DNA from: Pseudomonadota bacterium
Lineage (GTDB): Bacteria; Myxococcota_A; UBA796; GCA-2862545
DNA: 55,312 nt
Assembly: GCA_002862545.1 (NCBI GenBank)
Contig: PKDJ01000091.1
Span: 1 to 55,312 of the forward strand
Direction of reading: 5' to 3'
Position numbers and translations under genes: made by a program. This document shows, one piece after another, positions 1-55,312 of this stretch (position 1 is the first letter of the stretch; the number at the start of each line of letters is the position of its first letter). The notes under the pieces were generated by a model. That model worked only from the letters and a program-made list of their open reading frames with translations. It searched no databases and had not been told where the DNA came from.

Positions 1-754
<754 letters not shown>

Positions 755-767
755 GCGGGAGGGATCG

Positions 768-2012
768 ATGGCTGACGAGGTCTACGCCGGGAGTCCGGTC
801 GCGCGGCTGTCAGAGGCGCTCGACGGGGGGCTCGCCGCAGGGCAAGTCGGAGCCATCATCGCTCGGCCAGGCACGGGAAAGAGTGCCTTGGCCGTACATC
901 TCGCGCTCGGCTCTCTCCTCGCCGGTCACCGTGTCCTTCACGTGGTGATCGGCGAGTCTGTCGATCGTGCCCGCGAGCACTATGACTCGGTGTTCGCCGC
1001 CATCGGTCGCCGTCAGCGCAGCCGTGACTGGGCGGCTTCACAGCTTCAGGCGGAGCGGGGTCGGATGATCCTCTCCTATGCCGTCCTCGATGTCGTTCAG
1101 CTGCGCTTGGGCATCGACATGCTCCGAGGCGCTGCGGACTTCGAGCCGCAGCTCCTGGTCGTGGAGGGGCTCGACGCGTCGGTCGACGATGGCCAGCTCG
1201 CAGCGCTCGCAGCGCTCGCGGGAGAGCTGGAGTGTCCGGTGTGGGTCACGGTCTCCAGCGAGGGAGGTCTCTCCGAGGCGGCCTCGAGCCACTGCGCCCT
1301 GGGCCTGACGCTGGAGCCAGAGGGTCGCATCGTCAACCTGTCCCTCACCCATGGTGGAGGCAGCACCGAGCAGCTCACAGTGTCTCTGGACCCCAAGAGC
1401 ATGCTGGTGCTCGGTCTCGACCGCCAGCCGACGGACCCAGCAAGTGGCGCGAGCCGTCCGGAGGACTGCACCCTGTTCTCGGGTGGAGCCCGAGGCTCGG
1501 AGGAGACCTTCGGCTTGGCCGCAGAGCGCTGGGGTGTCTCGGAGGTCCACTTCACCTTCGCGGGTCACAAGCAGGCGCGCTCCACGGGAAGCAAGCTGCT
1601 CGACGAGAGGGAGCTGTCGGCCGGCGATGTGAGCTTGGTCTACGTCAGCAAGCGCCTGAACCGCACGTACAACACGGAGGGTGCCCTGATTCGCCGTGTG
1701 CTGCAGACCCTCTGGCACATGGTGAGCCGCAGCCAGCAGGTGTTCGTCGTCGGAGCGATCCAGGACGATGGCACCGTCACGGGGGGCACGGGCTGGTCCG
1801 TCGAGCTCGCGCGCATGTGGAACAAGGACCTCTGGGTCTTCGACCAGGAGCAGTCCGGCTGGTTTCAGTGGGACGGGACGACCTGGGAGCCGGGTGAGCC
1901 CATCATTCGGACCGTGCACTTCTGTGGCACGGGCACGCGGTACCTCACCGACGAGGGTCGGACGGCGATCGTGGACCTCTTTGAGCGCTCCTACGGCACG
2001 CCGCTGGACTGA
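768..2012 (+). CDS. RecA/KaiC-like P-loop ATPase with C-terminal SLOG-like domain
   Basis: Walker A ARPGTGKSALAVHLA, Walker B-like PQLLVVEGLD; C-terminal half has VFVVGAIQDDGTVTGGTGWSVELARMWNKDLWVFDQ, resembling the SLOG/LOG GGxG...E motif. RBS gggaggg upstream. Confidence 0.6.
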   Translation: MADEVYAGSPVARLSEALDGGLAAGQVGAIIARPGTGKSALAVHLALGSLLAGHRVLHVVIGESVDRAREHYDSVFAAIGRRQRSRDWAASQLQAERGRMILSYAVLDVVQLRLGIDMLRGAADFEPQLLVVEGLDASVDDGQLAALAALAGELECPVWVTVSSEGGLSEAASSHCALGLTLEPEGRIVNLSLTHGGGSTEQLTVSLDPKSMLVLGLDRQPTDPASGASRPEDCTLFSGGARGSEETFGLAAERWGVSEVHFTFAGHKQARSTGSKLLDERELSAGDVSLVYVSKRLNRTYNTEGALIRRVLQTLWHMVSRSQQVFVVGAIQDDGTVTGGTGWSVELARMWNKDLWVFDQEQSGWFQWDGTTWEPGEPIIRTVHFCGTGTRYLTDEGRTAIVDLFERSYGTPLD

Positions 2013-2096
2013 GCGCTCGGGCGATGTGTCGAGTCTGGTGCGAGTCGGACTCGCGGAGGGGCGGGACACCCGCTAGGCTGTTGAGGGAGGGTTGCG

Positions 2097-2456
2097 ATGG
2101 AGATGATCCTCATCGTTGGCTTCCTGCTGACCCTGGCGTCGGTCTTCTACGCCTTCCAGCAGGGTGACGAGCGCGCGTCGGATCCTCTACAGGAGGCACT
2201 CGATGCGGGCGCGTTGATCCTCGACGTGCGCTCGGTGTTCGAGTTCCATGCTGGCCACGTCACCGGCGCAGTGAACGTGCCGCTCGAAGAGCTCGAGGAC
2301 CGACTCGGAGAGCTGGGGTCGAGCGCGCGAACGATCGTGGTCTACTGCCGCAGCGGCGCACGCAGTCGGCAGGCTGCCCAGGTGCTTGAGCGTGCCGGAT
2401 TCGACGTGCTCGATGCGGGCACGATGGCCGCGCTGGGAAGCCGCAACGCGTCCTAG
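2097..2456 (+). CDS. Rhodanese-like domain protein with N-terminal TM segment
   Basis: LILDVRSVFEFHAGHVTGAVNVPLEEL...IVVYCRSGARSRQAAQVLERAGF; catalytic Cys loop CRSGAR. Confidence 0.9.
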   Translation: MEMILIVGFLLTLASVFYAFQQGDERASDPLQEALDAGALILDVRSVFEFHAGHVTGAVNVPLEELEDRLGELGSSARTIVVYCRSGARSRQAAQVLERAGFDVLDAGTMAALGSRNAS

Positions 2457-2639
2457 CGCCTCGGGTGTCTCTCCCGTCGCTGCCCCGTTCGGCGCATGAC
2501 ATGGCCTAGCGGGCTGTCATGAAGCGTGCTCCAGAGTTACAAGAGCCCCCTTGTTTTTGCGTAGTCACATGGCGGTAAGGCTCCGTCATGGTACCGCGAG
2601 TTTTTTCCGGAACGCTTGCCGGGTTGTTGGAGCTGTTGG

Positions 2640-3188
2640 ATGACTGAGCCCTCCGCGCAGGCACGCGCTCTCGAGGCACTGGCGTTGAGTTCTCAGACTC
2701 CGGCGAGTCTTGCACGGCACCTTCGCTGCACACCCCAGAGCGCGCGGCTCGTGCTCGAAGATCTCTGTCGGGCAGGAGACGCGGTCGATGCCGGCGGTGT
2801 CTTCCTGCGCATGAGTGCCATCTCACTCTCCCCGCAGGCACTCCCAGAGGGCTTTGGCTTCGACGACGACGACGCGCCAGTCACCGAGATGCTCTGGCAG
2901 CGGGCGCATGAGCTCGAGGAAGACGAAGACATCGACGACATGCCGACTGAGGTGCTTCGCGTTCCCTCGGAGGCCTTTGCCGGCTACGAGGAAGACGTCG
3001 ACGATCCCGTCTCCACCTTTGCGGGTGACGAGGAGAGGTCGCATGCGCCCTCTACGCGTGGCGACGGACAGCGCGTGCACGAAGCGGTCGTGTCGACGAG
3101 GCTGCTCTTGGTCGCGGGACTCACGATAGCTGCTGCGCTTGGCGCAGCGCTGCTGGTGGCCTTGGTGCTGACCGGTCCCTGGATGTAG
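2640..3188 (+). CDS. Hypothetical protein: winged-helix-like N-terminus, acidic linker, C-terminal TM helix
   Basis: MTEPSAQARALEALALSSQTPASLARHLRCTPQSARLVLEDLCRAGDAV...; Asp/Glu-rich middle; LLLVAGLTIAAALGAALLVALVLTGPWM. Confidence 0.6.
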   Translation: MTEPSAQARALEALALSSQTPASLARHLRCTPQSARLVLEDLCRAGDAVDAGGVFLRMSAISLSPQALPEGFGFDDDDAPVTEMLWQRAHELEEDEDIDDMPTEVLRVPSEAFAGYEEDVDDPVSTFAGDEERSHAPSTRGDGQRVHEAVVSTRLLLVAGLTIAAALGAALLVALVLTGPWM

Positions 3189-3199
3189 ACCAGCGCTCG

Positions 3200-4168
3200 T
3201 CAGTACACGTTGTACTTGCGGCGGTTGGCCTCGTGCTCGTCCGCGTTGCGAGCCGGGTGCAGGTTCTGCTCGGCATCGTGCAGGTAGTACCAGAACTCGG
3301 AAGGTACGGGGGAGATCGCCGCCTCGAGAGATTCTGTGCTGGGGTTGCCGATCGCCGTTGGCGGCAGTCCCTTGTGGATGCGAGTGTTGTACTCGTCCCC
3401 GGGGTCTCGCAGCTTCTTCAGGAAGGCCTTGCGGTCGTTCCAGTCGTCGAGCGTGTAGCGGCTCGTGGCATCGACGCCGAGCTGCCAGCCGTTGTCGATT
3501 CGCTTCCAGAGGATGCCAGCGACGAGTGGCCGCTCGGCGGGCTTGGGCTCCTCCCGCTCCAGCATGGAGCCCATGACCACCACGTCGTGCAGAGACCGCT
3601 CACCGAAGCCTTGCTCGTGCTTGCCGAGGAAGCGCTCCTGGAAGGTTCCGAGCTGGCGCTCGATGAAGGCCTTGGCCGTGAAGCGGCCGGGCGAGACCAT
3701 GTAGGTCTCGGGGTACAGGTAGCCCTCGAGCGTGGGGCTCTCGATGGTGAACGGTGCGTCCACCTTCTTCGAGCGAGCGAGCGTGGCGTACTCCCCCGCC
3801 TGGATCAAGCCCGCAGCAGTGAGCGCGGCGTCGATCTCGCGAATCCGCCACCCCTCGACCACGGTGAAGGCCACGTCGTCTGCGAGTGGAGCGCCGCACA
3901 GAGCATCGATGAGCTCATTCAGCGACAGCTGACGACTGACCTCGAATGAGCCGGCCTTGAGGCACGATGCGTCTCGCTGACGAAGGAAGAGCTTCCACTG
4001 GAGGTCGGGCGGGAGCAGGCCCGAGGGAAGCAGGCCCGCCTCCTGCAGAGCGGGTGCGAGGCCACTGGCCGTCGAACCCTTGGGCACCTCGAACACGAAG
4101 CTCTCGGTGTCGTCTGCGGCGATGGGGGCGTCTGGGTCGAGACAGGCGATGAGCAGGAGCAGCAGCAA
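3200..4168 (-). CDS. mltG: Endolytic transglycosylase MltG (YceG-like) lipoprotein
   Basis: EGWRIREIDAAL, LEGYLYPETYMV, VVVMGSMLEREE, GVDATSRYTL, YNTRIHKGLPPTAIGNPS. Confidence 0.92.
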   Translation of the reverse strand: MLLLLLIACLDPDAPIAADDTESFVFEVPKGSTASGLAPALQEAGLLPSGLLPPDLQWKLFLRQRDASCLKAGSFEVSRQLSLNELIDALCGAPLADDVAFTVVEGWRIREIDAALTAAGLIQAGEYATLARSKKVDAPFTIESPTLEGYLYPETYMVSPGRFTAKAFIERQLGTFQERFLGKHEQGFGERSLHDVVVMGSMLEREEPKPAERPLVAGILWKRIDNGWQLGVDATSRYTLDDWNDRKAFLKKLRDPGDEYNTRIHKGLPPTAIGNPSTESLEAAISPVPSEFWYYLHDAEQNLHPARNADEHEANRRKYNVY

Positions 4169-4213
4169 GGTTCTCTCCGCGGGTGCTCCTCATAGCGCGG
4201 TGAACCCGTGAAC

Positions 4214-4867
4214 TCACCGTGAGGCAGGCTCTGGGAGAGTGGCCAAGATCGCGTCCACATGATCTCGGCGAGGATCCCGGCTCGTCATGTGAGCGATCGC
4301 GTCCTGCAGGTCTTCCCGTGCCTTGTCGGCCTGCTTGCTGGCCTTGCGTCGGAGTGCCGTGCCATAGACCTTCGCCTGCTTGGGCTCGAGGTAGCTGGGA
4401 GTAGGCATCTCGGAGAGCCAGTCCGTCATCTCCGCCCGGGCTTCCGCTCTTCGAATGCGGCCGTTCACTGCCCAGTCGTCGTCGGCCTCGGCGATGAAGG
4501 CCTCGTAGGCGAGGAGCAGCTCGTCGAGGGCCTTCACCTTCGCTTCGAGTCGCTGCCGGAGAAAGGCGTCCTCCTCGTCCCGGTCATCGGTCGGCGGCTC
4601 GCCGTACCCGATGTCTCGGAACGACTCCAGTGCTGCGTCGAGCTCTCTGAACGTCGACCCGTTCGAGGGTGCGGCTGCGGCCTGCTTCTGACGTGGCTGG
4701 AGGCGCTCGGCCCGCCTGCTCGCGTCGGCTTGGGTGACGGCTCGCTCTGTCGATGGCCGATTCGAGGACAGCGGTTCCGCAGCGGGAGTGAGTCCTGACT
4801 CAAGCACGAGGTAGGCCACGGCGAATGCTGCGAACAGTGCAGTGACGAAGAGTGTGGCTCGTCGCAT
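4214..4867 (-). CDS. Hypothetical secreted/membrane-anchored helical protein
   Basis: N-terminal hydrophobic segment MRRATLFVTALFAAFAVAYLVLES; charged helical C-terminus. Confidence 0.5.
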   Translation of the reverse strand: MRRATLFVTALFAAFAVAYLVLESGLTPAAEPLSSNRPSTERAVTQADASRRAERLQPRQKQAAAAPSNGSTFRELDAALESFRDIGYGEPPTDDRDEEDAFLRQRLEAKVKALDELLLAYEAFIAEADDDWAVNGRIRRAEARAEMTDWLSEMPTPSYLEPKQAKVYGTALRRKASKQADKAREDLQDAIAHMTSRDPRRDHVDAILATLPEPASR

Positions 4868-4948
4868 GGCTCCCTCCCCCAGGATGTGTACCCGTTCGAC
4901 AGGCGCACCTCGAAACGGTTCCCGTTAAGCGCGCCGCGTGGAGGTCTC

Positions 4949-5749
4949 GTGGACGAACTCGAGGCGCGCATCGACGCGAGCTGGAACAGCGGTCAGGTCG
5001 ACACCGAGGCAGTCGAGGCGGCACTCGCGGCGCTCGATCGGGGAGCGCTTCGAGTTGCCGAGAAGATCGACGGAGAGTGGGTCGTGCACGCCTGGCTCAA
5101 GCGGGCCGTGTTGCTGTACTTCCGCATCTCGGGAATGGTGGAGGACGGCTGGGGTGCCTATCGATGGCACGACAAGATCCCGCTTAAGGCTGATTTAAAA
5201 GAGCAGAATATCCGAGTGGTCCCACCCGGTACCGTTCGGTATGGCGCCTACCTCGAGCCGGGCTGCGTGGTGATGCCGGGCTACGTCAACATCGGTGCTT
5301 GGGTCGGCTCGGGGTCGATGATCGACACGTGGGCGACCGTCGGTTCGTGCGCGCAGATCGGTCGCCACGTGCACCTGTCGGGTGGCGTCGGCATCGGTGG
5401 TGTGCTCGAGCCGCCAGGAGCCACACCGGTGGTGATCGAAGACGGGGCCTTCATCGGGTCTAGATGTATCGTTGTCGAAGGAGTTCGTGTGGAGGAGGAA
5501 GCAGTCTTGGGGGCAGGTGTCGTCCTCACGGCCTCCACGCCGATCATCGACGTGACCGGCTCGGAAGAGGTGGTGCATCGTGGGGTCGTGCCCGCGCGAA
5601 GCGTGGTCGTGCCTGGCGTTCGTCCGAAGCGCTTTCCCGCCGGCGAGTATCACCTGCCCTGCGCCTTGATCATCGGCCGCCGCTCTGAAAAGACCGACCG
5701 CAAGACATCGCTGAATGCGGTCCTGCGTGAGTTCGCCGTCGCCGTCTGA
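4949..5749 (+). CDS. dapD: 2,3,4,5-tetrahydropyridine-2,6-dicarboxylate N-succinyltransferase
   Basis: VRYGAYLEPGCVVMPGYVNIGAWVGSGSMIDTWATVGSCAQIGRHVHLSGGVGIGGVLEP hexapeptide repeats. GTG start chosen because upstream residues look non-homologous. Confidence 0.92.
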   Translation: MDELEARIDASWNSGQVDTEAVEAALAALDRGALRVAEKIDGEWVVHAWLKRAVLLYFRISGMVEDGWGAYRWHDKIPLKADLKEQNIRVVPPGTVRYGAYLEPGCVVMPGYVNIGAWVGSGSMIDTWATVGSCAQIGRHVHLSGGVGIGGVLEPPGATPVVIEDGAFIGSRCIVVEGVRVEEEAVLGAGVVLTASTPIIDVTGSEEVVHRGVVPARSVVVPGVRPKRFPAGEYHLPCALIIGRRSEKTDRKTSLNAVLREFAVAV

Positions 5750-6494
5750 GCTGCCGCCGCCGGGCTCGCTGCGTGACGCGGGGACGCCGCTTCACCTCGA
5801 CGAGCAGTCTCCGCTGCCAGCCTCTTGGGCGCTGGCGGGGGTGCTGGCGGCCGTGCATGTCGTGTCCGCCGTCGGCTGGTCGGTGGTGCGCCCTCGTCCG
5901 CTCTGGGTTGCGCTGCTGTTCGACCGGCCCCGTGCCATGCGGGCTGGAGTAGGCGGTCAGGTCGATCGACTGCTCGAGGATGGTGAGTGGTGGCGGCTAG
6001 CAACGAGCTGTCTGCTTCATGCAGACATCGTCCACCTGACGCTCAACGCAGTCAGCCTGGTCGCGCTCGGGCGACTGCTCGAGCCGCTAGTCGGCGGGTG
6101 GCGACTGCTGGCCTGGTTCGTGCTCGGTGGGCTCGGGGGCAGCCTCACGTCCTGGGCTGCAGGCTTTCGGTACAGCGATGGCGCCTCGGGAGGAGCGTTC
6201 GCGCTGCTCGGTGCCATCGCGGTGATTGGCTGGATGGAGCGCAGCCACACCCTGAAGGAGGATCGGCAGCTCTTCGGTCCAGTGCTGTGGGTGTTCCTGG
6301 CTGGCAACGTGGTGCTGTCCTTTCTCCTGCCGTTCATCGATGTCGCCGGTCACCTCGGTGGGCTGGCAGTGGGGCTGATGCTCGGTCTGTGGCCGGGTCG
6401 TCGGCCGGGACCACCAGCATGGGTCGACGGGGTGCTCGTGGTGGCATTTCTTGCAGTCTGTGCGGGTGGATGGGGACTGCTGCTGTCGTCCTGA
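5715..6494 (+). CDS. Rhomboid family intramembrane serine protease
   Basis: SDGASGGAFALLG (GxSG nucleophile) and VAGHLGGLAVG catalytic His; multiple TM helices. Confidence 0.85.
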   Translation: MRSCVSSPSPSELPPPGSLRDAGTPLHLDEQSPLPASWALAGVLAAVHVVSAVGWSVVRPRPLWVALLFDRPRAMRAGVGGQVDRLLEDGEWWRLATSCLLHADIVHLTLNAVSLVALGRLLEPLVGGWRLLAWFVLGGLGGSLTSWAAGFRYSDGASGGAFALLGAIAVIGWMERSHTLKEDRQLFGPVLWVFLAGNVVLSFLLPFIDVAGHLGGLAVGLMLGLWPGRRPGPPAWVDGVLVVAFLAVCAGGWGLLLSS

Positions 6495-6544
6495 ACGGTC
6501 GGAGCGCGCCGACATGGTTAGGCGGCTCCTCTGGAGGAATAGAC

Positions 6545-7063
6545 ATGCGTGCTCTGCTGACCGCGGCCCTCATCGGCCTGATTGCTTGTGGTGGAAGTGA
6601 GGAGCCAGCTCCCGAGGCTGCTCCTGCTGCCGAGAAGGAGGCTCCTGCCCCCGAGCAAGCGAAGTCCAAGAAGGGCAAGTCCAAGAAGGGTAAGTCCAAG
6701 AGCAAGACCTCCGAGCTGGCGGTGCCCGAGGGCGCGAAGGTGTTCTTCGTCGAGCCGGCGACAGGTGCGGAGGTCACCTCACCGGTGAAGGTGAAGTTCG
6801 GAATCGAGGGCATGCAGGTGAAGCCCGCAGGCAAGCTCGAGGCCGGCACGGGCCATCACCACATCGTGATCGGCCCGGCTGGCATCGAGGCGGGCAAGGC
6901 CGTCCCGAAGAACGAGACCCACATTCACTACGGCGGCGGGCAGACCGAGGCCGAGCTCGAGCTCGAGCCTGGTACGTACTCGCTCACCATGCAGTTCGCG
7001 GACGGCAACCACATCTCCTACGGCCCGAAGATGGCCGCGACAGTCGAGATCGTCGTCAAGTAG
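6545..7063 (+). CDS. DUF4399-type lipoprotein
   Basis: Lipobox LIGLIACGG; VFFVEPATGAEVTSPVKVKFGIEGM...GHHHIVI...THIHYGGGQTEAELELEPGTYSLTMQFADGNHISYGPK. Confidence 0.85.
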   Translation: MRALLTAALIGLIACGGSEEPAPEAAPAAEKEAPAPEQAKSKKGKSKKGKSKSKTSELAVPEGAKVFFVEPATGAEVTSPVKVKFGIEGMQVKPAGKLEAGTGHHHIVIGPAGIEAGKAVPKNETHIHYGGGQTEAELELEPGTYSLTMQFADGNHISYGPKMAATVEIVVK

Positions 7064-8021
7064 AGGTGTCGTGGGGCAGGCAGCTCGGTGCCGCCCACCA
7101 GCGCCTCATGTCGGCCGCGAGGGGAGCTTCGATACTCACGTCGTGGCCATCCGGGTGGGGGAAGGTCACTCGGCGTGCATGGAGCGCCTGCCGCGGCGCT
7201 CCCGCTGCCTCCACCACCACGGCGTCGGGGCCATGGTCGAGTGTTCGCAGGAACACCTCAGGTGGCACGCCGTACATGCGATCACCGAGGAGTGGGAAGC
7301 CTGCGTGAGCGAGGTGGACGCGAATCTGGTGCGTACGCCCGGTGTGTAGGATGCAGCGCACATGCGTCAGGCCGTCCCGCCGGTCGAGCACGTGGACCTC
7401 GGTGTGGGCTGGCAGACCATCGCTCCGCACCGCCATCTGGATGCGGATTGGGCCGTCTGCTGGCCCAATCGGACCGGTCAGGTCGCACCGGGACCAGGGG
7501 ATAGTGCCCTTGCAGATCGCCTCGTACTCCTTGTGCAGCTGACCGGCCTTGATGGCTGCCTTGAGGAAGCGGTTGGCGTCGGGATCGCGGGTGAGGAGGA
7601 TGGCGCCAGAGGTGTCACGGTCCAGGCGATGGGCGAGGTCGACGTGCTCCGTGGGCCACTTGTCGCGGGCGAGTCCGACCACGGACCAGGCGAAGCGCGT
7701 GCCCGTCGGATGTGCCAGCAGCCCGGCCGGCTTGTCGACAACCACCACCCTTGGGTCGGTGTGCAGTACAGGCGGGTGGGGCGGTGGAGGTCCGTCAGGA
7801 GCGATCCCCGGAAGGTAGATCTTGAGGATGTCACCAGCCCGGACTCTCACGGATGCTCGCAGTGGGCGGTCCTGCCCGTCGCACACGAGCTTCTCGCGGA
7901 TTCCTCTCGCGAACCAGCTGCGCGAACGATCACGGAAGCGTCGAGCCAGGAACTGATCGAGGCGCATGCCGTCGGCGGCCTCGGGCACGGGGAGCTCGCG
8001 GTGGTACCTTTCGGGCATCAT
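7056..8021 (-). CDS. RluA-family pseudouridine synthase
   Basis: VVVVDKPAGLLAHPTG, AHRLDRDTSGAILLTRD, GRTHQIRVHLAHAGFPLLGDRMYG. Confidence 0.92.
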   Translation of the reverse strand: MMPERYHRELPVPEAADGMRLDQFLARRFRDRSRSWFARGIREKLVCDGQDRPLRASVRVRAGDILKIYLPGIAPDGPPPPHPPVLHTDPRVVVVDKPAGLLAHPTGTRFAWSVVGLARDKWPTEHVDLAHRLDRDTSGAILLTRDPDANRFLKAAIKAGQLHKEYEAICKGTIPWSRCDLTGPIGPADGPIRIQMAVRSDGLPAHTEVHVLDRRDGLTHVRCILHTGRTHQIRVHLAHAGFPLLGDRMYGVPPEVFLRTLDHGPDAVVVEAAGAPRQALHARRVTFPHPDGHDVSIEAPLAADMRRWWAAPSCLPHDTST

Positions 8022-8097
8022 GGCCGTCTATCCCCGACCGACCTCGGTTGCGATTCTTCACCCGGCGTGTCACGGAGCGATCGAGGGTGAGAGGCCG

Positions 8098-8892
8098 ATG
8101 GCGCGTGTGTGGGCGATTCCGGCGATGCTGATGCTCGTCGCGTGCAAGCCGAGGCCAGAGCCAGTGTTGGCGTGGCGCTTCGAGGCACGACGAACGAGCG
8201 GTGAGGTTCGTGTGCTGCCGGTCATTGCGCTGCACGAAGAGCCCCTGCTCGCTCTCGACTCCTTCCTAGGGCGTGGACTGTCCGACGAGGTCGAGGCACA
8301 GAGGCGTCTGCGTACCCAAGAGTTGGTCGATGTGCCGGAGGCCATCGGGCTGGCATTGCCGGGTGCGGTGAACGGGATCCTAGGGCGTACCTGGGACGGG
8401 CAGTTCCGCTACTCCTCGTGGCCTCTCACGGCACGTGACCGCGTCGAGGCCGCCCTCGAGGGCTCTAGCCGTCGCCTCGATGCGCAGCTCGGACGGGCTG
8501 CGCGAACTGTCGGTGGCGATGCTGTCCTGATCACCTGGGTCGATGCTCTCGACGCCCGGCCGCTGACCGCGGAGGGGTTTGCGGGTGACATCGTGGAGAC
8601 CACGGCGGGGCCTGCGGTGGTGGACCACGCGGATGAGCCCTACCACGTGGAGGTAGACGTCGGCATGGCTCTGGTTGCTGCCGACGGCGAGGTCGTGCTG
8701 CGCTACCACGATGCCTTCGAGGCACTCTTGTCCTCGCGAATGCCTCCCTCCCATGTCGGGCGTGTCGTCGCCGCCGAGCTCGCCAGTGAGATCGGCAAGG
8801 TCTGGGCCACCGACCCCGCTCTGGAGGAAGGCAAGGCCGACGACATGGCGCAGCATCCCGACCCTGTTCCACGTGGAACGCCGTTGCGTTAG
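8098..8892 (+). CDS. Hypothetical lipoprotein
   Basis: MARVWAIPAMLMLVACKPRPEP lipobox; parS-like palindrome at the 3' end of the ORF. Confidence 0.6.
   Translation: MARVWAIPAMLMLVACKPRPEPVLAWRFEARRTSGEVRVLPVIALHEEPLLALDSFLGRGLSDEVEAQRRLRTQELVDVPEAIGLALPGAVNGILGRTWDGQFRYSSWPLTARDRVEAALEGSSRRLDAQLGRAARTVGGDAVLITWVDALDARPLTAEGFAGDIVETTAGPAVVDHADEPYHVEVDVGMALVAADGEVVLRYHDAFEALLSSRMPPSHVGRVVAAELASEIGKVWATDPALEEGKADDMAQHPDPVPRGTPLR
8865..8880. promoter_or_regulatory. parS: Putative parS site 1 (tGTTCCACGTGGAACg)
   Basis: Perfect 14-bp palindrome GTTCCACGTGGAAC at 8866-8879, matching the general ParB site consensus, 22 bp before mnmG. Confidence 0.88.
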
Positions 8893-8901
8893 CTCGGGGC
8901 C

Positions 8902-10755
8902 ATGGAGCGCTTCGATGTCATCGTCGTAGGGGCGGGTCACGCCGGCTGTGAGGCTGCCGCCGCAGCGGCTCGGCTTGGCCGTCGAGTGGCCATGGTCACG
9001 CTGCGCTTGGCCCATGTCGGTCGGCTCTCGTGCAATCCGGCCATCGGAGGACTCGCCAAGGGCCACCTCGTGCGAGAGCTGGATGCGCTCGGTGGACTGA
9101 TGGCGCGGGTCACGGATGCGTCGTCCATTCAGTTCAGGCGGCTCAACACGAGGAAGGGTCTGGCTGTTCAGGCGTCGAGAGCCCAGGTGGACATCGACAT
9201 CTACCCGCAGAAAATGCGCTCTGCGCTCGAGTGCATCGAGTCGCTGGAGCTGATCGAGGGGGAGGTCGCCGGCGTGCTGACGCGGGGTGGCTCCGTCTCC
9301 GGAGTCACGCTGGGCGATGGCACGACCCTCGAGGCGGGAGCGGTCGTTCTGACGACGGGGACGTTCCTGTCGGGAGTCCTTCATCGTGGACGATCGACAG
9401 AGGAGGGGGGGCGAATTGGTGACGGCGCCGCCCACCGCCTGTCGCGGTCTCTCACCGAGCTAGGGCTTCGACTGGGTCGCCTCAAGACAGGGACCGTCCC
9501 GCGCCTCGATTCCAAGACCATCGACTGGGACCTCCTCGAGGTGCAGCACGACACGGTGCCCGAGGGGCGCTTCTCCTTTGGTAGGCCGACTGAGAAGCTT
9601 CCGCAGATCGAGTGCCACGTGGCCTACACGAATGCTGTGGTTCACGAGCTTGTGAAGAAGAACGTGCATCGCTCGGCCATGTACAGCGGCGCCATCGTGG
9701 GCCGAGGACCGCGCTACTGTCCCTCGATCGAAGACAAGATCGTCCGCTTTCCTGACCGGGAGCGGCACCTGCTGTTCTTGGAGCCCGAGGGCCTGAGCAC
9801 GGACCGCGTGTATGTGAACGGGCTCTCGACGTCCCTCCCAGCCGACGTGCAGGAGGAGATGGTCCGCGCGGTTCCGGGTCTCGAGAACGCCACCATCCTG
9901 CAGCACGGGTATGCGGTGGAGTATGACTTCGCCGATCCCCGTGATCTAGGTCATGACCTTCAGCATCGTGAGGTTCGCGGACTGTTTCTCGCTGGGCAAG
10001 TGAACGGAACGTCAGGCTATGAGGAGGCTGCAGTCCAGGGCTTCGTGGCCGGGGCCAGTGCCGCGACCGGGAGTGTGTTCCACGTGGAACGCTCCGAGGG
10101 CTACCTCGGTGTGCTCATCGACGATCTCGTCAGCCGTGGAGTCGGCGGCGAGCCCTACCGAATGTTCACTTCGCGAGCTGAGCACCGCCTCTTGCTCCGC
10201 GAGGACAATGCCGACCGCCGGCTGATGCCGCGTGGGAGGGAGCTCGGCCTGATCGATGACGAGACGTGGGAGCGCTTCGAGGCGCGTCGAGAGGCGATTG
10301 CCCGCGCCCGAGTGCGCCTGGAGGAGACCACGGTCTCGCCGCGAGCAGAGCTTGTCGATGCGCTGCGGGAGCGGGGCCTGGGTGGCTTGAAGAAGCCGGT
10401 GTCGGCCGAGGGGCTGCTGCGGCGGCCCGAGGCGCGCTGGACGGATCTCGTTGAGCTGCTCCAGTTCCCTCCCCTCGAGGGTGACGTGGCAGAGCAGGTG
10501 GAGACCGACGTGAAGTATGCCGGCTACCTGGCCCAGGCCGCGCGCCGGGCCGAGGCGGCGGCGCGACTCGAGCGGGTTCGTCTTCCGGAGTCCATCGACT
10601 GGGAGTCGCTGGACTTTCTCTCCAGCGAGGTGCGTGAGCGTGCGGCCAAGGCGAGACCGGTGACGCTGGGCCAGCTCGCACGCCTGCCCGCTGTCACTCC
10701 TGCAGCTGTGAATGCGCTGGCTGGTTGGCTGGCGCGAGGTCGGGTCTCCGCATGA
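8902..10755 (+). CDS. mnmG: tRNA uridine-5-carboxymethylaminomethyl(34) synthesis enzyme MnmG
   Basis: VIVVGAGHAGCEAAAAAARLG, SCNPAIGGLAKGHLVRELDALGG, RYCPSIEDKIVRFPDRERH, QVNGTSGYEEAAVQG, MFTSRAEHRLLLREDNAD. Confidence 0.98.
   Translation: MERFDVIVVGAGHAGCEAAAAAARLGRRVAMVTLRLAHVGRLSCNPAIGGLAKGHLVRELDALGGLMARVTDASSIQFRRLNTRKGLAVQASRAQVDIDIYPQKMRSALECIESLELIEGEVAGVLTRGGSVSGVTLGDGTTLEAGAVVLTTGTFLSGVLHRGRSTEEGGRIGDGAAHRLSRSLTELGLRLGRLKTGTVPRLDSKTIDWDLLEVQHDTVPEGRFSFGRPTEKLPQIECHVAYTNAVVHELVKKNVHRSAMYSGAIVGRGPRYCPSIEDKIVRFPDRERHLLFLEPEGLSTDRVYVNGLSTSLPADVQEEMVRAVPGLENATILQHGYAVEYDFADPRDLGHDLQHREVRGLFLAGQVNGTSGYEEAAVQGFVAGASAATGSVFHVERSEGYLGVLIDDLVSRGVGGEPYRMFTSRAEHRLLLREDNADRRLMPRGRELGLIDDETWERFEARREAIARARVRLEETTVSPRAELVDALRERGLGGLKKPVSAEGLLRRPEARWTDLVELLQFPPLEGDVAEQVETDVKYAGYLAQAARRAEAAARLERVRLPESIDWESLDFLSSEVRERAAKARPVTLGQLARLPAVTPAAVNALAGWLARGRVSA
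10076..10091. promoter_or_regulatory. parS: Putative parS site 2 inside mnmG (tGTTCCACGTGGAACg)
   Basis: Same 16-bp sequence as site 1; 14-bp palindrome at 10077-10090. Confidence 0.88.
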
Positions 10756-11297
10756 CAGAGCTGATGACGGTCCACAGGGCGGCGCTCGAGCAGTGGCGCA
10801 AGGCCATGAACCTCGTGGGTCCAGGTGATGTGAGCGAGCACTACGTAGACGCGGAGCGTGCGCTGGCCGGCCTCTCCCCGCGAGGGCGCTGGGTCGACCT
10901 CGGCACGGGTGCTGGATTTCCAGGGGTCATTCTGGCGGCCTTGTTTCCCCACCTCGAGGTCGACTTGGTCGACAGCCGCCGAAAGCGCTGCGTCTTTCTA
11001 GAGCATGTGCTCGGTGCTGCGCCCGATGGTGATCGCGATCGCGTTCGTGTTCTGTGCCGCCGAGTCGAGACGCTGCCGGAGCATGCCTACGACGGAGTGA
11101 CAGCCCGTGCATTCGCGCCACCACCACAGGTGCTCGAGCACGCTGCGAGGCTCCTCAAGCCGCACGGAGTGGTGATTCTCTTCCTTCAGGACGACACGCC
11201 GGTGCCATCGGATTCGCGCTTCCGAGTGATCGCTGAGCGGCCGTACCGGGTCGCGGGGCGGCAGCGACGGTCGGTCGAGCTTGCCCTCGTCGGGTGA
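10752..11297 (+). CDS. rsmG: 16S rRNA (guanine(527)-N7)-methyltransferase RsmG
   Basis: Start overlaps mnmG stop (ATGA); WVDLGTGAGFPGVILAALFPHLEVDLVDSRRKRCVFLEHV. Confidence 0.93.
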   Translation: MTELMTVHRAALEQWRKAMNLVGPGDVSEHYVDAERALAGLSPRGRWVDLGTGAGFPGVILAALFPHLEVDLVDSRRKRCVFLEHVLGAAPDGDRDRVRVLCRRVETLPEHAYDGVTARAFAPPPQVLEHAARLLKPHGVVILFLQDDTPVPSDSRFRVIAERPYRVAGRQRRSVELALVG

Positions 11298-11299
11298 CG

Positions 11300-11338
11300 A
11301 CAGGATCCTGTTCCGCTAGAGTCCACAGATCCTACTGT
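11300..11338. promoter_or_regulatory. Two palindromic elements in the rsmG-parB gap
   Basis: ACAGGATCCTGT (11300-11311, perfect 12-bp palindrome) and ACAGATCCTACTGT (11325-11338, ACAG/CTGT arms), centres 26 bp apart. Confidence 0.45.
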
Positions 11339-11352
11339 CGGTGAGGTCTGGA

Positions 11353-12240
11353 ATGAGTCGCGTGGGTCGGGGTCTTGGTCGGGGTTTTGCTTCCCTGATT
11401 CCGGAGGGGGCACTTGAGGTGCTTCCAGCGGCGGAGAGTAGCCGCCTGCGCACGGTTCCACTGGACGAGGTGCAGCCCAACCCCGAGCAGCCGCGAGAGG
11501 TCTTCGACGCAGAGGAGCTCCGCTCTCTCGCCGAGTCCATCCGAACCCATGGCGTTCTGTCGCCACTCGTCGTGCGTCAGCAGGACGGCCGGTACGTCCT
11601 CATCGCGGGTGAGAGGCGTCTTCGGGCATCCGCTCTGGCGGGACTGATCGAGGTGCCCGTCATCGTCTACAAGGGGGCAGAGGGCGCGAGCGAGCAGCTC
11701 GAGCTGGCGCTTGTCGAGAACCTCCAGAGATCGGATCTCGACCCCATTGAGGCCGCGCGGGGCTTCGAGCGGCTCATGGTGGAGTACGGCCACACCCAAG
11801 AGCAGGTCGCCAAGCGCGTCGGCAAGAACCGCGCGACGGTGGCGAATGCGGTACGCCTCCTCAAGCTGCCGGAGTTTGTGCTCGAGGCCGTGCGTGACAG
11901 TCGAATCAGCGCGGGTCACGCGAGGACCCTCCTCCCGCTCACCGATGTCGATGAGCTGCGCCGCGTGCTCGCAAAGGTGATCGCGCAGCGCTTGTCGGTG
12001 CGCGCCACCGAGCGACTGGTGCAGCGGCTCGTGAAGGTGGGTCCGGTGCAGGCCATCGAGCGCAAGGCCCGTGAGCGCACCATGGACTACGCCACTCGGC
12101 TCCTCGAGAGCTCGCTCAAGACGAGCGTGCGCATCGAGACGCGCAAGAAGGGCGATGGCCGCATCGTGATCGACTTCGCGGATGCGGAGGATCTGGAGAG
12201 GTTGATCTCCATGCTTCGTGAGCGGGACGCCCGGGCATGA
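11353..12240 (+). CDS. parB: Chromosome-partitioning protein ParB
   Basis: PNPEQPREVFDAEELRSLAESIRTHGVLSPLVVRQ, YVLIAGERRLRAS, ALVENLQRSDLDPIEAARGFERLM, GKNRATVANAVRLLKLP. Confidence 0.96.
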   Translation: MSRVGRGLGRGFASLIPEGALEVLPAAESSRLRTVPLDEVQPNPEQPREVFDAEELRSLAESIRTHGVLSPLVVRQQDGRYVLIAGERRLRASALAGLIEVPVIVYKGAEGASEQLELALVENLQRSDLDPIEAARGFERLMVEYGHTQEQVAKRVGKNRATVANAVRLLKLPEFVLEAVRDSRISAGHARTLLPLTDVDELRRVLAKVIAQRLSVRATERLVQRLVKVGPVQAIERKARERTMDYATRLLESSLKTSVRIETRKKGDGRIVIDFADAEDLERLISMLRERDARA

Positions 12241-12833
12241 AGATCGTAGGGTTGGCTGGAGGCACGGCCTCCGGCAAGAGCACGGTGGCGCGTGGCGTCG
12301 CCCGTGCACTGGGAGAGCGCTGCTTGGTGCTCGCCCATGACTGGTACTACCGAACCCTGCCGCCCGAGCACGCCGCGAATCCGGTGGGCTACAACTTCGA
12401 TCATCCCCGCGCACTCGACACGCACCTCCTTGTGGCGGATCTCGACAGGCTGCGGCGTGGTGAGCCAGCGAGGGTGCCGGACTACGACTTCGCTCGGCAT
12501 GCACGTCGCTCCGAAGAGCACTGGCGGTCGCTCGCACCGCGGCCGGTCGTGCTGGTCGAGGGGATCTTGGTCCTGGAGGATGCCGACGTGCGGGCGAGGC
12601 TGGACTTGAGCGTGTTCGTCCATGCGCCCGAGGTCACTCGACTCGCCAGGCGTATAGCGAGAGACCGCGCCCAGCGTGGGCGCACGGAGGCCGAGGTGCG
12701 TGAGCAGTACGCGCGAACCGTCGGCCCGATGCACGAGCGCTATGTCGAGCCGAGCCGGGAGCATGCCGATCTGGTCCTCGATGGCACCCGTGATCCTGAC
12801 CAGCTGGTGTCCGAGCTCCTGCAGCGGATCTAG
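12237..12833 (+). CDS. udk: Uridine kinase
   Basis: GLAGGTASGKSTVARGVA, LAHDWYYRTLP, NPVGYNFDHPRALD, PVVLVEGILVL; start overlaps parB stop (ATGA). Confidence 0.92.
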   Translation: MKIVGLAGGTASGKSTVARGVARALGERCLVLAHDWYYRTLPPEHAANPVGYNFDHPRALDTHLLVADLDRLRRGEPARVPDYDFARHARRSEEHWRSLAPRPVVLVEGILVLEDADVRARLDLSVFVHAPEVTRLARRIARDRAQRGRTEAEVREQYARTVGPMHERYVEPSREHADLVLDGTRDPDQLVSELLQRI

Positions 12834-13411
12834 TCGTCCTCGGACATCAGCTCCTTGAGCCACTCGGCCGACTCGTCGTCGAGCTCGTAGTGATCGGCCA
12901 GCTCATCGACGTATGAGTCCGTGTCGTCTTCCGGAGCGGGCTCGAAGTAGGCGGCGGGCTGGTCGGGCGGCAGCATTGGCTCGTTGACCCATGGAAAGAG
13001 CGCAGCGATGCGCTCGCGCTCCGTAGCCTCAAGGGGCTGGAGGACGTCCGAGTCGGATGGGGAGACCGGACTCTCTCCCCGCATGTGAGAGCCGAGCTCC
13101 GTCCCCGGATCGGTCGGACAGGTGGCCTCGAGCTGGCCGCCGCTCCACCACGCGGTGGCCACCACCCGAGCGCCCGTGGGCAGTGCATCGAGCGTCCGTA
13201 GCTCGACAGAGCTCCGCATGGTCTGCGAGAGCTGCCCGGCGATGGGGAGCAGCAGGCGAGTGCCCAGTGATTGTCCGCTCCTACTGAACATCTGTACAGA
13301 AACGCCGCCGACCGAGGCATCGGGGTCGCGCGGGGCGAGAATCACGGACACGAAGACACGGTCTGGTCGGCGCTCATCGAGGCGCAGTGCGAGCGAGATC
13401 GGCTTGGCCAT
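12830..13411 (-). CDS. Hypothetical protein
   Basis: ORF with ATG at 13411 (MAKPISLALRLDERRPDRVFVSVILAPR...); acidic C-terminus; stop codon overlaps udk stop through a CTAG. Confidence 0.55.
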   Translation of the reverse strand: MAKPISLALRLDERRPDRVFVSVILAPRDPDASVGGVSVQMFSRSGQSLGTRLLLPIAGQLSQTMRSSVELRTLDALPTGARVVATAWWSGGQLEATCPTDPGTELGSHMRGESPVSPSDSDVLQPLEATERERIAALFPWVNEPMLPPDQPAAYFEPAPEDDTDSYVDELADHYELDDESAEWLKELMSEDD

Positions 13412-13454
13412 CACGGCTCCAGTCAACAGGAACGACTTAGCCGGCGTGGGGGAG

Positions 13455-13471
13455 AGAAACGCTACGTTTCT
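13455..13471. promoter_or_regulatory. Inverted repeat AGAAACG-CTA-CGTTTCT in a divergent intergenic region
   Basis: Perfect 7-bp arms, 3-bp spacer, between the divergent starts at 13411 (-) and 13520 (+). Confidence 0.5.
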
Positions 13472-13519
13472 GAGGGGTTCCGGTTGTCGGTGCGTGACTC
13501 TGTGCTTGAATGGGTAAGC

Positions 13520-14575
13520 ATGCGACACCTCCTTCATGCCGTGACAGCCAGAGTGGCCACCCTGATGCTCGCGGCGGGCCTCGTGCTCGGCGTCGGTGCA
13601 CCGAGCAGTGGCGTGGCGGCCGAGTGGGTGGCGTCCGCTGCGGCTCCTGAGGAGCCGCCGGAGATCCCGGCCGTTCCGGTCGACTGGGAGACGGCGCACG
13701 GGCCATTCGTGCGTGTGCATGGTGCGTCCCACCAGTACGCGACGGTTCTGAGGCTCGCCCGACACGCCTCGGAGTCCCTGCCTCGACTGGCGCTGGAGCT
13801 CGGCGTCCCCATCGGCGACACCGTGCACATCTATGTGTCCCCGTCAGACAAGCACTTCCGGTCGCTTCAGCCTGGGCGAGCACCGACGTGGGCCGACGCG
13901 ACCGCCTACCCTGGGCTGGGTGCCATCTTCATGCGTGGTCCAGGTGCCCGGCCTGCTACAGACGAGCCGCTGGAGCAGGTGCTCGACCACGAGCTGGTTC
14001 ACGTCCTCCTGGGCCGGGCGTTTGCCCCCGCGCGGGTGCCGGACTGGGTGCAGGAGGGTGTGGCGCAGGTTGCAGCCCATCAGAACGGGCCGCACACGAC
14101 GCAGACCTTGGCTCGAGGGATGGCTCTCGGGGGGCCGATTGCCCTTGAGTCGCTCACCCGAGGCTTCCCGGCTGATCCTGCACGAGCGCAGCTGGCCTAT
14201 GCGCAGTCGGCGGACTTCATCGAGTGGATCCGCGTGACCCACGGTGCGGATGCACTGCAGGTCCTGATTGCAGAGCTTGCGGCAGGCCGCTCGGTGGATG
14301 GGGCGCTGTACCGCGCAACCGGGCAGTTCCTTCCCGATGTCGAGGCCGCCTACCGAGCGACACTGTCGAGCGGCATCCCGCTGGGTCTGTCCTGGGCCAC
14401 GAGCACCGATGCCGTGTTCGCGGTCGGCGGAATTCTCCTGCTCATCGGAGGGGTGGCTCGGCGTCGCCAGTTCCACCGGCGTCTTGCCGAGATGGAGGCC
14501 GAGGAGGCTCTGGTAGACGAGCTGATTGCGGCCATGCGTGCCGACCGTGAAGCATCGGCTCGCTTGAGCGCTTGA
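13520..14575 (+). CDS. Peptidase MA-like gluzincin metalloprotease, secreted, with C-terminal TM anchor
   Basis: Signal peptide; LEQVLDHELVHVLLGRAF...PDWVQEGVAQVAA (HExxH-like HELVH plus downstream E); C-terminal TM VFAVGGILLLIGGVARRR. Confidence 0.75.
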   Translation: MRHLLHAVTARVATLMLAAGLVLGVGAPSSGVAAEWVASAAAPEEPPEIPAVPVDWETAHGPFVRVHGASHQYATVLRLARHASESLPRLALELGVPIGDTVHIYVSPSDKHFRSLQPGRAPTWADATAYPGLGAIFMRGPGARPATDEPLEQVLDHELVHVLLGRAFAPARVPDWVQEGVAQVAAHQNGPHTTQTLARGMALGGPIALESLTRGFPADPARAQLAYAQSADFIEWIRVTHGADALQVLIAELAAGRSVDGALYRATGQFLPDVEAAYRATLSSGIPLGLSWATSTDAVFAVGGILLLIGGVARRRQFHRRLAEMEAEEALVDELIAAMRADREASARLSA

Positions 14576-14625
14576 TGGCTCCGCAGTGGTGAGACGGCCC
14601 GTGACGGACTAACGGGCTGGGCACT

Positions 14626-16029
14626 GTGGAGGATGTCGTGGCGGAGGGTGACGGTCAGTCCCCGTGGTACACGGATCGCTGGCTCTGGGGCGCCTTCATC
14701 GTAGGAGCGTTGATCCGGGTCATTCCGATGGCTGTGTGGCCGATGCTCGAGTGTGTGCGCGACGAGTGTATCTACCGCTCGATCGCGTACAAGATCGTGG
14801 GCGGCAAGGGCCTCACGACGGCGAGCAAGGGCTGGCTCCCGGCGCCGGGGATTCCCTACCTGCTGGCCATCGGCAAGGTCGCTACCGGATCGTTTCAGTC
14901 CGTGAAGTGGGTCCACATCGTCATGTCGCAGATCAGCATCGTGCTGATGTACCTGCTCGGCGATCGCGTGGGCAAGACGCGCGGGGCTGCGCGGTGGGCG
15001 GCATGGCTCTTTGCTGTGAATCCGACCATTGCGTGGTTCACGAACACGCTGTGGATCGAGACGATCTACATCTTCTTCCTCCTGCTCGCGACGCTGCTGC
15101 TCCTCGATTCGCGCGACAAGCCATGGGGCTGGGCGATCTTGTCGGGAGCGGCACTCGGTGGGGCCGTGCTGTTCCGCGGCATGGCGACCTACCTGCCGCC
15201 GTTCTTCATCCTCGCGGCGCTGTTCCCGCGGTCCTTCACGACGGCGGGCGTGATGGAGGGCATCCGTGGCGGATGGCGTCACGTGATCGGCTTCGTCGTC
15301 GGCCTGCTGGTGACGGTGGCTCCGTACTCGGTCTACGGCACGCAGAAGCACGGCGGCTTCCTGGTGACCGATGCCACCTCAGGGCACGTCCTCTACCTCG
15401 GCAACAACGACTACCCGCCGCTGACCTTCGACTATGGCAACGGCATGCTCACGCAGCCGCTGTTCCAGAAGTACCTTCGGATCGGTCGGAAGCCGTGCCC
15501 GCGCAAGCAGTCTCCGGTGCTCGCGATGGAGTGCGAGTCCGAGGCTGCACGCGAGTGGATCCAGGAGAACCCCGAGGAGTTCGCCTCGCGCATTCCACAG
15601 CGCATCGCCCAGCTGGTCAATCCGCACAGCTTCCTGACCCGGCACATCCGATGGGGCTACTTCCGAGGTATTCCTTGGGTGCTCAAGGAGTTCCTGGTTG
15701 TCTACACTGCGGCCTTCTCGTCGCTGGTGATGCTCGGGGGCACGCTCGGGCTGTGGGCGCGAGCCCGTGGTCCCTTCGGCATCATCGCGTCGGGAACGAT
15801 CGCGTACACGTTTGCGACGATCGCTATCGTGTACGGCATGACGAGGTTCCGGCTGCCCATCGAGCCTCTCTGGACGATCTACCTAGCGGTTATGCTGTCT
15901 GACTGGCAGGGTACGAAGAAGATTCTCGGTGATTCGATCATTCGGCAGGTCGGTGTGCTTCTCACGCTTCCGGCGCTCTTCGCGCTGATGTTGTGGTATC
16001 TCCCAACCGGGTGGCCGCTCTTCTGGTGA
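14626..16029 (+). CDS. Polytopic glycosyltransferase, GT39/ArnT-like
   Basis: Many TM helices; DECIYRSIAYKIVGGKGL...PGIPYLLAIG and NPTIAWFTNTLWIETIYIFFLLLATLLLL pattern of PMT/ArnT-like enzymes. Confidence 0.7.
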   Translation: MEDVVAEGDGQSPWYTDRWLWGAFIVGALIRVIPMAVWPMLECVRDECIYRSIAYKIVGGKGLTTASKGWLPAPGIPYLLAIGKVATGSFQSVKWVHIVMSQISIVLMYLLGDRVGKTRGAARWAAWLFAVNPTIAWFTNTLWIETIYIFFLLLATLLLLDSRDKPWGWAILSGAALGGAVLFRGMATYLPPFFILAALFPRSFTTAGVMEGIRGGWRHVIGFVVGLLVTVAPYSVYGTQKHGGFLVTDATSGHVLYLGNNDYPPLTFDYGNGMLTQPLFQKYLRIGRKPCPRKQSPVLAMECESEAAREWIQENPEEFASRIPQRIAQLVNPHSFLTRHIRWGYFRGIPWVLKEFLVVYTAAFSSLVMLGGTLGLWARARGPFGIIASGTIAYTFATIAIVYGMTRFRLPIEPLWTIYLAVMLSDWQGTKKILGDSIIRQVGVLLTLPALFALMLWYLPTGWPLFW

Positions 16030-16042
16030 GCATGGAGCTGTG

Positions 16043-16636
16043 ATGCGGTGGATGGCATGGATGGTGGTCGGGCTTGTGGCCTGTGAGTCGATGCCCTCTT
16101 CTGGCCGCATCTTCCAGCCGGTGACGGTGGCGGGTCCTGCGCCTGTCGCGGCGCCGGCGGGGACGGTCGAAGCCGAGCCGCTCGTACCCGGTGAGGCTCC
16201 ACCCGACGAGGGGGCTGATGAGGCCGACAGTGAGGATCCGCTTGCACTGCAGGCACGCCTCGCGGGGGTCACGGCGAACGAGCTCTCGAGTCCGCCACCC
16301 GCACCGGCGACGCCGCCGCCTGCCCCAGCCGCTGCTCCGGTGCTGCCCGTGCCTGTGCAGGTTCCTGTGTGGGACCCAGGGAAGCCACCCGAGGCCAGCT
16401 CGTGGGGACTGCGGCTGCTGTCGACGCTTGCCGGCTCGATGCCACCGCGCGCGGTGCTCGTGCTCCCGGACGGCTCCGAGGTCGTCGTCAAGGCGGGCGA
16501 CATCCTCCCGGACGAGAAGGTCGTCGTCTGGGCTGTCGGACGAGACCGGGTCGAGCTGGCCCACATCTCGGCCGACGGACCCTTTGCGGCGGTCGAGACC
16601 AAGGCGCTCGAGGCACTCCTGCCCTCGGCACCCTGA
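16043..16636 (+). CDS. Lipoprotein with proline-rich linker and GspC/PilP-like C-terminal domain
   Basis: MRWMAWMVVGLVACES lipobox; Pro/Ala-rich linker; LRLLSTLAGSMPPRAVLVLPDGSEVVVKAGDILPDEKVVVWAVGRDRVEL. Confidence 0.55.
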   Translation: MRWMAWMVVGLVACESMPSSGRIFQPVTVAGPAPVAAPAGTVEAEPLVPGEAPPDEGADEADSEDPLALQARLAGVTANELSSPPPAPATPPPAPAAAPVLPVPVQVPVWDPGKPPEASSWGLRLLSTLAGSMPPRAVLVLPDGSEVVVKAGDILPDEKVVVWAVGRDRVELAHISADGPFAAVETKALEALLPSAP

Positions 16637-16659
16637 GAGCCCCTAGGCCGCCCGACGCG

Positions 16660-16842
16660 TCAGCTCGAGGCTTGCTGTGCCTTCAGGGCCTCGAGCTCGC
16701 GCAGCAGGGCGTCGGCCTCGGCATAGAGAGCGGCCTGGGCCACGCGGTCTCCGAACTTCTCCGCTTTGTAGGCCTCTTCGACCTTGGCTTGGTAGCGGCG
16801 CTCGAGGCGCTTCACGGGATCGGGTCGCAGCCAGCCGAACAT
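16660..16842 (-). CDS. Small DUF6435/Lacal_2735-like protein
   Basis: MFGWLRPDPVKRLERRYQAKVEEAYKAEKFGDRVAQAALYAEADALLRELEAL resembles this small family. Confidence 0.7.
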   Translation of the reverse strand: MFGWLRPDPVKRLERRYQAKVEEAYKAEKFGDRVAQAALYAEADALLRELEALKAQQASS

Positions 16843-17072
16843 CTCACCTCCCCGGCGAGTCGTAGTCGGCAGGCGGGGTGCGGGTGTCGAACTAGGCGCC
16901 TGGAGCAGAAGTGGCGGTCCACACCGGCGACCTGTGCCAAGGGCCATATCTGACGCATGAGTCAGTTTTTGGTGGCCCGGCAAGTTGCGCGGTCGAGGGT
17001 AAGTCGGCTAAGCCCCGGACCGGCTAGGGAGCCCAGCTTCTTTCGTGGCTCCTCGACTACATAGGAGAGATC

Positions 17073-17705
17073 ATGAACACCTTTCTCGAGCGCAACGCGC
17101 GCCGCCTCCTGATCGCTGGCGGCCTGGCATTCTTCATGGGCGCCCCGACCATCGCCTGCATGGGTGGCGGTGAGGCCGAGGTCGGCGAGGACGCTGGCGG
17201 CGACGAGGAGAAGAAGGAAGAGGAGAAGGAGGAGGCCAAGCCCGAGTCCAAGATCATTGGCTCTTGGCAGATGCGTCCGCCCCAGTCCGAGATGCGCAAC
17301 TTCAAGATCATCGACGCGGCCGTCTCCGGCAAGCCGCAGAAGAAGCAGAAGCTCGGCCAGCTCAAGGGCGACGAGAAGAAGCTCTTCGACGAGGTTGCGG
17401 GCATGAAGGGCCCCGAGAAGAAGAACATGCAGAACATGCTCAAGCTCATGAAGCAGAACAAGTTCGTGTTCACCGAGTCCGACGTGACGGTTCAGTTCGG
17501 CGCCGACGAGAAGTTCGGTCCGGTCAAGTACACCGTGGTCTCGGCCAGCGACTCGGCGATCACCGTCAAGTTCGACCCGGGCCTGGGCAACGGCACCGAG
17601 ACCCACGCCATCACCTGGAAGGGTGAGAACAAGGGTACGGACCAGATCACGGCGTCGAACGGTGCCGAGTTCCTTCCGCTCGACATCGGCAAGGCCGGCA
17701 AGTGA
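17073..17705 (+). CDS. Hypothetical secreted/lipoprotein with Lys/Glu-rich segment
   Basis: RBS tagGAGAgatc; MNTFLERNARRLLIAGGLAFFMGAPTIACMGGGEAEV... Confidence 0.65.
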   Translation: MNTFLERNARRLLIAGGLAFFMGAPTIACMGGGEAEVGEDAGGDEEKKEEEKEEAKPESKIIGSWQMRPPQSEMRNFKIIDAAVSGKPQKKQKLGQLKGDEKKLFDEVAGMKGPEKKNMQNMLKLMKQNKFVFTESDVTVQFGADEKFGPVKYTVVSASDSAITVKFDPGLGNGTETHAITWKGENKGTDQITASNGAEFLPLDIGKAGK

Positions 17706-17768
17706 GCTCGCGGGGGGCCTAGGCCTCTCCTTCACTCTCGAGGGTCGTCCGCTCTGCGGTCGGCCCTC

Positions 17769-18482
17769 GTGTGCGTCTTGGGCTACATCCTTGGTGAGGA
17801 TGGACGTACGGTGAGCTTCGACCTTCGGCAGGACGAGCTGAGTGCCGAGTGGATTGGCGCTCTTCGGGTGAGCCTCGGTGGGTACCAGATACTCCTCGGG
17901 GCGCCTCTGGCGGCCGTGTCTCGCTTGGGGCCTTCGGTCGACGCGCTGGACGCGGTGATTCTCCCAACGGGTCACCTCCGCCTGCTCGACGGGCTGGTGC
18001 CTCTCCTCGCGAGTCGCACCACTGACCGGCCGCTGACCGTGGTCTCGCTCGTCGGTGAGCCGCGGTCCATGGCCTTGGTCGATGCGTTCTCTCGCGGCTG
18101 GCCTCATCGCGCACAGCCCGAGGTCGACGTGTTCGTTGCAGGGCAGCCAATCGCTCTGGGTCCCACTCAGCTGCATACGCGGCCTGCGCGGGCTGGTGAG
18201 CCACATGGCGACGCGGTGTCTGTGGTGGCGGGCTGTGGTGTGCGACTGACGGCGGCAGGGCAGACCATCGCCTTCCTCCCCGCAGTGGCTCCCTCACGGG
18301 GCTGGCGAGCCTTCGTCGGGCAGGCGGAGCTCGCGGTCGTGGAGGTCGGTGTCCGCCCCTGGCCACCAGGACAGAGACCCTGGCGGCACGACACCGCCAG
18401 CGCCATCTCGGCTGCTCGAGAGGCGCGCCGTCTCTGGCTGGTGGGCGATGACGGGAGGCCGCTGGATGTAGCGCAGGCCTGA
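17769..18482 (+). CDS. Degenerate metallo-beta-lactamase-fold protein
   Basis: LRVSLGGYQILLGAPLAAVSRLGPSVDALDAVILPTGHLRLLDGLVPLL aligns by eye to the MBL motif-2 region (VLTHxHxDHxGGL) but lacks HxHxDH. Confidence 0.5.
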   Translation: MCVLGYILGEDGRTVSFDLRQDELSAEWIGALRVSLGGYQILLGAPLAAVSRLGPSVDALDAVILPTGHLRLLDGLVPLLASRTTDRPLTVVSLVGEPRSMALVDAFSRGWPHRAQPEVDVFVAGQPIALGPTQLHTRPARAGEPHGDAVSVVAGCGVRLTAAGQTIAFLPAVAPSRGWRAFVGQAELAVVEVGVRPWPPGQRPWRHDTASAISAAREARRLWLVGDDGRPLDVAQA

Positions 18483-18542
18483 TGGTTCGCGGCGGGTGCC
18501 GTGAGGGCGTCTGTCGGATGGTACAAACCACATGGAGGTGGC

Positions 18543-20177
18543 ATGACCGTCGAGGTGCTCGTCTCGGCCCTGCGAGCATTCGCGCGTGCGGGCGCGGTTG
18601 GGTGGACGCCCTCGGCGGAGGCTGGACCCGCACCCGCAGGAGCTCCCAAGGCCCTCGCGCCGCTGCTCGCGGCCGGTCGACCCTCCATTCGCCAGAGTGC
18701 TTACGGGAGACCACTCGCCCTGCCGATCGACTTCGAGACGATGGAGTCGGCTCGTGGGTCGGTGTTGGTCACGCCGGCGGGCGCGCCGGCGCCGGGCTGG
18801 CAGGTCGGTACAGAGGCACCGTGGCATCGCCTGGAGGTGCGTGGTCGCACGCTCTGGGTCGGACCGACAGGACTTCCGGTGGCAGCCTCGGATTCAGACC
18901 TCCTCCTGATGGTCTTGCTGGGTCTAGGTGACTTTCTCCAAGGTGAGGGCGACGGATCTGAGCTGGCGGCAGGCGGTCTGTGGGGTGAGCCGCTGCACGC
19001 TGCCCGTGCAGCCCTCGTTCGGCTTGCCTCGGCGCTGGACGAGCTTCCGAGCTGGCCCGACTGGATTCATGCGACGGCCCAGAGCGAGACGGACCCCGAG
19101 AAGCGGGTCCTGGTCCTCACGCCGGCTCATGTGCCGGGTGGCGAAGAGCAGCTCGCCCAGCTGGGTCGTTCGTCATGGTCCGACGTACCCTTCCTCTTCT
19201 ACACGAGGGCCCACAAGGAGCACCTTCGCGTCCTCACCCGGGAGGCTCTGCCGTCGTCGCGACCGTCTGAGGACAAGGACGCTGCTCGCGCAATCGGCAC
19301 CTGGCTCATCCAGACCCTAGAGAGCGCCTTGGTCTCCAGCTTGTCGTTCCCGGACGAGGAACTTCGCATCTACAAGAAGCAGCTCTTCGGGAGGACGACG
19401 TCGGAGGCCTTCGAGGTGCTCGAGGCGAATGGCTACCAGCCCGCCTTGCTCGGTCCGGGGGGAGCCGCCGCACGCACCCTCAGGGAGAATGCGCAGGCGG
19501 TGATGGAGCGCCTCAGCGAGGCGCAGAGCCTCCTGGAGCGTGCTGACAGGAACGCCCCGGCGGAGGTCTCTCCTCCGACGCCGCTTCCTCGAGCAGAGGG
19601 GCTCGGGCCGCCACCGCCGAAGGTGGAGGGCGGGCGGCCCTGCCTGCGTCTGGCGTGGGCAGCGCTCTCTCCCGCAGACCTGCACTCGTCGTGGAGGTTT
19701 GGGGCTTGCGCGAGGGATGATGAGGTCCCGGGGGCATTCCTTCGAGTGGTCGATCCGGGCGTGAGGGCAGTCACTCTGCGGGCGAACAAGGCCTTTCTGC
19801 CGCTGCAGGAGCCGCACACGGCGATCGCTGTCTACTTGGGCACGGGGCCCGACAGCCCAGGGCGAGTGGAGCTCTTGGTCGAAGAGGACGTTCGACAGCG
19901 TGGCTGGGACTCTCGCCAGCAGTGCTACCGTGCGCTGCGACTGCGTCCATTCCACGATGTCGAGTATGGACCTACCAGGACGCACAAGGTCTGGCATGCG
20001 GCGAGCAAGCTCGGCGGGCAGCCGGCCTTCCTGCAGGATGACCTCTCCCTTCCCGGGCGCTACCGCTTCGTGCTGCAGCTCACGGACGACCTCCTCGATG
20101 GGCTCGCGGGCTGGTGTGTGTATGTGTACGCAGATCTCGACAAGCTGGAGTTCGAGGTGGTCTGGCAGGAGGAGTAG
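18543..20177 (+). CDS. Hypothetical protein with C-terminal DUF1963/YwqG-like domain
   Basis: ATG preceded by GGAGG; C-terminal HKVWHAASKLGGQPAFLQDDLSLPGRYRFVLQLTDD...YVYADLDKLEFEVVWQ resembles YwqG. Confidence 0.55.
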   Translation: MTVEVLVSALRAFARAGAVGWTPSAEAGPAPAGAPKALAPLLAAGRPSIRQSAYGRPLALPIDFETMESARGSVLVTPAGAPAPGWQVGTEAPWHRLEVRGRTLWVGPTGLPVAASDSDLLLMVLLGLGDFLQGEGDGSELAAGGLWGEPLHAARAALVRLASALDELPSWPDWIHATAQSETDPEKRVLVLTPAHVPGGEEQLAQLGRSSWSDVPFLFYTRAHKEHLRVLTREALPSSRPSEDKDAARAIGTWLIQTLESALVSSLSFPDEELRIYKKQLFGRTTSEAFEVLEANGYQPALLGPGGAAARTLRENAQAVMERLSEAQSLLERADRNAPAEVSPPTPLPRAEGLGPPPPKVEGGRPCLRLAWAALSPADLHSSWRFGACARDDEVPGAFLRVVDPGVRAVTLRANKAFLPLQEPHTAIAVYLGTGPDSPGRVELLVEEDVRQRGWDSRQQCYRALRLRPFHDVEYGPTRTHKVWHAASKLGGQPAFLQDDLSLPGRYRFVLQLTDDLLDGLAGWCVYVYADLDKLEFEVVWQEE

Positions 20178-20180
20178 CTC

Positions 20181-21062
20181 TCACGCCACGAGGCGCAGCG
20201 CGCGCGGCGCGCGGGAGATCCTCACCTCGCGAGCCCACGGGAGGACGAGCACGTCGGTCTCGATGCCATCTCCGAACACGACGCCGTCGTCCATCTCGCT
20301 CGTGACGCTCACCTCCTCGTCATGGAGGATGCCCTCCGTGAGGCTCGCGCCGGTCGACTGTGATTCCCAGGCCTCCCGCACGAAGTATGCGAGCTCTGGG
20401 TCCTCTGGGCTCGGCATGGTCAGTCCCGACTGGTGGCAGGCGTGGATGGAGCGCGCCCAGCCGGTGGCCCCCGTGCCGCTCGTCACGATCAGTCCAGACG
20501 AGCTCTGGCGCTCGGCCGCGTCACCGTGTCGCAGGACGTAGCGTGCCGACTGATGGGAGCGATGCCCGACGAAGATCTCGTTCAGGGCGAGCAGGGTCTG
20601 GCCGTCGTCCGTGCGTGCTCGAACCATCGTGCGGGCCTCGAGGGTGGCTCGGCCTGCATGAAGGTCGGCGAGCAGATCGGCGACGGCTGCTGGGGAGTGT
20701 CGGACCAGGACGCCGCAGAAGGTAGCCGGATCGGGTGTCACGCCCAGAACGGGCTGATCCTGAAGATACTTGGCGACGTTCGGGACGAGGCCATCCTGAC
20801 CGACGGCGACCACGATGTCGTCGGGCTCGAACAGGAACCGGTCCAGGGAGTCGCGCTCGACCCTCGTGTGGCGCCAGGTGGGAGGGGTGGCCTCGAGGAC
20901 TCGGGCGATGGCGACGGACTGAGCCCGGTGCCCGGCGAGAAAGGGCTCTGGGCTCTGACCACGTGTGGACAGAAACCAGGCGACCTGCCCGTGCGTGGCG
21001 TGTCGAGCAAGCAGCACGTCATAGGGAGTGGGGCGGGTGACGATGACGACTCGAGGCTCCAC
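20181..21062 (-). CDS. Divergent NAD kinase-fold protein
   Basis: DDIVVAVGQDGLVPNVAKYL (variant of GGDGT), PVLGVTPDP, LLALNEIFVG (NE motif), SSGLIVTSGTGATGWARS (SDGLIVSTPTGSTAY-like). Confidence 0.7.
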   Translation of the reverse strand: MEPRVVIVTRPTPYDVLLARHATHGQVAWFLSTRGQSPEPFLAGHRAQSVAIARVLEATPPTWRHTRVERDSLDRFLFEPDDIVVAVGQDGLVPNVAKYLQDQPVLGVTPDPATFCGVLVRHSPAAVADLLADLHAGRATLEARTMVRARTDDGQTLLALNEIFVGHRSHQSARYVLRHGDAAERQSSSGLIVTSGTGATGWARSIHACHQSGLTMPSPEDPELAYFVREAWESQSTGASLTEGILHDEEVSVTSEMDDGVVFGDGIETDVLVLPWAREVRISRAPRALRLVA

Positions 21063-21080
21063 GTTGGACTCCAGGCTGCC

Positions 21081-22073
21081 TCACCCGTCCAAGCGGGCGA
21101 GGGCGCGTGAGACGAGGTCTGGTGTGACCGTGAGCTGGCCGATGGACGGCAGCTGTCCTGCCATCTCGCGGGCTGCGAGGCCGAGGAGGACCTCCGGAGC
21201 AAGGTCACGGTAGATTGCGACGTTGGCCTCCTCGGTCGCGTTGCGTGCCTCCTCCAGAGCGCGGATGGCCTCGGCCTCGGCCTCTGTCTCGACACGCTTT
21301 CGCTCGGCGGCCGCGAGTGCCTGCAGGCGCTCGTTCTCTGCGTGCTCGGTCACCCTCCGCCGGGCGTTCTTCGCCTCCTGTGCGATCAGGGTCTCTGTGC
21401 GCTTGGCCAGCTCGATCTTGTTCTGCAGCTCGTTCTCGGCAATCGCCCGCTCCCGCTCGACGGCCAGTGCGCGACGCTCGAAGGTCGCCTTGTCGGCATC
21501 CTGCTGGATGCGCTCGCGTGTGGTTACCTGCAGAGCACGCTCCACCTCAGCGATGGGACGGATGGAGCGGACGGCGACGGAGACCAGCTCGACCCCCAGG
21601 ATGGCGAGAGCGCCAGACTCCGCGAGGGCCTTATGGATGCGTGCTCGCAGGCGGCCGACGCCGTGCTCGAGCACCTCTGCCAGGGAGGCCTCTGCCAGGG
21701 TGTCGCCGGTGATCTGCTGGGCCTTCTCGGTGAGCAGATTGGCCACCTGCTCGAGAGGCTGGGCCGCGTGACGACCTGTCGAGAGGTCTAGGGTGAAGTC
21801 GAGGCGAGACGCCAGTGCCTCCGGATCCCGAACGCGCCACTGCAGCACACCCTGCACGGTGAGCTCCTGAAAGTCGGCGGAGCGTCCGCGCATCAGGAGG
21901 GTGAGCTCCTGGTCGTCGATCGGCACCTCTGCGATGGAGGAGGACCAGGGAGCGAACCAGAAGGCAAGACCTCGGCCGCTGCGGACAGTCTCCCCGCGGC
22001 GGTACTGCAGCACATGGCGACTGGCCTCGGACCGAAGGTGAGACCAGAGCAGGAGACTTCGAATCTCGGCCAT
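21081..22073 (-). CDS. SPFH/band-7 domain protein
   Basis: VPIDDQELTLLMRGRSADFQELTVQGVLQWRVRDPEAL...; GVELVSVAVRSIRPIAEVERALQVTTRERIQQDADKATFERRALAVERERAIAENELQNKIELAKR coiled coil. ATG preceded by AAGAAGGAG. Confidence 0.85.
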   Translation of the reverse strand: MAEIRSLLLWSHLRSEASRHVLQYRRGETVRSGRGLAFWFAPWSSSIAEVPIDDQELTLLMRGRSADFQELTVQGVLQWRVRDPEALASRLDFTLDLSTGRHAAQPLEQVANLLTEKAQQITGDTLAEASLAEVLEHGVGRLRARIHKALAESGALAILGVELVSVAVRSIRPIAEVERALQVTTRERIQQDADKATFERRALAVERERAIAENELQNKIELAKRTETLIAQEAKNARRRVTEHAENERLQALAAAERKRVETEAEAEAIRALEEARNATEEANVAIYRDLAPEVLLGLAAREMAGQLPSIGQLTVTPDLVSRALARLDG

Positions 22074-22086
22074 CAGCGACTCCTTC

Positions 22087-22122
22087 TTAGATGCAATCAG
22101 CATATATGCGTATCGCATCTAA
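22087..22122. promoter_or_regulatory. 36-bp near-perfect palindrome upstream of the SPFH/NAD-kinase operon
   Basis: TTAGATGCAATCAGCATATATGCGTATCGCATCTAA; 15 of 18 dyad positions pair. On the - strand TTGATT-16-TATGCT overlaps it as a plausible promoter. Confidence 0.75.
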
Positions 22123-22223
22123 TCAAGGGATTTCGGTCGCCGGGTCGTTCTCCGATCGGCTCTACCTCAGAGTCCTACGGCAGCCTCAGCGCGGTCACCG
22201 TGGGAGCTCCGCGGTCAGGAGCC

Positions 22224-22577
22224 TCACTGGCAGTCTTCGGTGTCTTCCGCGTCGACGAGGTCATCACAGTCGTTGTCGAGCAGATCGTCGCAGATCTCCT
22301 CGGCACCCGGGTTGATGGCGGCATCGGTGTCGTCGCAGTCGACGTCGCTCGTGAAGCTGTCGCCGTCGGCATCGATGCTGGCGCTGGTGTCGTTCGTGTC
22401 GGCCGTCTCGAGCTTGTAGTCAGGGATTGGCGCGCCGTAGCATGCGGACAGCACGAGGGTGGTCACGACACCTCCGACGGCGTGCATGCCTCGGCGCAGT
22501 GTGCTTGGGCGACTGCAGAAGGGGCAGGTCGACTCCTGCTGCCTGTAGTGACGGTCACAAGAAGTACACTGGATCAT
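22224..22577 (-). CDS. Zinc-ribbon/TM/MopE-type metal-binding motif protein
   Basis: CTSCDRHYRQQESTCPFC ribbon, hydrophobic VGGVVTTLVLSACYG, then DADGDSFTSDVDCDDTDAAINPGAEEICDDLLDNDCD. Confidence 0.75.
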   Translation of the reverse strand: MIQCTSCDRHYRQQESTCPFCSRPSTLRRGMHAVGGVVTTLVLSACYGAPIPDYKLETADTNDTSASIDADGDSFTSDVDCDDTDAAINPGAEEICDDLLDNDCDDLVDAEDTEDCQ

Positions 22578-22847
22578 GGCCGACCTCCACCCACAGTCTA
22601 CCGAAGAACAGCGCCCTTGTGTGGAGCCCGCTTCTCCTGGAGATCTCAGGCTACGTTGACGTTGACGTGTCCACTCCCATGCTCGGATTATTCTCAGTAT
22701 TCCCTAGAGTAGATTTTTGCAGAAATTCTGGACAAAGCTCGGCTCTTCAAGACGAACCGCAAGGTTGTCCACAGGCTGCCAACAGGGGTCGTTCGGCATG
22801 GCTAGCCGGCTGACTCGCGATGCTGAGCACGCTCCTCGGCGGGGCGA

Positions 22848-23768
22848 TCAGCTCTGCGCGGACACCCAGGCATCGGGGAGTGCGAGCAGGCTGCACGGCA
22901 ACACGCGAATGAGGCGCTGAGAGACGCTGCCGATAATCAGCCCGTGATCAAGGCGGCGACCACCGAGCGCGAAGCAGATGAGCTCGGCTCCCTCGGCTCG
23001 GGCACGGTTGGCGATGCTCTGCTCGGCGGGCACGGTCTCGAGGTTGGTCTCGAGAGCCGCGGTCACGCGGCCATCCCCTTCTGTCGTGCGGAAGGTCTTG
23101 ACGTGTGCGTCGAGCTCGGCGCGGGCTCGGGTCTCGATCTGCGCTCGCAGGGCAAGCACATTTCCGCTGTAGGCGCGCATGACGCTGGGCAGCGCCACCA
23201 TGTGCAGGGCGGTGAGCGTGCCCTCGGTGCCCTCGAGGCATCCGAGGCCGACCTCGACCGCGGTGGTCCCGCTCGGGCCCAGCCCGGTGGGCACGATGAC
23301 GTGCTTGATGGGTGCGGGTGGGCCCGGCCAAGCGATGTAGACCGGAATCGGGGACAGGCGGAGCAGGCGCTCTGTGGTGCCACCGAGGAGGATGGAGGCC
23401 GCATCTCGGGGGCCGTCCGTACCGAGAACGAGCAGGCCTGCAGCGGTTGCCGTGACTGCCTCGAGGACCTGGACGGTCGGCTTGCCCTCACGCGTCTCGG
23501 TGGTGACATGCAGGCCATCGGCGAGAGCGACGGCGCGCTCCAGGTTCTCTTCGGACAGGGCACGACGATGGGTGCGCTGCTCTTCGATGCTCTCGGAGTC
23601 CATGACCCGTCGGAGGAGCCAGTGCATCGGCTCACAGACATGGATGATGTGGAGCTTGGCACCGAGCGCGCGCGCCTGGGCGACGCCGTGTCGCACGGTG
23701 TACTCCCACCGGTCGTTCCAGTCGACGGCGACCAGCACGGTGGTGGCGGTCAGGGTGGCACGTGCCAT
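22848..23768 (-). CDS. Universal stress protein, tandem UspA domains
   Basis: TVLVAVDWNDRWEYTVRHGVAQARALGAKLHIIHVCEP...LLVLGTDGPRDAASILLGGTTERLLRLSPIPVYI; second domain GLIIGSVSQRLIRVLPCSLLALP. Confidence 0.9.
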   Translation of the reverse strand: MARATLTATTVLVAVDWNDRWEYTVRHGVAQARALGAKLHIIHVCEPMHWLLRRVMDSESIEEQRTHRRALSEENLERAVALADGLHVTTETREGKPTVQVLEAVTATAAGLLVLGTDGPRDAASILLGGTTERLLRLSPIPVYIAWPGPPAPIKHVIVPTGLGPSGTTAVEVGLGCLEGTEGTLTALHMVALPSVMRAYSGNVLALRAQIETRARAELDAHVKTFRTTEGDGRVTAALETNLETVPAEQSIANRARAEGAELICFALGGRRLDHGLIIGSVSQRLIRVLPCSLLALPDAWVSAQS

Positions 23769-23847
23769 GGGCCCTCCATTGGGGCGGGCGGATATGCGGG
23801 CGTCTAGGTCGCGTCAAGTCCGTGTGAGGCGGAACCGCAGCATGCGC

Positions 23848-25608
23848 TCACAGCGCGTTGCCATCGACGTAGATCGTGCCTCCGACCGTGTCCTCACCGA
23901 GGACCTCGAGGAGGTCCCAGATCGCGCGCTCGGGGAGGACGGGGTTCTCGCCCACCTGGAGATCCCGGCCGATCGCCTGCACGCCGCCGAGGTCAGTGAT
24001 GTCGACGAGCGCGGTGTTGAACAGGACCTCGAGGTCACCCTCTACCACCTCGAGCCCTGCGAGCCCGCGAAGGTCCGTGAGGCCGGTGCCCTCGACGGAG
24101 ACTGACTTCGCGACCGTCAGTCTCGCGAGGCCGTCGATGTGCTCCAGAGCCGACAGGCGGAGCAGGGAGAGCTCCCCGCTGGCTCGGAGTGAGCGCAGGC
24201 CATCCACCTCGGTGAGCAGGGGGTTGTCCGAGATGATCAGGGTCGCCAGGGTTGTCTCGAGCCCGTCGAAGCCCTCGATGCGCTCGAGCGCGGGATTGGC
24301 CACGATCTCCATGCGGTCACCGAGTGACTGGAGCATCGGGAGCTGTGGCAGGGTGCGCAGAGTCTCGTTCTCGGCCAGGGTCAGCTGCACGTCGATACGC
24401 TGCAGACCGCTGAAGTCGTTGATTCGCTCCAGCGAGCGGTTCTCGGCGATGGAGAGCGTGCCGAGGCGTGAGATGCCATCGAAGCCGTCCACCGAGAGGA
24501 GGCTGGCATTCGAGCGGATGCGCAGATCGTCGCCGATGGCGCCGAGTGCTGGTGGGCTCTCGAGTGTCTCGAGTGCGTCGCAGTCGATGACCTCCAGGCT
24601 TCTGCCGATCTCTTCGAGGGAAGGCCACGTCAGGGTCGACAGCTCTGCCAGATCGACCAAGGCCAGTGACCCCCTCACGTCACGCAGGCTCGAGACATCG
24701 AGCGCGACCAGCGCAGGGTCGGCCTCGAAGTCCACGCTCACGGCGATCTCGGTGAGCTCGGGAAGCTCGACTCGGGTGAGGGCGTCGTTGCTCGTGACGA
24801 CCAGACTGCCACCGATGGTCGTCAGGTCAGGAAGGACCAACTCCTCGAGCGTGGCGTCGTCTTGAAGCAGCAGGCTGGCTCCAACGCTCGCGAGGCGCGG
24901 GAGGGACACACTCTGGAGGTCGTCCTCGACGAGCCGGAGCTCCCCGCCGACGGCGTCCAAGCTCGGGAGATCGACAGCCCTGAGGTTGGTCTGGCCGATG
25001 GCCGACAGGTTGCCCCCGATGGAGCGTAGGTGCGGCAGAGAGAGGTCGGTCACCCAGGGGCTCGACACCACGAGGTCGCCGGTGACTTCGCACAGGCAGT
25101 CGAGAGCGTCGACGCCGAGACCGACGAGCTGCAGCTTGCCGTCGATGGCGTTGTAGTGCTCGCAGAAGCCGTGGGTGTCGGCCTCCATGAGGACGAACAG
25201 ATCTCCCGGGTACGGCTGGGGGGCGTCGCAGGACGGCAGCGGTGCCTCCGAGCCCGGTGCACCGCAGCTTGCCCAGGCGCGGACGAGGTCGCGCTCGGCC
25301 TGCGACATGCCGCCGAGAGGAGGCATCGTGCCCCCGGGACCCACGGATGCGCCGATGTCGGCCGCCCACTCTGCAGCCGTTGACCAGGATTCGAAGTTGA
25401 GGCCCTCGGGGGCCCCGCCCCGCGCTGCGCCCTGTAGGTCGGCTGCATGGCACGACGTGCACCACTGGTCGAGGATGGGCTGGACCGTGTCCCAGCCCGG
25501 CACGTCGCTGCTCTCGCACACCTCGTCACTGGCCTGGCCTCGCTCTCGTTCCGTCGGAGGCGAGCTGGCGCAGGCTGTGAGCGCTGTGGCCAGGAGGAGG
25601 GCTCTCAC
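23848..25608 (-). CDS. Lipoprotein with c-type cytochrome motif and receptor-L/LRR-like repeats
   Basis: GTG start VRALLLATALTACASS lipobox; PILDQWCTSCHAADLQG...GGTMPPLGGMS heme-c region; ~400 aa of SLPxLxxIGGxLxIxxNxxLxxV-type repeats. Confidence 0.75.
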   Translation of the reverse strand: MRALLLATALTACASSPPTERERGQASDEVCESSDVPGWDTVQPILDQWCTSCHAADLQGAARGGAPEGLNFESWSTAAEWAADIGASVGPGGTMPPLGGMSQAERDLVRAWASCGAPGSEAPLPSCDAPQPYPGDLFVLMEADTHGFCEHYNAIDGKLQLVGLGVDALDCLCEVTGDLVVSSPWVTDLSLPHLRSIGGNLSAIGQTNLRAVDLPSLDAVGGELRLVEDDLQSVSLPRLASVGASLLLQDDATLEELVLPDLTTIGGSLVVTSNDALTRVELPELTEIAVSVDFEADPALVALDVSSLRDVRGSLALVDLAELSTLTWPSLEEIGRSLEVIDCDALETLESPPALGAIGDDLRIRSNASLLSVDGFDGISRLGTLSIAENRSLERINDFSGLQRIDVQLTLAENETLRTLPQLPMLQSLGDRMEIVANPALERIEGFDGLETTLATLIISDNPLLTEVDGLRSLRASGELSLLRLSALEHIDGLARLTVAKSVSVEGTGLTDLRGLAGLEVVEGDLEVLFNTALVDITDLGGVQAIGRDLQVGENPVLPERAIWDLLEVLGEDTVGGTIYVDGNAL

Positions 25609-25612
25609 CCGC

Positions 25613-26638
25613 TCAGAGGCCCAGCTGACCGTAGGTGTTGTCGCCCCAGCAGGTGTAGCTGTGATCCTCGGCGAGCGCGCAGCAGTGAGAGTTTCCACAC
25701 GCGACCTGCCGCATGTCGGGCATGTCGTCTGGCGGAGTGGACTGCGCCTGCAGGTCACCGCCCCAGCACTCGACGTAGCCGTCTTCGTGCACAGCGCAGG
25801 AGTTCAGCTTGCCCGTGGCGACCCACACCCAGCCACCCTCCGGCGGCGGGCTTGCCCGGCCGAAGGCGTCGTCACCCCAGCACCGGATGGTGTTGTCGGG
25901 AGCGATGATGCCGCAGCTGTGGCTCAGGGACGTGTCGAGCTGCACGAACTCGGCGTCCGGCTGACTGGTGGCCGCGCCCGAGATGGGATCGCCCCAGCAG
26001 GCGGTGCGGCCGTCCTCGGCGATGGCGCAGGCGTGGAGATCGCCAGCAGCGGGCTCGAGGAACACTCCCTCGGGCGAGGCCGTGACGATGCCGAAGAGGC
26101 CGTCGCTGCCCCAGCAGACGAGGTTGTCCTCGCGGTCGATGCCGCAGGAGTGCTTCAGTCCGGTGCTGACCCGCTTCCAGAAGGTGAGGTCGCCGGGGTT
26201 GGACTGGCCGTAGGTGTCGTCGCCCCAGCACGAGACGGTGGTGTCGCCGAGCAGACCGCAGCCGTGGGTCTGGTGGGTGCTGATCTCGTAGAACTGCTCG
26301 AAGCTGAGCGGGGACATCTCCCCCTTCTCGTCGGTGCCGAAGCAGTTGGGACGACCGCTGGCGTCGAGGAGGCAGGTGTGCTTGTCAGCAGCCGAGAGCC
26401 GCCACTTGGACCAGTCCGCCTCGTAGCTGGGGTCGGTTCCGCCGGTTCCGGTTCCGGTTCCGGTTCCGGTTCCCGTCGCGGTTCCGGTTCCGGTCGTGTC
26501 GGTCGTGCCCGTGGCCGTGCCCGTGGTCGTGCTGCCAGTGCTCGGGAGGCCAGTGTCGTTGGCTACGGGCTCGCGGTCCTTGGAGCCGTCGCCGCATCCC
26601 ACCAACCACACCGCGATGCCGATTGTCATCAAGCGCAT
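25613..26638 (-). CDS. RCC1-like repeat lipoprotein
   Basis: MRLMTIGIAVWLVGCGDG lipobox; Thr/Gly linker; repeats such as LKHSCGIDREDNLVCWG and LSHSCGIIAPDNTIRCWGDDAFGR. Confidence 0.85.
   Translation of the reverse strand: MRLMTIGIAVWLVGCGDGSKDREPVANDTGLPSTGSTTTGTATGTTDTTGTGTATGTGTGTGTGTGGTDPSYEADWSKWRLSAADKHTCLLDASGRPNCFGTDEKGEMSPLSFEQFYEISTHQTHGCGLLGDTTVSCWGDDTYGQSNPGDLTFWKRVSTGLKHSCGIDREDNLVCWGSDGLFGIVTASPEGVFLEPAAGDLHACAIAEDGRTACWGDPISGAATSQPDAEFVQLDTSLSHSCGIIAPDNTIRCWGDDAFGRASPPPEGGWVWVATGKLNSCAVHEDGYVECWGGDLQAQSTPPDDMPDMRQVACGNSHCCALAEDHSYTCWGDNTYGQLGL
26442..26490. repeat. (GGTTCC)n hexanucleotide-like repeat encoding a Thr-Gly linker
   Basis: ccggttccggttccggttccggttccggttcccgtcgcggttccggttccgg; encodes (TG)n on the - strand. 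Confidence 0.8.
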
Positions 26639-26745
26639 GTCGAGTCCTCGAAGGTCACGTGGAGTCTAATGGCTCCAGTCACCATCCGCGCGCGCAATAC
26701 CAGGTGTGCACCGTTCGTTCACAGTGTGACGCCGCAGGAGACCGT

Positions 26746-27345
26746 ATGGCAGCCAGCATCACGAAGCGTCCGAAGAGAGCGCTCGCCGAGGCGCGCACGA
26801 CCGTGCTCACCCTCGGAGGAACGGTCGGCGTGATGTGGGCGGTGCAAGCTGTGAACTTCGTGCTCGGAGGCCTGCTCACCGGCTACGGGATCGTGCCGCG
26901 CACGGCGGATGGGCTCTGGGGCATCCTCTGCGCGCCGTTCCTTCACGGGAGCTGGACGCACCTCGCGGTGAACACGGTGTCTTTGGTGATCCTCGGCTCT
27001 CTGACCATGGCGCGGAAGCGGATGGACTTCTGGGTGGTCTCGCTGGTCGGTGGGCTGACGAGCGGCCTAGGTGCCTGGCTGATCGGTGGTGTGAACACGG
27101 TGCACGTGGGCGCAAGTGGGGTGATCTTTGCCTATCTGGGCTTCTTGCTCGCGCGTGGCTGGTTTGAGCGTCGCCCGGGCGCCATCGCCATGTCGGCGTT
27201 CGTGACGTGGGCCTTCGGAGGAATGGTCTGGGGCGTGCTGCCGACCGTCGGCACGATGATCTCGTGGGAGGCTCACCTGTTCGGCTTCCTCGGTGGCATC
27301 TTGGTCGCCCGGATGCTCGGGTCTGCGCTGCGGGCCAAGGGCTGA
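26746..27345 (+). CDS. Rhomboid family intramembrane protease (second copy in window)
   Basis: LHGSWTHLAVNTVSL, VHVGASGVIFAYLGFLL (GASG), SWEAHLFGFLGGILVA (His). Confidence 0.85.
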   Translation: MAASITKRPKRALAEARTTVLTLGGTVGVMWAVQAVNFVLGGLLTGYGIVPRTADGLWGILCAPFLHGSWTHLAVNTVSLVILGSLTMARKRMDFWVVSLVGGLTSGLGAWLIGGVNTVHVGASGVIFAYLGFLLARGWFERRPGAIAMSAFVTWAFGGMVWGVLPTVGTMISWEAHLFGFLGGILVARMLGSALRAKG

Positions 27346-27364
27346 CGAGCGCGGTGCGCGGCCG

Positions 27365-29893
27365 TCAGGGGTGGACGAAGACGGTGCCTCGGGTCCCGTC
27401 GATGGTCACCTCCTGACCGTCGTGGAGGCGCTGCATCACCCTGTCGACGTTCACGACACAGGGCAGTCCGTACTCTCGTGCGACGACCGCGCCATGGGAG
27501 AGCACGGAGCCCAGCTCCAGGACGACGCCGGCAGCGGTGCTGAACAGGGGGGTCCAGCCAGGATCCACGGCCGACGCGACGAGAATCTCTCCCGGCTGGA
27601 GCCGCGTCGCCTCGGTCGGGGAGCGCACGACGCGAACGCGACCACGGGCTCGTCCCGGACTGACAGCCAGCCCCTGCAGGCGCAGAGCCTCGGCGGGTGG
27701 AGGTCCAGCATCGTCGCCTCGAATGAACGCCGGTGGTACGTCCTGTTGGTTCGCAGCATGTGCCTCGCGTCGTCGTCGAACCCAGGTCTCGAGCTCGCAG
27801 GGCTCTCCCGAGAGGGTGTCTCGGAGCTCCGGCCAGGTGACGAACGCCACGTCGTCCCGCACCTCGAGCTCTCCGCGCCGGACGAGCTCGTCACCGCACC
27901 AGAGGAGCACCCGCTGCAGCGAGTCGAGGAGTCGGTCGAACCAGAAGCGCTGGTTTTCCCGCAGCAAGAGGTACCGACGGGTGTGATGGATCAACAGATC
28001 GACCGCCGCGTGCCGGGCTCCCTGGAGCTGGTCTTCGATCTCGGCGCGCGCGGCTCCGGCGGTCTCTTCGGCCGCATCGGCCATGGCACCCGGCCGAGTC
28101 GGGGAGCGCTGCTGCAGGCGAAGGAGCGGCGCGAGGCGCTCCGGGTGCGCTCTCCAGCGTGGGGCCATCACCTCCCAGCTTGCCTCTGACCGGTGACCAT
28201 AGCTGGCGAGGAAGGTTCGCACTGCCGCACCGGCCACGCCCTCGGGCAAGTGGCCGGCCTCCATCTGCTCGAGGTGGGTCTCGTCCAGCTGGTGGGCCAG
28301 GGTCCACAGGGCGTCGTTGGTCTCCAGCGTGCGATTTCCCGGAGGACAGGTCGCGAGTGCATCCATCAGGCGCGCAGAGCGGTCGGGCAGCCACTCGGAG
28401 AGGGCTCCGTCGAGGAGCTGCCACGTGAGGTTCGCGAAGAGCAGGGAGCACACGTGGACCCCGATGTAGGTCCGCACCAGCTCGATGTGACGATCGACCA
28501 GGCGCAGTCCGTCTTCCGGATCCGAGGGTGTTCGGCTGATGCGTGGGAGGGCGGCTGCCAGCTGTGCACGGTAGCGCTCCCAGGCGATCGGGTTGGTGAG
28601 TGGATTCCACTCGAAGCGCTCCCAGCGACGCTCTCGCCAGGTGGTCCGCAGCACGGCGGCGTAGACGGACAGATCCGGTGCCATGGCGAGTTGCCTTCGC
28701 CACGCAGCCTCCTCGTCTGGCGGCACCAGCTCGGCCATGAAGGACGGCGGGGGCCTGCCCGGAAGCTTGAACGCGAGGTGCCGAAAGATGGTCGCGTTGA
28801 CGTAGGGGCGCCCCTGAACGAGGCGGAGCGAGGGGCCCCCGCCGAGGTAGCGCTGCTGGACCTCCGGATAGGCGATGAAGTGCTCGAGCAGCGGGTGCAT
28901 CAGCGACCAGCCGAGCGGCGTGGCGGGCTCGGGCCAGCGCTCTCCGACGAAGCGCCGGGTCCATAGAACATCCCGACGACGCTCTGCCTGTCCGCCGGTC
29001 GTCACGGGCCGCGACTGAAGAATCCAGAAGCGTCCCTCCGCGTCCTCTGCCCACTCGATGTCTTGAGGACCGCCGAAGCGCCGCTCGACCCGCAAGCCCA
29101 GGCGGCAGAGACGCGTGACGCGTGAGGGGGAGAGCGTGGGGCCCTCTCCGCCTGGGAGGGAGGGAAGTGCGGAGTCGATCACCCGGAGGCGGATCCGACC
29201 CGCGAGCCGTGAGAGTCCGCGCGGAAGCCGTCTGGGTCGGCGAACACGGAACCAGTGCGGCGCGACACGTCCCGAGACCAGAGGCTCTCCCGTGCCCCAG
29301 ACCGCTTCGACTACCATCTCGCGCCACGATCCGGAGACGGGATCGATGGTGAAGAGGACGCCCGCTGTGCGCGGCTCGATCATCTGCTGGATGAGGACGG
29401 CCATCCCGGCGATCGCTGGACCGCTCGAGCCACGATAGGCCAGAGCCTCCGGAGCATATAGCGATGCCCAGCACGCCCGGACGGCGTCTTCCACATCGTC
29501 AGGACCGACGTGCAGGCTGGTGTGGTGCTGCCCAGCGAAGGAGCGCTTCGCGCCGTCCTCGTCGACCCCGCTCGAGCGCACCGCCACGCGCCCGCCCAGC
29601 CGAGCGACCGCGCGGGCGAGGGCGGCCGACCAGCCCTGCGGCAAGGGCATGGAGAGGATTGCCCGGTGCAGAGACGCCGCATCGCCGGAGCTGCCGGTGG
29701 AGGAGACGGCGCGAGCTGCAGCCAGCAGCCCCGCGTCAGCGAGGGCCCAGCGGAAGGCGCTCCGGGGCAGGATCACACCGGGTGGAACTGGGAGCCCCGC
29801 GTCGGCGAGGAGCGTGAGGGGCGCAGCCTTGCCACCCACCTCTGCACGAGAGGCGGTGCCGGGTGAGTCCAGCTTGAGCAGAGGCAGGTCCAT
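27365..29893 (-). CDS. PEP-utilizing/dikinase-family protein resembling rifampin phosphotransferase
   Basis: N-terminal ATP-grasp region VAVRSSGVDEDGAKRSFAGQHHT; C-terminal His domain ILVASAVDPGWTPLFSTAAGVVLELGSVLSHGAVVAREYGLPCVV; no PEP-binding barrel; ~842 aa. Confidence 0.75.
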   Translation of the reverse strand: MDLPLLKLDSPGTASRAEVGGKAAPLTLLADAGLPVPPGVILPRSAFRWALADAGLLAAARAVSSTGSSGDAASLHRAILSMPLPQGWSAALARAVARLGGRVAVRSSGVDEDGAKRSFAGQHHTSLHVGPDDVEDAVRACWASLYAPEALAYRGSSGPAIAGMAVLIQQMIEPRTAGVLFTIDPVSGSWREMVVEAVWGTGEPLVSGRVAPHWFRVRRPRRLPRGLSRLAGRIRLRVIDSALPSLPGGEGPTLSPSRVTRLCRLGLRVERRFGGPQDIEWAEDAEGRFWILQSRPVTTGGQAERRRDVLWTRRFVGERWPEPATPLGWSLMHPLLEHFIAYPEVQQRYLGGGPSLRLVQGRPYVNATIFRHLAFKLPGRPPPSFMAELVPPDEEAAWRRQLAMAPDLSVYAAVLRTTWRERRWERFEWNPLTNPIAWERYRAQLAAALPRISRTPSDPEDGLRLVDRHIELVRTYIGVHVCSLLFANLTWQLLDGALSEWLPDRSARLMDALATCPPGNRTLETNDALWTLAHQLDETHLEQMEAGHLPEGVAGAAVRTFLASYGHRSEASWEVMAPRWRAHPERLAPLLRLQQRSPTRPGAMADAAEETAGAARAEIEDQLQGARHAAVDLLIHHTRRYLLLRENQRFWFDRLLDSLQRVLLWCGDELVRRGELEVRDDVAFVTWPELRDTLSGEPCELETWVRRRREAHAANQQDVPPAFIRGDDAGPPPAEALRLQGLAVSPGRARGRVRVVRSPTEATRLQPGEILVASAVDPGWTPLFSTAAGVVLELGSVLSHGAVVAREYGLPCVVNVDRVMQRLHDGQEVTIDGTRGTVFVHP

Positions 29894-29910
29894 CGAAGCT
29901 CCGAGCGGGC

Positions 29911-29924
29911 TCTATCCGCTACGT
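29911..29924. repeat. Direct repeat copy 1, TCTATCCGCTACGT
   Basis: Identical 14-mer at 30051-30064 in the divergent intergenic region. Confidence 0.7.
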
Positions 29925-30050
29925 CGGCGATCTGCGGCGACTCTCGCCAGCCTTGGGGGCCTCCACGGCGCAAGCCGTGCCCTCGGGAGGGCAGCCGCCA
30001 GGCCCAGGACGCACGAGCCGGCGTGGTCCTGAAGGGGGGTATAGAACCGG

Positions 30051-30064
30051 TCTATCCGCTACGT
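30051..30064. repeat. Direct repeat copy 2, TCTATCCGCTACGT
   Basis: Identical to 29911-29924; 140-bp offset. Confidence 0.7.
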
Positions 30065-30089
30065 TCGGGGCGGTTAAGCATGTGACGGC

Positions 30090-30117
30090 TTGACATGAGG
30101 GCCTGAGAGAGTAAGAT
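30090..30117 (+). promoter_or_regulatory. Putative sigma-70-type promoter TTGACA-16 bp-TAAGAT
   Basis: TTGACA 30090-30095 and TAAGAT 30112-30117, reading toward the XPB helicase gene. Confidence 0.55.
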
Positions 30118-30484
30118 CGGCGTCGTGACGTGCGGTGTCCATTCCTGGATCCCACAACCACTCCCGCGAACGCGGCGCCCGCCGCTCGCTCCCCGAACCC
30201 TGCCGAGCACGGGGCCTGTCACAGGTCCAGCTCTACTTCAGGCTTCGCGGCTCGTTCTCCAGAGTCGCACAGGAGACCTGGACTGTCTTCGATCACCATC
30301 GCACTCCGTGGGCTCTGTCCACGAGCCGTGACCTCACTCCGTCCGCGCACTGTGCTGCGGTCGGCGCCAGGTGGTGTGCAGGGTCAGAAGCGCATCGGGG
30401 CGCTCCACTGATGTCGCGGGTCCACCTCTGGAGCAGCCGTGTGCGAGCGCGACACGGCGTACTCCTGCAGGTCGAGGACACTCT

Positions 30485-32167
30485 ATGCAGATGAATCCGG
30501 CAAATCCGGTCATCGTCCAAGGCGATGGAAAGGTCCTGCTCGAGACGCGCCACGCCGAGTTCGATCGCGCGCGTGACTTCCTGGCGCGCTTCGCCGAGCT
30601 CGAGAGCTCGCCCGAGCTCCTGCACACCTACCGGATCACGCCCCTGTCGCTCTGGAATGCTGCCTCGGCCGGCATGAGCCGTGACGAGGTGGTGGAGACC
30701 CTCCGCGGGCTCTCGAAGTTCGACATTCCCGAGGCGGTCGAGCAGCAGATCGACGACACCGTGAGTCGGTACGGCCTGGTGCAGCTGCATCCGCACCCGA
30801 CCGACCCCCAGTCGATCCGCATCACCTTCGCCACGCTGTACGTCGAGAAGCTGGTCGTCCGCCAGACCGAGGTGGGTCGTGAGCTGATCCAGCGCGATGG
30901 TCGCCGAGACTGGAAGATCGACGCAGGCATGCGTGGGCTCTTCAAGCAGCGAGCGCTGCTCGAGAGCTGGCCGATCGAAGATCTCGCTGGCTTCAACGAG
31001 GGAGATTCCCTGCAGATGCGCCTGCGGGAGCGCATGGTCGGCAACGGGAAGGACTTCGCGCCGAGGCACTACCAGGTCGAGGCGGTCGAGCGCTGGTTCA
31101 TGGACGGTCAGCCCGCCGGTGGGCACGGCGTCGTCGTGCTGCCCTGTGGAGCGGGCAAGACCATCGTGTCCATGCTCGCCATGGCCACCGTGAAGACGCA
31201 CACGCTGATCCTGTGCAACAACCAGACGGCCGTGAACCAGTGGGTGCGTGAGCTGCTTGACAAGACCACCCTCACCAAGGACCAGGTCGGCGTCTACAGC
31301 GGCTCCGAGAAGCGGATTTGCCCGGTCACGGTCGCGACCTACCAGGTGCTCACCTGGCGGCGCTCGAAGAAGCACGACTACGAGCACCTGCACCTGTTCC
31401 GCGACCAGAACTGGGGTCTGCTGGTCTACGACGAGGTCCACCTGCTGCCGGCACCGGTGTTTGGCGCCACCGCCGAGCTCCAAGGCTGTCGACGACTCGG
31501 AGTCACGGCCACGCTGGTTCGCGAGGACGGTCGCGAGGGTGATGTCTTCAGCCTCGTCGGCCCGAAGCGCTACGATCTACCCTGGCAGCTCCTCGAGAAG
31601 CAGGGCTTCGTCGCTGAGGCCCGGTGCTACGAGGTTCGCGTCCCGTTCCGGCCGCGCGACCGCGACCGGTACGAGGCCTCGAACGAGAACCAGAAGTTCC
31701 GCCAGGCCTCCGAGAACCCGGTGAAGATCGACGTCGTCCGCACGCTCGTGGAGCGCCACTCGGACGATCTGGTGCTGATCATCGGCACCTACCTCGGGCA
31801 GCTCCAGCAGCTGGCCAAGGAGCTCGACGCTCCGCTGATCACCGGAAAAACCCGCCATCGTGAGCGCGACCGCTTGTTCGCGGCCTTCCGCGAGGGCCGG
31901 GTCAAGCGCCTCGTCGTCAGCAAGGTGGCGAACTTCGCCATCGATCTGCCCGACGCCAACGTGGCGATCCAGGTGAGTGGCTCCTTCGGGTCGCGGCAGG
32001 AGGAGGCTCAGCGCCTCGGCCGCATCCTCCGACCGAAGGAGAGCGACGCATTCTTCTACACTGTCATCACCACCGACTCGAAGGAGCAGGAGTTCGCCAT
32101 GAAGCGCCAGCTGTTCCTCACCGAGCAGGGGTATCGCTACTACATCGAGGAATACGCCGCCAAATAG
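30485..32167 (+). CDS. XPB/Rad25-like DNA repair helicase
   Basis: RHYQVEAVERWFMDGQPAGGHGVVVLPCGAGKTIVSMLAM, LLVYDEVHLLPAPVF, GVTATLVREDGREGDVFSLVGPKRYDLPWQLLEKQGFVA, GSFGSRQEEAQRLGRILRPK. Confidence 0.95.
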   Translation: MQMNPANPVIVQGDGKVLLETRHAEFDRARDFLARFAELESSPELLHTYRITPLSLWNAASAGMSRDEVVETLRGLSKFDIPEAVEQQIDDTVSRYGLVQLHPHPTDPQSIRITFATLYVEKLVVRQTEVGRELIQRDGRRDWKIDAGMRGLFKQRALLESWPIEDLAGFNEGDSLQMRLRERMVGNGKDFAPRHYQVEAVERWFMDGQPAGGHGVVVLPCGAGKTIVSMLAMATVKTHTLILCNNQTAVNQWVRELLDKTTLTKDQVGVYSGSEKRICPVTVATYQVLTWRRSKKHDYEHLHLFRDQNWGLLVYDEVHLLPAPVFGATAELQGCRRLGVTATLVREDGREGDVFSLVGPKRYDLPWQLLEKQGFVAEARCYEVRVPFRPRDRDRYEASNENQKFRQASENPVKIDVVRTLVERHSDDLVLIIGTYLGQLQQLAKELDAPLITGKTRHRERDRLFAAFREGRVKRLVVSKVANFAIDLPDANVAIQVSGSFGSRQEEAQRLGRILRPKESDAFFYTVITTDSKEQEFAMKRQLFLTEQGYRYYIEEYAAK

Positions 32168-32229
32168 GTGTACTCCGCAGAGGCCGCCTCTCGGCGGCGT
32201 CCGGGCTCACGCCTGGACACAGGAACGTG

Positions 32230-34503
32230 ATGTCCGAATCCGAAGGTCAGGCCCAGGGCACCGGAAGCTCCAAGCGTCGTCGTCGTCGCCGCCGTCGTCG
32301 TCGCGGCGGAAGTGGTGGTGGCTCGGGGGGCAGTGGCGGACGCTCGGCGACCGCATCCCCCGGGAGTGGGGGAAGCGGCACGAGCACGAGCGAGATCGTG
32401 CGTCGAACCGGGCGCAGGCAGTCCGTCGAGGTGACCACCTCGGTGGTGAGTGTGCCGTCGTCTGGGCGCAATCCCCACAAGAAGCGCGGCACACGCTCGC
32501 GCCGGGGCTCTCCGGGCTCTGTGGGCGGACGTCGCCGTCGCTTGTCGAGGGACGAGGTCGATGGCCTCACCGCCTACCTCGAGTCGATGCCCGAGCCGCT
32601 GCTCTCGGCGCTCTACCGAGGGCTCGGCGGTCAGCCGAACCGGGTGTCGGGGTCGGATCGAATGATCCAGCTCGCCACCAAGGCGATCGCGCAGGGCACT
32701 CGCCTGTCGACGCTGCTCAAGCAGCTCCACGAGCGGGACCGCAAGGCGCTCGCCGCGCTCCTCCAGGCGGGTGGCGTGGCCCATGCGGACGAGCTGCACC
32801 ACGAGCTCGTCCTCTCCTACGGCCAGCACGAGCGCGAGTGGAAGCGCACCATGAGCGTGCTCGCCAACCGCGGGGTCGTGTTCGCGAGTCCCGAGCAGGA
32901 CGGCGAGTTCTTCTACATCGTGCCGGAGCCGCTGATCGACGGTCTGCTCGCGGCGCTCGAGGTCGATCTCGCGCTGCCCGTGTTCGAGCATGCGGATGTG
33001 CAGGTCCTGGACGCCGTGCCGTTCTGCCCGCCGCTCGAGTTCTCGATCACCTCCCTCTCGACCTACATCGATCAGCGCTCGCCGCGCCTGACCCAGCGGC
33101 ACGAGATCTACCGTCACGACAAGGAGGAGATGGACGCCTTCTTCTCGCAGATCTGGACGACGGACTCCGAGCTGTTCCAGTTCCACCTCGACTTCCTGCT
33201 GATGCACGGCATGGTCGAGCTCCGTGGCGAGTACCTGTCGCTGAACAACGACGTGATGGAGGAGTGGCTCCAGCTCGAGGCCGAGGATCAGCGCGATCTG
33301 ATCTTCCGAGCGCTCGACAAGCGCTTCTCGATGGCCGAGTGGATCCTCTGGGCCGTCCATGCGGTGACCAAGGAGGTCGAGGCGGGCTGGGTGGCAGAGC
33401 GTCCGCTGGTCGCGCTGTACCGCCGCTGGAAGCGCGGCGAGGACTGGCGGGAGCGCTACAAGCGCGGAACCTGGGCCGCGACCCGGACCATGGAGCGCGA
33501 GAGCTACTCCTTCGCACCGCTGGTGCGGGCCGGCATCCTCGAGATGGGACGCTGGGGCCAGGAGAAGTTCTACCGGCTGTCTCCTCGGGGGCGTCAGCTC
33601 CTGGAGCCCTCGGCGGACGAAGGCTTCATGCAGTTCTACCTGACGCCGGCCTTCGAGATCATGGCGCCGGCCGGACTCGCGCCGATCTTGCTGTTCCGCA
33701 TCGGTGAGCTCGCCGACTTGACGGGCTGTGACCGGGCCAACACCTACAAGATCACCGAGCTGTCGGTCGAGCGTGCGCTGGAGCGCGGCTGGCGTCGTGA
33801 CGACGCGCTGCAGTTCCTGCGCGACAACAGCCAGATCGGACTGCCCGAGAACGTCGAGCAGACGCTGAAGGGCTGGATCGGGCACCGCGGTGACGTGGAG
33901 TTCCACGACCTGATGGTCCTCACGGTCCACCGGTCCCAGATTCGACGCTTCGAGGGCAACAAGGCGATCAAGCCCTACATCCTCCACCGCTTTGCGCCGG
34001 GGCTGTACGCGGTCGATCGCACCAAGCGTGACGACATCGCCAGGGCGCTCCAGGAGGTCGGCTTCAACCCCTCCAGAGACGTGCGGAACTACCCGGGCGA
34101 CCCCGAGCAGGTGGGCGCACGGCAGGCGCTGCACCGCATGGTCGCCGAGGCACGCTCGATGACGCTCGACCCCGTTCAGCGCGCGACGAAGCTCGTCCAG
34201 CCGGAGGCTCTGCGGGCCGTGCCGGGGACCAAGGTCGCGAGCAAGCGAGGGGCGAAGCCGAAGCAGCCCCCCAAGGTCACTGCGGCGGAGGCACGCATGG
34301 AGCTGGAGATCGCGATGTCCAAGGACTGCGACGTGGAGATGGTCTACCTCGCCAAGTCGGGTCAGCGGCTGCACCTGAAGGTTCAGCCACAGCGCATGGC
34401 CTTCAAGGCGGACGCACCCGTCCTGGTCGGACTCGACCGGGAGGAAGACGCCCGCCGCACGTACCTCCTCGACCGCATCGAGCGCATCAAGGTGCTCGAG
34501 TGA
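32230..34503 (+). CDS. Helicase-associated (Helicase_C_3-type) protein with poly-Arg/Gly N-terminus
   Basis: N-terminal KRRRRRRRRRRGGSGGGSGGSGG; C-terminal PAGLAPILLFRIGELADLTGCDRANTYKITELSVERALERGW...; directly after the XPB gene, as in known bacterial pairs. Confidence 0.7.
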   Translation: MSESEGQAQGTGSSKRRRRRRRRRRGGSGGGSGGSGGRSATASPGSGGSGTSTSEIVRRTGRRQSVEVTTSVVSVPSSGRNPHKKRGTRSRRGSPGSVGGRRRRLSRDEVDGLTAYLESMPEPLLSALYRGLGGQPNRVSGSDRMIQLATKAIAQGTRLSTLLKQLHERDRKALAALLQAGGVAHADELHHELVLSYGQHEREWKRTMSVLANRGVVFASPEQDGEFFYIVPEPLIDGLLAALEVDLALPVFEHADVQVLDAVPFCPPLEFSITSLSTYIDQRSPRLTQRHEIYRHDKEEMDAFFSQIWTTDSELFQFHLDFLLMHGMVELRGEYLSLNNDVMEEWLQLEAEDQRDLIFRALDKRFSMAEWILWAVHAVTKEVEAGWVAERPLVALYRRWKRGEDWRERYKRGTWAATRTMERESYSFAPLVRAGILEMGRWGQEKFYRLSPRGRQLLEPSADEGFMQFYLTPAFEIMAPAGLAPILLFRIGELADLTGCDRANTYKITELSVERALERGWRRDDALQFLRDNSQIGLPENVEQTLKGWIGHRGDVEFHDLMVLTVHRSQIRRFEGNKAIKPYILHRFAPGLYAVDRTKRDDIARALQEVGFNPSRDVRNYPGDPEQVGARQALHRMVAEARSMTLDPVQRATKLVQPEALRAVPGTKVASKRGAKPKQPPKVTAAEARMELEIAMSKDCDVEMVYLAKSGQRLHLKVQPQRMAFKADAPVLVGLDREEDARRTYLLDRIERIKVLE

Positions 34504-34511
34504 GCCGGGCC

Positions 34512-34745
34512 ATGGCCGAGGGGCTGGGGTTCGAAGAGGCGCTCGCTGCTCTGGAGGAGCGGGTGCGTCGCATCGAGTCGGGAGAGCTCGCGCTCGAGGA
34601 TGCGCTCACCCTCTACGAGGAGGGTGTGGCGCTGGCTGAGCGCTGCCACGATCAGCTCGACGCCGCCGAGGAGCGGGTGACGAAGCTGAGGCAGGGGGCC
34701 CACGGGATCGAGGAGATGCCCGTAGAGGATCGACCGGCCGACTGA
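34512..34745 (+). CDS. xseB: Exodeoxyribonuclease VII small subunit
   Basis: LGFEEALAALEERVRRIESGELALEDALTLYEEGVALAERCHDQLDAAEERV. Confidence 0.92.
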   Translation: MAEGLGFEEALAALEERVRRIESGELALEDALTLYEEGVALAERCHDQLDAAEERVTKLRQGAHGIEEMPVEDRPAD

Positions 34746-34822
34746 CATGAGGCGGCGGTCTGACGAGTTCCGCCAACAGGATCGCAGACTGAGACCCCAC
34801 GGGTTGCCTCTGACCCCACAAT

Positions 34823-34834
34823 GAACGTATGTTC
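34823..34834. promoter_or_regulatory. Putative LexA/SOS box GAACGTATGTTC
   Basis: GAAC-N4-GTTC 19 bp before the probable dinB ATG at 34853. Confidence 0.7.
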
Positions 34835-34852
34835 ATGCCGTGGGGGACGAAG

Positions 34853-36055
34853 ATGCCCAGGCTGCGGCCGGCTGCTCGGATCTGCTGTCTCGATCTCGAC
34901 ACCTTCTTCGTGTCGGTCGAGCGACTGCTCGACCCGTCCCTACAGGGGCTTCCTGTGGTGGTCGGGGGACGCACGGGCCAGCGAGGAGTGGTCACGGCCG
35001 CGAGCTACGAGGTTCGTCCGCTCGGTGTGCGCTCCGGCATGCCCATGTCCGAGGCGCGGCGGCTCGCACCCCATGCCGTGTTCCGGCCCACGCGGCACGG
35101 GGTCTACGGGCCCTATGCGAAGCAGGTGCGGGCGGTCTTGGAGCGCTTCTCTCCAGAGGTCCAGACGGCCAGCATCGATGAGTTCTTCTTGGACTTTCGA
35201 GGGTGCGAGCGACTGTACGCGCAGCCCGACGACGTCGACGGCGATCAGGCGATTCGACGGGCGGTCCGCCAGATGCGCCAGGCGATCCAGGACGAGGTCG
35301 GCCTACCGGCGAGTGCAGGCATCGGGGGCACGCGGGTGGTCGCGAAGATGGCGAGTCGCGATGCCAAGCCTGCGGGGGTGTGCATGGTGCCCGTCGGCCA
35401 GGAGCTTCCCTTCGTGTGGGAGCGTCCAGTGCGCGCGCTCCCCGGCATCGGGCCTGCGGGCGAGACCAGGCTGGTCGGCGCCGGCATCCACACGCTCGGG
35501 CAGCTGCTCGAGCTGCCTTCAGGTCCGCTGCGGGCTCGCTTCGGCGACTTGTCCGCGAGCGTTCGTCGACGGTTGCTGAGGCCGGCTCGACTCAGCGCCG
35601 ACCGTCCCGCTTTTCGGGAGCATGATCCTGCGGGTGCCACGCACGGAAGCCTCTCCAACGAGCGCACGTTCGCGCGGAACGTCGCTCGGGGCGAGCGCGT
35701 CGAGGCGCAGCTGCGGGCCCTCGCGCAGCGGGTGTGCTGGCGGGCGCGGCGCCGTGGCATCCGTGCACGAAGTGTGTCTGTGAAGCTCCGGTCTGCTGAT
35801 TTCCACACGATCACCCGTGCCCGCTCGATCACGCCGAGTGCTGACGACCTCGCCATCAGCAGCGCCGTCGTGGAGCTGTTTCGAGCGCACTGGGATCGTC
35901 GACCCGTTCGACTCGTCGGGGTGCAGCTGTCGCGTCTCGTCAGTCCGGAGCCACAGCTCGCGCTCCCGCTCGCCTCCGGGTCCCCGGCGGTGGGGCCGGC
36001 GCTCGATGCGATTCGCGAGCGGTTCGGCTTCGAGGCCATCCGCTTCGGGGCCTAG
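34853..36055 (+). CDS. dinB: Y-family DNA polymerase (Pol IV/DinB-like)
   Basis: ICCLDLDTFFVSVERLLDPSLQGLPVVVGG, AASYEVRPLGVRSGMPMSEARRL, ASIDEFFLDF, SAGIGGTRVVAKMAS, ALPGIGPAGETRL. Confidence 0.92.
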   Translation: MPRLRPAARICCLDLDTFFVSVERLLDPSLQGLPVVVGGRTGQRGVVTAASYEVRPLGVRSGMPMSEARRLAPHAVFRPTRHGVYGPYAKQVRAVLERFSPEVQTASIDEFFLDFRGCERLYAQPDDVDGDQAIRRAVRQMRQAIQDEVGLPASAGIGGTRVVAKMASRDAKPAGVCMVPVGQELPFVWERPVRALPGIGPAGETRLVGAGIHTLGQLLELPSGPLRARFGDLSASVRRRLLRPARLSADRPAFREHDPAGATHGSLSNERTFARNVARGERVEAQLRALAQRVCWRARRRGIRARSVSVKLRSADFHTITRARSITPSADDLAISSAVVELFRAHWDRRPVRLVGVQLSRLVSPEPQLALPLASGSPAVGPALDAIRERFGFEAIRFGA

Positions 36056-36100
36056 CGGGCGGCCGCGGGGATGCTACGTGCCCAGTCCAGGGAGGCAGGC

Positions 36101-37219
36101 ATGCACATCTCGTCGGCATTCGACAGTGGCAACATCGAGGTCCTCGACGCGTCCGATCCGTCGGACGTTCAGCTGGCGATCCGCAAGGACGCGGGCGACG
36201 AGCACATGCAGTGGTTTCACTTCCGGGTGGCGGGAGCGAAGGGCCAGCCCTGCGTCTTTCGGCTGACCAATGCGCACGCAGCGTCCTACCCCAAGGCCTG
36301 GTCGGGCTACCGGGCGGTCTGCACGACCGATCGGCACACGTACCGCCGGGTCGACACCGCCTACGAGGACGGGAGCCTGGTGATCCGCCACACGCCGGAC
36401 GCCGACCTGGCCTGGTACAGCTACTTCGCGCCCTACAGCTTGGAGCGGCACGCCGACCTGCTGGCGCGGTGCCAGGCGAGCCCGCTGGCGAAGGTCGATC
36501 GTCTCGGCACCACGGTGGACGGCCGTGATCTGGACCGGGTGACGGTCGGCACGGGCGAGCGGGTGCTGTGGGTGATCGCGCGCCAGCACCCCGGAGAGTC
36601 CATGGCCGAGTGGTGGATGGAGGGCTTCCTCCAGAGGCTCCTCGATCCGGCCGATGCGCTGGCTCGCTCCCTCCGGTCCAAGGCGACGGTGCACGTCGTG
36701 CCGAACATGAACCCCGATGGCAGCACGCGTGGCCACCTTCGCTGCAACGCAGCGGGGGCGAACCTCAACCGCGAGTGGCACGCGCCCACCGTCGAGCGCA
36801 GCCCGGAGGTCTTCCACGTGCTCGCGGCGATGGACGCGACGGGCTGCGATCTGTGCCTCGACGTCCACGGGGACGAGGAGCTTCCCTACAACTTCATCAG
36901 CGGTGCCGAGGGCATCCCCGGATGGTCCGAGCGACTCGCCGGGCTCGATGCGGCCTTCAGGACGGCCTACATGTCCGCCAACCCTGACTTTCAGAAGGTG
37001 CACGGCTACCCGATCGACAAGCCTGGGCAGGGCAACATGACGATGTGCACGAACCAGATCGCGCAGCGCTTCGACTGTCTCGCGATGACGCTCGAGATGC
37101 CGTTCAAGGACAACGCCGACCACCCCGACCCGCACCACGGCTGGTGCCCCGCACGCTCCAAGCACCTCGGCGCGACGACGATCGACCCGCTCGTGGCCGT
37201 GGTCGACCGCCTGCGCTGA
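36101..37219 (+). CDS. M14-family cytosolic-carboxypeptidase-like metallopeptidase
   Basis: WVIARQHPGESMAEWWMEGFL (HxxE zinc motif), VVPNMNPDGSTRGHLRCNAAGANLNREW, CLDVHGDEELPYNF, MTLEMPFKDN. Confidence 0.88.
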   Translation: MHISSAFDSGNIEVLDASDPSDVQLAIRKDAGDEHMQWFHFRVAGAKGQPCVFRLTNAHAASYPKAWSGYRAVCTTDRHTYRRVDTAYEDGSLVIRHTPDADLAWYSYFAPYSLERHADLLARCQASPLAKVDRLGTTVDGRDLDRVTVGTGERVLWVIARQHPGESMAEWWMEGFLQRLLDPADALARSLRSKATVHVVPNMNPDGSTRGHLRCNAAGANLNREWHAPTVERSPEVFHVLAAMDATGCDLCLDVHGDEELPYNFISGAEGIPGWSERLAGLDAAFRTAYMSANPDFQKVHGYPIDKPGQGNMTMCTNQIAQRFDCLAMTLEMPFKDNADHPDPHHGWCPARSKHLGATTIDPLVAVVDRLR

Positions 37220-38350
37220 TCAGCGTCGATCGCGGACGAGTGCTCCGACGAGCGGCAGCAGGAAGAAGCCCGCCCAGCCGAGGGTGGGCTTGCCGCTGAC
37301 CAGGCCGACCAGCACGCCGACGAGCCCGAGTCCAAGGAGGCCACCGAGGGCGGGCGTGGCACGGGCATCGCCCCGGGCGAGCCACCACGCGGCCAGGATC
37401 CCCAGGACGTGCAGGGGGCTCGAGAGCAGCAGGTGCGAGTTGGCCCAGTACGCCTCGGTGTGGCTGAACACCCAGAGGAAGACGCTCGCGCAGCCAGCGA
37501 GGGTCGCGAGGAGCGCGTGCAGTCCATAGGCGCCACCGGCGAGCGGTCGGGGAGCGCCAGCCACGGCAGCCCCCCACAGGGCGCCGAGCCCGGCGAGGAG
37601 CGGGGCCCGATTCGGAGGACGCGGGAGGGGCTCGGGAAGCTCCGTGGAGAGGATCTCGCACTCGCTGGCGACCAGGGACCGCCCGTCGAGGGTGATGGTC
37701 TGCACGGCGTCGTGCAGCGTGTCCGGAAGGAATGCGGCCTCGTACTGGGACAGCTCTTGGTCGGTCCGTGCAGAGGCACCCCAGGACAGGCCGTACCAGG
37801 CCCAGGGCACGGTGTGGATGTGACGCAGGACCTCGAAGCGCTGGGTCGTTCCACTCGGGCCGCCGAGCTGCTCTGACAGGGCGCCACCCAGGGCCGTGTC
37901 GAGGAGATCCCGTACCTTGGTCGTGCAGTTCTCGGCGTACCAGTGGTAGTCGTAGTGACGGCGGGAATCGTCGTCCATGTAGGCCAGGGTCGAGACCAGG
38001 GTCGCGGCGGCGGCCGGATCGAGCGCCAGGCGCTGTACGTGCAGGCGCCGCTCCTCGCGGCGGTACTTGTCGACCTCGACGCTCCAGGCGCGGGTCTGGA
38101 GCCAGTAGCGCTGCTGACCCAGCACGAAGTCCCGGATGGCATCGGGGCCATAGCCACCGTAGAAGCCGTAGTTGTAGACCGTGTCGATGCCGGACGACGG
38201 GTCCTGGACGTACAGACTGGTGTGGCCGAAGGTCTTGTCGATCATAGCGGCTGGGCCGACCGTGACGAGGTGGACGGTCGGACCATCGGCGCTCAAGGGC
38301 TCGCCGCAGGGCGTGGTGGCGAGTGCGAGTGCTGGAACGAGCAGGAACAT
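37220..38350 (-). CDS. DUF4105-type membrane protein
   Basis: VHLVTVGPAAMIDKTFGHTSLYVQDPSSGIDTVYNYGFY...YHWYAENCTTKVRDLLDTALGG; C-terminal TM helices. Confidence 0.8.
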   Translation of the reverse strand: MFLLVPALALATTPCGEPLSADGPTVHLVTVGPAAMIDKTFGHTSLYVQDPSSGIDTVYNYGFYGGYGPDAIRDFVLGQQRYWLQTRAWSVEVDKYRREERRLHVQRLALDPAAAATLVSTLAYMDDDSRRHYDYHWYAENCTTKVRDLLDTALGGALSEQLGGPSGTTQRFEVLRHIHTVPWAWYGLSWGASARTDQELSQYEAAFLPDTLHDAVQTITLDGRSLVASECEILSTELPEPLPRPPNRAPLLAGLGALWGAAVAGAPRPLAGGAYGLHALLATLAGCASVFLWVFSHTEAYWANSHLLLSSPLHVLGILAAWWLARGDARATPALGGLLGLGLVGVLVGLVSGKPTLGWAGFFLLPLVGALVRDRR

Positions 38351-38403
38351 GGCCGCCGCCTACCTCGCGCGGACGCCCTCGGCACGCGAAGGAGCGGCAG
38401 CGG

Positions 38404-39549
38404 CTACTTGGCCGAGACCTCGAGCGCGAGGGGCTCGAGCGCGAAGAACGCGGGCAGCGCGCCCCGCTGGCCCTGCGTGCGGCTCTGCAGCCAGGCGATC
38501 TTCTCGTCGCGCGTGCGCTCAGGAGCGCCCGGGAGGTCGACGAGGTGGTCGGCGAGGCGACCGTAGTTGCCGCTCATCAGGCACCACCACACCGTCTGGT
38601 TGTTGCCCAGGCCATCGAAGACGATCGCGTCCTGAGCGCCGAACTCGTCCAGGCGGTCCTCGAACCAACCGGGCATCTCGGTCCAGTGGAGGCTCGGCAC
38701 GATGTGGTGGACGATGTGGTAGCCGTCGTTGAAGCACCGCTCGTTGTACCGGGCGTTCACGAGGCAGGTGCTGTTCCGGAAGGCATTGTCGGGGGCCGTC
38801 ACGTCGACGAAGGAGTGCTGCGCCCAGTTGCCGCACATCATGAACCAGCGGATCAGCAGGAACGGCAGGACGAAGACCCACAGCGCCGCCACCGGGTCGA
38901 GGGCGAGCCCGATCAGCGCGAGGCTGTAGAAGGCGAAGTCGGCGAGGAGGATCTGGCGCCGCATCTTGTCGCGCTTTCGGTTGGTCAGGTACCGCACGAC
39001 GTGCGGCAGCCCGACGAAGAAGAATCGGGCCCAGTAGTGCAGGAAGTGCAGGAAGCTGTCGCGACGGTAGGCAATGGTCGCGGACTCGTCGCCCTCGCAG
39101 TTGTTCTCGGGATGGTGCATGCCCATGTGGTGAACGAAGAAGCTTCCAGGTGTGTGGCCGAAGAAGGGCCCCATGCACCAGGTGATCACGCTCTCCAGCA
39201 TGGTGTGCCGTCGCTTGAACAGCGGCCGGTGGCAGGTGGCATGGAGCATCAGGGTGAACGGCCCGAGGAAGAACAGCACCAGACCGAGGTGGACGAAGCC
39301 GAGCCACCACGGGACGGGAAGCAGGAACATCACCAGGGCCGACGGCCACACGAGCAGCGCCATGCGTGAGGCGCGGCGCACGAAGTAGATGTCGCGCTCG
39401 TCGCGGAGGCGGGCCGCGAACCAGCGCTCCAGTGGACCTCGCGGAGCGGGGCCTGCGTCGCGGGGATCGTCGAGAGTCAGGGTGTGGATGGGACCCTCCG
39501 GCGTGGAACGTGTTCCATCTGGACGGTCTTTGTAGCGTCTTAGGCCCAC
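38404..39549 (-). CDS. Fatty acid desaturase family protein
   Basis: His boxes HATCHRP, HHMGMHHPEN, YHIVHHIVPSLHW; TM segments. Start uncertain. Confidence 0.85.
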   Translation of the reverse strand: MGLRRYKDRPDGTRSTPEGPIHTLTLDDPRDAGPAPRGPLERWFAARLRDERDIYFVRRASRMALLVWPSALVMFLLPVPWWLGFVHLGLVLFFLGPFTLMLHATCHRPLFKRRHTMLESVITWCMGPFFGHTPGSFFVHHMGMHHPENNCEGDESATIAYRRDSFLHFLHYWARFFFVGLPHVVRYLTNRKRDKMRRQILLADFAFYSLALIGLALDPVAALWVFVLPFLLIRWFMMCGNWAQHSFVDVTAPDNAFRNSTCLVNARYNERCFNDGYHIVHHIVPSLHWTEMPGWFEDRLDEFGAQDAIVFDGLGNNQTVWWCLMSGNYGRLADHLVDLPGAPERTRDEKIAWLQSRTQGQRGALPAFFALEPLALEVSAK

Positions 39550-39634
39550 TCTTGCGTGCGTGTTTGCGCGGGCAGTCCGACAGGCCCGGTGAATCCACCG
39601 GTCTCACTCCCAGTGATGAGACCGCAGGTCCGCC

Positions 39635-40891
39635 GTGAGAGCCCTGACGTGGGGCCTCGACGGGTCTCGAGGGGTTCCAGGGAGAGCCGTCCACCAGCAG
39701 CACACGCTATGGAGCGGCGTGCCCACTCCACTCCACGAGCCCACCCTCGCCGAGGACGGCGTCCTTCGGCCGACCCACCTGCTGGTCGACCGTGGTCGCC
39801 TGGCCGACAACCTGCGTGCGATCGCTCGGCACGTGGCGCCGGCGAAGGTGATGCCGGTGCTCAAGGCCAATGCCTACGGACATGGACTGGTGCCCGTGGC
39901 CCAGCTGTACGAGGAGATCGGCGCGCCGTATCTGGCCGTGGCCTACCTCGAGGAGGGCATGCGGCTCCGGCGAGCTGGCATCCGCACTCCGATCCTGGTG
40001 CTCGGGGGCATCCTCGGCAGTCAGCTGCCTCTGTTCATCGAGCACGACCTCACGATCACCGCCTCCAGCGTCGACAAGCTGGAGGCGATCGAGGAGATCG
40101 CGCGAGAGGCAGGGCGACGCGCGCGGGTCCACCTGAAGATCGACACGGGCATGGAGCGCATCGGGGTTCACTGGTACAGCGCCGACGCCTTGCTGGAGCG
40201 TGCGCTGCGGTGCACGCACACCCACGTCGAGGGGATCTTCAGCCACTTCGCCAACAGCGACGCACCCGATCTGACCCACGCCCGCCTTCAGCTGGAGCGC
40301 TTCGAGGAGGTGCTGGAGACGTGGGCACGTCGGGGGCCGCCGGTGCTCCGGCACATCGCGAACTCCGGTGCCGTCGAGGCGCTGCCCGAGTCGTGGCTCG
40401 ATCTGGTGCGACCAGGCATCCTCGCCTACGGTGTGCATCCCTCGCGGGACGTGCCGCGGCAGGTACCGGTGCGTCCGGCGCTCACCTGGGTGAGCCGGGT
40501 GGTCTACTTCAAGGTCGTGAAGCCAGGAAATCCAGTGAGCTACGGCTCGACCTGGGCTCCGGAGGAGCTCACGAGGCTGGTCACGGTGCCGGTCGGCTAC
40601 GGCGACGGGTACGCGCGGCGGATGTCGGGCCGGGCCGAGGTCGTGCTCCACGGACGGCGTTATCCGGTGGTCGGTCGCATCTGCATGGACCAGGTGATGG
40701 TCGACATCGGCTGGGACTCCGCCTACAACGCGGACGAGGTGGTGCTCTTGGGTGAGCGCGACGGCTCCGCGGTGACGGCCGAGGAGCTCGCGGAGTGGGC
40801 GGGGACCATCCCCTACGAGATTCTCACTGGAATCAACACCCGCGTACCGCGGGTCTACGTCGGCGAAGTGGGCCCTGAGCGGCTACCCTGA
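39635..40891 (+). CDS. alr: Alanine racemase
   Basis: VMPVLKANAYGHGLVPVAQ, HLKIDTGMERIGVHW, FSHFANSDAPD, VPVGYGDGYARRMSG, GRICMDQVMVDIG. Start uncertain. Confidence 0.94.
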   Translation: MRALTWGLDGSRGVPGRAVHQQHTLWSGVPTPLHEPTLAEDGVLRPTHLLVDRGRLADNLRAIARHVAPAKVMPVLKANAYGHGLVPVAQLYEEIGAPYLAVAYLEEGMRLRRAGIRTPILVLGGILGSQLPLFIEHDLTITASSVDKLEAIEEIAREAGRRARVHLKIDTGMERIGVHWYSADALLERALRCTHTHVEGIFSHFANSDAPDLTHARLQLERFEEVLETWARRGPPVLRHIANSGAVEALPESWLDLVRPGILAYGVHPSRDVPRQVPVRPALTWVSRVVYFKVVKPGNPVSYGSTWAPEELTRLVTVPVGYGDGYARRMSGRAEVVLHGRRYPVVGRICMDQVMVDIGWDSAYNADEVVLLGERDGSAVTAEELAEWAGTIPYEILTGINTRVPRVYVGEVGPERLP

Positions 40892-40913
40892 CCCGCATCG
40901 AGATGGAGGAAAC

Positions 40914-41885
40914 ATGACGCGCATCCTGGCGCTGAGTCTGCTGGTTGCCTGTGGGGGCGACAAAGACGGCGATTCGGCTGACGAATCCTGCCCCAACAAC
41001 ATCCTGGCTGCCTGGCCCGACGATGGTGACGCGGCAGCCTACGCCCGCACGCGCGTCGACTACCACCTGGCTGTGCCCGACGCGGGGATGAGCCTGGCTG
41101 TGACCGACAGCAGCGGAGCGGAGGTCGCGGGCACCTGGACGCCCGAGGGCACCTACTACTGGTGGCAGGCCGACGGAGCCCTGACCGCGGGAGAGACCTA
41201 CACCGCCACCCTCGACTGGCAGTGTGGTCAGGACGTTCGCACCTTCACCGTCCGCAGCGACCTTGGTGCGGAGACCGACGCCGCTGCCCTGGCCGGCCGC
41301 ACCTGGGCCCTCGACCTCCGGACTGCTCGCGGCGTTCATCCGCTCGGCATCGACGAGGTCCTGCAGGAGCTCATCCAGTTCGACCTGCTCGTGGGTGTGT
41401 CTGCCAGTGACGGCGTCACGCTGGAGTGGATGGCGGCCGTGGCCGACGAGTCCGGTGCGCAGGATGCCTGTACGCCGAGCATCGACATCCCGGCCTCCGA
41501 CCTCGCCGGCAATCCCGACGTGGCGGTCACCTCGGATCTGCTCCCGATCGAGGTGAGCGGCTCGACCCTCGAGATCGCGGGCATGCTGCTCACCGGCACG
41601 TTCACGGCCGACGGCAGCACGATGGAGGGTGTGACCATCGGCGGCAACGTCGACACCCGCCCGCTGGCCGGTGTGCTCACCGAGGAAGACGACGGCGATC
41701 CGAACGCGGTCTGTGAGCTGTTCGGCAACAACTTCAACATCCGGTGCACTGACTGTCCGGATGGCTCGGGTACGTACTGCATCGACCTGGTGCTCGACAC
41801 CATCAGCGCGCCCGAGACCGGTGCCGCCCTGGCGGTGATCAGCGACGAGGACGTGGCTGGCAACGCGGACTGCGCCACCGAGTAG
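40914..41885 (+). CDS. Hypothetical lipoprotein
   Basis: MTRILALSLLVACGGDKDGDSADESC lipobox; beta-rich secreted protein. Confidence 0.65.
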   Translation: MTRILALSLLVACGGDKDGDSADESCPNNILAAWPDDGDAAAYARTRVDYHLAVPDAGMSLAVTDSSGAEVAGTWTPEGTYYWWQADGALTAGETYTATLDWQCGQDVRTFTVRSDLGAETDAAALAGRTWALDLRTARGVHPLGIDEVLQELIQFDLLVGVSASDGVTLEWMAAVADESGAQDACTPSIDIPASDLAGNPDVAVTSDLLPIEVSGSTLEIAGMLLTGTFTADGSTMEGVTIGGNVDTRPLAGVLTEEDDGDPNAVCELFGNNFNIRCTDCPDGSGTYCIDLVLDTISAPETGAALAVISDEDVAGNADCATE

Positions 41886-41949
41886 GCTCGCCCCGTGCGG
41901 CGTGGGCTCGCGGATGGGCTCACGTCGACGGGATGCGCTAGCTGGGTGC

Positions 41950-42372
41950 ATGCGGACCTTCGGCCGCCCGACACCGGGCCTCAGCTACCGGGATCGTCCC
42001 GGCGCCTACGGGATCTGCCTCGCGGCGGGTCGCGTGGCCGTCTGCCAGACCCCCACCGATCTGTGGCTGCCCGGTGGCGGCATCGATCCGGGAGAGTCGC
42101 CGGAGCAGGCCCTGGAGCGGGAGCTCCGCGAGGAGCTGGGTCGCACCGGTGTGCGCCTGTCGTGGCTCGGACAGGCCGCACAGTACGTCGACCACCCCGA
42201 GGACGGCCCCATCCGCTGTGTCGGCTGGTTCTGGCGTCTGTCGCTCGGGCCGGTCGTCTGTGCGCCCGTCGAGGACGATCACACGCTGAGGTTCTTTGCC
42301 CCCGAGGTGGCCGTCCGGCGACTGACCCGGCCCTACCAGCGCTTCATGGTCCGACGCGCCCTTCGGGCTTGA
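41950..42372 (+). CDS. NUDIX hydrolase
   Basis: Nudix box: GGGIDPGESPEQALERELREELG. Confidence 0.9.
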   Translation: MRTFGRPTPGLSYRDRPGAYGICLAAGRVAVCQTPTDLWLPGGGIDPGESPEQALERELREELGRTGVRLSWLGQAAQYVDHPEDGPIRCVGWFWRLSLGPVVCAPVEDDHTLRFFAPEVAVRRLTRPYQRFMVRRALRA

Positions 42373-42406
42373 GCGGGGTACCCTCCTGCCGATCCGCGGA
42401 GTACCG

Positions 42407-43951
42407 ATGGATGCCGAGCAGGCCTACGACGCCGTTCCCTACAGCAGCAAGCCCTTCGCCGAGTCCCACCCGGATCGGCTGTACCTGATCGGGCGCTTGC
42501 TCGGCCTCGAGCCGCCACCGGTCCAGACGGCGCGGGTCTTGGAGCTGGGCTGTGCCTCGGGCGGCAACCTGCTCCCCATCGCGCTCCGCCTGCCCGACAC
42601 GCAGTGCGTGGGGATCGACATCTCGGGGGTCCAGGTCCGGCAGGGACAGTCCTTGATCGACAGCCTCGGCGTGACCAACTGCACGCTGCTGCACGCCGAT
42701 CTGGCCGACACCGAGGCACTCGGCGACCTCGGGACGTTCGACTACGTCATCGCCCACGGCCTGTGGTCCTGGGTACCGTCCGAGGTTCAAGACGCGATCT
42801 TGGAGCGCCTCCGTCGCTCGCTGGCGCCGCATGGTCTGGCCTATGTCTCCTACAACACCTACCCGGGCTGGTTCCGGCGGGGCATGGTGCGCGAGATGTG
42901 TCGCTGGCACGTCCGCGACCTCGAAGATGACGCCGAGCGGGTGGAGCAAGCGCGCACCCTCGTCGCCTTCCTGCTGTCGGCCCTGGAGGACGACACCGGG
43001 AACCACGCAGAGGCGATTCGAGAGGAGGCGAAGCTCCTCCAGCAGACCGACGCGACCTACCTGACTCACGGCCTGCTCGCGCCGATCAACGAGCCGTGCT
43101 GGTTTCACGAGATGGCGGCGCGCGTGCGCTCGGCCAACCTGACGATCGTCGGAGACGCCTCGCTGCCTGTGCTCCAGCACGAGGACCTGTCGCGGGAAGC
43201 GCGGCTCGCGCTCGCGAAGATTCCGGCGGGCTCGGACCGTCACGAGCAGCTCTCCGATCTACTCGGGAACCGCACCTTCCGGCGCTCGATCATCATGCAT
43301 GCAGGTGCGGAGCCCCAGCGTCCGCTGCGCTGGTCACCCGTCGCCGACATGCACGTCTCCACCCTCTCCCGTGAGGTGCCGGATGCGGCCGTGCCCACGT
43401 TTCTGCTGCATGGCGGCGGCTCCTTCAGCATCCAGCACCCGCTGATCAGCGCAGCGATGCGTCACCTGGCGAGCACGCGGCCTCGCTCGGTACCCTTCGG
43501 GGAGCTGCTGGCGCGCGCTGCCAGCATGGCGGGAGAGACCCCGGGCCCAGAGAATGCTGCCTTCCTCGCCCAGTCCCTGCTGACCATGATGAGCCGCAAC
43601 GCCGTGGCCATCGTCCCTCGGGATCTTGGCATCGCCTCGCCGGCCGGTGAGCGTCCCGTGGCCTGTCCGCTGATCCGGGAGCGCGCGCGGCGAGGACTCA
43701 ATGTGCCCAGCCTGCGGCACAAGAACTACACGCTCCGGTCCATGGATCGGCACCTGGTGCAGCTGTTGGACGGAACGGCCGACCTCGAGACCCTGCTGGA
43801 GCGCCTGGAGTCGCTGAGGGTCGAGGGAATGCTCACGGTCGAGGGGGCGACCGGTGAGCTGGATGATCCGGCAGCCTTCCGGCAGGCCTGCCTCGAGGGC
43901 CTGCCCGAGTGGCTCGACGGCATGGCCCGCGCGGGGTTCCTCGTCGGCTGA
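42407..43951 (+). CDS. Class I SAM methyltransferase with methyltransferase regulatory domain
   Basis: ARVLELGCASGGNLLPIALRLPDTQCVGIDISGVQV; YVIAHGLWSWVPSEV; C-terminal extension typical of MethyTransf_Reg proteins. Confidence 0.85.
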   Translation: MDAEQAYDAVPYSSKPFAESHPDRLYLIGRLLGLEPPPVQTARVLELGCASGGNLLPIALRLPDTQCVGIDISGVQVRQGQSLIDSLGVTNCTLLHADLADTEALGDLGTFDYVIAHGLWSWVPSEVQDAILERLRRSLAPHGLAYVSYNTYPGWFRRGMVREMCRWHVRDLEDDAERVEQARTLVAFLLSALEDDTGNHAEAIREEAKLLQQTDATYLTHGLLAPINEPCWFHEMAARVRSANLTIVGDASLPVLQHEDLSREARLALAKIPAGSDRHEQLSDLLGNRTFRRSIIMHAGAEPQRPLRWSPVADMHVSTLSREVPDAAVPTFLLHGGGSFSIQHPLISAAMRHLASTRPRSVPFGELLARAASMAGETPGPENAAFLAQSLLTMMSRNAVAIVPRDLGIASPAGERPVACPLIRERARRGLNVPSLRHKNYTLRSMDRHLVQLLDGTADLETLLERLESLRVEGMLTVEGATGELDDPAAFRQACLEGLPEWLDGMARAGFLVG

Positions 43952-43961
43952 GGCGCCGAGG

Positions 43962-45266
43962 TCAGCCGAAGACGACCCAGAGTACGACGAGCAGGAGGCT
44001 CACGCCCGATGCCGTCAGGACCAGGCCGCCCAGGGCACACCCCGACGAGAGCATGAGGGTGGACATCGCCGGCGCGAGGCGGCTGTCGGACTCCTGTACG
44101 GGAGGCAGTGGGCTCGGAGCGGGGGGAACGGTCGGGGGCTCGGCCTGTGGTGGCTCGACGGAGCCCTGCTCGAGGTGAGCCGCGAGGCTCAGTGGGCTGC
44201 GGGCGACGACGCCGAGGTCGAGGGTCGACTTCGCAGTGCGCAGCACCGTGGGCTCATCGTCGCCGGCGACGGTGATCGGCGTGGGCTCGAGCGGGTCCTC
44301 CACCACGGTGCGACCCGTGAGCGCGCCGCTCACCACCGTGGGCTCGCTGACCGGCCACTGGCGAGCCCAGGAGCGCAGAGAGGGACCCTCCAGCGCGTCG
44401 AGGAGTTCGTCGCAGCGCTCGGCAAACTCGGAGGCGGTTGGTCGGTCGTCGGGCTGGTGGGCCAGGCAGCGGCGGCAAAGTGCTACGAGCGTCGCCGGCT
44501 GGCCCTCGAGCAGAGCGATCCGGGCCTCTTGCCACGCGGCCCAGGTGTCAGCCGACAGGGCGAGCTGCGTGAGTCGGCGGACGTCAGCTTGGTCGAGGTA
44601 GCGCTGCTGCGCGAGGCCCTCGAAGAGCAGGCAGCCGAGACCGAAGACGTCGGCGGCGTGGGTGGCTTCGGGTTCGAAGAACCGCTCGGGGGCCATGTAC
44701 CGCACGCTGCCCACCACCAGGTCGCTGGCGGTGTCCGCCTCACGCTCGTCGCTCACGAAGTGGGCGATGCCGAAGTCGAGCAGCCGCACGTCACCGTGGC
44801 GTCCGATGCGGACGTTGCTGGGCTTGAGATCGCGATGGACGATGCGCAGCGGCCGCCCGTCCGGGCCCTCGGCCTCCCAGGCCGCGCTCAGGCCAGCGGC
44901 GACCTGCGACAGCACGTCGACCAGCGCCCTCGTGGAGAGCGGCGGGCTCGCGGCGAGACAGGTGTCCAGATCGGCGCCGTCGACGTGCTCGGTGACGAGG
45001 GCAAGCTGCCCGTCGAGGTGCGCGATGTCGAAGACCTTGAGGATGCTGGGGTGGTTGAGCTGGGCCAGCAGGCGTCCCTCGTCGCGCAGCCTGCGCACCG
45101 CATCCGAGCCAGCTTGGAGCTCCGCCCGCAGCACCTTCACGGCGACGGTGTTGTCGAGCCCGCCGCCCGAGCGCATCGTCGCGCGGTACACCTCACCGAA
45201 GCCACCTTGACCCAGGCACTTGGCGAAGCTGAAGGTACGTCGTGGGGAGGGCTCCAGCATGGACAC
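43962..45266 (-). CDS. Eukaryotic-like Ser/Thr protein kinase with C-terminal TM helix
   Basis: LGQGGFGEVYRATMRSGG, VAVKVLR, IVHRDLKPSNVRIGRHGDVRLLDFGIAHF, MAPERFFEPEATHAADVFGLGCLLFEGL. Confidence 0.93.
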   Translation of the reverse strand: MSMLEPSPRRTFSFAKCLGQGGFGEVYRATMRSGGGLDNTVAVKVLRAELQAGSDAVRRLRDEGRLLAQLNHPSILKVFDIAHLDGQLALVTEHVDGADLDTCLAASPPLSTRALVDVLSQVAAGLSAAWEAEGPDGRPLRIVHRDLKPSNVRIGRHGDVRLLDFGIAHFVSDEREADTASDLVVGSVRYMAPERFFEPEATHAADVFGLGCLLFEGLAQQRYLDQADVRRLTQLALSADTWAAWQEARIALLEGQPATLVALCRRCLAHQPDDRPTASEFAERCDELLDALEGPSLRSWARQWPVSEPTVVSGALTGRTVVEDPLEPTPITVAGDDEPTVLRTAKSTLDLGVVARSPLSLAAHLEQGSVEPPQAEPPTVPPAPSPLPPVQESDSRLAPAMSTLMLSSGCALGGLVLTASGVSLLLVVLWVVFG

Positions 45267-45268
45267 AG

Positions 45269-46342
45269 CTAACCGTGTCGCGGGGAGGGCTCCGACTCCT
45301 GGGCCTCGGCGCCGCCACTGGGGCCGTGCGAGTAGCGACGTCGGGCAGACTCGCGGAGGTCGACATCCCGATCGGTCTCGTCGACGATCTCGCCCGTCAG
45401 GATCTCGAGGACGTCCTCCAAGGTGACCACCCCCTGCACCGCTCCGTACTCGTCGCGCACAATCGCGAGCAGGCGCCGGCGCCGCTGAAAGAGCGGGAGC
45501 AGGTCGTCGGCGGCGATGTCGGGGCTGACGTATTGGGGCGGCTGAAGGTGCGGCCAGTCGGCGTCGAGGACCGCGTCGGGCTCGGTGAGCAGGCCGAGGA
45601 GCAGGTCGCGCTGGAGGACCACACCTCTCACGTCGTCGAGGGTCTCTCCGACGACGACCATCCGGCTGTGCTGGCTGTCGCGGATGCGCTCTGCCAGCTC
45701 ACGCAGCGGGGAGCCCGCCCGCAGCCAGGTCATCCGCGTTCGGGGCGTGAGGATGTCGCGGGCAGACAGGTCGTCGAGGAGGAACACGCGCTGGATGATG
45801 GCGGACTCGTCGGGGTCGATGGAGCCCTCCTCGCTCCCCGCACGCACGAGGAAGCGGATCTGATCCTCGTTGGTCACCGGCCCGGTCTCGTGGCCGCCGA
45901 AGGTACTGGTGATGCGCTCGAGGAGCCACAGGAGTGGCGTGATGGACCACACCAGCGCGGCGAGGGGACGTGCCAGCCAGAGCGCCAGCGTCTCGGCATA
46001 CCGACTGCCGATGGTCTTCGGGATGATCTCGGCGAACACGATGATCGCCAGTGTGAGCAGAGCCGAGAACACGCCGAGCCAGGGCGAGTCGAGCACCACC
46101 GCGGCGGCCGAGCCGACCGCCATCGAGCCGATGATGTTGGCGACGTTGTTGAGCACCACGATGGCCGCGATGGGCCGCGCGGGGGCCTCCTTCATGGCGA
46201 GGAGGGTTCTTGCGGAGGTGCCTCCCTCCTCGGCGAGCTGGCGCACCCGAAGCTCGGGCACGGACAGCAGTGCCGCCTCGCTGCCCGAGCACACGCCCGA
46301 GGAGACGACCACCAGCGCAGCGAGGGTGAACAGCTCCAACAC
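45269..46342 (-). CDS. CNNM/HlyC-CorC family protein (DUF21 + CBS domains)
   Basis: SGVCSGSEAALLSVPELRVRQLAEEG, DILTPRTRMTWL, RDEYGAVQGVVTLEDVLEILTGEIVDETD. Confidence 0.88.
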   Translation of the reverse strand: MLELFTLAALVVVSSGVCSGSEAALLSVPELRVRQLAEEGGTSARTLLAMKEAPARPIAAIVVLNNVANIIGSMAVGSAAAVVLDSPWLGVFSALLTLAIIVFAEIIPKTIGSRYAETLALWLARPLAALVWSITPLLWLLERITSTFGGHETGPVTNEDQIRFLVRAGSEEGSIDPDESAIIQRVFLLDDLSARDILTPRTRMTWLRAGSPLRELAERIRDSQHSRMVVVGETLDDVRGVVLQRDLLLGLLTEPDAVLDADWPHLQPPQYVSPDIAADDLLPLFQRRRRLLAIVRDEYGAVQGVVTLEDVLEILTGEIVDETDRDVDLRESARRRYSHGPSGGAEAQESEPSPRHG

Positions 46343-46451
46343 GGCGGAGGTCTATCGCCTCGACACCCTGCGCCCCAGGCAGCCGTGCGACGGCGCCTCG
46401 GGCGGAGGGCTCGGTCGCAGTGGTGCACGGGTCCGCGACTCGGTTGCGGTG

Positions 46452-47153
46452 TCACGCCGAGGTGCGCTTCCCGCAGGCCAGGTTCGCGGGGACGGCGATG
46501 TGCATCATGGCCGGGTCCGAGAGGTTCAGGGCGTCCATGATCGCGACGAAGTCCGCCACGGTGCGCCCGCCGCCCAGGCGAGGGTTGAAGGCCTTCTCCT
46601 CTCCGACGGTGCTCATCGTGCGCCCCTTGTAGTCGTGCGCGGGGAAGATCCGTGTCGACTCGGGCAGGGTGAAGATCTGCTCGTGCACGCTGGCGTAGAG
46701 GGTGGCGGCGTCCCCCTGCTGGAAGTCGGTGCGCCCGCAGCCCCGCACGAACAACGCGTCGCCGGTGAAGGCCATCCCCCCGCTGTGGCTCACGTAGGTC
46801 AGGCAGGTGCTGGTGTGGCCGGGCGTGGCACGCACCTCGAGGGTGTGGCTGCCAAAGGAGACCGTGTCGCCATGCTGTGCCTGGACGTCGGCGCACTCGG
46901 CACCAGCCGTCGCCGCAAGGACCGTCTTGGCACCGGTGTGGTCGCGCAGCACGCCGCCGCCCGTCACGTGGTCGGCGTGGACGTGGGTCTCGAGGATGTG
47001 GGTCAGCGTCAGGCCCCACTCCGACAGCAGCTGCAGGTCGCGCTCGGCCAGCTCGTCCACCGGATCGATGATCACGGCCTCGCGGGACCTCTCGTCGGCG
47101 AGGACGTAGGTGTAGGTGCAGGACTTGCGATCGAAGAGCTGGCGAAAGAACAT
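46452..47153 (-). CDS. ETHE1-like MBL-fold (persulfide dioxygenase-type) protein
   Basis: MFFRQLFDRKSCTYTYVLADERSREAVIIDPV, ILETHVHADHVTGGGVLR, TPGHTSTCLTYV, FTGDALFVRGCGRTDFQQG, IFPAHDYKGRTMSTVGEEKAFNPRL. Confidence 0.92.
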   Translation of the reverse strand: MFFRQLFDRKSCTYTYVLADERSREAVIIDPVDELAERDLQLLSEWGLTLTHILETHVHADHVTGGGVLRDHTGAKTVLAATAGAECADVQAQHGDTVSFGSHTLEVRATPGHTSTCLTYVSHSGGMAFTGDALFVRGCGRTDFQQGDAATLYASVHEQIFTLPESTRIFPAHDYKGRTMSTVGEEKAFNPRLGGGRTVADFVAIMDALNLSDPAMMHIAVPANLACGKRTSA

Positions 47154-47324
47154 CGAGGACCTCGCGGCGTCGGAGCAGCGACAGTCGAGGAGCCGCCTGG
47201 TGCAAGGGGCCGCTGCGTGTCGCCGCCGCTGTCGTATCGTGTCGCGTGGGTCTGCACCGTCGTGACATGACGACACGAACAGGGGGCCAGCGCCTGTCGT
47301 CCCATGGGCTGCAGGAGGCAGGAG

Positions 47325-47618
47325 ATGTGGACGCTGTTCACCCTCGCCGTGGCCCTCACCGGCCCGGGTGAGACGGTCGACCCCGAGGGCGGGCCGTCCT
47401 CGAAGGAACCCACCACCGAGGCCTCCCGGCCTCTCGCGGCGCCGCCGTGGCGTCATCTCCTGCCGCTGGAGGCTCTGTGGGAGCCTCTGCGTGGTTCCCA
47501 GGTCATCGCTGCGGAGCCGCCCGAGAGGCGTTCTGCTGTGGAGGGCGACCCGGCGCTGTGCCAGCTGGCCGACATGCTCGGTCGGTCGGCTCCGGTGGCC
47601 TGCTCGCCCGCGCCGTGA
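47325..47618 (+). CDS. Small hypothetical secreted protein
   Basis: Short ORF with signal-like N-terminus MWTLFTLAVALTGPG and RBS aggagg; no recognised domain. Confidence 0.35.
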   Translation: MWTLFTLAVALTGPGETVDPEGGPSSKEPTTEASRPLAAPPWRHLLPLEALWEPLRGSQVIAAEPPERRSAVEGDPALCQLADMLGRSAPVACSPAP

Positions 47619-47621
47619 GGC

Positions 47622-49502
47622 TCAGGGAAAGACGAGGGACGTGCCGATGACGGGGCGCTCCTCGACGCGGCCGTCCGGCCAGCGCACCTCGACGCGCTCG
47701 AGGGGAGCCTCGGGGCTGCCACCGAACAGCAACGCTCGCGGGGACTGGCTGTAGCGGGTGACACCCACCGAGCCGACCCGCTGTGCGCGCATGGCGCCGT
47801 CCGCGTAGTGACCGGTGACCACGGCTCCGATGGCGGAGCTGGGGAGTGCGACGTGAACGGCCGGGCTCTCGGTCTCCATGCGGTTCCAGCCGACGAAGCG
47901 GCTGTCGATCGTCGCGAAGACGAGGTCGACCCAGCGGTCGCCATTCAGATCACCCGCCGCGCCCCGGCCGGTCGTCGGCAGGCTCCAGCCCTCGTCGAGG
48001 CGTCGATCCTCGAAGCCGGCGCCGCCAGTGTTCCGCCACCAGTGGACCTCGCTCGTGACCACCACCATGTCGAGGTAGCGATCGGCGTCGAGGTCGACGG
48101 GCACGACGCGGGAAAAGCCACTGTCGGGGAGCCCGAGGGAGGTGGTTCGGTCGACGAAGACCTCGCCCTCCCGCCGGAAGACGAACGGCCGGTTCTCTGG
48201 ACCGATCCCGGAGAGCCACAGGTCGAAGTCGCCGTCGCAGTCGTCGTCGACGACCTGGATGGCGATGCGGTCGAAGATCCCCTCGGCCAGCTCGAAGCTC
48301 GGCAGCTCCAGCCCGAGCGCTGCGCCGGGCTCGCGGGTGAGCGTGCCGGTGCCGTCGTTCCAGCCGATCTGCAGGGCGGTATCGACCACGTGCACCAGAT
48401 CCTGATCTCCATCGTCGTCGAGGTCGAGCCAGGCGAAGCTGTCGCCGCCCGTCTCGTCGAGGCCCAGCTCGGGGGCGCGATCCCGGAAGATGCCGGTGCC
48501 GTCGTCGTCGAGCAGGCTGTTCGGGGTCTCGGTGTTCGCGATGTAGAGCTCGTTGCGTCCGTCGCCGTCGAGATCGACCCAGCCGACCTGCCGGCCGCGG
48601 CCGTAGTTGGGCGGGATGGCGGCGGCGTCCTGGCGGTAGAAGCTCTCCTCGTCGACGGCGACGAAGAGCTGGTCGGTCTTGGGGTCGCTCGGAGGAAGCA
48701 GCAGGCCGGTCAGCCCACCGCGCGTCACGAACAGCTCCGGGTCTTCGGAGCCCACGGTGTCGACGAGGGCCATGCCGTGTGGATCGGGCTTCCACAGGCT
48801 GACCACAGGCTCGGTGAGGGCCGCGCGCGTGGCCCCGACGAAGGTGGTCACACCCTCGTCCAGCTCGAGACGGAGCTGGGTGCCGATCAGCTGGTTGGAG
48901 ACCGCGAAGCGTGCGGCCTCTTCGCTCTCGAAGGCCAGCGAGGCGGTGTACTCGGTCTGCCTGCGCAGCACGCCCTCCGGCAGGCCCGTGATGCTCACGA
49001 GGGGGCGGCTGACGAGGAGCCGGAGACGGAGGCGGCCCCCCGACCACCACAGCTGCCAGGCGTCGTCGCGGTCGGGGTCGTGCCAGACGTAGAGTCCTGG
49101 CGCCTCGGCCTCTCCGAGCACCTCGTCCTCGGTGGCGTAGAGGTCGGGGATGCCCGGGTTGTCCCACACTCCGCTGCGGTCGTCGTCGGGTCGGGAGAGC
49201 AGCGTGAAGGTGCCGCCGTCGTTGCGGAGCACGTCGATGGGCGCGCGCAGGTGGTGGTTGATCAGTACGTCGAGGTCGCCGTCGAGGTCGATGTCTCCCG
49301 TGATCAGGTCGAACACGTCGGCGTCGTCGGTGAGGAAGTCCTGAGGCATCGCGGTGGCATCGGCGACGATCTGGAGCCCGGGGGAGGGCTCGGAGGTCGC
49401 CGAGTCGACGGTCGGGGAGGTCCTCTCGGCCGGACGCTTGGGGGCGTCGCCACCACAGGCGGCGAGCGCGCAGATCACGGCCCATCGCCTGACGGTGATC
49501 AT
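47622..49502 (-). CDS. FG-GAP/VCBS repeat lipoprotein (CRTAC1/UnbV-like C-terminus)
   Basis: Lipobox-like N-terminus VICALAACGG; repeats DIDLDGDLDVLINHH, DLDGDGRNELYIANT, DLDDDGDQDLVHV, DLNGDRWVDLVF; C-terminal RVEVRWPDGRVEE. Confidence 0.85.
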   Translation of the reverse strand: MITVRRWAVICALAACGGDAPKRPAERTSPTVDSATSEPSPGLQIVADATAMPQDFLTDDADVFDLITGDIDLDGDLDVLINHHLRAPIDVLRNDGGTFTLLSRPDDDRSGVWDNPGIPDLYATEDEVLGEAEAPGLYVWHDPDRDDAWQLWWSGGRLRLRLLVSRPLVSITGLPEGVLRRQTEYTASLAFESEEAARFAVSNQLIGTQLRLELDEGVTTFVGATRAALTEPVVSLWKPDPHGMALVDTVGSEDPELFVTRGGLTGLLLPPSDPKTDQLFVAVDEESFYRQDAAAIPPNYGRGRQVGWVDLDGDGRNELYIANTETPNSLLDDDGTGIFRDRAPELGLDETGGDSFAWLDLDDDGDQDLVHVVDTALQIGWNDGTGTLTREPGAALGLELPSFELAEGIFDRIAIQVVDDDCDGDFDLWLSGIGPENRPFVFRREGEVFVDRTTSLGLPDSGFSRVVPVDLDADRYLDMVVVTSEVHWWRNTGGAGFEDRRLDEGWSLPTTGRGAAGDLNGDRWVDLVFATIDSRFVGWNRMETESPAVHVALPSSAIGAVVTGHYADGAMRAQRVGSVGVTRYSQSPRALLFGGSPEAPLERVEVRWPDGRVEERPVIGTSLVFP

Positions 49503-50998
49503 GGGCGGCAGTACCGGTCGTTCGCGAACAGCTTGCAGCCATCCACGAGATCAGCGCGGTAGGACGACACGTCGGGTGTGGCGGCGTCGAGGCGGTAGAC
49601 GACCTGCCGAGTCTCGGGGTCCAGCTCGATCAGCGACCACACGCGGTCGTCGCCGCCGAGTGGGCTGCTGCAGGACTTGCAGCGTCCCTTGTCGACCAGC
49701 ACGTGACCGTCGGCGAGGGTGTCGGCGTCGCCGAACAGGGGCTCGTACCAGTCGGGCTCGGTCCAGGTCCACCGGGGGCGCACCACCCGGGCGGCCAGGT
49801 CGAGCTCGTAGCCGACGACGCGACTGTGCTCGGGCCCTGGGCGTCCGACGCCGTTGTCGAAGACCACGAGCCGGTCGAGCCCGGTCAGCTCGGGGTCGTG
49901 CTGACCGTAGAACCAGCCGACGCCGTGCGGGTCGTCGAGGGCGAAGTCACCGCCGACACCGAGTCGCCAGGTGATCTCGCCGGTCGATCGGTCGACGCGG
50001 ACGATCTGATCGGCGAACTTCAGGTTGACCCAGAACGCGGGTCCGTCCGGATCGTCCGGAACCCAGCTGACGGCGTTGGCGTGGTAGGCGTCTGCGCCCT
50101 CCTCCGCAGCGGGCGGCAGCGTGCCCGCGTCGACCGCCTGCTGGCTGTCCCAGGTCCAGAGGATCTCATCGGACCAGGCGCGGCGGACCTCGAGTCCGAA
50201 GCCGAGGAAGGTGACGCCGTCGTGCTCGTTGTCGCGGTGGGTGAGGGCGACGATCTCGTCCGGACCGGCCGGCCGCACGTCGTGGTGCCAGCCCAGCGGC
50301 TCCGTGGGACCCGACTGCCAGTCGATGGTGCCGTCGAGTGCGAAGCGGGTGGGGGGTAGGGTGGTGCCGCCTGCGGCCAGAAAACCCTCCTCGCCCAGGA
50401 ACGTGACGTCGACGTCCACCTGGCTGGAGTCCTCTGCAGCGGTCGACCAGCGGATGCGGCCCTCCGGATCGGTGACGACGATCTGCTGACCATGCGACAC
50501 GTCGAAGCGCCAAGTGTTGAAGATCAGGTAGCCGTGGGCCATGGCCTCGCCGGGGGTGCCCGACGGGACGAGCCGCGGCAGGTGCTCGGGCAGCGGCGAG
50601 GTCACGAGCTCGAGCAGGGCGTCCAGCTCACCCGCGGTGGCGGTGCAGGTGTAGGCCGTCTCGGCGAGGAGGCCGTCGACGGTGAACCGGTGGAGGGTCG
50701 ACGCCTCGTCGCTCTCGTAGTGGAAGTCTTCGTCCGGCTCCTCGGGAGACACGCAGTGCAGCTCGGCGGGGAGCGGCTCGGTCGCCTCCACGGTGACCAC
50801 CCAGCTGTGGACCATTGCGGTCGGCGTGCCTTGGATGGTCAGCGACGAGGGCTCGACGGTCTCTGGGCTGGAGTCGTGCGGCTCGGTCACGGCCGTGGAG
50901 TCCGTTGTCGCAGACGTGGCAGACGTAGCGGACGTAGCGGACGTGTCGGACGCAGCGGGGCCGCGAGCACAGGCGAAGAGCAGCAAGAGAACGTGCAC
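49499..50998 (-). CDS. Arylsulfotransferase (ASST)-like lipoprotein
   Basis: GTG start VHVLLLLFACARG lipobox; HANAVSWVPDDPDGPAFWVNLKFADQIVRVDRSTGEITWRLGVGGDF; overlaps the downstream VCBS gene start. Confidence 0.75.
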   Translation of the reverse strand: MHVLLLLFACARGPAASDTSATSATSATSATTDSTAVTEPHDSSPETVEPSSLTIQGTPTAMVHSWVVTVEATEPLPAELHCVSPEEPDEDFHYESDEASTLHRFTVDGLLAETAYTCTATAGELDALLELVTSPLPEHLPRLVPSGTPGEAMAHGYLIFNTWRFDVSHGQQIVVTDPEGRIRWSTAAEDSSQVDVDVTFLGEEGFLAAGGTTLPPTRFALDGTIDWQSGPTEPLGWHHDVRPAGPDEIVALTHRDNEHDGVTFLGFGLEVRRAWSDEILWTWDSQQAVDAGTLPPAAEEGADAYHANAVSWVPDDPDGPAFWVNLKFADQIVRVDRSTGEITWRLGVGGDFALDDPHGVGWFYGQHDPELTGLDRLVVFDNGVGRPGPEHSRVVGYELDLAARVVRPRWTWTEPDWYEPLFGDADTLADGHVLVDKGRCKSCSSPLGGDDRVWSLIELDPETRQVVYRLDAATPDVSSYRADLVDGCKLFANDRYCRP

Positions 50999-51074
50999 GT
51001 ACCCAGGGTAGCCGGCGTGGGCGTGGGGTGCCCGAGGATCAGCTGGGGCGGGCCGCGCGCGATACACCGTGGGC

Positions 51075-51563
51075 ATGAAGGACCTCCGCAGCCAGCTCGC
51101 CAACGCCTTCGGTCGGGATCCTGCGCCCGCCGAGGCCTCACCACCCCCGTCCGCACCCGACCTTCTCGGTCCGGATGCCCACCTCGCCGATCCTTGGCTT
51201 GCGCAGCTTCGTGAGCTTCATGCCTCGGTGCCCGGCGCGCCGGCGCTCGCTGCCCAGCCGAAGCTCGGCCAGGTGCAGCAGGTCTCGGATCAGCTCATCC
51301 GGTCGCTCAAGCGCTCGGGACGCAAGCGGGCCGCCAAGGAGCTCGCCCAGCTCCGCAAGACCTTCGAGGTAAAGCGGGAGAAGGAGGCCTGGTCGCGCAT
51401 CAAGGAGCGCTTCACGACCCTCGGCCTCTCCGAGCGCGCCTACCGGGGCCTAAAGCAGGGCAGCATCGACCCGCTGAAGGTCTGGACACGGCTCCGCAAG
51501 CTCTCGGATGACGAGCTCCGCGAGCTGGGCGGCAGCCGGCTCCGTGAGGCCCTGAGTGGCTGA
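51075..51563 (+). CDS. Hypothetical basic helical protein
   Basis: MKDLRSQLANAFGRDPAPAEASPP...; overlaps the TlpA-like gene by 8 bp. Confidence 0.55.
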   Translation: MKDLRSQLANAFGRDPAPAEASPPPSAPDLLGPDAHLADPWLAQLRELHASVPGAPALAAQPKLGQVQQVSDQLIRSLKRSGRKRAAKELAQLRKTFEVKREKEAWSRIKERFTTLGLSERAYRGLKQGSIDPLKVWTRLRKLSDDELRELGGSRLREALSG

Positions 51564-52089
51564 CGAGGAGGACGACGCCGTCCTCGCTGAGGAGGGGGCT
51601 GGGTCGTCATGGCTGGCCACGGTGCTCTCCTGGGGAGGCACGCTGGCGCTCTTTGCGGTGCTCTTGGTGGTCGCTGGGCGGCTGCGCGCCCCCGCGCTCG
51701 ACGGCAAGGCACCCGACTTCGCCCTCACCGCGCTCGACGGCACGGTCTACCACCTCGAGGAGCTGGCCGGGCAGACGGTGGTGCTCAACTTCTGGGCGAC
51801 ATGGTGTGGTCCCTGTCGGCTGGAGATGCCCATGCTGTCGCGGTGGGTGCATGCGCATCCCGACGTGCTGATGCTCGGCGTCGCCGTCGACGACACGGTC
51901 GGCCCGGTCCGGGCGTTCGTGCGCGAGCGAGACCTGCCCTACCCCATCGTGTTCGACGACGCGCGGGTGCAGGCTGCCTACGGCGTGACGAGGCTGCCGA
52001 CGACCGTGGTGATCGGGCCGGACGGCCGGGTCTCGGGGGCCCACTCCGGCGTCGTCCTGGGTCCTGAGCTCGATCTGCTGCTCCCGTAG
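51556..52089 (+). CDS. TlpA/ResA-like thioredoxin-fold protein, membrane-anchored
   Basis: APDFALTALDGTVYHLEELAGQTVVLNFWATWCGPCRLEMPML (CGPC). Confidence 0.92.
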   Translation: MADEEDDAVLAEEGAGSSWLATVLSWGGTLALFAVLLVVAGRLRAPALDGKAPDFALTALDGTVYHLEELAGQTVVLNFWATWCGPCRLEMPMLSRWVHAHPDVLMLGVAVDDTVGPVRAFVRERDLPYPIVFDDARVQAAYGVTRLPTTVVIGPDGRVSGAHSGVVLGPELDLLLP

Positions 52090-52092
52090 CGC

Positions 52093-52968
52093 TCAGTCCA
52101 CCACGTGGGACTCGAGCCACGCCCACAGGGCAGCGCGGCTCGCGGGTGGCGTGGCGGTGCCGGGGATGGGGGCCACGGGCTGCAGCCGGCGGTCGAGCCA
52201 GATCCCCTCCGCGTGCGGCGGAAGCTCGGCGAGCGACAGCCACACAGCCGTGTCAGCCCCCTGGGCGGGTGTGCGGAGGATGCGGCGCGTGAGGCGACGG
52301 AAGCGTGGCAGGCTCTTCACGACGCCCGGGGTGTCGGCCCAGCCGGGGTGCATCACCTCGACCCGCGGCGCGTTGCTCACATGCTCGGCGTAGAGCCCTG
52401 GGAGGAGGACCTGCGCCCGCTTGGCGATGGCGTACTGGGTGACGCCGTCGAAGGGCTCCCGAGGTGACTGGAGCTGCCGCAGGGAGAGCCGGGAGAGGTA
52501 CATGCCGCCGGAGGAGACGAACACGACGCGGTCGACACGCTCGGCGATGGCTCGGGTGAGGACGTGTGGGCCGACGAGGTGGCACGCGGTGGTCGTCTCG
52601 AGGCCATCTGCGGTGCGCTGGAGGGTGTCGAGCAGCGCCCCGGCGTTGTGCACCAGCGCATCGAGTCGGGGGAGCGCAGCCGCGAGTGCGCGCACCGAGG
52701 ACAGGTCGGCGAGGTCGGCGATGTGCACGTGAACCCTATCGAGTCCACCGAGGGCGGCCTCGGCGCGCTCCGGACTCCGGCACACCGCGATCACCTCGGC
52801 GCCCGCAGCGACGAGAGCGTGGGTGGTGGCGAGCCCGAGGCCGGCGTTGGCCCCCGTGACCGCGACCACCCGTCCGGTCGCGTTCGGCAGGGGCGCGAAG
52901 CGGCGGGCTTGGACGTGGTAGCCGGCGGCTCCGAAGGACAGCGGAACCAGGGGGTCGAGCCAGTGCAT
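52093..52968 (-). CDS. Short-chain dehydrogenase/reductase
   Basis: RVVAVTGANAGLGLATTHALVAAGAEVIAVCRS, LDALVHNAGALL, VVFVSSGGMY, YAIAKRAQVLL. Confidence 0.92.
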   Translation of the reverse strand: MHWLDPLVPLSFGAAGYHVQARRFAPLPNATGRVVAVTGANAGLGLATTHALVAAGAEVIAVCRSPERAEAALGGLDRVHVHIADLADLSSVRALAAALPRLDALVHNAGALLDTLQRTADGLETTTACHLVGPHVLTRAIAERVDRVVFVSSGGMYLSRLSLRQLQSPREPFDGVTQYAIAKRAQVLLPGLYAEHVSNAPRVEVMHPGWADTPGVVKSLPRFRRLTRRILRTPAQGADTAVWLSLAELPPHAEGIWLDRRLQPVAPIPGTATPPASRAALWAWLESHVVD

Positions 52969-53028
52969 GGGCGCTCGTAGCCGATTCGACGGGAGGCAGT
53001 GAGCTGCGTGACCGCTGGAGACGGTGCG

Positions 53029-54303
53029 TCAGTCGTCTCGCTCTCCGAGGCGACGTCGCCACCAGGCCAGGCGCTCGCCGATCATCTTCTCCACCCCGTG
53101 CTGTGCCGGCGTGTAGTAGCGACGGCCCTCGAGGGCATCCGGCATGTACTGCTGCGCGACGACGTGATCGGGAAAGTCGTGGGGGTAGCGATACCCTTGG
53201 CCGTAGCCCTCGGCGCGCATCACCGACGTGGAGGCGTTGCGCAGGTGCAGCGGAACGGAGAGCGGGCCGTGGCGCTCCACGTCAGCGAGTGCAGCGTCGA
53301 TGGCCTTGTAGGCGGCGTTGGACTTGGGGCAGGTGGCGAGCCAGGTCACGGCCTGGGCGAGCGGGATGCGGCCCTCGGGCAGGCCGATGCGCTCCACCGC
53401 CTGGGCCGTGGCGACCGCCACGGTGAGGGCACGCGGGTCGGCATTGCCCACGTCTTCGGAGGCGAAGATCACCAGCCGACGGGCGATGTACATCGGATCT
53501 TCGCCGCCCTTGATCAGGCGGGCGAGCCAGTACAGCGACGCATCTGGATCGGAGCCGCGGAGCGACTTGATCAGGGCCGAGGTCACCTGGAAGTGGTCGT
53601 CACCGCGGTCGAGCCGCACCGGACGGTCCTTCAGCAGCTCGGGCAGTGCCTCGGCCGTGACGGTGGACCCGACCTCCGCCGCGAGGGACACGGCCTCGAG
53701 GTCCGACAGCGCCTGCCGCACGTCACCCGCGGCCATCTGGGCCAGCTGGGTGACGACCTCGTCGTCGACCGACAGCTCGCGGGCGGCGATGGCCTCGTCG
53801 TCGAGGGCTCGCCGGAGCACGGCCTCGACCTCGGGCGTGGGGACCGGATCGAGGCGCACCAGCTGCACTCGGCTGCGGAGAGCGGGGTTGATCTGGAACG
53901 ACGGATTCTCGGTGGTGGCGCCGATCAACAGGATGGCGCCCGACTCCACGTGGGGGAGCAGGGCGTCCTGCTGAGCCTTGTTCCAGCGGTGGATCTCGTC
54001 GACGAAGAGCACCGTGGCGCGCTTCGACATCGTGCGGGCGGTCTCGGCGCGCGCGATCACGCCGCGCAGCTCCTTCACGCCGTCGAGCACGGCAGACAGC
54101 GACAGGAACAGCGCGCCGGTGGCCTCGGCGAGCAGCCGCGCGAGGGTGGTCTTGCCGCAGCCGGGGGGGCCCCACAGGATCAGGCTGCGCAGCGTTCCCT
54201 CGTCGACGGCACGCCGCAGAGGGGCACCGGGTGCCAGCCACCGCTCGTGGCCGACGACCTCGTCGAGGGACGTGGGGCGCAGTCGGTCGGCGAGGGGGCG
54301 CAC
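53029..54303 (-). CDS. rarA: Replication-associated recombination protein A (MgsA/RarA-type AAA ATPase)
   Basis: MRPLADRLRPTSLDEVVGHERWL, LILWGPPGCGKTTLARLLA, VLFVDEIHRWNKAQQDALLPHVESGAILLIGATTENPSF, RRLVIFASEDVGNADPRAL. Confidence 0.95.
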   Translation of the reverse strand: MRPLADRLRPTSLDEVVGHERWLAPGAPLRRAVDEGTLRSLILWGPPGCGKTTLARLLAEATGALFLSLSAVLDGVKELRGVIARAETARTMSKRATVLFVDEIHRWNKAQQDALLPHVESGAILLIGATTENPSFQINPALRSRVQLVRLDPVPTPEVEAVLRRALDDEAIAARELSVDDEVVTQLAQMAAGDVRQALSDLEAVSLAAEVGSTVTAEALPELLKDRPVRLDRGDDHFQVTSALIKSLRGSDPDASLYWLARLIKGGEDPMYIARRLVIFASEDVGNADPRALTVAVATAQAVERIGLPEGRIPLAQAVTWLATCPKSNAAYKAIDAALADVERHGPLSVPLHLRNASTSVMRAEGYGQGYRYPHDFPDHVVAQQYMPDALEGRRYYTPAQHGVEKMIGERLAWWRRRLGERDD

Positions 54304-54304
54304 G

Positions 54305-55051
54305 TCAGCCTGCCCGGGCGAGCGTGACCTGCACCGAGCCCTCGGGCATCACCACGGTGTGATCGCCGTCGGGCATGCCCTGGGTGGCGACGAGGGCCTC
54401 GACCCCCCGGAGCAGCGCGGACTGCTGGGCGGGACTCGGGGGCTCTCCCGTGAGCACGGAGACCTGGGGAACGAAGCGGTCGACGGGCAGACCCAGGCGG
54501 CGGGCCTCGGCATCGAGCCCGCTCTCGCCCTCGGGGTCGAACAGCGTCAGCGTGACCAGGGGGGAGTCGGGGCGGGTGAGGTAGATCACCTTGCCCTTGG
54601 CGAGCAGCTCACCGTCTTCGAGCTGGAGCCGCGTGACGCGCTCCGGTCGATCGAGATCGCCCAGAGCGCGAGCCCACCGCTCGAGCTGCAGCTGGATGCC
54701 GACGCCTGGAAGGCGTGTGGCCGCCTCGACGCGGGCTCTCGCGCCGGACAGGTCGACGCGCTCGACCAAGCGCACAGCCACGCCGCTGCCCTTGAGGGCC
54801 TTGGTCAGGCGCCTCCGTAGCTGTGGGTCCGAGACCCTCACCTCTCGAGGACGCCGGGGGTTGCCGAGCAGGGGGCCGGTCATGGCGTCGAACATCAGCT
54901 CGCGCAGACCGGTGGACTCGGGTGCGGTGAGCACCAGGCGGCCGTCCTCTTGAACGAGGTAGGCACGCCGCGTCATGCCCTGCAGGTCGAGCTCGGCGAG
55001 CCCGACGTCCCACGAGCCAGTGCGAGGGAGGGTGGTCACACGACGGGCCAT
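54305..55051 (-). CDS. Hypothetical protein
   Basis: ORF of 248 aa one base upstream of the GTG start of rarA; no recognised family. Confidence 0.55.
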   Translation of the reverse strand: MARRVTTLPRTGSWDVGLAELDLQGMTRRAYLVQEDGRLVLTAPESTGLRELMFDAMTGPLLGNPRRPREVRVSDPQLRRRLTKALKGSGVAVRLVERVDLSGARARVEAATRLPGVGIQLQLERWARALGDLDRPERVTRLQLEDGELLAKGKVIYLTRPDSPLVTLTLFDPEGESGLDAEARRLGLPVDRFVPQVSVLTGEPPSPAQQSALLRGVEALVATQGMPDGDHTVVMPEGSVQVTLARAG

Positions 55052-55156
55052 CGGGGCTCCGGACAGGGCCTCACGAGGAGCACGCAGCAGCCGGTGCGTG
55101 CACGAGGCCCGGCGGCACGCTCCGTGGCGCGGGGGGAGAGGGAGACTCTCCGGGCG

Positions 55157-55312
55157 CTACTTGTGGCGGAAGACGATTCGGCCCTTGGACAGGTCGTACG
55201 GGCTCACGGCCACGGTGACCCGGTCGCCCAGCACCACGCGGATGCGGTAGCGACGAAGCTTGCCGGCGAGGTGAGCGTTCACCTCGGTGCCTGCCTCAGT
55301 CTTCACCAGGAA
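55157..55312 (-). CDS. infA: Translation initiation factor IF-1, C-terminal part (5' end outside window)
   Basis: Reverse frame reads ...FLVKTEAGTEVNAHLAGKLRRYRIRVVLGDRVTVAVSPYDLSKGRIVFRHK*. Confidence 0.93.
   Translation of the reverse strand, partial: FLVKTEAGTEVNAHLAGKLRRYRIRVVLGDRVTVAVSPYDLSKGRIVFRHK

Follow-up and report, generated by a model that had tools for sequence, protein, structure and literature searches.

Several described protein families provide the background against which the locus analysed here may be compared. SLOG domains are known to bind or to cleave nucleotides (PMC9503650), and spdEFG1, the elongation factor that in bacteria is related to mitochondrial EF-G1, has been described from Deltaproteobacteria, spirochaetes and planctomycetes (PMC4342817). 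KaiC homologues of myxobacteria have been studied in a set selected at E 1e-20 to cyanobacterial KaiC, in which the Myxococcus proteins have 470–514 aa (PMC11832031). The window, that is the whole stretch of DNA under study (55,312 nucleotides of contig PKDJ01000091.1), encodes a protein of only 414 aa which, given that threshold and those lengths, would probably have been left out of this set. It joins a KaiC-like ATP-binding half to a SLOG-type half and lies directly behind a gene of the spdEFG1 type. Both domains belong to known superfamilies; in the literature searched, neither their fusion nor its link to spdEFG1 turned up. The initial annotation named no described protein with a KaiC-like/SLOG architecture, and our search for SLOG, KaiC and EF-G combinations, which covered few subscription papers, likewise returned no prior description, nor any mention of spdEFG1 having a partner gene of the KaiC-like or SLOG kind. 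The features of the locus are the following:

14 to 754, forward strand: 3' part of fusA, an EF-G of the spdEFG1 type cut by the contig start (Pfam EFG_IV/EFG_C); conserved upstream partner
755 to 767, forward strand: spacer of 13 nt with the ribosome-binding site GGGAGGG, as read from the sequence
768 to 2,012, forward strand: KaiC-like/SLOG fusion gene, ATG start, 414 aa
768 to 1,424, forward strand: N half (residues 1–219), RecA/KaiC-fold ATP-binding domain by profile and fold matches
861 to 884, forward strand: Walker A ARPGTGKS (residues 32–39), with the lysine in 61/63 fused and 19/19 stand-alone N halves
951 to 956, forward strand: residues 62–63 (G-E), at the position of the catalytic glutamate pair of KaiC, acidic in 37/63 fused and 15/19 stand-alone N halves
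1,152 to 1,175, forward strand: Walker B LLVVEGLD (residues 129–136), with an acid at 133 in 61/63 fused and 19/19 stand-alone N halves
1,425 to 1,460, forward strand: linker (about residues 220–231), with AlphaFold pLDDT <50 at 220–226
1,461 to 2,009, forward strand: C half (about residues 232–414), SLOG-type (cpYpsA/YAcAr-like) domain by profile and fold matches
1,479 to 1,502, forward strand: SGGARGSE (residues 238–245), putative nucleotide-binding-type loop after the SLOG families, with G243 and E245 invariant in 46/46
1,782 to 1,805, forward strand: GGTGWSVE (residues 339–346), with GGTG and E346 invariant in 46/46 and, by eye, the spacing of the LOG motif PGGxGTxxE
1,926 to 1,940, forward strand: GTGTR (residues 387–391), C-terminal strand similar to the N-terminal VGTR of DprA, in an alignment that is not significant

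The stop codon of fusA (TAA, 752–754) precedes the start of the fusion ORF by 13 nt, a spacer short enough for the two genes to be carried on one transcript, so that cotranscription appears likely; a scan limited to sigma-70-type promoters, as regards promoters, found neither promoter-like nor terminator-like sites around the fusion gene. Since homologues at E ≤ 1e-3 are found in 52 of 58 relatives (31 of 33 genera), most of them 39–58% identical over nearly the whole length, and since the gene is present in a single copy in its own genome, sequence comparison identifies 768–2,012 on the forward strand as a real gene and not a chance ORF, and the coordinates and length first annotated were exact. 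In this genome contig ends interrupt fusA: residues ~18–461 are encoded on another contig (G000:C147:14137–15459) and residues ~468–713 at the start of the window (1–754), the two being parts of one EF-G1 gene. A second, divergent EF-G, 36% identical, is found at G000:C11:18661–20670 and is probably spdEFG2.

The initial annotation had read the Walker motifs of the N half as those of a RecA/KaiC-like ATPase, and both profile and fold comparisons indeed place this half with KaiC, DnaB and RadA. It matches NCBIfam KaiC_arch_4 (1.3e-6) and PHROG DnaB (9.8e-9), its alignment profile recovers the DnaB-like helicase T4 gp41 (1e-10), RadA (1e-6) and KaiC (1e-3), and Foldseek with the full model lands on KaiC and DnaB (E ~1e-9); profiles and fold thus agree on a RecA-type fold. 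In common with KaiC, archaeal KaiC-like proteins, DnaB and RadA, the N half has Walker A and Walker B motifs, with the expected lysine and acid. However, it differs from KaiC proper in having, in the AlphaFold model, a single RecA-fold domain rather than two ATPase domains in tandem, and in carrying an attached SLOG-type domain. Also, the catalytic glutamate which in RecA/KaiC proteins follows strand 2 is not conserved, as inspected at residues 62–63 in the register of the KaiC alignment. Conservation of the Walker motifs without that of the KaiC catalytic glutamates suggests that the N half acts as a switch rather than as a motor.

A distinct set of comparisons applies to the C half, where the initial annotation saw a SLOG-like domain. 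AlphaFold (56 homologues) models the full protein as two well-folded domains with a mean pLDDT of 92.4, their relative placement being less sure (pTM 0.68), and models the C half alone with values of 92.6 and pTM 0.90. The best PHROG match of the C half is PHROG 768, 'DprA-like' (1.2e-6), tblastn against phage proteins reaches 2e-23, and hhalign aligns it with the phage family at E 2.9e-32 over 180 columns. In agreement, Foldseek superimposes the C half on an Agrobacterium phage protein (TM 0.84, E 2.6e-13), and its best PDB match is 3imk, a putative molybdenum carrier protein which we take to be a member of the cpYpsA SLOG group, at a probability of 0.97 but an E of only 0.021. These matches correspond to a SLOG Rossmannoid fold, and the possibility that the C half has an unrelated fold was thereby checked and set aside. 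Weak Pfam matches of both the fused and the phage sets include the SLOG families YAcAr, cpYpsA, LDcluster4 and DprA; for the C half none exceeds the curated cut-off, the best being YAcAr (E 0.00095, in 11/46 members). The YAcAr model returned zero matches over the 58 genomes of the class, and thus does not find the SLOG family of the fusion. A PDB sequence search with the SLOG alignment gave no SLOG match and only chance matches to HsdR; the D5_N matches near residues 345–380, which cover about 34/145 model positions, were likewise discarded as chance.

Clearly, a narrower assignment has to consider LOG and DprA. The GGTGWSVE segment has the spacing of the PGGxGTxxE motif of LOG nucleotide N-glycosidases and contains the invariant Glu346, with no proline and with tryptophan in place of threonine; however, hhalign detects no significant similarity to the profiles of LOG proteins (E 0.26) or of DprA (E 0.19 over 44 columns) from the same lineage. 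The C half was for this reason assigned to the SLOG superfamily and to no narrower family: by profiles and modelled fold it is SLOG-type, closest to the phage 'DprA-like' proteins and to the cpYpsA/YAcAr families, and not demonstrably LOG or DprA proper. In respect to cpYpsA/YAcAr (Pfam PF12694, PF10686), it has extra strands (residues 364–376) and a long inserted region. The resemblance of its C-terminal GTGTR strand to the N-terminal VGTR of DprA suggests a circularly permuted SLOG domain. Besides the residues listed above, Thr336 is invariant in 46/46 members.

The phage 'DprA-like' SLOG proteins, found in crAss-like and jumbo phages and in Klebsiella phage Pylas, appear to form the same subfamily as the C half, with which they share the fold as well as the SGGAxGxD/E and GGTGW motifs. 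They differ in being stand-alone or located within giant virion proteins, with no EF-G link, and in having Gln or Ala at the position of the bacterial Glu346 in the six phage relatives aligned. From this difference it seems that a glutamate used in catalysis or ligand binding is retained in the bacterial form and missing from the phage form. The closest phage domains are parts of giant proteins, encoded in the crAss-like phage cr113_1 by a gene some 13 kb long and in Klebsiella phage Pylas by the one annotated as virion RNA polymerase. A scan of IMG/VR with the fusion gave one match, to the N half only, at 22% identity.

The fusion is present in many families and dozens of genera across much of Myxococcota, which also settles the concern that it might be confined to one genome. 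A scan of named genomes yielded at least 80 loci, most of them under the labels Myxococcota, Myxococcales or Deltaproteobacteria and one in the cultured Anaeromyxobacter terrae; to judge from these relatives, the window itself would belong to Myxococcota. We have also surveyed 285 genomes of the phylum, at least 90% complete (own genome apart), with counts taken from the match list: the fusion occurs in about 53, both halves occur as separate genes in about 22, the N half alone in about 17 and the SLOG half alone in 6, while 184 have no clear match to either half. In a SLOG-domain tree rooted on phage sequences a single branch holds all 46 fused domains, at a support of 83 against the usual mark of 95, and the stand-alone domains fall outside it, which would be compatible with a single fusion event; the N-half tree needs three changes and does not reject one origin.

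Analysis of the gene neighbourhood points to the elongation factor. An EF-G gene lies directly upstream on the same strand in 93/97 loci, a few of the 93 being mutual duplicates, with a median gap of 15 nt and a largest one of 186, start codons having been chosen in favour of short gaps. The four loci in which the fusion does not adjoin EF-G1 (L056, L057, L102 and L206) form a subclade. Scored on the full-length orthologue of one locus (L024), the adjacent EF-G scores highest against human mitochondrial EF-G1 (844 bits), followed by Thermus EF-G (673) and mitochondrial EF-G2 (396); by these bit scores, rather than by an EF-G tree, it is assigned to the mitochondrial EF-G1/spdEFG1 type, nearer to it than to bacterial EF-G or mitochondrial EF-G2. 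No other gene family lies near the fusion in more than about 10/80 loci. The initial annotation had placed the gene between fusA and a rhodanese gene, and both neighbours are real (the rhodanese matches Pfam PF00581 at 7.8e-17); fusA is the conserved one, whereas the rhodanese is not conserved in the orientation seen in the window, and a link to it was rejected. In six loci (L044, L048, L049, L050, L051 and L055) the region immediately downstream contains a rhodanese-like ORF, on the opposite strand, with 35–39% identity to part of the rhodanese of the window.

The split forms, which occur in other families, are particularly informative as to which half is tied to EF-G1. In all 19 genomes fetched the stand-alone KaiC-like gene follows EF-G1 and any SLOG gene lies elsewhere, and a search for conserved neighbours of the stand-alone SLOG genes found none. 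Since the N half keeps this position while SLOG is elsewhere or absent, the pairing that persists is that of spdEFG1 with the KaiC-like ATP-binder, SLOG being an option added by fusion. Across the survey, spdEFG1 is present in 97/101 carriers of any part as against 76/184 non-carriers (Fisher p about 1e-22, an optimistic value given shared ancestry). The four carriers without it include the window's own genome, where EF-G1 is split over two contigs, as well as two genomes (G080 and G194) with only a SLOG gene. In the window's family (11 genomes) other members carry full-length spdEFG1, and a search at E ≤ 1e-225 detected no EF-G of the bacterial type; spdEFG1 may be the sole translocase there.

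Taken on its sequence features and gene context, the fusion protein probably responds to nucleotides as a partner of protein synthesis, and we infer that it is a nucleotide-sensing regulator of EF-G1. Our leading reading, a tentative one that we rate somewhat below an even chance, is that of a vertically inherited protein of Myxococcota which works with spdEFG1 as a nucleotide-responsive ATP-binding switch on EF-G1 or the ribosome; vertical inheritance is part of this joint estimate. Three lines of evidence lead us to favour it: the gene order and the co-occurrence with spdEFG1; the retention of ATP-binding motifs without the catalytic acid, together with SLOG residues that include E346; and the fact that the fused domains form one branch of a superfamily that binds or cleaves nucleotides. 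The N half would bind ATP, probably as an oligomer, and in many members would hydrolyse it slowly or not at all. The SLOG half would bind a small nucleotide, candidates being AMP, NAD/ADP-ribose derivatives and (p)ppGpp, and may also cleave it, given the invariant glutamate of GGTGWxxE. The nucleotide state read by this sensor or enzyme would set the state of the KaiC-fold half, the putative arm working with EF-G1, which in turn would adjust EF-G1 or the EF-G1-bound ribosome. A formulation in which EF-G1 and a dedicated KaiC-fold ATP switch make up a translation-control module, with a built-in SLOG nucleotide sensor or enzyme in some lineages, seems to us possible but rather doubtful.

What chiefly weakens the case for a switch on EF-G1 is the existence of 76 genomes in which spdEFG1 is present and the protein is not, which indicates that EF-G1 does not need it. 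The subclade away from EF-G1 and the two genomes with SLOG but no spdEFG1 also speak against it, and no residue of EF-G1 was found to track the presence of the partner, in a comparison with just 8 partner-lacking genomes. The gene order may reflect shared expression only. The presence of spdEFG1 without the protein and the displaced subclade, as well as the invariant GGTGWxxE glutamate, would suit a housekeeping nucleotide enzyme, such as a LOG-like N-glycosidase or a nucleotide salvage protein whose regulatory half depends on ATP, which shares the EF-G1 transcript only to match the output of both genes to growth rate and has no direct contact with translation. We consider this explanation rather unlikely: the part tied to EF-G1 is the stand-alone N half, devoid of a SLOG domain, about 17 genomes carry this half with no detectable SLOG gene, and the comparison with LOG profiles is not significant.

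The 'DprA-like DNA recombination-mediator protein' label of PHROG 768 and the resemblance of the N half to the DnaB and RadA folds could instead point to an accessory factor of recombination or DNA repair, in which a RecA-fold ATPase has its own DprA-like single-strand-DNA-binding domain. This fits the gene context poorly and is improbable, as the fusion lies beside the gene of a translation factor and no repair gene is conserved next to it, true DprA is encoded separately in 8/9 genomes examined, and the profile comparison with it is not significant. The initial annotation had mentioned the link of SLOG/LOG domains to conflict systems; a role as a phage-defence sensor guarding EF-G or reading NAD/ADP-ribose signals fits the context as poorly and is very improbable: SLOG domains do occur in NAD/ADP-ribose conflict systems (PMC9503650), phages carry the same subfamily and EF-G would be a plausible effector target, but the protein matches no PADLOC family (best E 0.025, to mad8, over 42 residues around Walker A), a plasmid search gave no match, no defence genes adjoin it, and it is single copy and near-universal over a whole order.

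Returning to the switch on spdEFG1, the gene order and the fused and split forms point, as a lead that can be tested, from a KaiC-like ATPase and a SLOG domain towards translation; in the literature searched, no conserved partner gene of spdEFG1 was found to be reported. Confirmation would mean that a nucleotide-responsive regulator dedicated to elongation can exist, and would suggest a role for a SLOG subfamily which in phages forms part of giant proteins. Finally, six of the loci recovered (L033, L040, L044, L052, L056 and L060) come from public records whose titles name, for example, Klebsiella pneumoniae or Bifidobacterium breve; they group with the myxococcotal set and look mislabelled.
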